The notes under the pieces were generated by a model. That model searched no databases. It was given only the letters and a program-made list of their open reading frames with translations, and was not told the origin of the DNA. Positions 1-28,551 of a stretch of 28,551 nucleotides of DNA are shown here, one piece after another. Position 1 is the first letter of the stretch; every line of letters starts with the position of its first letter. Source of the stretch: a virus; the IMG/VR virus record IMGVR_UViG_3300009425_000068, positions 1 to 28,551 of that record. One strand, written 5' to 3'. Position numbers and translations under genes: made by a program.

Positions 1-1
1 A

Positions 2-598
2 AATTTTGAGTCTGTTGCAAGTTCTTCAGGTGCATATGCTCTAAAAAATGCTTATGACAAAAATGTCTTAGCAGCAATGGTAGCTGGTGCTGGAACTACA
101 AATGGTTCTGACGGATCTGGCAACGCTGATGTAGGAGTATACCCAGAGGGTACTTCTCTAGCATCTAGTGCTGAAGTTGATCCAATCAACATCTTAGCTA
201 AACATTCTAAACAATTAAACTCAGCAGACGTTCCAGAAGAAAATAGATTCTTCGTAGCTGGACCTGAGTTTTATGAGCAACTAGGACAGGCAAATAGTAA
301 GCTAATGGCTGATACTACTGGCAATGCTGCACCATTAAGAAATGGTAAAGTATATCAAGGTAAGATCAATAACATGAGCTTATACATGAGCAATAACTTT
401 GCTGCTGCTAGTACTTCTAATGTTTTCTTATGTTTATCTGGTCACATGTCTTCCACTGCAACTGCTAATCACATTGCAAAAATGGAAGTCGTTAGAGATC
501 AAGATTCATTTGCTGACGTAGTTAGAGGCTTACATGTGTTTGGTAGAAAAGTACTAAGATCAGAAGGTCTTATTGCTGAATTTTTATTAATTGATTAA
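2..598 (+). CDS. Major capsid protein, C-terminal part (5' end outside window)
   Basis: This is the C-terminal part of what reads as the major head protein, which forms the icosahedral shell. The frame is open from base 2, so the true start lies upstream; the ATG at 77 is an internal methionine. The visible part ends with a motif typical of HK97-fold capsid proteins of podoviruses: a 'RFFVAGPEFYEQL' segment, then 'VYQGKINNMSLYMSNN', and near the end 'DVVRGLHVFGRKVLR'. The next gene follows after 19 bases, and a terminator stands about 485 bases downstream, the usual place for one after a strongly expressed capsid gene. The family is recognised by pattern memory, not by a search. The first third or more of the protein is missing here. 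Confidence 0.82.
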   Translation, partial: NFESVASSSGAYALKNAYDKNVLAAMVAGAGTTNGSDGSGNADVGVYPEGTSLASSAEVDPINILAKHSKQLNSADVPEENRFFVAGPEFYEQLGQANSKLMADTTGNAAPLRNGKVYQGKINNMSLYMSNNFAAASTSNVFLCLSGHMSSTATANHIAKMEVVRDQDSFADVVRGLHVFGRKVLRSEGLIAEFLLID

Positions 599-617
599 TT
601 AGGAAAGGAATAATAAC

Positions 618-1070
618 ATGGCTACTTATGACGTAACAGGTAATACTAGTTCAACTAGTGTACCTTCAAGAAAGAACCCTGGTGTAAGAACTCCTTACCT
701 AGTGGAAAATACAATTGACATATCAAAAGTCAACAGCGATGCTGGAACAACAAACGGAGATGTACTACAAGTAATAGACATTCCTGCTGAAACTCTAGTA
801 CTACACGCTGGTATTGAAGTTATTACTGCACTATCTAGTAGTGCAACTATGGACTTTGGTATCACTGGTGGAGACGTTGACGTATTTGTTGATGGAGATG
901 CTAACGCAACAGGATACTCTGTACTAACAGCTACTGCAAGACCAATTATTGCAAGTGCTGACACTATCGACTTACTAGTCGCAGGTGCAGATTCTTCTGC
1001 AGGTAAAGTCAGAGTCTTCGCACTTTTGTGTGATGTTTCTGGTGTTTACGAAACAGCAAACAATGCTTAA
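618..1070 (+). CDS. Putative capsid-associated (decoration-like) virion protein
   Basis: This 150-residue protein is acidic, rich in Ala, Thr, Val and Asp, and has no cysteine except one near the C-terminus. The even spread of short beta-strand-like stretches suggests a small beta-sandwich. It has no signal peptide or membrane segment. The start is supported by an AGGAAAGGA ribosome binding site about 8 bases upstream. It lies between the major capsid gene and a terminator, so it would be made in amounts similar to capsid protein. That fits a head decoration or head-stabilising protein. I do not recognise a named family, so the role comes from position and composition only. Confidence 0.55.
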   Translation: MATYDVTGNTSSTSVPSRKNPGVRTPYLVENTIDISKVNSDAGTTNGDVLQVIDIPAETLVLHAGIEVITALSSSATMDFGITGGDVDVFVDGDANATGYSVLTATARPIIASADTIDLLVAGADSSAGKVRVFALLCDVSGVYETANNA

Positions 1071-1083
1071 TTGTTAATTAGTT

Positions 1084-1106
1084 GGGAGCCTTCGGGCTCC
1101 CTTCTA
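1084..1106 (+). terminator. Rho-independent terminator with UUCG loop
   Basis: A perfect 7-bp stem, GGGAGCC paired with GGCTCCC (1084-1090 with 1095-1101), closes a TTCG tetraloop and is followed by TTCTATT. UUCG loops closed by a C-G pair are exceptionally stable and are common in real terminators. The U-run is interrupted, so read-through into the tail genes is likely. The position directly after the capsid genes matches where T7-like phages attenuate late transcription. Confidence 0.85.
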
Positions 1107-1121
1107 TTACTAAAGGAATTT

Positions 1122-1301
1122 ATGGCTACAATAGATTTAAGAAATACTACAGAGGCATCAACTGGACAAAAAAAAGTTGAAATGTATGGCGAGTCTACTA
1201 TACATTTAGATGATAAGACCAAACAGTGTGACTGTGGGGCAAAAATAAAAGAACAAGATGCAAAAATAGACAAGATATTAAAATTATTAGAGAATAGATA
1301 A
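1122..1301 (+). CDS. Small coiled-coil protein with CxCG motif
   Basis: This is a 59-residue protein. I start it at the ATG at 1122 because AAAGGAAT stands just upstream and because starting earlier would run through the terminator hairpin. The N-terminal half is polar. It is followed by 'KQCDCGAKI' and then a heptad-patterned helix (EQDAKIDKILKLLEN) likely to form a coiled coil. The CxC could bind a metal or form a disulphide. It overlaps the next gene by one base (TAATG), which suggests translational coupling to the tail adaptor. The function is unknown; a small virion or assembly protein is possible. Confidence 0.7.
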   Translation: MATIDLRNTTEASTGQKKVEMYGESTIHLDDKTKQCDCGAKIKEQDAKIDKILKLLENR

Positions 1302-2395
1302 TGAATTATTTAACACTAACTAATCAGGTATTAGCAGAATTAAATGAAGTGCAACTAACTAGTAGTAACTTTGTTAGTGGTGCTGTAGGTATTCAACAGA
1401 CTACAAAAGATGTAGTTAATAAAGCACTTAGAGATGTATACTCTTCAGAGCTAGAATGGCCTTGGTTACATAGTGATAAGATACAAGCAACTTTTGCAGG
1501 ACAAAAAGAATATGCACTACCTACTGATTATAGATCAGTTGACTATGATTCATTCTACATAGTTCCTACAGAGTTAGTAACAAATTCAACTTTTGATAGT
1601 AACATAACTAATTGGACAACTTCATCTGGAACTCCAGCATATACAGCTACAGGAAATGGTAGACTAAGATTAAATGCAGCAGCAGCTTATGCTACTCTAT
1701 CAACAGTAAAGAATAAAGAATACAGATTACAAGTTAGATTAATAGATAGTTCTTCTAGCGGATCTAGTTTAAAAATACAAGTAGGCACTTCTCCTGCAGG
1801 CACACAAAATTTAAGTACTACTTTAACAATAGCTGATTTTGGTGATGGCTCAATTCTAGATATTAAATTTACAGCAACTGCATCTACTTCATACTTAACT
1901 TTAGATAATGATGACTCCAATAATTTAGATGTAGATTTTGTAAAGGTATCAGAAAATATTGCACCTAAAAAATTAACATACATTACATATGATGATTATA
2001 GAAGAAGATTTTTAAGTACTGCACAGATAAATAGTAGTGATCAGTACGGAGTTCCTGATTATATATACAAATCACAAGACGGAAAGTTTGGATTGTATCG
2101 TATACCAGATTCAGATGGGTATAGCATAAACTACGAATATTGGAAAACTCATGATGATTTATCGGCTACAACCGATACTCCAGATATACCTGCCAGATTT
2201 CATGATGTAGTAATAGCAAGAACTAAGTACTATATATATCAACTACGATCTGATCCTCAGTTTACTCAATTTGCTGCAGCAGACTATCAGGCAGGAATAA
2301 AAAGAATGAGAATAGAATTAATTAATTCTCCAACACAAATGTTAGATACTCGTGTAAACATTACTAAAACTAGAGGAGCTGCAATAGGTGGCTGA
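1301..2395 (+). CDS. Tail tubular protein A-like adaptor (T7 gp11 type) with inserted beta-sandwich domain
   Basis: The protein is 364 residues long. Residues 1-90 and about 219-340 look like the helical adaptor that joins the portal to the tail in T7-like phages: an N-terminal helix pair with 'NKALRDVYSSELEWPWL', the 'YALPTDYRSVDY' turn, then 'LTYITYDDYRRRFL', 'GLYRIPDSDGYSINYEYWK' and 'PARFHDVVIARTKYYIYQ'. T7 gp11 is about 196 residues. The excess is a block at about 91-218 that starts with 'LVTNSTFDSNITNWT', a typical opening of CBM4/9-like carbohydrate-binding beta-sandwiches. The gene overlaps its upstream neighbour by one base and its downstream neighbour by eight, so the three are likely coupled. 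The adaptor call is from family knowledge; the sugar-binding role of the insert is inference. Confidence 0.75.
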   Translation: MNYLTLTNQVLAELNEVQLTSSNFVSGAVGIQQTTKDVVNKALRDVYSSELEWPWLHSDKIQATFAGQKEYALPTDYRSVDYDSFYIVPTELVTNSTFDSNITNWTTSSGTPAYTATGNGRLRLNAAAAYATLSTVKNKEYRLQVRLIDSSSSGSSLKIQVGTSPAGTQNLSTTLTIADFGDGSILDIKFTATASTSYLTLDNDDSNNLDVDFVKVSENIAPKKLTYITYDDYRRRFLSTAQINSSDQYGVPDYIYKSQDGKFGLYRIPDSDGYSINYEYWKTHDDLSATTDTPDIPARFHDVVIARTKYYIYQLRSDPQFTQFAAADYQAGIKRMRIELINSPTQMLDTRVNITKTRGAAIGG

Positions 2396-3929
2396 TACTT
2401 CACAAATATCTCCCTTTATATATGGGTGCTCTGGAGGTTTAGTATTAAACAAAGATACTTTTTCTTTTCAACCAGGAGAGTCTAGAATATTACAAAACTT
2501 TGAGCCAGACATTAAGGGCGGATATAAAAAAATATTAGGTACTTCATTTTATAATACTAATATTGTTCCTCAAGTATCTAATGCTAATGAACGCGTAGTA
2601 ATGTCTGCTATATTTAATGATAGGGTATTAGTAGCAAGAGGTGGAACTATATATCAAGGAGATGCGGGCAGTGGTAGTTGGACATCTGTACAAGCTAGTT
2701 TAGGAACTCCTACTGCTAACTATACATTTAGTAAATTTAATTTTACTGGGACAGACAATATAGTAGTAGCAACGGGAACTTCATTTCCTAAGATAATAGA
2801 TACTTCTTATAATGTAATTAATGTTAATGCGTCAGGAAGTCAAGATACTTTTAGTATTGTTGAAGTGTTTAAAAATCATATCTTTTTTGCAGGCGCTACA
2901 GGATCTACACAAGAAATTAAATTTATGGGTCCTTTTCAAACTAATGATTTTACTACTGGTAATGGTGGTGGTGCTATTAAAGTAGATACTACAATTATAG
3001 GAATGAAAGTATTTAGGGGTAGCCTATTTATATTTGGGCTAGACAAAATATTTAAGTTAACTGGAACTTCATTAAGTGATTTTTCTATAACTCCAGTAAC
3101 AAGAACTATTGGTTGCTTAGATCGTGGATCAATTCAAGAGCTTGGTGGTGATATTGTATTTCTTGCACCAGATGGAATTAGAACTATTGCAGGTACAGAA
3201 AGAATTGACGATGTCGAATTAGGTACTGTGTCTAAACAAATACAAGAACGTATTGATGAGGTTGGAGTAGATAATATAAGTTCTTTAGTAATAAGAAAAA
3301 AATCTCAATACAGAATGTTTTACCCTAAAACAAGTGGAGCAGAAGTAGCTTCTAGAGCAGTAATATCTGTTGTAAAAACTAATAGTAATACTGGACAATT
3401 AGGTTATGAATATGCAGATATGTTAGGAGTTAAGCCGTCTTGTTGTGATTCTGATTTTGTAGGATCTACTGAAACTGCAGTACATGGTGGCTATGATGGT
3501 TACATATATCTGCAGGAATCAGGTAATGTATTTACTAGAGTAGGCGGTACAGCAAACATAGAAAGTATTTATAAGTCTCCCGATTTAGCAATGGGAGATC
3601 CAGGCATACGCAAGAGTATGCAAAGAGTTATTGTAAACTATACTAATGAAGGGTTAGTAGATGCTGATCTTACATTAAGATATGATTATGATTCGGCAAC
3701 AACGCCACAACCAAGTACTTATCCTTTAAATACAGGAAACGTACCAGCAATTTACGGAACAGGAACATACAACAATTCTACCTATAATCAATCAAGTCTA
3801 CCTTTAGTAAGACAAGATGTACAAGGATCAGGATTTGCAGTAGCTATTAAAGTTATTGATAGTAGTGCCTTTCCACCAATAAGTTTAAAAGGTTTTGAAC
3901 TAGAATTTACCCCAGGAGGCAGAAGATAA
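2388..3929 (+). CDS. Tail tubular protein B / tail nozzle-like protein
   Basis: This 513-residue protein begins with GTG at 2388, set by AGAGGAG about 9 bases upstream; no ATG fits in this frame. The body shows repeated short beta-strands separated by turns, as in the beta-propeller of podoviral nozzle proteins (P22 gp10 and T7 gp12 type). Examples are 'ILQNFEPDIKGGYKKILGT' near the N-terminus, 'VFKNHIFFAGA', 'VFRGSLFIFGLDKIFKLTGT' and 'LGGDIVFLAPDGIRTIAGT'. The first of these, about residue 33 onward, resembles the start of many marine phage tail proteins. Its place directly after the gp11-like adaptor and before the fibre supports the nozzle role at the lower end of the tail. It has no membrane segment. 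Confidence 0.72.
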   Translation: MADTSQISPFIYGCSGGLVLNKDTFSFQPGESRILQNFEPDIKGGYKKILGTSFYNTNIVPQVSNANERVVMSAIFNDRVLVARGGTIYQGDAGSGSWTSVQASLGTPTANYTFSKFNFTGTDNIVVATGTSFPKIIDTSYNVINVNASGSQDTFSIVEVFKNHIFFAGATGSTQEIKFMGPFQTNDFTTGNGGGAIKVDTTIIGMKVFRGSLFIFGLDKIFKLTGTSLSDFSITPVTRTIGCLDRGSIQELGGDIVFLAPDGIRTIAGTERIDDVELGTVSKQIQERIDEVGVDNISSLVIRKKSQYRMFYPKTSGAEVASRAVISVVKTNSNTGQLGYEYADMLGVKPSCCDSDFVGSTETAVHGGYDGYIYLQESGNVFTRVGGTANIESIYKSPDLAMGDPGIRKSMQRVIVNYTNEGLVDADLTLRYDYDSATTPQPSTYPLNTGNVPAIYGTGTYNNSTYNQSSLPLVRQDVQGSGFAVAIKVIDSSAFPPISLKGFELEFTPGGRR

Positions 3930-3930
3930 C

Positions 3931-6900
3931 ATGGCAGGCTACTCAGCTCGACAGAGCTCATATTCAAGTGGAGATACTATTAACGCTGCACATAGTAATG
4001 ATGAATTTAATACTATATTAGCAGCATTTAATGTATCAACAGGACACACACATGACGGCAGTAGTGCTGGTGATGGTGGCCCTATATCTAATCTATTTAG
4101 TAATGCACTAGTATTTGGTACTAATGCAAATACAGATATAGCAATTACATTTAATGCTACTAGTAATGATGGTGTATTAACATGGATGGAAGACGAAGAT
4201 TACTTCCAGTTCTCTGATGATATATTATTAGCAACTACAGAAAAATTACAGTTTAGAGACACTGCTGTATATATTAACTCATCTGCAGATGGTCAACTAG
4301 ACTTAGTGGCAGATACAGAAATACAAATAGCAGCTACTACAGTAGATATTAATGGTGCAGTAGATATATCTGGCAACTTAGGAGTTGGTGGTAATCTAAC
4401 AGTAACAGGTACTACGACTTTTAACGGTGGTACACTTACTTTAGGAAACTCAGCAGGTGACAATGTTGTATTTGGTGCTGACGTAGACTCTAGTATTATA
4501 CCTGATGATGATGATACTTATGACCTTGGTAGTTCTTCACAAGAATGGAGAAACTTATTTATTGATGGTACAGCTAATATAGATAGCCTTGTAGCTGATA
4601 CAGCAGATATTAATGGTGGTACTATTGACGGTGCAGTTATTGGTGGTGCAAGTGCAGCTGCCATAACAGGTACAGCAATTACTGGTACTAGTTTTGTTAT
4701 AGGTTCCGCAGACATTGGAGAAGCAGAACTAGAAATATTAGATGGTGCTACGCTTTCAACTGATGAGATTAATCTCCTTGATGGCGTTACAGCTACAACT
4801 GCAGAGTTAAATATTTTAGATGGTGTTACAGCAAGTGCAACAGATATTAATCTTATTGATGGAATAACCAACGGAACAGTAATAGCAAGTAAGGCTATTA
4901 TAACAGATTTAAACAAAGACATAACTGGTGGTAGAAATATTACTATTAGTGGAGAACTTGATGCGGCTACTTTAGATATATCAGGTAATGTTGATATTAA
5001 CGGAACTACAAACTTAGATGTTGTTGATATAGATGGTGCTGTTGACATGGCTACAACTCTTACTGTAGCAGGTAACGTAGACTTTAATGGTGATTTAGAT
5101 GTAGATGGAACATTAGAAACAGATGCCCTTACTATTGCTGGCGTAACTCTAGCAGAAACAATTAGTGATACTGTAGGAGCTATGGTAACAAGCAATACTG
5201 AATCAGGTATTACAGTAGCTTATCAAGATGCAGATAATACATTAGACTTTACAATCGGTACACTTAACCAAGATACAAGTGGTACAGCAGCAATAGCCAC
5301 AACAGTTACTATTACAGACAACGAAAACACAAACGAAAACAACGCAATTATCTTTACATCTGGTGGAGACTTAGATGGTGGTAACTTAGGTTTAGAATCA
5401 GATGGTGATTTAAAATACAATCCAAGCACAGGAACATTAAGTGTACCTAACGTATCAGTAAGTGGTACATTTAGTACGGTTAATAGTGTTACTATGGATG
5501 CTAACAATGCTGTAATCTTTGAAGGATCAACGGCTGATGCTCACGAAACAACCTTAACATCTATTGATGCTACAGATGATAGAACAATATCTCTACCTAA
5601 CGTATCAGGTACAATTCCTGTATTAGCTGTAGCAAGTAATACACAAATTACTTCTACACCTGAAGAGTTAAATGCCTTAGACGGTATTACTGCAGTAGTC
5701 GGAGAGCTTAATGCTCTTGACATAGGCTCTACAGCTGTTGGTACAGCAGTAGCTTCTAAAGCAGTTATATTAGATTCTAACAAAGATTATACAGGCATAA
5801 GAAACTTAACAATTACTGGTGAGCTAGATGCAGCTACACTAGACATTTCAGGTGCAATAGACGTAGCTGGAACATCAAACTTAGACATAGTGGATATAGA
5901 CGGTGCTGTTGATATGGCTTCTACCCTTCAAGTTGATGGTGTAGCTACTTTTACTGGCAGAGATATTCATAGTGGTGGCATTACTATTGCCAATGCAGGA
6001 CAAATTGGCTCAGTTGGAGATACTGATGCAATCGCAATCGCAAGTGATGGAGTTGTTACTCTCACACAAAAATTAGTAGGTACTGAATTAGACATCTCAG
6101 GCAACATAGACGTAAACGGAACATCAAACCTAGACGTAGTAGATATAGACGGAGCTGTAGATATGGCAACTACACTTACACTTGCTGGTAATGCAGACTT
6201 TAATGGTGATTTAGATGTTGACGGTACTACTAACCTTGATGTCGTAGACATTGATGGTGCGGTAGACATGGCTACTACACTAGCAGTAACAGGTATTGCT
6301 ACTTTTACAGATGATATAATTATAGGTGATGGCAAAACTATTGGTTCTGCTTCAGATGTTGATGCAATAACAATCGCTGCAAACGGACAACTAACACTTA
6401 CACAAACATTAATAGGTACAGCATTAGACATATCTGGTGATGCTGACATTGATGGTACACTAGAAGCTGACGCTATAACAGTTGATGGTACTGCACTAGC
6501 TACAGTTATTGCAGGAACAACAGTCACTAACACAACAAACTCTGCTCACGTTCTAGTAACTGACAATGAAAGCACAAATGAAGAAAATCTTATTGCTTTT
6601 GTAGAAGGTGCAACATCAAGTACAGGTAATGTTGGACTAGAAATGGATGGCAATTTTGCGTATAACCCAAGTACAGGTACAGTTTCAGCTACTATATTTA
6701 AAGGCAATATTGATGCAGTTGATGGAGACTTTGATGGTACTCTTGAGGCTGATGCGATAACTATAGGGGGTACAGCTATTGGTTCTATTTATAGTGTTAT
6801 AGCAGGTAGCTCTAGTATTGTAACAACTGGTGCTTTAAATAGTGGATCTATTACTTCTGGTTTTGGAACCATTAATAATGGGGCATCTGCTATTACAACT

Positions 6901-8748
6901 ACTGGTACAGTTAATTTTGGTAGCCTAGCTGACGGAACCATAACAGTTACAGCATTTGTAGACGAAGATGATATGAGTACAAATTCAGCTACATTAGTAC
7001 CTACCCAGCAGTCTGTAAAGGCTTATGTAGACGCAAATGCTGGTGGGGGTTTATCGTTAATTGATGAAGATAATATGGCTAGTGATTCTGCTGGTAGACC
7101 ACCAAGTCAACAGTCTGTAAAGGCTTTTGTGACTGGATTAACAGGGGGTAACATTGTTGCAACTGGAGCATTAAATTCAGGCTCAGTTACATCAGGATTT
7201 GGAAACATAGATACAGGATCATCTACAATTACAACAACAGGTTTAATTAGTGGTGGTTCTTTAGATATTGATAATGTTTTAATTAATGGCACAACAATAG
7301 GACATACAGATGATACCGATTTAATAACTGTAGCAGATGGTTTAGTAACTGTTGCTGGTGAAATATCAGTAACTACATTAGATATTGGAGGTACTAATGT
7401 ATCTTCAACTGCAGCAGAATTAAATATCCTTGATGGAGTAACTTCAACGGCAGCAGAACTAAACATCTTAGATGGTGTTACTTCTACAGCCGCAGAACTT
7501 AATATACTCGATGGAGTAACTTCAACTGCAGCAGAATTAAATGCTTTAGATGGCATTACCGCAGTTGTAGGTGAGCTAAATGCTCTTGATATAGGATCTA
7601 CGGCTGTAGGAACTGCTGTAGCTTCTAAGGCTGTTATACTAGATTCAAATAAAGATTATACTGGAATTAGAAATTTAACTGTATCTGGTGAACTTGATGC
7701 AGCTACTGGTGATTTTAGTGGTAACGTAGATATAGATGGTACATTAGAAGCTGATGCCATTACTGTAAACGGTACAGCATTGGCTGAAGTTATTTCTGAT
7801 ACTGTTGGAGCTATGGTAAGTTCTAACACTGAGTCAGGAATTACAGTAGCCTATCAAGATGCAGACAATACTCTAGACTTTACAGTTGGAACTCTTAACC
7901 AAAACACTACAGGTTCGGCAGCTACTTTAACAACAGCAAGAACTATTGGTGGCGTAAGTTTTAATGGTAGTGCAAATATTAATTTACCAGGTGTAAATGC
8001 AGCAGGTAACCAAAATACTTCAGGTTCAGCAGCTACTTTAACAAATGCTAGAACAATTGGTGGTGTTTCGTTTAACGGTTCTGCTAATATTAACTTACCT
8101 GGCGTAAATGCAGCAGGTAACCAAAATACTTCAGGTACTGCAGCTACAGTAACTACTGCAGCTCAATCAAACATTACATCATTAGGCACACTAACAACTT
8201 TAACAGTTGATGATATAACTATAAATGGTAGTACAATATCAGATGGTGGTGATCTTACACTTGATGTAGATGGAGATATTATATTAGATGCTAATGGTGG
8301 TGACATATTTTTTAAAGACAATGGTACTACATTTGGTAGTGCAACTAATACTTCAGGAAATTTAATAATTAAATCAGGCACAACTACTGCCGCCACTTTT
8401 AGTGGAGCTAATGTAACACTTGCAGGTACTGTAGGATCGGGTGCAATAACTAGTTCTGGAAACATCACAGCCTTTAGTGACCAACGATTAAAATCAGACA
8501 TCAAAACAATAGATAATGCCTTAGACAAAGTGTCTAAAATGAGAGGTGTTATGTTTATTAAAGATGGAGAACTATCTAGTGGTGTTATAGCACAAGAGAT
8601 GGAACAAGTTGCTCCTGAATTAGTTATGGATGGAGAATATAAATCAGTAGCTTATGGCAATATAGTTGGTTATCTTATTGAATCAATTAAAGAATTAAAA
8701 GCTGAAGTCACAAACTTAAAATGCAGAAAAGAATGTGAGTGTAACTAA
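3931..8748 (+). CDS. Giant repetitive tail fibre with C-terminal S74 intramolecular chaperone
   Basis: This 1605-residue protein is the receptor-binding fibre or a long side fibre. The N-terminal ~150 residues (with 'GHTHDGSS' and 'WMEDEDYFQFSDD') form the likely tail-attachment head. The shaft is built of short beta-repeats such as LDISGNVDINGTTNLDVVDIDG, tandem STAAELNILDGVT units (nt 7405-7560) and two 37-residue GGVSFNGSANINLPGVN units (nt 7900-8121). The C-terminus carries a peptidase S74 chaperone: Ser1516-Asp-Gln-Arg-Leu-Lys1521 and GVIAQEMEQVAPELV. In this family the domain trimerises the shaft, then cuts itself off in front of the serine, here releasing about 90 residues. The last eight residues are Cys-rich (CRKECECN). 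The stop overlaps the next start by one base. Fibre and S74 calls are secure; the ligand is unknown. Confidence 0.9.
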   Translation: MAGYSARQSSYSSGDTINAAHSNDEFNTILAAFNVSTGHTHDGSSAGDGGPISNLFSNALVFGTNANTDIAITFNATSNDGVLTWMEDEDYFQFSDDILLATTEKLQFRDTAVYINSSADGQLDLVADTEIQIAATTVDINGAVDISGNLGVGGNLTVTGTTTFNGGTLTLGNSAGDNVVFGADVDSSIIPDDDDTYDLGSSSQEWRNLFIDGTANIDSLVADTADINGGTIDGAVIGGASAAAITGTAITGTSFVIGSADIGEAELEILDGATLSTDEINLLDGVTATTAELNILDGVTASATDINLIDGITNGTVIASKAIITDLNKDITGGRNITISGELDAATLDISGNVDINGTTNLDVVDIDGAVDMATTLTVAGNVDFNGDLDVDGTLETDALTIAGVTLAETISDTVGAMVTSNTESGITVAYQDADNTLDFTIGTLNQDTSGTAAIATTVTITDNENTNENNAIIFTSGGDLDGGNLGLESDGDLKYNPSTGTLSVPNVSVSGTFSTVNSVTMDANNAVIFEGSTADAHETTLTSIDATDDRTISLPNVSGTIPVLAVASNTQITSTPEELNALDGITAVVGELNALDIGSTAVGTAVASKAVILDSNKDYTGIRNLTITGELDAATLDISGAIDVAGTSNLDIVDIDGAVDMASTLQVDGVATFTGRDIHSGGITIANAGQIGSVGDTDAIAIASDGVVTLTQKLVGTELDISGNIDVNGTSNLDVVDIDGAVDMATTLTLAGNADFNGDLDVDGTTNLDVVDIDGAVDMATTLAVTGIATFTDDIIIGDGKTIGSASDVDAITIAANGQLTLTQTLIGTALDISGDADIDGTLEADAITVDGTALATVIAGTTVTNTTNSAHVLVTDNESTNEENLIAFVEGATSSTGNVGLEMDGNFAYNPSTGTVSATIFKGNIDAVDGDFDGTLEADAITIGGTAIGSIYSVIAGSSSIVTTGALNSGSITSGFGTINNGASAITTTGTVNFGSLADGTITVTAFVDEDDMSTNSATLVPTQQSVKAYVDANAGGGLSLIDEDNMASDSAGRPPSQQSVKAFVTGLTGGNIVATGALNSGSVTSGFGNIDTGSSTITTTGLISGGSLDIDNVLINGTTIGHTDDTDLITVADGLVTVAGEISVTTLDIGGTNVSSTAAELNILDGVTSTAAELNILDGVTSTAAELNILDGVTSTAAELNALDGITAVVGELNALDIGSTAVGTAVASKAVILDSNKDYTGIRNLTVSGELDAATGDFSGNVDIDGTLEADAITVNGTALAEVISDTVGAMVSSNTESGITVAYQDADNTLDFTVGTLNQNTTGSAATLTTARTIGGVSFNGSANINLPGVNAAGNQNTSGSAATLTNARTIGGVSFNGSANINLPGVNAAGNQNTSGTAATVTTAAQSNITSLGTLTTLTVDDITINGSTISDGGDLTLDVDGDIILDANGGDIFFKDNGTTFGSATNTSGNLIIKSGTTTAATFSGANVTLAGTVGSGAITSSGNITAFSDQRLKSDIKTIDNALDKVSKMRGVMFIKDGELSSGVIAQEMEQVAPELVMDGEYKSVAYGNIVGYLIESIKELKAEVTNLKCRKECECN
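5665..5811 (+). repeat. First copy of a 49-codon dispersed fibre repeat
   Basis: These 49 codons encode the segment from ELNALDGITAVVGELNALD to YTGIRNLT. The same 49 residues recur at 7534-7680. The two copies differ at 26 of 49 codons, and all the differences are synonymous. Confidence 0.95.
7405..7560 (+). repeat. Four tandem 39-base repeats (STAAELNILDGVT)
   Basis: Four head-to-tail 13-residue units lie at 7405, 7444, 7483 and 7522. The first three are identical in protein; the fourth has two changes (I to A, V to I). Codons differ between units at many positions, for example leucine as TTA, CTA or CTT at the same place. Related single units occur upstream around 4690-4860. Confidence 0.95.
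7534..7680 (+). repeat. Second copy of the 49-codon dispersed fibre repeat
   Basis: This copy is identical in protein sequence to 5665-5811 but strongly different in DNA (26 synonymous codon changes). It starts inside the fourth unit of the 39-base tandem repeat. Confidence 0.95.
7900..8121 (+). repeat. Two tandem 111-base repeats in the fibre shaft
   Basis: There are two 37-codon units, at 7900-8010 and 8011-8121, plus the start of a third at 8122 (QNTSGTAAT). The units share 35 of 37 residues yet differ synonymously at 13 codons, including serine swaps between AGT and TCG or TCT. The GGVSFNGSANINLPGVN core is common in phage fibre shafts. Confidence 0.93.
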
Positions 8749-9251
8749 TGGCAGTTGCTAGTAGTGGTGCAATTTCACTAAATGACTTTCATACTGAAGC
8801 AGGCGGAAGTGCTAACAGTACCTGTACCCTTAATGATTCTGATATTAGGGGATTAATAGGTAAATCTGCTGGTGCAAGTATGAATTTTGAGGAGTGGTAT
8901 GGAGCGTCAGGTACAGTGTGGAGTACAACTATGACAACTGGAACAACTAGTAATAAGTCTGGAACATTTACTGGTTTTGATAGAGGAAATTTTGGTGCTC
9001 TATCTGATGACACAGTAGACTTTTCAAGTGGTAGACTATGCTTAGATTTAAATCATGAATCAACAGGAAACAAAGTAGTCTTTAGAATTGATACTGGTGC
9101 AACGAATGCAGGTTTTACTACAATGACAGTAGGAAGCACTGCTTATCAACGTACAGACGCAACATTTAGTAGCAATCCTGCTTCGCAAGCAATATGGGAG
9201 TGGGGTAGTAGTAATCCTTTTAGTGGCGAAATAGTAATTACCTGGACTTAA
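8748..9251 (+). CDS. Fibre-associated virion protein
   Basis: This 167-residue protein starts at an ATG that overlaps the fibre stop by one base (TAATG). The N-terminal half (SGAISLNDFHTEAGG, then 'LNDSDIRGLIGKSAGASMNFEEWYG') is a module I associate with marine phage tail proteins, where it is often found in front of variable beta-rich tails. The C-terminal half, from about residue 60, looks like a small beta-sandwich with many Thr, Ser and Gly, ending in 'WEWGSSNPFSGEIVITWT'. It has no membrane segment. It is probably a fibre tip, fibre-capping or second receptor-binding protein; this is inferred from position. Confidence 0.65.
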   Translation: MAVASSGAISLNDFHTEAGGSANSTCTLNDSDIRGLIGKSAGASMNFEEWYGASGTVWSTTMTTGTTSNKSGTFTGFDRGNFGALSDDTVDFSSGRLCLDLNHESTGNKVVFRIDTGATNAGFTTMTVGSTAYQRTDATFSSNPASQAIWEWGSSNPFSGEIVITWT

Positions 9252-9263
9252 TATTAAATAATT

Positions 9264-10445
9264 ATGAATATACTTTTTATAGAATACGACTCTCAACACT
9301 TTCATCAACAAGTTAAATTAGTTGATGGCGGACATAATGTATGGTCTACTTGGAGTAATAAAGAATACCATACAAAATTTGGAATACAGAATTGTGACAG
9401 TGGTAATTGGACAACGTGGACAGAAAGTAGTTATCAGTCTTTGACCAATAAAATTACTAGTTTAAGTATCGATACAGTTATTTTAGGTATACCTTGGTTA
9501 CATTGGTTGCGTGGGGTAATGCCCGAAGGAGTAACCTTTTTAGCCGCTACAGAAGATGCATTTAAACTAGAGACTGATAAATTTGCAACTAGGACTGCAG
9601 TTGGTAACTTAGGTTTAAATGTATTAGATGTTGTAGGACAAGGAAAAACAGATGCTTTTGATTTATCTGGGTATTCAGTAAGGCCTGTTATAGTTAAGCC
9701 TAAAAATAGTTTTGTAGGTACTTATGTTATTTATGAAAATCAAGACGCAGCAGCTATTGCACACTTTGACAATTTTACTGAATCACAACATTATGATTAT
9801 TATTTAGAAAAATTTTTACCAAACATGAAATTAGAGGCAGAGGTACATTTTATTATTGCTAATGATAAATGGGCTATTTACTATACTGGAGAAATGCAAA
9901 ACGAAATAGATCGTAGAACATTTATTAAAAATAAAGCTACCTCTCCTTGGATAAATGATGTAGTCCTTAAAAAACTTTCTTCAGATATTAACACAAAAGT
10001 ATTAGCAGCAGCCAAAACTTTTTTAGATTGGGCTGTTACAAAAGGTGGTAACTATTGTGGCTCAATAAATTTTGGAGTTGATAATAGTGATGAACTTTAT
10101 TGGATTGAATGTAATGCTAGAAAAGATGCTTATAGTTGTTTGCCGTGTAATATATCTGGAAGTGATTATCTTGCGGCACTAACTACAGATCCTGATAAAT
10201 ATGTAACCGATATAAGCCAATGGACATTTACTACAGTAGCATCCACAATAGATAATTCTCCTATTCAGGAGTATCCATTTAACTTACATGCTGAATATGA
10301 AGTTGATCCACCAAACTGTTTGCTTAAACAGGAAGATAAATACAGGACTAATCATGGTGGAATAGTTATATATTCTCAAGGAGATCTTCCTACAGAATTT
10401 GTTACTAAATTAACTGCAGATGGAAAATATAAAATTGTATCGTAA
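9264..10445 (+). CDS. ATP-grasp family ligase
   Basis: This 393-residue cytoplasmic protein has the motifs of an ATP-grasp carboxylate-amine ligase. After an N-terminal domain of ~90 residues come 'ATEDAFKLETDKFATR' (Lys106, a candidate ATP-binding lysine), 'NLGLNV', 'RPVIVKPKNSFVGTYV' (Lys145 and a loop over the phosphates), 'YLEKFLP' (Glu182), 'AEVHF' and 'GSINFGV...LYWIECNARKDA', where Glu282 and Asn284 would hold the magnesium. The order resembles the glycinamide ribonucleotide synthetase core, but the N-terminal domain is different, so it is not PurD. ATP-grasp enzymes join a carboxylate to an amine or thiol through an acyl phosphate. The substrate is unknown. No Shine-Dalgarno is visible in the 12-base gap before the ATG. 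It lies between fibre genes and a SET-domain gene; modification of a virion protein or of the host surface is inference. Confidence 0.78.
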   Translation: MNILFIEYDSQHFHQQVKLVDGGHNVWSTWSNKEYHTKFGIQNCDSGNWTTWTESSYQSLTNKITSLSIDTVILGIPWLHWLRGVMPEGVTFLAATEDAFKLETDKFATRTAVGNLGLNVLDVVGQGKTDAFDLSGYSVRPVIVKPKNSFVGTYVIYENQDAAAIAHFDNFTESQHYDYYLEKFLPNMKLEAEVHFIIANDKWAIYYTGEMQNEIDRRTFIKNKATSPWINDVVLKKLSSDINTKVLAAAKTFLDWAVTKGGNYCGSINFGVDNSDELYWIECNARKDAYSCLPCNISGSDYLAALTTDPDKYVTDISQWTFTTVASTIDNSPIQEYPFNLHAEYEVDPPNCLLKQEDKYRTNHGGIVIYSQGDLPTEFVTKLTADGKYKIVS

Positions 10446-10454
10446 TTAATAAAA

Positions 10455-10925
10455 ATGTTTTATTATAAGGTAGAGAATAGAAAATCACCAATACAAGGAG
10501 AGGGTCTATACACATTAGATGATATTAAAAAGGGCAGTATTATTTTTTATTGGGGATCAGATCAAGATAGGATCATTAATGAAGCTACCTATTTAAAAAA
10601 ACGAAAAGATGTGTCTGATAATATATTTCAAAAAACATCTGGTAGATGGGTACACAATAAATTTTTACACTGCAAAGAATGGGGCCTTGATTGCTATATG
10701 AATCATTCTTACAGCCCTAATATACTATACTATTGTGGTATTGGCTTTGCAAAAAAAGACATTAAAAAAAATGAAGAGCTATTTATAAATTTTCAATACC
10801 TTTTATCAGATAAAGACTCTGCATGTTTTACAGATATAGAAACTAATAGGCAAGTTATAGGGTTAGATAATGACGAATGCTTAAAAGAATCATCTAAAGA
10901 ATTAATCTTATTACTTAATAAATAA
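10455..10925 (+). CDS. SET-domain protein methyltransferase
   Basis: This 156-residue protein has the hallmarks of a SET lysine methyltransferase. SPIQGEGLYTLDDIKKG (11-27) corresponds to the GxG strand that opens the domain, YMNHSYSPN (81-89) is the NHSxxPN SAM-binding and knot motif, and GFAKKDIKKNEELFINFQY (97-115) is the closing segment with an aromatic end. SET enzymes move a methyl group from S-adenosylmethionine to a protein lysine. It has no pre-SET cysteines, like the minimal viral and bacterial forms. It follows the ATP-grasp gene after nine bases, without a clear ribosome binding site, and the DNA is very AT-rich (many AAA and ATA codons). It could methylate a phage structural protein or a host protein; the target is not visible. 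Confidence 0.8.
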   Translation: MFYYKVENRKSPIQGEGLYTLDDIKKGSIIFYWGSDQDRIINEATYLKKRKDVSDNIFQKTSGRWVHNKFLHCKEWGLDCYMNHSYSPNILYYCGIGFAKKDIKKNEELFINFQYLLSDKDSACFTDIETNRQVIGLDNDECLKESSKELILLLNK

Positions 10926-10926
10926 A

Positions 10927-10954
10927 TTGACAAAATTGGTATACATTGTATAAT
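10927..10954 (+). promoter_or_regulatory. Consensus sigma70-type promoter
   Basis: TTGACA (10927-10932) and TATAAT (10949-10954) are both perfect hexamers with a 16-base spacer. The start of transcription would be near 10961, about 38 bases ahead of the XhlA-like gene. This is in the largest gap of the window (73 bases), directly after the SET gene stop. It would let the host RNA polymerase express the downstream genes independently of the fibre operon. Confidence 0.85.
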
Positions 10955-10998
10955 ATAAGTAAGACTATGAAAAAAAAGAATAAATAAAAGGAAGAACC

Positions 10999-11226
10999 AT
11001 GAAAATGGAACCACAAACTGAACGCGAACACATAATTTCAATACAAGGGCATATTACTGGCGTGAAAAGAGATATTAATAATCTTAAAGAAGATGTGCAA
11101 CACTTGCACAAAGATGTAGAAACATTGGGTGGCAAGATAGATAAAATCTATTGGGTTGTGTTATCTATAGTGGGGGCTGTAGGTTTAATGGTTATTGAAA
11201 AATTAATAGAAATGGTAGGCAGATAA
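10999..11226 (+). CDS. XhlA-like coiled-coil membrane protein (holin-like)
   Basis: This is a 75-residue protein. Residues 1-48 form a charged heptad helix (VKRDINNLKEDVQHLHKDVETLGGKID) and residues ~50-70 form one hydrophobic membrane segment (YWVVLSIVGAVGLMVIEKLI). This is the layout of the haemolysin XhlA family, small membrane proteins that act with holins in host lysis. The start is supported by AAAGGAAG upstream of 10999; Met3 is an alternative. It is the first gene after the consensus promoter and overlaps the next gene by one base. It sits far from the amidase and holin at 20265-21066, which leaves a separate role open, such as a membrane anchor for ejection proteins. Confidence 0.62.
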   Translation: MKMEPQTEREHIISIQGHITGVKRDINNLKEDVQHLHKDVETLGGKIDKIYWVVLSIVGAVGLMVIEKLIEMVGR

Positions 11227-11390
11227 TGGAAAAGAAATTAAAAACTTTAACAGACAGACAAAAAGCAACTATGAAAAAACACTCAGTGCATCATAGTACA
11301 AAGCATATGTCTTCTATGAAAAAAGCTATGCTGTCTGGAAAATCATTTACAGCAGCTCATAAAATAGCACAAAAAAAGGTAGGTAAATAA
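11226..11390 (+). CDS. Small basic Lys/His/Met-rich protein
   Basis: This 54-residue gene starts and ends in TAATG overlaps (ATG at 11226, stop at 11388-11390). The protein is strongly basic, with 'TLTDRQKATMKKHSVHHSTKHM' followed by 'MKKAMLSGKSFTAAHKIAQKKVGK'. Small proteins of this pattern are familiar to me from marine podoviruses and myoviruses, where they have no assigned function. The charge would suit DNA binding or packing inside the head next to the internal proteins. The tight coupling on both sides argues strongly that it is real. Confidence 0.75.
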   Translation: MEKKLKTLTDRQKATMKKHSVHHSTKHMSSMKKAMLSGKSFTAAHKIAQKKVGK

Positions 11391-12739
11391 TGGCAACAAC
11401 AGTATCGCCACAATCAGTAGCCATACAAACAGAGGTAGGTAAGCTAGTAAAAAAGCCACAGCTTCCAACTGGATCTACTGTTAAACCACAAATGCAACAA
11501 GTAGGTGTTGGAGAAGACATGACTACTGCAGGTGCAAATGCCACAGCACCTCAAGCATCTACTACCGCAAGTCAATCTCCCACAGCACCCACTATATCTA
11601 CTACTACTGGTGGCACATCAGCAACTCAAACAGGCGCAACAGCAGCAACAGCACAGCAATATACAGCAGCTGCAAATGCTGCTTCTCAAGCACCTGTAGT
11701 AACTGCAGCCCAAGGTACAGGTACCTTAACTCAAGAGGCGGTTGGACAAACAGGTACTATTACTGATCCTGCAACTGTAAGAGGACAGCTAGCAGAAATT
11801 ACCACAGATATTGAAAATGCAATGGCATCAGGATCACCCCTTCCTGCATTTGCTAGAGGTGCATCTAAAATGGCTATGGCAGCCATGGCACAAAGAGGAT
11901 TGTCTGCTAGTACTATAGCAGCAGATGCAGTAGCAGAAGGTGTACTAAGAGCTTCTACTCAGATAGCAGCAGCAGATGCAGCTACTTACAAAGACATGAT
12001 ATTTCAAAATTTAAGTAATCGTCAACAGGCTATGATTACTAATGCACAAAATTACTTTCAAAGAGATATGGCTAATCTTAATAATCGTCAGCAAGCCTCT
12101 ATAACTAATGCACAAATTAAGCAACAATCTTTACTATCAGATCAAGCAGCTGTAAATGCTTCTAAGCAATTTAATGCAACTAATAAACAACAGACCGATC
12201 AATTTTTTGCAGGCTTAAATGCAAATATTCAAGAGTCTAATGCAAAACGTTCTGATGCTATGAATCAATTTAATGCACAAGAAACTAATAAAATATCAGC
12301 ACAAAATGCTGCTAATAGTGTGGCAGTTAATGAAGCTAATGCACAGCGAAGAGCTACTATAGATCAGTTTAATGCAGGCATACAGGATCAACGAGATAGA
12401 TTTAATGTAGAGAATCAAAGAATAGTAGATCAAAGTAATGTTGAATGGAGACGAGCAATTAATACTGCAAATACTGCAGAGGTTAATGCTGCTAATCAAA
12501 TCAATGCACAAAATACATTGGATCTTTCTAACTATGCTATGAATGCTTTATGGCAACAGTGGCGTGATGAAGCATCATGGTCACAGACAGAAGGCGAGAA
12601 TGCAAAAAATAGAGCCCACAATTTAGCTGTAGCCGCTATGGAAAGAGCTACAACATTTGATATAATGGACGAAGATAAAAAAAATAAACTACTAGAACTT
12701 CTTGGTAAGTTTGCAGTAGGCGTATGGGCAAAACCTTAA
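11390..12739 (+). CDS. Internal virion protein (coiled-coil, gp14-like position)
   Basis: This is a 449-residue protein. Residues 1-125 are a low-complexity Ala/Thr/Ser/Gln/Pro region. Residues ~130-200 hold an Ala-rich helix with 'AMAAMAQRGLSASTIAADAV'. Residues ~205-390 are a long Asn/Gln/Ala-rich helical repeat in which 'NRQQAxITNAQ' and 'QFNAQ' recur. A compact end contains 'ALWQQWRDEASW'. This layout is typical of the internal core proteins of marine T7-like phages that leave the head with the DNA and help build a channel through the host envelope. It begins a run of probable ejection proteins. The ejection role is inferred from composition and order. Confidence 0.68.
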   Translation: MATTVSPQSVAIQTEVGKLVKKPQLPTGSTVKPQMQQVGVGEDMTTAGANATAPQASTTASQSPTAPTISTTTGGTSATQTGATAATAQQYTAAANAASQAPVVTAAQGTGTLTQEAVGQTGTITDPATVRGQLAEITTDIENAMASGSPLPAFARGASKMAMAAMAQRGLSASTIAADAVAEGVLRASTQIAAADAATYKDMIFQNLSNRQQAMITNAQNYFQRDMANLNNRQQASITNAQIKQQSLLSDQAAVNASKQFNATNKQQTDQFFAGLNANIQESNAKRSDAMNQFNAQETNKISAQNAANSVAVNEANAQRRATIDQFNAGIQDQRDRFNVENQRIVDQSNVEWRRAINTANTAEVNAANQINAQNTLDLSNYAMNALWQQWRDEASWSQTEGENAKNRAHNLAVAAMERATTFDIMDEDKKNKLLELLGKFAVGVWAKP

Positions 12740-12750
12740 GGAGATAATAT

Positions 12751-13077
12751 ATGGCTAATTGGATGACGGATGCATGGACTTGGACTAAAGATTTAATTGG
12801 AGATACTGACTATGGAGATTTAGTAGATGGTGCTAAATTTGCTATAAGCTATTTTGATGATGATAAAGATTCATCTTCAGGAAGCCCTAATAGTTTAGTA
12901 AATCTTTCTGGAAAAATTAAAACTTCTATATCTGCACCAAGATCAGCAACCGCTAATAAAATTTCTAAGTCACCAATAACTAGTAACGCAGAAGCCGCTG
13001 TTGCTAAACATAGAAACATTATGGCAAGAGCAATAAATCAAGCAACAAGAATAACAGCAACATCAAAGAGAACATAA
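12751..13077 (+). CDS. Small virion-associated protein of unknown function
   Basis: This 108-residue protein is preceded by a strong AAGGAGAT ribosome binding site. It starts with an aromatic and acidic part (NWMTDAWTWTKDLIGDTDYG, then 'FDDDKD') and ends with a basic, Ser/Ala/Thr-rich helix (AVAKHRNIMARAINQATRITATSKR). It has no membrane segment. I do not recognise it. Its place between two probable internal proteins suggests a minor head or ejection component. Confidence 0.65.
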   Translation: MANWMTDAWTWTKDLIGDTDYGDLVDGAKFAISYFDDDKDSSSGSPNSLVNLSGKIKTSISAPRSATANKISKSPITSNAEAAVAKHRNIMARAINQATRITATSKRT

Positions 13078-13078
13078 T

Positions 13079-13615
13079 ATGGCAGAACCAATAGTACCAG
13101 AAATGGAATATGATGAGTTTAATTCTCCTATTCCAGGACAATCATTAACTGATGAACCAGGCAATGCTAAGTGGGAAAACCCACCTAGGTATACAAAGGT
13201 AGAAGAAGTTTCTGAAATGATTATGAAAAAAGTATTTAATAAAGAAGCTGTTAAAAATATTTTAATGATGTTAGAAGCAGGAATTCCTGTAGAAGGAGTA
13301 GCTAGAACTATAGTATTTGCAGGCTATGCTGAAGGTCAATACAATCCAGACGTAGGGGTATTAATAGCAAGATTAACTTTTGAAGCAGTACTTACCATAG
13401 GAGTTGTAGGTAAAGTAAAAAATTTAAAGATAACACTTAAACCTAAAGACACAGAAAAGAATGACTTTGCATTTGAAATGGGACAGCTTAAGTTTGCTAA
13501 AGAAATTGCAGATAATATGGGTAAACAAGATCTTAAAAAAGCTGATGATGAAACAATTAAAGAGATGGGCGGTATGAGCCTTATGTCTAAACCTATGATG
13601 GAGGATACTAAGTAA
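13079..13615 (+). CDS. Marine phage virion structural protein (PIPGQSLT-EPGN type)
   Basis: This is a 178-residue protein. The N-terminal 'FNSPIPGQSLTDEPGNAKWENPP' (about 14-36) is a motif I recall from structural proteins of several marine phage groups, including T4-like cyanophages. A helical part follows (KVEEVSEMIMKKVFN and 'LMMLEAGIPVEGVARTIVFAGYAEG'), then a mildly hydrophobic helix (VLIARLTFEAVLTIGVVGKV). The C-terminus is charged and Met-rich, ending with 'MGGMSLMSKPMMED'. It starts one base after the preceding stop, with AAAGAGAA as the possible binding site, and its stop overlaps the next start. The precise role is unknown. Confidence 0.65.
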   Translation: MAEPIVPEMEYDEFNSPIPGQSLTDEPGNAKWENPPRYTKVEEVSEMIMKKVFNKEAVKNILMMLEAGIPVEGVARTIVFAGYAEGQYNPDVGVLIARLTFEAVLTIGVVGKVKNLKITLKPKDTEKNDFAFEMGQLKFAKEIADNMGKQDLKKADDETIKEMGGMSLMSKPMMEDTK

Positions 13616-15141
13616 TGGATTTTGCAAGTGGACTAATGAGTTTTGCTACTGGTGCAGTTAAAGGCGGTATTAAAATACAAGAGGATAGAAAAAAAAGAGA
13701 AGATGAGTTAATAACTACTGCAGAAACAGATGCTGCTACTGAAGTAGAAACAATGATAAATGATGCTAGAGCAGAACTTAGATCTTCTCAAAATATTTTT
13801 AACACTACAGCTAATAACCAAATTAAAAACTGGAAACAAATAGCATCAGAATACGGTGATGACTTTAACGATGATTTAAGTATACTTGCAGTAAGCAGAC
13901 CTGATTTATTTCAAGGGGATGATCTAGATAAAATTAGAACTGGAGTAAAACAGTTTATGAATGTTGGCCCACTAGGAGAAGGTATAACTCCTGATTCTGA
14001 TGTGACTAAACAATTTTATCAAGACTATGGCCAAGGAGCAACAGGCTCTTCTGTATTTAAAGCACAGCAAGATGCATATAATGCTAAAGTTAGAAACAAT
14101 ATGTCTCAACTTGTAGGATCAAATAGTACTAAACTATTACTAGATGATTACTTACCACAAGGTGCAGTTAAAGGAGATCAAACTTTTATTAGACCAGAAA
14201 GATTAGAGAGAGCACAAGAAGGTAAAGTATCTCGTGAAGCATTTTTAGGTAATGTAAATGATTTAGTTAATAGTGAATTTACATCAAATCCAGCATCTGT
14301 ATCAGCTGGTAGGTATTTAGCTACAGCAAATTGGGTGCCAGCCATAAGTATGAAAGATATGAGACAGGTATTAAGTTCTCAAGGAGTTAATGATCCTATG
14401 CAACAAAATACAGAAATTATGTTACAAGTTGCTGGAATACAAAGAGCACTTGAATTGCAAGGTGTAAAAAAAGAAAGCATACAAGGACTATTACTAGAGA
14501 AAGGTATTACCGATACTGATAATATAATGGCAATGCAAAGTAGTATTCAACCTATAGTATTAGGTAATTTTAATACAAGATTAGAAAACTTGAGCAAATC
14601 ACCGCTTACTAATCCAACAACAAAAGCATTAATTTCAAACTATCTAAATAATCCAGAGGGTATGGATCCAGAATCTTTAAGTACTCTTAAGGGAACGTTA
14701 GAAGAGCAATTATTTGCTGCTGAAAAAGAAGTAAGAGGAACAGGATATGTAGATGCTGTAGGAAACTTTATACAATCTGTTGATCCTGATGTAATTAAAC
14801 AGACTAATCCTCAACTATTAATTAATCTTGGCGATAAAGATAATCCAACTAAAGGTATAGTAGATCCTAAACTTACAGATGGAATATTAAGTATAAGAGA
14901 TTATAATCAAAACATAATAGGAACTATGGATATAGAAGATTTCTTTTCACCAGGATATGTAAATGATAAAGGAGAATTTATACAAGGGGGGGGAAGCGGC
15001 AGTACAATCTATAGATCAAACTATGATTATAGATATGGAGAAAGCTATGGAAAGAGAATGCGACAAATAATATATTTAATGAATGGTGGTCAAGCAGAAG
15101 TTCAAAGACTATTAGAAAATAGAAAACCAAATACTGAATAA
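13615..15141 (+). CDS. Putative internal/ejection virion protein (gp15-like position)
   Basis: This is a 508-residue, mostly helical protein, translationally coupled to its upstream neighbour (TAATG). It opens with a short hydrophobic, Gly-rich stretch (FASGLMSFATGAVKGGIKI), then a charged coiled-coil region, then a mixed region to the end. It has no cysteines. It lies between a structural protein and the 1706-residue giant, the position of T7 gp15 before gp16, so a DNA-ejection role is likely by order. Near the C-terminus a run of eight G bases (14986-14993) encodes a Gly triplet; this is unusual in such AT-rich DNA and would shift the frame if miscounted. Confidence 0.62.
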   Translation: MDFASGLMSFATGAVKGGIKIQEDRKKREDELITTAETDAATEVETMINDARAELRSSQNIFNTTANNQIKNWKQIASEYGDDFNDDLSILAVSRPDLFQGDDLDKIRTGVKQFMNVGPLGEGITPDSDVTKQFYQDYGQGATGSSVFKAQQDAYNAKVRNNMSQLVGSNSTKLLLDDYLPQGAVKGDQTFIRPERLERAQEGKVSREAFLGNVNDLVNSEFTSNPASVSAGRYLATANWVPAISMKDMRQVLSSQGVNDPMQQNTEIMLQVAGIQRALELQGVKKESIQGLLLEKGITDTDNIMAMQSSIQPIVLGNFNTRLENLSKSPLTNPTTKALISNYLNNPEGMDPESLSTLKGTLEEQLFAAEKEVRGTGYVDAVGNFIQSVDPDVIKQTNPQLLINLGDKDNPTKGIVDPKLTDGILSIRDYNQNIIGTMDIEDFFSPGYVNDKGEFIQGGGSGSTIYRSNYDYRYGESYGKRMRQIIYLMNGGQAEVQRLLENRKPNTE

Positions 15142-15144
15142 TAT

Positions 15145-18100
15145 ATGGGAACACTTTCATTTGCACCTATAGAACCAGAAGATACTTCTACGGATATAAA
15201 CTCTAACGCAAAGTTAAAGTTTTCACCAATAGAAAATAAAAACCTTGATATAAATAAACTTAATCTATTTCAAGATAGTGTCTTTGATATGCAAGAAAAA
15301 CTAGAATTAGATAAAACTCCTTATGTAAGTGAAGAAGAATATGAAAAAGCTAATAAGGGAGTACAGTTAGGTACGGCTGCAAAATACGGATTTAATTCTT
15401 CTGTACAGGGAGCAGTATACCATGCATCTGCAGTACCAGGATGGACCGATAGAGCTGCCGATTACATGATAGATTTTTTTGGAGGTGACGCAGATAAGTG
15501 GACAACCAATTATCTATACGGAGATGAGCTTACTAATCAAGCTGGCATAACTAACAATGAAGATTTTATTAATTTACAAAAAAAAATTAAAGAGAAGGAT
15601 GAATTTAAAGCAAGTCTAGATAATAACTTTTTTAAAAAGGTAACGTTTAATACCCTAGCATCTATAGATGCAACTGAAGAACATTTAAAAAGTTATGCAC
15701 AGAGAGTTCAGCCATTTACTGTAGATCCTTTATTTCAACCTGATGGTATTGCAGAAAAAGTTGCAATGGGTTTTGGTGGTATGCCTATTCAAATAGCTGA
15801 AGTAGGAGCACTTACTCTTGCAGCTGCTGGAGGTATAGCTTTAGCTACAGGAACAGCAATTGGTGGTGCTCCTATTGCTGCTGCAGGTATTGGATTTGGA
15901 ACTCTAGGATTTTTGGCATCATATGAAGAAGAAGCTGGAGCCGTTTTATATAATACTATTATAAGTGCAGGTGAGGGTATGGCATTTGGAGGCCTATCTA
16001 AATTACCTGGATGGAAAAGTAGGACTGTTGCAATGGGAGGGCTTGGAGCCGCATCTGCTAGATTGCACGGTGGTGGATCTGAAGAGATGATAGCAGGTGC
16101 AATTAATCTAGCCTCTCTAGGATTTGCTGGAAGAGGATTTGATAAACTTACAGGTAAAAATGTATTTGGCACACAGCCTAAAGAGCCAACCCCTAAACCT
16201 CCTGAGTATACATTTTTAAAAGCTAAAGATGTTTTACAACATGATATTAGAAAATTAGATGCAAGTACAAAACCATTAAGAGACTACATAAAAGAAGATG
16301 GTAAGGGATATCATGTAGAAGCTCAAGCTATACCTTTTGAGATATCAAAAGAAAGTTCTATAAGTTTACTTAAAGAATCTAAATCTAAAAAAGACTTTGA
16401 ATTAAAGTTAGGTAATGTAGAAAAATTAGAATTAACTGCAAACACAAGAAGAGATATAGAATCTGGAAGAGATACAGTTAGATTTAAAAAAATAACAAAA
16501 GAAACAAAACCAGAAGAACTTGCATTAAATGAAAAAACAATTAAAAAAGATGTAGAGATAGATAAACAATTTGTAATTAAAGATGGAAAATTAATAGATT
16601 ATACATATCATTTAGACGCTGCAACTTTAACCATAAAGCCAAAAGGATTTACTGAAACATTTAAAGATACTGGAATAAACAGAACTCAGTATAATCAAAA
16701 GGATGCTATACTGGATAGGTATAACAACTCTAAAATAATTAATGGTAAGTTAAAATCTATTGATGCTAATACAATAGAGATATCTTTTAAACAACTTATG
16801 TCTATATACAGACAAAAAGGTGCAGAGCATAAATGGGCAAAGCCTGCTTTTAAAGAAGCTAGTGCAATAAAGAAACAAGAAGAAACAAGTATGCTTAATA
16901 GGTTTACTAAGTATGTTGAAGAGGCTGATATAAATAGGTCTCATATGGATAGGCTTTTAAATATTACAACAAGAGTAGATCCTCATCCTGGTGAAAGCAA
17001 AATACCAAATGCTAATGAGTTATTATATGCTATAACTGAAATGGTTAAAGACCCTAAGACTGGTAAAAATACATTTAAAATAAAAAAAGATAAAAAAACT
17101 GGACAGGATAAAGAGGTAGACTTAAACAAGTCCGAAGCAGGAACAGGAGCTAATGAAATAAAAGGCCTATTAGAAAGACAGTTAATTCCTATTAAACTAA
17201 CAGGTGATGCATCAAAAAATAATATTAAACTATTTGTTTCTACAAAAGTAAAACAAATGAAAGGTGCGGTTGATGCTGGTATAAATGATATACTATACAG
17301 ACAAAGATCAGTACTAGATCAGCCTATTAATAAATTTCAATTTATAGAAGAGAAAAAAGGATTCCTTCAAGAAAAAGTTTTTTTTAATTTTACAAATGCA
17401 ATAGGGCAAACAAAAACATATAGATCTAAAGAAGGCGCCTTAACTGAATTTGAAAATTTAACTGTAAAAGAAGCATACAATATTCCTGGAAAAATGAAAG
17501 GGGTTAACTCTCAGAAAAAAATTATAGATGCTATGATAAACAGAGAAATTGTCATGGAAAAAAAAGCAGCTAGTGCTGCAAAAAATAAAACTCCTAAAGA
17601 AATAAAAGCAGAGTATCTTAAAAAAGACAATAAGGATAACTTTGTCTATAGAATGTCGTATGAGACTTTACAAAAAAATTATAAACTAACTCCCGAAGAA
17701 ACTAGAATTGTTAGAAAACTAGATGAGGGTTTAACTAATGCTAGAATACTATATAATAAAGAAATGCAGTTAAATCCTGCTGCTGGAAAATTAATTGATG
17801 AGCTTCCAAACTACTATCCTCATGCTTGGATAGGAAACTATAGGGTATATATTAAAGATCCTATAACTAATGATTTAGTAGGATCTATTGTTGGATCAAG
17901 TAGAGCTGATGTGTTAAAACAATACCAAACGTTTAAACAAAAAAATCCTAAATATGATAAGTACCCTTATGAGTATGTTCCACAAAGTCAAAGTACTGGT
18001 AAAGGTAAAGAAAATTTATATGAGGCATTCTATGAAGCAACCAGAATAATGGATTTAAAAGATCCACAGTTAGGCACTGCACTAAAAGAAGCATATAGAG

Positions 18101-20265
18101 ATTACATTAGTAGAGATTCTTTTTCTAGAGTTAAAAAAGAAAGAAGAGGAGTAGTAGGTAATATAGCTGGAACAAGAGAAGGTCGTCAAGGAATTGGAGA
18201 TTTTTTAGAAATGTATACAGGATATATTTCTGGAGCAGTAAGGGCAAAAGAAGCTGGAAAATTTCAAAGAGAAACTGCGGCACTATTTGATAGGACAGAC
18301 CCAAGAGCGGATTTATTAATGAGAAAATTTCCTCAACAATATAAAATTTCTAAAGATTATATTGATATGTATTTTGGTAGAAATGATAGTATGGTAGCTA
18401 AAAGTGTTGATAGTTTTATTAAAACAGTAGGAACTTTACCTATATTTAATAAGAGTCCTTTTTCATTTAGACAATTTAGCTCTACAATTAATACAGTAAC
18501 ACTGCATAAAGCATTACTATTTGGAAACCCACGTTATCTAGCATCAGCAATACTTCAACCATATCAAATGGTACCACAAAGATTGGCGTGGTTAAAACAA
18601 GAGTATGGAATAAAAGGAGATGTAAGTGTTGCACTAGCAGAAGGTACTATGCTTGCATGGAAACCTACAAAAGAATTTAAAGCTCTTGTTACTGAATCTT
18701 TGAAACCAGAAAATGCTGTTTTAGATACTGCGTTTTTAAAAGAATTTTCAACAGAAGTATTTAAAGGTAAGTCTAGACAGAATCCATATTTTAAACCATT
18801 ACAAGATTTTGTTGTAAATGTAACTACTGGAAAATCATTGGCAGGTATGGCAGAAAGACATAGTAGATTACAATCATTAGGTATAATATACAAATTTTTA
18901 AAGACTGCAAACTATGATAAAAATAGATCACAAAAAGATTTTTTTGATACTGTTATGTTTGAAACTCAAAATTTAATGGTTGAATACAATGCTCTAAACA
19001 GAGCACAATTATACACAGGAAAAGGTGGAGGATCTGCAGCATCTGCTTTTGGATTATTTAAAACATTTTTTCATAACTACTTAGGACAAATGACTCAGTA
19101 TGCTAGGACTTGGGCAAAAAGTGAAAAAGAAATACAGTCATTAAAAAAATTAGAAGAGCTAACAGGAATACCTTTACCTTCAAAAAAATTAGGAAAATTA
19201 ACAGATCTTCAAGCGGCAAGGCCTGCACTATTTCATGTAACTGCAGGCATAATGACTGCTGGTTTATTTGGAGCAATAGGAGTTGCACAAGCTGATGCAC
19301 TTATAATGGTAATGAATAAAATATTCTATGATACTGGCCTTAAAGAAGAAAGAATACCTACATTAACAGAGACTATTTTAAAATCTAATTTGCCTAACGC
19401 TATAAAATTTGGTATTCCTTCTGATGCAGTTGGTGTAGACATATCATCTACTATGGCAGCTCCAGGATTAGGACCTGGAGATATATTTAGTTTGCCAGCT
19501 TTAGATTATCTTTTTGGTTTTACTTCTAAAACAAATCCTGGAGTTATTAATTCTTCTATAGCAATAGCAAGAAAGAAAAAAAATGGAACCTATACTCCTG
19601 CAGATTTTTATTCTTTTTTAAAAGCTAGTTTACCTCCTACTTTAATGGCAGAAGTTGAAAGACATTATGCAGGACTTCCTAGATATAAATTAGCCGAAGG
19701 AACTTTTTTTGATAGATTTATTCCAGACCCATCAGGAAATGCAAAAGATACTCTTACAGATGAAGACAGTATATACTATAAAAGTGTTATTGGGTTTGGT
19801 AAAGATAGTAATAAAAAGAAATGGATAGTTGCAAATCCTTATAAAGGAATGCGAGGATCTATTGAAAGAGATGTTGCAGGGTTTAAAGCAAGATACTTTG
19901 CAGGTAAAAGTTTCGAAGAGGCACTATTATTAAAAACTATTTGGGAAACTACTAAGATTAGTAGACGTCACAAAGATAAAAAAGATCAATTAGTTACAAG
20001 TATAGCTTATATATTAGCTAATGGATATGACGAAGAAATTATGCCTCTTATAGATGTAGCAAAAGATATGGGCTACACATATGAAGAGATTATGTCAAAG
20101 GTATTTACTCGTATGGAGTTTATGAACAACACAGTTTTGTCTAGAACTAAAGGATTAGCAAAACAATATAACTATGAACAAAGAGAATTTATACTTGAAG
20201 TATTAGAAAATAATTCAATTGACTTACAGTATATGCCAGAACAATTAAGGGGATTTGGAAAGTAA
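15145..20265 (+). CDS. Giant internal virion / DNA-ejection protein (gp16-like)
   Basis: This 1706-residue protein is the largest gene here and closes the run of internal proteins. Residues ~200-290 are a long Gly/Ala-rich hydrophobic region able to enter membranes, and ~1357-1399 is a second hydrophobic segment. Between them are long charged helical regions. A 'LPNYYPHAWIG' motif near residue 890 recalls large multi-domain virion proteins of other phages. In T7, the equivalent gp16 (1318 residues) is ejected into the host and lines the channel for DNA. I see no clear lysozyme-type transglycosylase motif at the N-terminus, so the wall-cutting part of gp16 may be absent. No good ribosome binding site precedes the ATG, four bases after the previous stop. 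The stop overlaps the amidase start. Confidence 0.65.
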   Translation: MGTLSFAPIEPEDTSTDINSNAKLKFSPIENKNLDINKLNLFQDSVFDMQEKLELDKTPYVSEEEYEKANKGVQLGTAAKYGFNSSVQGAVYHASAVPGWTDRAADYMIDFFGGDADKWTTNYLYGDELTNQAGITNNEDFINLQKKIKEKDEFKASLDNNFFKKVTFNTLASIDATEEHLKSYAQRVQPFTVDPLFQPDGIAEKVAMGFGGMPIQIAEVGALTLAAAGGIALATGTAIGGAPIAAAGIGFGTLGFLASYEEEAGAVLYNTIISAGEGMAFGGLSKLPGWKSRTVAMGGLGAASARLHGGGSEEMIAGAINLASLGFAGRGFDKLTGKNVFGTQPKEPTPKPPEYTFLKAKDVLQHDIRKLDASTKPLRDYIKEDGKGYHVEAQAIPFEISKESSISLLKESKSKKDFELKLGNVEKLELTANTRRDIESGRDTVRFKKITKETKPEELALNEKTIKKDVEIDKQFVIKDGKLIDYTYHLDAATLTIKPKGFTETFKDTGINRTQYNQKDAILDRYNNSKIINGKLKSIDANTIEISFKQLMSIYRQKGAEHKWAKPAFKEASAIKKQEETSMLNRFTKYVEEADINRSHMDRLLNITTRVDPHPGESKIPNANELLYAITEMVKDPKTGKNTFKIKKDKKTGQDKEVDLNKSEAGTGANEIKGLLERQLIPIKLTGDASKNNIKLFVSTKVKQMKGAVDAGINDILYRQRSVLDQPINKFQFIEEKKGFLQEKVFFNFTNAIGQTKTYRSKEGALTEFENLTVKEAYNIPGKMKGVNSQKKIIDAMINREIVMEKKAASAAKNKTPKEIKAEYLKKDNKDNFVYRMSYETLQKNYKLTPEETRIVRKLDEGLTNARILYNKEMQLNPAAGKLIDELPNYYPHAWIGNYRVYIKDPITNDLVGSIVGSSRADVLKQYQTFKQKNPKYDKYPYEYVPQSQSTGKGKENLYEAFYEATRIMDLKDPQLGTALKEAYRDYISRDSFSRVKKERRGVVGNIAGTREGRQGIGDFLEMYTGYISGAVRAKEAGKFQRETAALFDRTDPRADLLMRKFPQQYKISKDYIDMYFGRNDSMVAKSVDSFIKTVGTLPIFNKSPFSFRQFSSTINTVTLHKALLFGNPRYLASAILQPYQMVPQRLAWLKQEYGIKGDVSVALAEGTMLAWKPTKEFKALVTESLKPENAVLDTAFLKEFSTEVFKGKSRQNPYFKPLQDFVVNVTTGKSLAGMAERHSRLQSLGIIYKFLKTANYDKNRSQKDFFDTVMFETQNLMVEYNALNRAQLYTGKGGGSAASAFGLFKTFFHNYLGQMTQYARTWAKSEKEIQSLKKLEELTGIPLPSKKLGKLTDLQAARPALFHVTAGIMTAGLFGAIGVAQADALIMVMNKIFYDTGLKEERIPTLTETILKSNLPNAIKFGIPSDAVGVDISSTMAAPGLGPGDIFSLPALDYLFGFTSKTNPGVINSSIAIARKKKNGTYTPADFYSFLKASLPPTLMAEVERHYAGLPRYKLAEGTFFDRFIPDPSGNAKDTLTDEDSIYYKSVIGFGKDSNKKKWIVANPYKGMRGSIERDVAGFKARYFAGKSFEEALLLKTIWETTKISRRHKDKKDQLVTSIAYILANGYDEEIMPLIDVAKDMGYTYEEIMSKVFTRMEFMNNTVLSRTKGLAKQYNYEQREFILEVLENNSIDLQYMPEQLRGFGK

Positions 20266-20687
20266 TGGAACCAAGAAACAAAACAGACTATATAGTAATA
20301 CACTGTGCAGCTACAAAAGCTAGCATGGATATAGGTACAAATGAAATTACAGATTGGCACGTTAACGGCAATGGCTGGCGTGATATAGGATATCATAAAG
20401 TTATCAGACGTAATGGTGTGATAGAAAATGGTCGTGACCTTAGAGATTCTGGTGCACATGCCGCAGGATACAACCACAAAAGTGTAGGTGTATGTCTTGT
20501 AGGTGGGATGGCAGATGATAACTCTGCTGAAAATAATTTTACAGATCAACAATGGACTGCATTAGTAGCTTTAATAAAAGAACTAAAGACCGAGTACCCT
20601 GATGCAGATATTATTGGGCACAATGAAATAAGTCAAAAAGAGTGCCCATCATTTAATGTACAAGAATGGAAAGAAGGGAACATATAA
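20265..20687 (+). CDS. N-acetylmuramoyl-L-alanine amidase (T7 lysozyme-like endolysin)
   Basis: This 140-residue enzyme cuts the bond between muramic acid and the peptide stem of peptidoglycan at lysis. It aligns by eye along the whole length of T7 lysozyme (151 residues): 'VIHCAATKAS', 'EITDWHVNGNGWRDIGYHKVI', 'GRDLRDSGAHAAGYNHKSVG', 'VCLVGGMADD', and 'GHNEISQKECPSF'. The zinc ligands are His13, His119 and Cys127; the catalytic pair is Tyr43 and Lys125. T7 lysozyme also inhibits T7 RNA polymerase through its N-terminal region; that region is shorter here, so inhibition cannot be assumed. It has no signal peptide, so it needs a holin, which is the next gene. The start overlaps the previous stop (TAATG). 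Confidence 0.95.
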   Translation: MEPRNKTDYIVIHCAATKASMDIGTNEITDWHVNGNGWRDIGYHKVIRRNGVIENGRDLRDSGAHAAGYNHKSVGVCLVGGMADDNSAENNFTDQQWTALVALIKELKTEYPDADIIGHNEISQKECPSFNVQEWKEGNI

Positions 20688-20688
20688 T

Positions 20689-21066
20689 ATGTGGCTATCA
20701 TTATTACCTACGGTATTAAAGACTGGATCAGCTATATTTGCCAACAAACAAAAAGCTAAGATCCTTATGTCTGATGCTGCCTTACTACATGCACAGAAGA
20801 TGGCATCGGGTGAAGTAGAATATCAGGCACAAATTAGACAATCAAATGATCAGGGATACAAGGATGAGTTTGTTCTTATCTTAGTATCGGCACCTGTACT
20901 ACTATTAATTTGGAGTGTATTCTCAGGAGATCCTGACATACAAATGAAGTTAGATCTATTCTTTGAGAAATTTGGTAGTCTACCTTTTTGGTACCAATCA
21001 ATTTTTATCGGTGTGGTCGCTTCAATATATGGACTTAAGACAGCCGATATTATGAAGAAAAAATAA
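20689..21066 (+). CDS. Holin-like membrane protein (GTA-type holin pattern)
   Basis: This is a 125-residue protein. I start it at ATG 20689, two bases after the amidase stop, with AAGGG ten bases upstream; an earlier in-frame ATG at 20656 would begin inside the amidase. The N-terminus (MWLSLLPTVLKTGSAIFA) is a weakly hydrophobic helix. A charged stretch follows, then two membrane segments, FVLILVSAPVLLLIWSVF (~65-82) and WYQSIFIGVVASIYGL (~101-116). The 'KDEF...P...W' arrangement recalls the three-helix holins of gene-transfer agents. It is directly behind the endolysin, so a pore-forming role in lysis is likely. Confidence 0.72.
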   Translation: MWLSLLPTVLKTGSAIFANKQKAKILMSDAALLHAQKMASGEVEYQAQIRQSNDQGYKDEFVLILVSAPVLLLIWSVFSGDPDIQMKLDLFFEKFGSLPFWYQSIFIGVVASIYGLKTADIMKKK

Positions 21067-21072
21067 AGAAGC

Positions 21073-21447
21073 ATGAAGGTATCTGATTCAACACAAATAT
21101 CTTTACCTGCTAGAAATCTTTTAGCTATACTTGTAGCTGTAGCAATAGGAACTACAAGTTACTTTACTATTGTCGAAAGATTAAATAGTATTGAAACAAC
21201 ATTACAGTTGATGGAAAAAGATATAGAAGCTGCCAATTCTTTTGTAGACGGGGTGCCCAAAGGCGACATGGTCAGTCCACAGATTCAAGAGCTCTACATG
21301 TTAGTTGAATATTTATCAGGCAGTGTAGAAAAATTAAAAGAACAAATGGAATCTGAAATACCACTCATACTTAAAAATGAAATGATAATACAATTTCACG
21401 AAGACAGACTTATAGATATAGAAGAGAGAAAGAATGGGAATAATTGA
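21073..21447 (+). CDS. Membrane-anchored coiled-coil protein (possible inner-membrane spanin)
   Basis: This is a 124-residue protein. One membrane segment (LLAILVAVAIGTTSYFTIV, ~17-35) follows a short polar N-terminus and precedes a long charged coiled coil (LNSIETTLQLMEKDIEAA and 'VEKLKEQMESEIPLILKNEM') that would lie in the periplasm. It follows amidase and holin, the place where phages of Gram-negative hosts carry the inner spanin that joins inner and outer membranes in the last step of lysis. The next gene overlaps by 14 bases, as outer spanins often do. The role is inferred from order and topology. Confidence 0.55.
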   Translation: MKVSDSTQISLPARNLLAILVAVAIGTTSYFTIVERLNSIETTLQLMEKDIEAANSFVDGVPKGDMVSPQIQELYMLVEYLSGSVEKLKEQMESEIPLILKNEMIIQFHEDRLIDIEERKNGNN

Positions 21448-21658
21448 AACAGTTATTATACTTAGTTTGTACGTCTATGATGGCGGCAATAAAAATATAG
21501 AAGGCTGGTACCACCAAGATAACCTTAGTACATGCCTAGCAGCTAAACGTTTAGCAGAAAGAAATTCAGGTAATCAAGTGCAGTACACTTGCACACTAGA
21601 ACAATGTGAAATGACTACAGATCAAACTGGCGTTAAACATTGTGATAAAATAAAATAG
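21434..21658 (+). CDS. Small exported Cys-containing protein (possible spanin partner)
   Basis: This is a 74-residue protein. A short hydrophobic N-terminus (MGIIETVIILSLYVYDG) could be a weak signal or anchor. It is followed by a mature part with four cysteines (STCLAAKRLA, 'YTCTLEQCEMT' and 'KHCDK'), which suggests disulphides outside the cytoplasm. There is no lipobox, so a classical lipoprotein outer spanin is not supported. It overlaps the preceding coiled-coil gene by 14 bases; that gene's end (AGAGAGAAAGA) supplies the ribosome binding site. Similar small proteins occur in marine phages without a known function. Confidence 0.6.
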   Translation: MGIIETVIILSLYVYDGGNKNIEGWYHQDNLSTCLAAKRLAERNSGNQVQYTCTLEQCEMTTDQTGVKHCDKIK

Positions 21659-21668
21659 GAGAAGAAGT

Positions 21669-22361
21669 ATGATTAAAAGTATAGGTATAGTTGTGGCTAT
21701 TACAGTGTGTATGCTGTGGGCTTTTAGTGCATTAATGGACTCTGCTCTAGCAGATGTAACCTCTAATGGAGCTACTACCAATGATCAGGTAAATTCTAGT
21801 GGGAGTAATACTGCAATCACAGGAGGTTACTCATCTACTGCTAGTACTACATACAGCACAGGCTCTAGTAGTAATTCAACCACAACCAATACAACCAATG
21901 CTTATCAGGGTGACTCACGAGTAGTGCCTAGTGCATCAGCTCCTGCTATATCTAGTATGTCGCAAGATCTATGTACGGTAGGTATATCTGCTGGTGGTCA
22001 AACTTTTTCGTTTGGTGCTAGTCTTGGTATGACTAAGAGAGATCTTAATTGTGAAAGACTTAAACTAGCCAAGGCTCTCCATGACATGGGTATGAAAGTT
22101 GCTAGTATAGCTCTTATGTGCCAAGATAGCAGAGTGTTTTCTGCAATGGCAATGTCGGGAACTAGCTGTCCATATTTGGGATCAATAGGTACTGAGGCTC
22201 AGGCTAAGTGGGAAAAGTATGGCAAGTTAAGACCAGACTATGAAGAATACGTTAAGACTCTACGGATTACAGAACAAATAGACAATGAAATATTAAAGGA
22301 TATGGATGATGGTCAGGTTATTAATTATTCTAACGGTACTGTTAAGCTCGGCAATCAGTAA
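21669..22361 (+). CDS. Exported Ser/Thr-rich protein with conserved Cys domain
   Basis: This is a 230-residue protein with an AGGAGAAG binding site. An N-terminal hydrophobic helix (IGIVVAITVCMLWAFSALM) followed by DSALA is a likely signal peptide or anchor. Residues ~30-95 are a Ser/Thr/Asn/Gly-rich, disordered region. A folded domain follows, with 'DLCTVGISAGGQTFSFGASLGM', 'DLNCERLKLAKALHDMGMKVA', 'ALMCQDSRVF' and 'GTSCPYLGSIG'. I associate this last arrangement, with four cysteines, with marine phage proteins of unknown function. Its end overlaps the next exported protein by 56 bases, so the two are probably made together and may interact in the periplasm. Confidence 0.65.
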   Translation: MIKSIGIVVAITVCMLWAFSALMDSALADVTSNGATTNDQVNSSGSNTAITGGYSSTASTTYSTGSSSNSTTTNTTNAYQGDSRVVPSASAPAISSMSQDLCTVGISAGGQTFSFGASLGMTKRDLNCERLKLAKALHDMGMKVASIALMCQDSRVFSAMAMSGTSCPYLGSIGTEAQAKWEKYGKLRPDYEEYVKTLRITEQIDNEILKDMDDGQVINYSNGTVKLGNQ

Positions 22362-23883
22362 GGCTGAAACAGTTTGCGTACAGAATGTACCGCAGTATGG
22401 AGATCAAACCTGTACTACAACTACTGATGTTGTAACATCTGTTACTACTAGTCACAGCACTAACAACTTATTGTCAGGAACTTTTACTGATGGTAGTTGG
22501 AGTGGGCCAAACTTAGATCATACTCATGGTAGTGGTATTATTGCTGGTATTGGTGGCGAGTATGTAGAGAGTACAGTCAATCAATCTGACACAGGTTTAA
22601 CTAATGATGAAGTACAACGAGGGTTTACTTCTACTATAGGAGCTGACATTTGGTTTTGGGATAGAACTGATAACAATCAATCAGTTACTATGACACAAAC
22701 ATTTAATGATGGTAATGGAGATACTACTACACAAAGTAGAATAATAGATTATGTTAATGAATACTATACTACTCATCAAGACACTATAGTTGTAGGCGAG
22801 AACACTGCAACCAATGGTAGTGTTACAGCACGATTTGATTTTACTCATACCAATACACAATCTCATAGAGCTGCAGATATAAAGAACCCTACACTTACAT
22901 TTGATTACACTAAGATTACTAACACCACATCACAAGTAAGTAACACATCAATAGAGTATTGCTGGCAACGCACACCCAACACTTGTCCACAAGCAGTAGA
23001 AGATATAGCTGATACCATTGTAGATATTGAAGATGATTTAGTTGATATAGTCATAGACATTGAAACACCAGAGGTAGAGATAGTAATAGATGTACCTGAG
23101 TATACATGGGAACCTGAAGAAGTAGAAATTGATGAGCCAGTATTTACAGCAATTCCTATACCAGTTAATATAACTATGCTTGAACCTGAACCTGAAATAC
23201 CAGAAGAAGAATTTACTACAGAGGAAATTATAGATGCATACGATCCTGACCCAGTTATGGAAACAAGAGTTGAAGATGAATCCCCAGCTCCAGAACCAGA
23301 TGCCGACCCTATTGAAATGGCGGAACAAAATGATGAACCAATTGAAGAGCAACCCAGTAGCGAAGAAGTTGTTGCAGAGCAACCAATTCAAGAAACAGAT
23401 AGTCCAAAACAAGAAGAAGTTGTCGAGGCAGATGTTGAAGAAGAACGACCTGAACCTACTGAAGAACCAGTGGAAGAAGATATAGTTGAAGTTGTTGAAG
23501 AAGAACCTGAAGTAACTGTTGATGTGGTTGCAGTTGAAAAATATATTGATGGCAAAGTAGAGAGCCAAATAGAAAAAATAGAAGCTACTTTATTAGTAGT
23601 TAATGAGTTGGTAAATAGAGCTATGGTATCTAATCAAGTAGACATATCTAGCTACAGTACTATTAATGCTGCTATGTTTGATAATCGTCAGTTGCCTAAA
23701 GGCAATCAAGATTTTTTTAAACAGATAGTATTAGCAGGATATGATAAAACTATTTATAACAATCAAGTGTCACTAGGCTCTACAGATCCTGTTGCACAAC
23801 ATAACATAAAAGTAAATGTGGCTCGTGATAAAACCGATAAAGCATACTATAAATTAAAAGCATTAATGGAGGCAAGACAATGA
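22306..23883 (+). CDS. Secreted protein with long acidic Pro/Glu/Val spacer
   Basis: This is a 525-residue protein. Residues 1-20 form a signal peptide (LLIILTVLLSSAISKA, likely cut before ETVC). Residues ~21-215 form a Thr/Asn-rich beta domain. Residues ~225-410 are an acidic spacer built of Val-Glu-Ile and Pro-Glu repeats, such as 'TPEVEIVIDVPEYTWEPEEVEIDEP'. Residues ~410-525 form a helical C-terminal domain starting with 'YIDGKVESQIEKIEATLL'. The start could be 22306 or 22309; AAAGGA at 22295-22300 fits 22309 slightly better. Both lie inside the previous gene. Such a rigid spacer is long enough to reach across a periplasm, as TonB's does. I do not recognise the family; an envelope-spanning or surface role is inference. 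Confidence 0.68.
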   Translation: MMVRLLIILTVLLSSAISKAETVCVQNVPQYGDQTCTTTTDVVTSVTTSHSTNNLLSGTFTDGSWSGPNLDHTHGSGIIAGIGGEYVESTVNQSDTGLTNDEVQRGFTSTIGADIWFWDRTDNNQSVTMTQTFNDGNGDTTTQSRIIDYVNEYYTTHQDTIVVGENTATNGSVTARFDFTHTNTQSHRAADIKNPTLTFDYTKITNTTSQVSNTSIEYCWQRTPNTCPQAVEDIADTIVDIEDDLVDIVIDIETPEVEIVIDVPEYTWEPEEVEIDEPVFTAIPIPVNITMLEPEPEIPEEEFTTEEIIDAYDPDPVMETRVEDESPAPEPDADPIEMAEQNDEPIEEQPSSEEVVAEQPIQETDSPKQEEVVEADVEEERPEPTEEPVEEDIVEVVEEEPEVTVDVVAVEKYIDGKVESQIEKIEATLLVVNELVNRAMVSNQVDISSYSTINAAMFDNRQLPKGNQDFFKQIVLAGYDKTIYNNQVSLGSTDPVAQHNIKVNVARDKTDKAYYKLKALMEARQ

Positions 23884-24149
23884 TTGAAAAATTACAAAAG
23901 GTAGGGCTACTTATAACTTTGATTTGTACAATCGGAGGTGGATTTTACACCTGGGGTACATTTAATCAGAGACTAGACGCTATAGAAAATAAAAAATTTA
24001 CAGTTAATCAAACAGTAGATCTTACAGAAGTTAATAAAAGTATAGAAGCATTAAAGGCAGACATTAAAATTAATGGAGCTGCTCTAGACTATCTTGAAGC
24101 TAAACTAGAAGAATTAAAAACAAAATTAAATAACCCGTTATTACAATAG
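23880..24149 (+). CDS. Small membrane protein with coiled coil
   Basis: This is an 89-residue protein starting in an ATGA overlap with the previous stop. Residues ~8-27 (VGLLITLICTIGGGFYTWGT) form one membrane segment. The rest is a charged helix with heptads (FNQRLDAIENKK and 'LDYLEAKLEELKTKL'). The arrangement matches the other small anchored coiled-coil proteins here (10999 and 21073). It may anchor or partner the exported 525-residue protein just upstream. No family was recognised. Confidence 0.62.
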   Translation: MIEKLQKVGLLITLICTIGGGFYTWGTFNQRLDAIENKKFTVNQTVDLTEVNKSIEALKADIKINGAALDYLEAKLEELKTKLNNPLLQ

Positions 24150-24159
24150 GAAAGAAAAA

Positions 24160-24948
24160 ATGGTAGACACACTAGCACCAAAAAAAATATTCACACAAAG
24201 AGAACTCGATAAAAAGTTAATGCCTATAGAAAGGCAGCAGACTGCAATAAGACCTAGAGCTAGCCTTGCAGCATCTACTTATAATCCTGTACTAGATACT
24301 AATAGTGCTTTAATGGAAAATATAGTTAAGCCTGAAGTTACTACCCAACCAATAAGAGAGATAGGACAGGTAACTGCAGAACAAGATCAAGAAGTATCCT
24401 CAACAGATGAAACTCAAGATATTAAACAGACTGGAAAACAAGTAGAACAGGATAGTAACCAAGGACTAGGATCAAAACCTATTGCATATGCAGCAGAAGG
24501 ATTTGAAGATAAGATTATAGATAGACCAGTAGTTGTTGGAGAAAGAGGTATAGAAATGATTATACCCACAGGAAAGGGTAAGTTTACTGTTATTAATAAT
24601 GAGGCATTGAAAGGATTAATGACTAAAGTTAATGGCGATGATTCTGATATAGACTTATCAAAAGATACAGTTAGTGAATTTAAAAATAATGACGGAACTA
24701 ATGAGGCAGCTATAACTGGAAATGATAATACTCCAGATCCAAAGATAGGAAGCTATGAAACTATGAAGTTACTTGATATGCTAGAAGAACAAGGAGAAGA
24801 TCCTTCTAATAAAGATTTAAGAAAATCTATTATGGAGTACATTGAGGGTGGAGATAATCCATATTATGATGAACTCTTAAACCCACCAGAAGTTAAGCCA
24901 ATTATAAAAAAAGAAGTTAAACCTTTGATGGGTAAAGACGAAGTATAA
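24160..24948 (+). CDS. Late protein with tape-measure-like VGERG motif
   Basis: This is a 262-residue protein with an AGGAAAG binding site. The N-terminal ~105 residues are polar and probably disordered. Residues ~120-152 read 'IIDRPVVVGERGIEMIIP' followed by 'GKFTVINNEAL', which closely resembles a segment near the C-terminus of many tail tape measure proteins (VGExGPElfxP...G.I.pN). The rest is acidic. The protein is far too short for a tape measure, and a short-tailed phage does not need one, so the module has probably been reused. It is the last plus-strand gene; its stop touches the stop of the opposing operon. Confidence 0.6.
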   Translation: MVDTLAPKKIFTQRELDKKLMPIERQQTAIRPRASLAASTYNPVLDTNSALMENIVKPEVTTQPIREIGQVTAEQDQEVSSTDETQDIKQTGKQVEQDSNQGLGSKPIAYAAEGFEDKIIDRPVVVGERGIEMIIPTGKGKFTVINNEALKGLMTKVNGDDSDIDLSKDTVSEFKNNDGTNEAAITGNDNTPDPKIGSYETMKLLDMLEEQGEDPSNKDLRKSIMEYIEGGDNPYYDELLNPPEVKPIIKKEVKPLMGKDEV

Positions 24949-25329
24949 TTACTCCTTAATCTTATAGGGATCTGTACTTAACTTAGGTATCTTACCTTCT
25001 AAGTCCTCACCTGATAATATACTTTCTATATGTTTATGTATATAAACAACAGCCGCACCTATGATAGAGTCTTTAGTAAATGTTTCTGCTATCTCTTTAA
25101 GGCTACATCCATACTGCAACAGTAAAGATACTGCCTTTCCAGATGCTCTAAGTTCTCTGTCCAGAGTACTTTCATTTGGTTTTATCTTAACCCAAATAGC
25201 CATAGGCGTAATACCTTCATCGTTAATAGTGTAGTCTACTATAGCTACTACTCTTCTATCATCTATGTCCATACGCACAGTATTACTTCTCATTCTATTT
25301 GGTACTTCTAATCTAGCCACGTTATCCAT
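24949..25329 (-). CDS. TSCPD-like protein (resembles C-terminal domain of B12-dependent ribonucleotide reductase)
   Basis: This is a 126-residue protein. The second half, 'LDRELRASGKAVSLLLQYGCSLKEIAETF' (split here around 'GK'), matches the pattern of the TSCPD domain found at the end of adenosylcobalamin-dependent ribonucleotide reductases and as free-standing phage proteins: an anti-parallel sheet, then 'LxxLG+AISLALRxGxpLeEI'. The signature Thr-Ser-Cys-Pro-Asp itself is absent. The start overlaps the upstream stop (TAATG on the minus strand). It is the last gene of the early-type operon. A link to nucleotide metabolism is suggested only by the similarity. Confidence 0.6.
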   Translation of the reverse strand: MDNVARLEVPNRMRSNTVRMDIDDRRVVAIVDYTINDEGITPMAIWVKIKPNESTLDRELRASGKAVSLLLQYGCSLKEIAETFTKDSIIGAAVVYIHKHIESILSGEDLEGKIPKLSTDPYKIKE

Positions 25330-25553
25330 TATAACCTTTCTATTAAATCTTTTATTTCGTAATTAAGTTTTTCTGCATTACTTTTGCAATGCCTGATTAC
25401 CGCAGATAAAATGTTGGCATGAAACTTTTCTTCAATACCATTAAGTTCATTGAGCACAGCACTTGGCTCTGGGTAATCAAGGTTAATTGCTATCTCATTT
25501 GATCCAGTCAAAGAGATACTCATTCCAAAGAGATGGGATTTATTTTTTGCCAT
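25329..25553 (-). CDS. Small protein of unknown function
   Basis: This is a 74-residue protein starting MAKNKSHLFG. I chose the ATG at 25553 because AAAGA stands six bases upstream; an ATG two codons earlier (25559) has no spacing for a binding site. Most of the protein is a mix of a short strand part (LFGMSISLTGSNEIAINLDY) and a helical part (ILSAVIRHCKSNAEKLNYEI). It has no membrane segment. It overlaps the gene upstream by about 14 bases and the one downstream by one base. No family was recognised. Confidence 0.6.
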   Translation of the reverse strand: MAKNKSHLFGMSISLTGSNEIAINLDYPEPSAVLNELNGIEEKFHANILSAVIRHCKSNAEKLNYEIKDLIERL

Positions 25554-25764
25554 CTGCATTCTTTGCTACAAAGTCAGCCCCAAGGTTTGGATCTAGTTCT
25601 TTTAATCCCCTAGACAATACCTCAATACCTTGAACTACTTCACCATAAGGTCTAGTAAATAGATACCTTAATATGCTTTGTACCTGAGAGCCTGATATTA
25701 TATACTGTTTCTCTGCTAAATTATTAGCTTCTTTCATTTGTTCTTCTGTTGTCTTATCTGTCAT
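25540..25764 (-). CDS. Small helical protein of unknown function
   Basis: This 74-residue, helical, charged protein (MTDKTTEEQMKEANNLAEK and 'VQSILRYLFTRPYGEVVQGIEVL') has one of the best ribosome binding sites of the operon, AAAGGAGAAAG about five bases upstream, so it is probably well expressed. It has no membrane segment or cysteine. I do not recognise it. The gap of 22 bases behind the AdoMet-decarboxylase-like gene is one of the few gaps in this operon. Confidence 0.65.
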   Translation of the reverse strand: MTDKTTEEQMKEANNLAEKQYIISGSQVQSILRYLFTRPYGEVVQGIEVLSRGLKELDPNLGADFVAKNADGKK

Positions 25765-25786
25765 GTCTTTCTCCTTTATTAAAAAT

Positions 25787-26185
25787 TTATTTATAGTTGT
25801 GTATCTTTAATCCCTCTTCATCATTAAGTCCTCCATCTCTATTGAGTATCCTAAATTTAATCATAGTTGCATCAAACGTTTCTTTGATGTGTGAGAGTAC
25901 TACTTTTTCATCAAATTCTTTACAAGAGTAAAGATCTAATTGTATATTACCCCATTCATTCCATATATGCATAGCCGCATGGCTGGTACTTAAAAGTAAT
26001 GTAGATGTCCATCCTATGTTGCCTGTATCAGATACATAACTTGCTATTGGTCCACCAATAATTTTCATATCTACTTTATCTACTAACTTTTCCATAAATT
26101 TAATTACTACTTTTTCTTCATCTGCATTAGGAAATTTATTTATTTTTGCAAATACAAGTAAGTGTTTGTGTATTGGTTTAAACAT
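25787..26185 (-). CDS. S-adenosylmethionine decarboxylase-like (SpeD/SpeH) pyruvoyl enzyme
   Basis: This is a 132-residue protein of the size of bacterial class 1B AdoMet decarboxylases. 'LLLSTSHAAMHIWNEWGNIQLDLYSC' (written here across residues 63-88) keeps Ser68, His73 and Cys88. The gaps of 5 and 15 residues equal those of Ser63, His68 and Cys83 in the Thermotoga enzyme: the serine that becomes the pyruvoyl cofactor, the processing histidine and the catalytic cysteine. The residue before the serine is Thr, where the classical enzyme has Glu. The N-terminal KHLLVFAKI matches the usual 'HLL' strand. The enzyme would remove CO2 from AdoMet for polyamine synthesis, but relatives in phages and bacteria use ornithine or arginine instead. 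No speE-like gene is in the window. It overlaps the DUF3310 gene by eight bases. Confidence 0.72.
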   Translation of the reverse strand: MFKPIHKHLLVFAKINKFPNADEEKVVIKFMEKLVDKVDMKIIGGPIASYVSDTGNIGWTSTLLLSTSHAAMHIWNEWGNIQLDLYSCKEFDEKVVLSHIKETFDATMIKFRILNRDGGLNDEEGLKIHNYK

Positions 26186-26399
26186 TATTTAACTCCTCTA
26201 TTAATTTATTTAAATACCATTTAGCTTTTTCTAAATCTTGTATAGGGTTGCCCTTGTATTTATACCTAGCCATATACTTCATGCACGCACCTTTAAGATA
26301 ACCATGATACTCTTCTGTAGTCATAGAGGCTTTGATAATATCAATAGTCTCTGTTGTTGACTGCCTATAATGATTAGGTTTATTTACTAGGTCTTCCAT
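26178..26399 (-). CDS. DUF3310 family protein
   Basis: This 73-residue protein has the full pattern of the phage DUF3310 family: 'VNKPNHYRQ' at the start, 'ETIDIIKASMTTEEYHGYLKG' and 'KYMARYKYKGNPIQDLEKAKWYLNKLIEEL' (split across the centre and end). Members are common beside phage nucleotide and DNA metabolism genes; the biochemical role is not established. It overlaps the metallophosphoesterase gene upstream by 20 bases and the SpeD-like gene downstream by eight. A promoter-like sequence lies about 100 bases upstream. Confidence 0.88.
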   Translation of the reverse strand: MEDLVNKPNHYRQSTTETIDIIKASMTTEEYHGYLKGACMKYMARYKYKGNPIQDLEKAKWYLNKLIEELNNV

Positions 26400-27129
26400 A
26401 TCTTCTCTTTACCTCTTTAGAGTTTACCATTTCTATATCATACTCTCCGCCTTTAACATTACGTTTAACTATTAGTCCACTCCACCACATACGTTGGGTA
26501 TTATATGCGTATGATTCTTTGTGTGTCAAGTAACAACCTGCAGATAATCCCATTATCTTTTTACCTGTAGGGTATGCACCTATAGCATAGTCTAGTAGGT
26601 GGCAGTGTCCTACAGTAGATGATACTTTGTTTTTATTAAGTAATGTTCTAGCTATATTTTCTCCAGAGATAGCTGAACCCATCAGCCCACTAGGAAAATT
26701 ATGTGAGTAATGTATACCATCTATAACTACAGGGTATCTATAAGTATACTCATTCCAACCATAGCTTGGATAGTCTAAGTCATCAATAGATATAGCACCT
26801 TCAAGTTCTGGATTATCTTCGACCATACGATCTATACGATCTTCATGATTGCCTAGTGTCATATGCATTTCAGCCTTATGATTGCCCATGCCTTTATTAA
26901 ATAACTCTAGAGCTTGATGTGCATGATCTATATCTTTACGATACCTTCTACCTTGAAAGGACTTCTTACCTCTATCCCAACTAGACAAAGAGTCCATGCT
27001 AGCAAAGTCTCCCATACATATTATCTTATCTGCCCCTATATCTTTTGCCATCCTGCCTGCCCAACTGAATCTTTCGTTACTGGCGGCTGGGGTACAGTGA
27101 GGGTCACCTATTACTAAATGTGTTGTCAT
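26380..27129 (-). CDS. Calcineurin-like metallophosphoesterase
   Basis: This 249-residue enzyme has all the usual metal-binding blocks: Asp9-Pro-His11 (GDPH), Gly40-Asp41 (MGDF), Gly93-Asn94-His95-Glu96 (LGNHED), 'HYSHNF' and 'VGHCHLL'. The two-metal site would split phosphate esters of nucleotides, nucleic acid ends or proteins; the substrate cannot be told from sequence. Phages often carry such enzymes beside nucleases and recombination genes, as here. The start overlaps the previous stop (TAATG on the minus strand). It has no signal peptide. Confidence 0.88.
   Translation of the reverse strand: MTTHLVIGDPHCTPAASNERFSWAGRMAKDIGADKIICMGDFASMDSLSSWDRGKKSFQGRRYRKDIDHAHQALELFNKGMGNHKAEMHMTLGNHEDRIDRMVEDNPELEGAISIDDLDYPSYGWNEYTYRYPVVIDGIHYSHNFPSGLMGSAISGENIARTLLNKNKVSSTVGHCHLLDYAIGAYPTGKKIMGLSAGCYLTHKESYAYNTQRMWWSGLIVKRNVKGGEYDIEMVNSKEVKRRYGRPSK
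26500..26529 (-). promoter_or_regulatory. Perfect-hexamer promoter inside the phosphoesterase gene
   Basis: On the minus strand TTGACA (26529-26524) and TATAAT (26505-26500) are separated by 18 bases. Transcription would start near 26493, about 95 bases ahead of the DUF3310 gene, and could boost the distal part of the operon. It lies in coding sequence, so a chance match cannot be excluded. Confidence 0.5.
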
Positions 27130-27428
27130 TAATTTAAGTCTCCTTTTTTAAAACTGAAAAGATCAATTACATTATCTGTAGCATCTTCTCTATCAAGCTG
27201 TGTATCGTCTTCATGAAATCCCAGCATGCCTTCTTCATATATTATATCCGCATTAGTTGTTACAAATCTAATTAATCCTTTGGCTATGTAAGAACATATA
27301 TCTCTTTCTTTAGGTGCCTTTGGATCTATTAGACCACAGATAAATCCTTTTTCATGTGGCGATATTATAACGGATACAGACTCAAATATACTTATGCTAT
27401 CTGTATCATCACCATTAAAGTCTTTCAT
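27129..27428 (-). CDS. Acidic protein of unknown function
   Basis: This is a 99-residue acidic protein joined to both neighbours by TAATG overlaps. The N-terminus is Asp-rich (FNGDDTDSISIFESVSV), the middle is 'GFICGLIDPKAPKERDICSYIAKGLIRFV', and the C-terminus is again acidic, ending in 'VIDLFSFKKGDLN'. The short C-terminal hydrophobic motif after an acidic stretch is a common form for peptides that bind a partner protein. No family was recognised. Confidence 0.6.
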   Translation of the reverse strand: MKDFNGDDTDSISIFESVSVIISPHEKGFICGLIDPKAPKERDICSYIAKGLIRFVTTNADIIYEEGMLGFHEDDTQLDREDATDNVIDLFSFKKGDLN

Positions 27429-27610
27429 TATATTACTTCAATCTGCAGATCTAATGCTTTTATTTCTTCATCATCTTTATCTACACCAGACTCTAATGCC
27501 TTTTTTCTTTTTATTTGTAAGTCATGTATGGCAGACTGCTGTTCTTCTTCTGTTTTTTCTGCCATAAGTTCTATCTCTTCGTCTGTTATTTCATTGTAAA
27601 ATGTTACCAT
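27428..27610 (-). CDS. Small acidic coiled-coil protein
   Basis: This is a 60-residue, highly charged helix (EEIELMAEKTEEEQQSAI and 'DDEEIKALDLQIEVI'). A strong AAAGGAGAA site stands upstream of the ATG. A promoter-like sequence just before it (27665-27638) would make it the first gene of a short transcript. The stop overlaps the next start by one base. The function is unknown; an early regulatory protein is possible. Confidence 0.6.
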   Translation of the reverse strand: MVTFYNEITDEEIELMAEKTEEEQQSAIHDLQIKRKKALESGVDKDDEEIKALDLQIEVI

Positions 27611-27612
27611 GA

Positions 27613-27975
27613 TTATTCTCCTTTGTTGTTTTGTTTTATTATACCTAAGAATGATTCAAAGTCAAGTACAATAAGGGGTTTCCTGCTATTCATTTTTAAT
27701 ACTACAGCAGGTTCTAAGTTAGCATTAGAAATAGATTGATCATAAGAATCATACAATCCTTTCCATGTTTCTTTATTCTTACACTCAATAGAGAATGGGA
27801 ATAGTTCTTGGGCTTTTTCAGATAGCTTGATGTCTATACCAGACTCTCCCATGATAGCACACCACACATCTGTATTTATTTTTAAGCTAGGGAACGCACT
27901 GAGAAGTGCGTCCCTAACCCAGTTTTGAAGCCTTCGCCCCTTGGCTTTTCTACTGCGCACACTAGAAGCCATCAT
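27613..27975 (-). CDS. Small PD-(D/E)XK nuclease (resolvase-like)
   Basis: This is a 120-residue protein. After a basic N-terminus ('SRKAKGRRLQNWVRDALL') come 'GESGIDIKLS' with Asp48 and 'PFSIECKNKE' with Glu64-x-Lys66, the D...ExK active site of the restriction-endonuclease-like fold. Small enzymes of this type in phages act on branched DNA or help process replication intermediates. Met1 and Met3 are both possible starts; GAGGG spacing favours the second ATG of MM (27972). It overlaps the RecB-like gene by 14 bases, so the two nucleases are made together. A 12-bp inverted repeat lies inside the coding region (27888-27916). Confidence 0.8.
   Translation of the reverse strand: MMASSVRSRKAKGRRLQNWVRDALLSAFPSLKINTDVWCAIMGESGIDIKLSEKAQELFPFSIECKNKETWKGLYDSYDQSISNANLEPAVVLKMNSRKPLIVLDFESFLGIIKQNNKGE
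27638..27665 (-). promoter_or_regulatory. Sigma70-type promoter before the small acidic gene
   Basis: On the minus strand TTGACT (27665-27660, one mismatch to consensus) and TATAAT (27643-27638) are separated by 16 bases. A leader of about 20 bases with AAAGGAGAA follows, then the ATG at 27610. It overlaps the end of the nuclease gene. Confidence 0.6.
27888..27916. repeat. Strong inverted repeat with GAGA loop
   Basis: TAGGGAACGCACT (27888-27900) pairs with AGTGCGTCCCTA (27905-27916) over 12 bp with one bulged A; the loop is GAGA on the plus strand. It is GC-rich compared with its surroundings and sits inside the PD-(D/E)XK nuclease gene. No T-run follows on either strand, so it is not a standard terminator. 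Confidence 0.85.
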
Positions 27976-28551
27976 CTACCCTCGGATTACTGACTTCAGT
28001 GTACCAAACCCACTTAGGGTTCTTAGCTTGCGATTGCTGTTGTGGCAGCATTTGCAAGTTTTCTCCCCAACAAGGAAACTTGTAAGGGCAGAAACTACAT
28101 GCCGTACCTAATACTTTATTGCCTGTCTTATTCTTTCTAAAGTATTCGTCTTCGGCCTCGAAACATCTTTTAAATTCTTTGTCTAAAGTTATAGCTCTAA
28201 TGTTATTATCTATAATACTTATGGCATTTTCTTTGTACTCATCATCAGCCATAGGTGCTTCAGTTACAACCCATTCACCTGTAGATTTATTAATAACTAT
28301 CCAACCACCAAAGGGTTTCTTTCTAGACTCGGCATACATATAGCCTTGTGTTAGGTAGCCAAACAAATCATCCTGTGCCACTGCATGGAAGCCACCATTC
28401 TCTCCAAACTTATTAACGAATGACCATGGCGATGCACTTTTAATATCCCATACTTTATCTTCAATCTCTACATCAAGTGTACCGTTGACTGTAACTGCAT
28501 CTAACTTATACTCTGTCTTAGTCTGCTCTGATTGTATCACTACACCTGATG
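27962..28551 (-). CDS. RecB/Cas4-like PD-(D/E)XK exonuclease, C-terminal part (5' end outside window)
   Basis: The frame is open through base 28549 with no convincing start, so this is the C-terminal ~195 residues of a longer protein. 'LDAVTVNGTLDVEIEDKVWDIKSAS' (split at 'GTLDVE') holds the GxxD and DxK catalytic blocks of RecB-family nucleases. Downstream are 'GYLTQGYMYAE' (motif-III-like QxxxY) and, at the end, 'ACSFCPYKFPCW' with three cysteines, as in the iron-sulphur cluster of AddB and Cas4; the fourth cysteine would lie upstream outside the window. Phage enzymes of this kind act in recombination and host DNA breakdown. It leads the visible minus-strand operon. Confidence 0.82.
   Translation of the reverse strand, partial: SGVVIQSEQTKTEYKLDAVTVNGTLDVEIEDKVWDIKSASPWSFVNKFGENGGFHAVAQDDLFGYLTQGYMYAESRKKPFGGWIVINKSTGEWVVTEAPMADDEYKENAISIIDNNIRAITLDKEFKRCFEAEDEYFRKNKTGNKVLGTACSFCPYKFPCWGENLQMLPQQQSQAKNPKWVWYTEVSNPRVDDGF
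28027..28058. repeat. Imperfect inverted repeat in the RecB-like gene
   Basis: CTTGCGATTGCTG (28027-28039) faces CAGCATTTGCAAG (28046-28058) across a six-base loop. Of 13 positions, 11 pair as Watson-Crick pairs; the other two are one wobble pair and one mismatch. It lies about 110 bases from the other inverted repeat. Confidence 0.7.

Follow-up and report, generated by a model that had tools for sequence, protein, structure and literature searches.

Protein-identical, codon-divergent repeats in a marine phage tail-fibre gene are probably draws from a brick pool exchanged between distant phages

The tail-fibre gene of an uncultivated virus (IMG/VR record IMGVR_UViG_3300009425_000068, whose 28,551 nucleotides are here called the window) contains two in-frame copies of a 49-residue brick, which are most probably (about 0.83) two draws from a long-lived pool of bricks exchanged between distant phages and not sequences whose codon spelling was selected apart. 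Silent sites were found to be saturated without excess, exact repeats in the gene are in excess, the closest relatives of the two copies reside in different distant phages and distances within the gene are about those between phages. The phenomenon is the known mosaicism of tail fibres, seen at a fine scale. The features concerned are the following, in window coordinates.

2388 to 3929, plus strand: P0002, a virion structural gene upstream of the fibre (phrog_5107, phrog_3287), used as the single-copy yardstick.
3931 to 8748, plus strand: tail-fibre gene with repeated bricks and a C-terminal endosialidase-type chaperone domain (1605-residue ORF; PHROG tail-fibre families; Peptidase_S74, E 3.6e-12).
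4910 to 5025, plus strand: 116-nt patch of one brick in which 6 of the 14 positions fall where the near-identical contig L081 differs, three silent ones within 7 nt matching the in-gene paralogue.
5291 to 5939, plus strand: segment around copy 1 with 87.5% DNA identity to the distant phage L179, of which 139 nt starting at 5631 are exact.
5665 to 5811, plus strand: 49-residue brick, copy 1; nearest outside copies in L179 (6/49 codons differ) and L043 (7/49).
7399 to 7554, plus strand: four tandem 13-residue units of the ELNILDG type, silent sites near saturation.
7521 to 7743, plus strand: segment around copy 2 with 88% DNA identity to L041, the flanks being unlike on both sides.
7534 to 7680, plus strand: 49-residue brick, copy 2; nearest outside copy L041:5704 (7/49 codons differ).
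7896 to 8117, plus strand: tandem pair of 111 nt whose divergence stays below saturation, with a 33-nt exact run at 7993/8104.
8476 to 8625, plus strand: Peptidase_S74 (chaperone of endosialidase) domain, E 3.6e-12.

The C-terminal Peptidase_S74 domain scores 46.8 bits against a cut-off of 22, placing the ORF among the S74-bearing fibres. Its best cultured relative is the fibre of Pelagibacter phage HTVC033P (MZ892993), with 49% identity over 37% of the length, and the adaptor proteins are 46% identical. When the shaft was compared by sequence with the PDB, no match was obtained at E 0.01, and a profile match of the shaft or brick to clumping factor A (E 0.083) was weak and taken as chance. 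A monomer AlphaFold model of the brick built from 25 sequences attained a mean pLDDT of only 65, a confidence too low for use. In the same window, searches of Pfam and PHROG gave nothing above the thresholds applied for an ORF at 15145-20265 (1706 residues). A SET-domain protein at 10455-10925 (Pfam PF00856, E 2.1e-10) adjoins the tail-fibre genes, as does the ORF just upstream of it at 9264-10445, whose ATP-grasp-like match (PF02786, E 0.0014) is below threshold. The minus-strand ORF at 25787-26185 matches the S-adenosylmethionine decarboxylase family (phrog_3125, E 6.7e-17).

It had been noticed from the sequence that the two 49-residue copies share their protein but not their codons, and this was indeed confirmed: the proteins agree at each of the 49 residues and 26 of the codons are spelled differently without any effect on the amino acid, both copies being in frame in the ORF at 3931-8748. 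Each differing codon is changed at one nucleotide, 25 at the third position and one at the first position of a leucine codon, leaving a DNA identity of 82.3%. The alignment can be lengthened to 58 residues, of which 56 agree, with 29 codons differing, and contig L081 carries the same arrangement of two copies. While the protein similarity is far above chance, the count of silent differences is what chance gives at saturation. Two independent draws from the codon usage of the gene should on average disagree at 25.7 codons out of 49 (sd 3.4), and draws from the position-specific codon usage of 97 distinct block DNAs at 25.6 (sd 3.4), as compared to the 26 observed (dS 1.86, dN 0). Thus, 26 silent differences in 49 codons are plain saturation. 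Nor did the expectation of unusually short identical runs hold, since the longest run between the copies is 11 nt against a simulated median of 14 and 22% of the simulations gave runs as short (P 0.22). The pair is moreover an extreme chosen among many within-gene block pairs, whose amino-acid differences range from 0 to 8 (31 pairs in 25 loci, the window and L081 both counted). A column of the block occupied almost invariably by serine (column 21, counted from 0, of 49) is spelled with AGY codons in 56 of 97 sequences and with TCN codons in 37, which are two steps apart.

The claim that other repeat sets of the gene behave likewise was sustained on average but not for every set: 20 overlapping segments pooled give 249 silent differences against 251.4 expected, whereas the 111-nt tandem pair 7897/8008 falls below expectation, with 14 silent differences against 23.6 (z -2.97). 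Among adjacent 13-residue units, counted with L081 and L082 left out, silent differences are slightly fewer than expected (1318 against 1408.5, z -3.7; 261 distinct pairs from 64 loci), and when counted per locus the outcome is even, 33 of 64 lying above expectation. Codon-identical neighbours are found in only 2 of the 261 pairs. Such scarcity, together with tandem units near saturation, is what would be seen if new, DNA-identical duplicates were quickly deleted and only old, silently diverged repeats remained, with no selection beyond saturation. However, less diverged repeats do persist, such as 7897/8008 and a block pair in L058 that differs at 11 of 48 codons, and short-read assembly alone removes identical units, which makes a filter of this kind a rather unlikely source of the pattern.

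The saturation seen in the pair is that of the whole pool. At least 548 IMG/VR stretches contain the block, and the best 80 of them were kept, a choice that exaggerates protein constraint; copies with fewer than 25 of 49 matches were dropped and none fell between 25 and 41. Across 160 loci examined, 118 block copies were found in 90 loci, and two-copy genes are present, apart from those of the window and L081, in 23 loci. The median silent fraction is 0.50 for pairs within a gene (31 pairs, 25 loci) and 0.53 for pairs between contigs (4,629 pairs). When blocks of different populations were paired (4,482 pairs), 544 pairs (12%) proved identical in amino acids, with a median of 27 silent differences. 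The window pair is thus ordinary for bricks taken from two phages, and its zero amino-acid differences are a favourable draw of the kind met in that 12%. Most comparators are short metagenome contigs, in which chimeric assembly and the collapse of exact repeats are possible. Despite the abundance of the block in uncultivated virus stretches, a search of 50,697 phage records returned only four S-CAM7 records, matching at 56% over 41 residues, no cultured phage record exceeding that identity, and the fibre of HTVC033P, unlike the window's, is without a match to the block. A scan of GTDB genomes gave nine loci, eight in MAG records and one in the assembly of an uncultured SAR116 isolate, the best at 85% in a Maricaulis MAG; these loci may or may not be phage DNA and no host was drawn from them.

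Block pairs with pS between 0.40 and 0.55 have a mean pN of 0.049. Single-copy comparisons at like pS gave pN 0.082 for P0002 (against L103), 0.106 for the adaptor (L083) and 0.12 for the fibre N-terminus (L083). The block is hence perhaps about twofold more constrained than these comparators, a figure that is overstated because blocks were kept for high identity. A trimeric shaft would offer a structural ground for such constraint. A comparison of dN/dS with single-copy genes, which the original prediction had proposed, thus bears out stronger protein constraint on the block but not an exceptional silent divergence: the value of 0.53 for the pair lies within the 0.31-0.59 found for 141 P0002 relatives, in the range of single-copy orthologues of distant relatives, and thereby approaches the first of the two outcomes that the original prediction had named as refuting it. 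The further proposal, that the copies are old and held by protein selection, stands for the brick pool, in which silent sites are saturated with the amino acids held.

The nearest relatives of the two copies, listed with the near-identical L081 left out, lie in different phages. In L043:6885 the brick of copy 1 recurs with 7 of its 49 codons changed, and L041:5704 stands equally close to copy 2 (dS 0.21, dN 0 in both cases), the chance probability of seven or fewer differences after 116 comparisons being 3e-5 and 1.6e-8, respectively. A scan by DNA pattern added L179, which is 6 codons from copy 1, one V/I change included, and 26 codons from copy 2, and whose fibre ORF holds a single block only; the same scan with the copy 2 pattern matched solely the near-identical contig. 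L179 departs abruptly from the window downstream of the shared segment, and its proteins are otherwise distant (33% identity for the P0002 homologue and 28% for the adaptor). The P0002 homologue of L043 is likewise 33% identical, L041 has none within the contig stretch examined, and the exact runs that P0002 has in common with L179, L043 or L041 are at most 17 nt long. The L041 match is confined to 7521-7743, both flanks being different. Along the fibre, the best-matching contig switches repeatedly in a mosaic painting from which only L081 was left out, the near-identical L082 that stayed in ending at window position 3665, before the fibre. A highly similar fragment in otherwise dissimilar phages marks mosaic receptor-binding proteins, and such a fragment is seen here in the 139-nt exact run shared with L179 next to a protein of 33% identity.

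A recent duplication of the pair within the gene was rejected, as the copies are not closest to each other in DNA (dS 1.86 against 0.21 to outside copies). Each copy is in fact closer to an outside copy in a distantly related phage than to its partner, which comes close to the separate origin from two phages that the original prediction named as evidence against itself. When one locus per population was taken (n=17), the copies were not both closer to outside copies in 2 of 17 pairs (L031, L058), so that in-gene duplication or conversion also occurs. In only 5 of the 17 pairs were both copies within a silent fraction of 0.30 of outside copies, a chance minimum near 0.36 being expected with about 100 comparators, as estimated from mean and sd. 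An ancient duplication in this gene lineage, followed by independent silent decay under strong protein selection and later export of each copy, could account for saturated silent sites at dN 0 and for the number of two-copy genes in other loci. However, the same later exchanges would still be required, copy 1 is present without copy 2 in L179, the close match of L041 to copy 2 sits in other flanks, and pool-wide distances account for the pair without any special duplication, so that this history is unlikely.

Changes in unit number and recent patches of exchange are also visible. Upstream of copy 1, L043 carries a 117-nt insertion of exactly three 13-residue units (L043:6750-6884 against window 5647-5664), and beyond it the flank matches the window again and is hence not foreign; 13-residue units have therefore been gained or lost. 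Over the 11,926 positions at which the window can be aligned with L081 there are 14 mismatches, of which seven lie in the fibre. Three silent ones within 7 nt (cluster P 3.5e-4) carry the letters of the in-gene paralogue at 6131-6149, which are found in other phages as well. This cluster looks like a conversion or exchange tract, although mis-assembly at a repeat may also produce it.

Selection on the silent sites themselves was addressed by shuffling synonymous codons within each gene, as a way of running the test that had been proposed at the outset. In 500 shuffles, the window fibre gene was found to contain 29 exact 18-mer repeats against 8.6 in the null and a longest exact repeat of 33 nt against 22.3 nt, while three other window genes showed no exact-repeat excess at P 0.05. 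Among 40 block-bearing fibre genes of uncultivated phages, one per population from 40 of 43 populations (ORFs shorter than 400 codons or with ambiguous codons being dropped), the 12-mer count is above its null mean in 78% and the longest repeat in 75%; the remaining 22-25% are not above it, and some lie below. Nine cultured phages supplied ten fibre genes, of which 10 of 10 surpass the null mean for 12-mers and 9 of 10 do so for the longest repeat, although individual significance is not reached in every case. As short-read assembly is expected to lose long exact repeats, the excess is a conservative one. Neither silent divergence above nor exact runs below the synonymous-shuffle null, the marks of anti-recombination codon diversification, were found. 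The idea that silent divergence was favoured because it prevents recombination from deleting the shaft is thus very improbable, for although divergence lowers phage recombination, which nevertheless tolerates it (De Paepe et al., PMC3945230, in the part drawn on here), and although the longest run of the pair is short and codon-identical neighbours are rare, silent differences show no surplus over random expectation and are slightly too few between adjacent units, this fibre gene and most of those compared carry a surplus of exact repeats, gain or loss of units and exchange of patches are observed, and the bricks do appear to recombine.

Under the preferred reading, that of a shared brick pool, a long shaft would be assembled from bricks, some 13 to 80 residues long, that are re-used within a gene and common to many, mostly uncultivated marine phages. 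Purifying selection would hold the brick protein near fixed, with silent sites long saturated pool-wide, and brick-carrying segments would pass between distantly related phages, so that the two copies would behave as unrelated draws from the pool; two such draws give about 26 silent differences in 49 codons without an amino-acid change. When phages are compared, the DNA of many bricks is about 75-85% identical, and phage recombination at such partial identity would permit the exchange, a step that here rests on sequence comparison, while selection would retain in-frame functional shafts.

Fragments common to unrelated phages and ongoing shuffling are described for phage tail fibres in the portions of Smug et al. 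(2023, PMC10684548) used here. The present case resembles that domain mosaicism in being built of fragments shared between unrelated phages, and is unlike it, as far as those portions extend, in that the unit is smaller, re-used inside one gene and dated by saturated silent sites. Divergence-tolerant phage recombination, including that of lambda side-tail-fibre genes, is established in the sections of De Paepe et al. (2014, PMC3945230) referred to; exchange between partly identical segments is common to both cases, whereas here it is inferred from sequence. In Alteromonas phages (PMC10579305), according to the excerpt used, host-recognition genes are likewise common to distant phages, as a whole module in contrast to the sub-gene bricks seen here. 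In searches on silent divergence in repeats and on the motif ELNILDG, in which some papers were judged by their listing alone, no paper on this pattern was found.

A striking pattern thus becomes an ordinary prediction, namely silent-site saturation in a shared pool, and a simple set of tests (expected codon differences, synonymous shuffles and the nearest outside copy) can tell exchange apart from silent divergence that was selected. The case also shows that among uncultivated marine phages fibre modules are transferred in pieces of tens of codons. More tentatively, and at less than even odds, much of the fibre repertoire of many uncultivated marine phages might stem from one shared pool of small bricks that hardly vary as proteins, with in-gene repeats serving as ports for inserting, losing and swapping bricks and 13-residue units between phages that are otherwise barely alike. 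If this is true, the length and order of fibres would evolve faster than their sequence.

Follow-up and report, generated by a model that had tools for sequence, protein, structure and literature searches.

Both protein folds encoded by the gene pair described here are already known, and ATP-grasp enzymes carried by phages have precedents. For the R2K clade of ATP-grasp ligases, encoded by other phages, a role in modifying host proteins has been proposed (PMC4431377, PMC7824862). Further points of comparison are the ATP-grasp enzymes biotin carboxylase and PurK, PurT and PurD (PDB 3ouu, 3orr), and the SET domain of human KMT2C/MLL3 (PDB 5f59; PF00856). The SET domain of human MLL5 is inactive: of two active-site tyrosines one has become Ile and the other Phe, and the domain has suffered further losses, among them the motifs for binding S-adenosylmethionine (SAM) (PMC5094779). 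The literature searched contained no paper combining ATP-grasp, SET domain, phage and tail fiber.

The window, the whole stretch of 28,551 bases analysed here, is a complete IMG/VR virus record, and the parts of it that were compared are 99.9% identical to IMGVR_UViG_3300027791_000101. Its tail protein (positions 2388-3926) shares 55% identity with the counterpart in Pelagibacter phage HTVC033P and 46% with that in Puniceispirillum phage HMO-2011, and on these identities we assign the window to the HMO-2011-type marine podoviruses. A long tail fibre gene on the plus strand (3931-8748, 1605 aa) has PHROG tail fibre matches and ends in a Peptidase_S74 intramolecular chaperone (PF13884, E 3.6e-12); within it lies a tandem repeat of about 141 bases (7896-8036 and 8007-8147, 85% identity). 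The next plus-strand gene encodes a small fibre-type protein of 167 aa (8748-9251; phrog_26746, E 1e-13), whose N-terminal domain is the marine-phage domain MAV[AP]S[ST]GAISLNDFH. Directly 3' of these two genes, and on the same strand, stand a gene for an ATP-grasp-fold protein of 393 aa (9264-10445) and, after 9 bases, one for a SET-domain protein of 156 aa (10455-10925). The initial annotation had placed adjoining ATP-grasp and SET genes in the tail-fibre region, and the ORFs, their spacing and the fibre neighbours all agree with this.

The product of 9264-10445 is a remote but consistent member of the ATP-grasp fold and a predicted ligase, on the strength of remote profile matches and aligned catalytic residues. 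No NCBIfam model matched it above the model's own cut-off. The Pfam model CPSase_L_D2 gave E 0.0014, below cut-off, and the biotin carboxylase model accC gave E 1.4e-4 for the window protein and 5e-6 for one relative, likewise below curated cut-offs. The D-Ala-D-Ala ligase model reached E 3e-5 in the same relative, and a search of the PDB with a small profile matched biotin carboxylase 3ouu at E 6e-5. The profile search proposed for this family pointed to the expected fold by several routes, at E values of 5e-6 to 6e-5 at best and below curated cut-offs. In contrast to the R2K clade, whose Pfam models found no match in the window protein, its matches are to models of carbamoyl-phosphate synthase, biotin carboxylase and D-Ala ligase.

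Alignment with biotin carboxylase places K106, K145, E182, E282, N284 and R286 on its catalytic residues. The two ATP-binding lysines, the adenine-site Glu and the Glu-x-Asn metal site are present and conserved in the full-length relative, and the Glu-x-Asn-x-Arg motif is intact. However, the second acidic metal ligand is absent by alignment: Asn269 stands where biotin carboxylase has the metal-binding Glu276, and Asn occupies this position in both full-length lineages. The "full ATP-grasp blocks" described initially therefore hold for K145, E182, E282 and N284, but not for this metal ligand. Carbamoyl-phosphate synthetase has Gln at the equivalent position, so Asn269 does not exclude activity.

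The protein comprises an N-terminal Rossmann-like part, the ATP-grasp region at about 89-313 and a C-terminal part at about 314-393, a domain order common to biotin carboxylase and the PurK, PurT and PurD enzymes; identity to the PurK structures is only 13-14% in the alignments. Structure prediction, which the initial annotation had suggested for both active sites, gave models from shallow alignments that were too poor for that purpose (pLDDT 51 for the ATP-grasp protein and 35 for the SET protein), and from the Foldseek matches to the former no more than a hint of the domain order was taken. These full-length matches include PurK, PylC, PurD and PurT, and agree with the domain order.

PurK, PylC, PurD and PurT act on small molecules, and biotin carboxylase, the best sequence match, acts on carrier-bound biotin. 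The ATP-grasp protein might accordingly make a small molecule or peptide-like metabolite as part of auxiliary metabolism, with the SET protein methylating or binding the product. We consider this improbable: the fold matches that favour it come from a model of low confidence (pLDDT 51), proteins are the usual substrates of SET domains, the pair has no further metabolic gene linked to it, and its place among virion genes is conserved. Genes of the virion also flank the window ATP-grasp gene, a setting that separates it from the biotin carboxylase and PurK group.

The product of 10455-10925 certainly belongs to the SET family by profile match, as the search asked for by the initial annotation gave PF00856 at E 2.1e-10 and 41.4 bits, above the cut-off of 22.4. 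It resembles the KMT2C/MLL3 SET domain in size, in its GEG and NHSxxPN motifs and in its EEL end block, and retains the SAM-binding motifs as QGEG (14-17) and NHSYSPN (83-89). By these motifs, SAM binding looks intact. The end block differs. It reads EELFINFQY in the window, and EELFINF aligns on EELCYDY of the human KMT2C SET domain, which puts Phe113 at the position of the catalytic Tyr and Ile111 at that of the second Tyr. The catalytic Tyr of the C-terminal ELxxDY block is replaced by Phe in all three distinct SET proteins encoded beside an ATP-grasp gene, and the second tyrosine by Ile or Ala. The claim of "full SET blocks" was therefore too strong: GEG and NHSxxPN are present, but the closing block lacks the catalytic residue. 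With this tyrosine missing, lysine methylation by the SET protein is not assured.

Small single-domain SET genes that resemble the window gene, with 28-33% identity over their length, occur in other IMG/VR contigs (L012-L015 and L004), some of which exceed 78 kb. No ATP-grasp relative was found beside these genes in the stretch read (L004, L012-L015) or in the whole record (L012-L015). Whereas the window protein lacks the catalytic Tyr, the three of these relatives that were compared (L004, L012, L015) keep it.

These substitutions raise the possibility that the SET protein no longer transfers methyl groups and is a non-catalytic partner of the ATP-grasp ligase, namely a SAM- or lysine-binding adaptor. 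We judge this rather unlikely, though less so than the other alternatives considered here, and it is compatible with modification of the fibre. It draws on the uniform Phe (3/3), on the Ile or Ala in place of the second tyrosine, on the retention of Tyr outside the pair, and on the same Ile and Phe in inactive MLL5 (PMC5094779). Unlike MLL5, however, the window protein keeps GEG and NHSxxPN. Furthermore, Tyr115, two residues past Phe113, is invariant among the paired SET proteins and might stand in for the catalytic Tyr, and the SET gene is under purifying selection, as is the ATP-grasp gene, with dN/dS values of 0.12-0.31 across the two.

Close relatives of the pair were sought by IMG/VR scans and found in three further contigs (L010, L011/L021 and L008), in every one of which ATP-grasp and SET genes are adjacent. 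L010 and L011/L021 share the order collagen-like S74 fibre, 2OG-Fe(II) oxygenase, small fibre, ATP-grasp and SET; their products are 50% (ATP-grasp) and 64-68% (SET) identical to those of the window, and their two enzyme genes overlap by 14 bases. L008 has the order ATP-grasp, SET, small gene and tail genes. Because its pair is 78-80% identical to that of L010/L021 and the downstream gene order is common to both, these contigs were counted as one phage group. The survey of marine phages that the initial annotation had suggested thus found the pair near fibres in the window and L010/L021; contig L008 ends inside the ATP-grasp gene and lacks its upstream side. Three IMG/VR motif scans returned only already known loci and chance matches. 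At the sensitivity used, no relative of either protein emerged from tblastn against 50,697 phage records, and none of the ATP-grasp protein from two scans of bacterial genomes.

Comparison of the window ORFs with L021 demonstrated that only the S74 tip (39%), the small fibre (48%), the ATP-grasp protein (50%) and the SET protein (68%) are similar, in the same order, while capsid, portal and the remaining window genes have no detectable similarity there. The S74 tip was dropped as a part of the co-moving block, as it is more similar to the tips of phages without the pair and is a general feature. In a comparison of 12 small fibres, that of the window and that of L010/L021 match each other best, and within this set Lys70 is confined to these two fibres. 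The trio of small fibre, ATP-grasp and SET genes therefore occurs in the same order in two otherwise unrelated marine podovirus groups, a small sample on which its conservation rests. Conversely, the cultured relatives HTVC033P and HMO-2011 share structural genes with the window on both sides of the slot, but lack the small fibre, ATP-grasp and SET genes altogether.

The presence of the pair with the small fibre in unrelated phages, together with its absence from HMO-2011-type relatives, strongly supports a mobile, fibre-linked cassette by gene-content comparison. The cassette proposed in the initial annotation is borne out in this respect, and nothing that had been named there as speaking against it (families not recovered by profile searches, or genes never neighbours and never near the fibre) was encountered. 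Both enzymes are absent from 61 of the 64 loci with the small fibre domain in IMG/VR, which indicates that the small fibre does not need modification and speaks against the fibre as target.

Variation of the slot among HMO-2011-type phages also fits a cargo hot spot beside the fibre, in which the pair would be a host-takeover module that ligates and methylates a host protein such as a ribosomal protein, a translation factor or an envelope protein. The proposal that R2K ligases of other phages modify host proteins points the same way (PMC4431377, PMC7824862). We nevertheless regard this explanation as unlikely: the pair is accompanied by the small fibre gene, whose copies in the two phage groups are reciprocal best matches, and the pair is surrounded by structural genes of the virion instead of lying in an early-type region of its own. 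A role in defence was rejected, because PADLOC gave no match for it.

Other features of the locus were assessed as possible marks of insertion. A consensus sigma-70-type promoter match, TTGACA-16-TATAAT, lies directly 3' of the SET gene on the plus strand (10927-10954). Perfect matches number 2 in the window against 0.05 expected; the second lies on the minus strand at 26500-26529, inside the metallophosphoesterase gene of a leftward gene block. No perfect match was found 3' of the pair in the relatives. Given its position 3' of the pair and the lack of a perfect counterpart in relatives, the promoter at 10927 probably serves not the cassette but the core virion genes that lie downstream of it. 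The promoter noted initially is thus present, but probably does not mark the cassette. Similarly, the pair does lack a Shine-Dalgarno sequence, the longest match upstream of either gene being 3 bases or fewer, but the contrast drawn with the neighbours is weak. Since several core genes also lack one, its absence was rejected as a sign of insertion. GC content is 0.28 for the SET gene and 0.32 for the ATP-grasp gene against 0.35 for the window, a difference too weak to be a signature of recent insertion.

Modifying enzymes of other kinds occupy analogous slots beside the fibre. 2OG-Fe(II) oxygenases were found there in HTVC033P (gp60, gp61), L011, L083, L090 and L114, a tryptophan halogenase gene lies just 3' of a small fibre-type gene in L111 (6821-7993; PF04820, E 6e-32), and an AMP-binding (acyl-adenylating) enzyme or fragment lies near a fibre gene in L120 (7843-8799; PF00501, E 4e-19). 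By analogy, these loci support the view that marine phages generally keep modifying enzymes beside fibre genes, their putative targets. The oxygenases of HTVC033P and L011 resemble the window pair in slot and presumed fibre modification but differ in chemistry, and L011 has both kinds together. In L010 (1373-3159) and L011/L021, a collagen-like S74 fibre with GPT repeats is directly followed by the 2OG-Fe(II) oxygenase gene, which suggests that the phage fibre is proline-hydroxylated by the adjoining oxygenase. HTVC033P gp58 (L022:22952-23596), annotated as "putative ferrochelatase", lies next to oxygenase genes, and its sequence resembles that of a 2OG-Fe(II) oxygenase; a Pfam search of gp58 gave no match, and the PHROG "ferrochelatase" family phrog_3531 also matches the L011 oxygenase. 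The ferrochelatase label is likely a misannotation.

Taken together, we tentatively favour a mobile, fibre-linked protein-modification cassette that acts on a tail-fibre component, at somewhat less than an even chance. The ATP-grasp enzyme would spend ATP to form an acyl-phosphate on a carboxylate, which may belong to a fibre side chain, the fibre chain end or a small acid, and would join the activated carboxylate to an amine. The SET protein would bind the same target as well as S-adenosylmethionine, acting on that target as a methyltransferase with an unusual active site or else serving as a recognition partner. The likeliest target would be the upstream small fibre protein or else the long fibre's tip, and modification could alter or protect the receptor-binding end. 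Of the ideas put forward in the initial annotation, fibre modification remains plausible from gene content and position, with the target inferred, and lysine methylation is weakened because the catalytic tyrosine is missing. The more specific version, in which the ATP-grasp enzyme adds an amino acid or another group to the receptor-binding fibre with help from a non-standard SET protein and the unit moves together with the fibre gene to form a host-contact module, is doubtful.

No report of ATP-dependent ligation on tail fibres was found in the literature searched. If the favoured reading is correct, an abundant marine phage group would build its receptor-binding fibres by such ligation, and would gain a heritable, swappable change of host contact beyond the fibre sequence. 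The SET protein of the cassette would likewise offer a natural case of a virus-encoded SET fold whose active site is altered.
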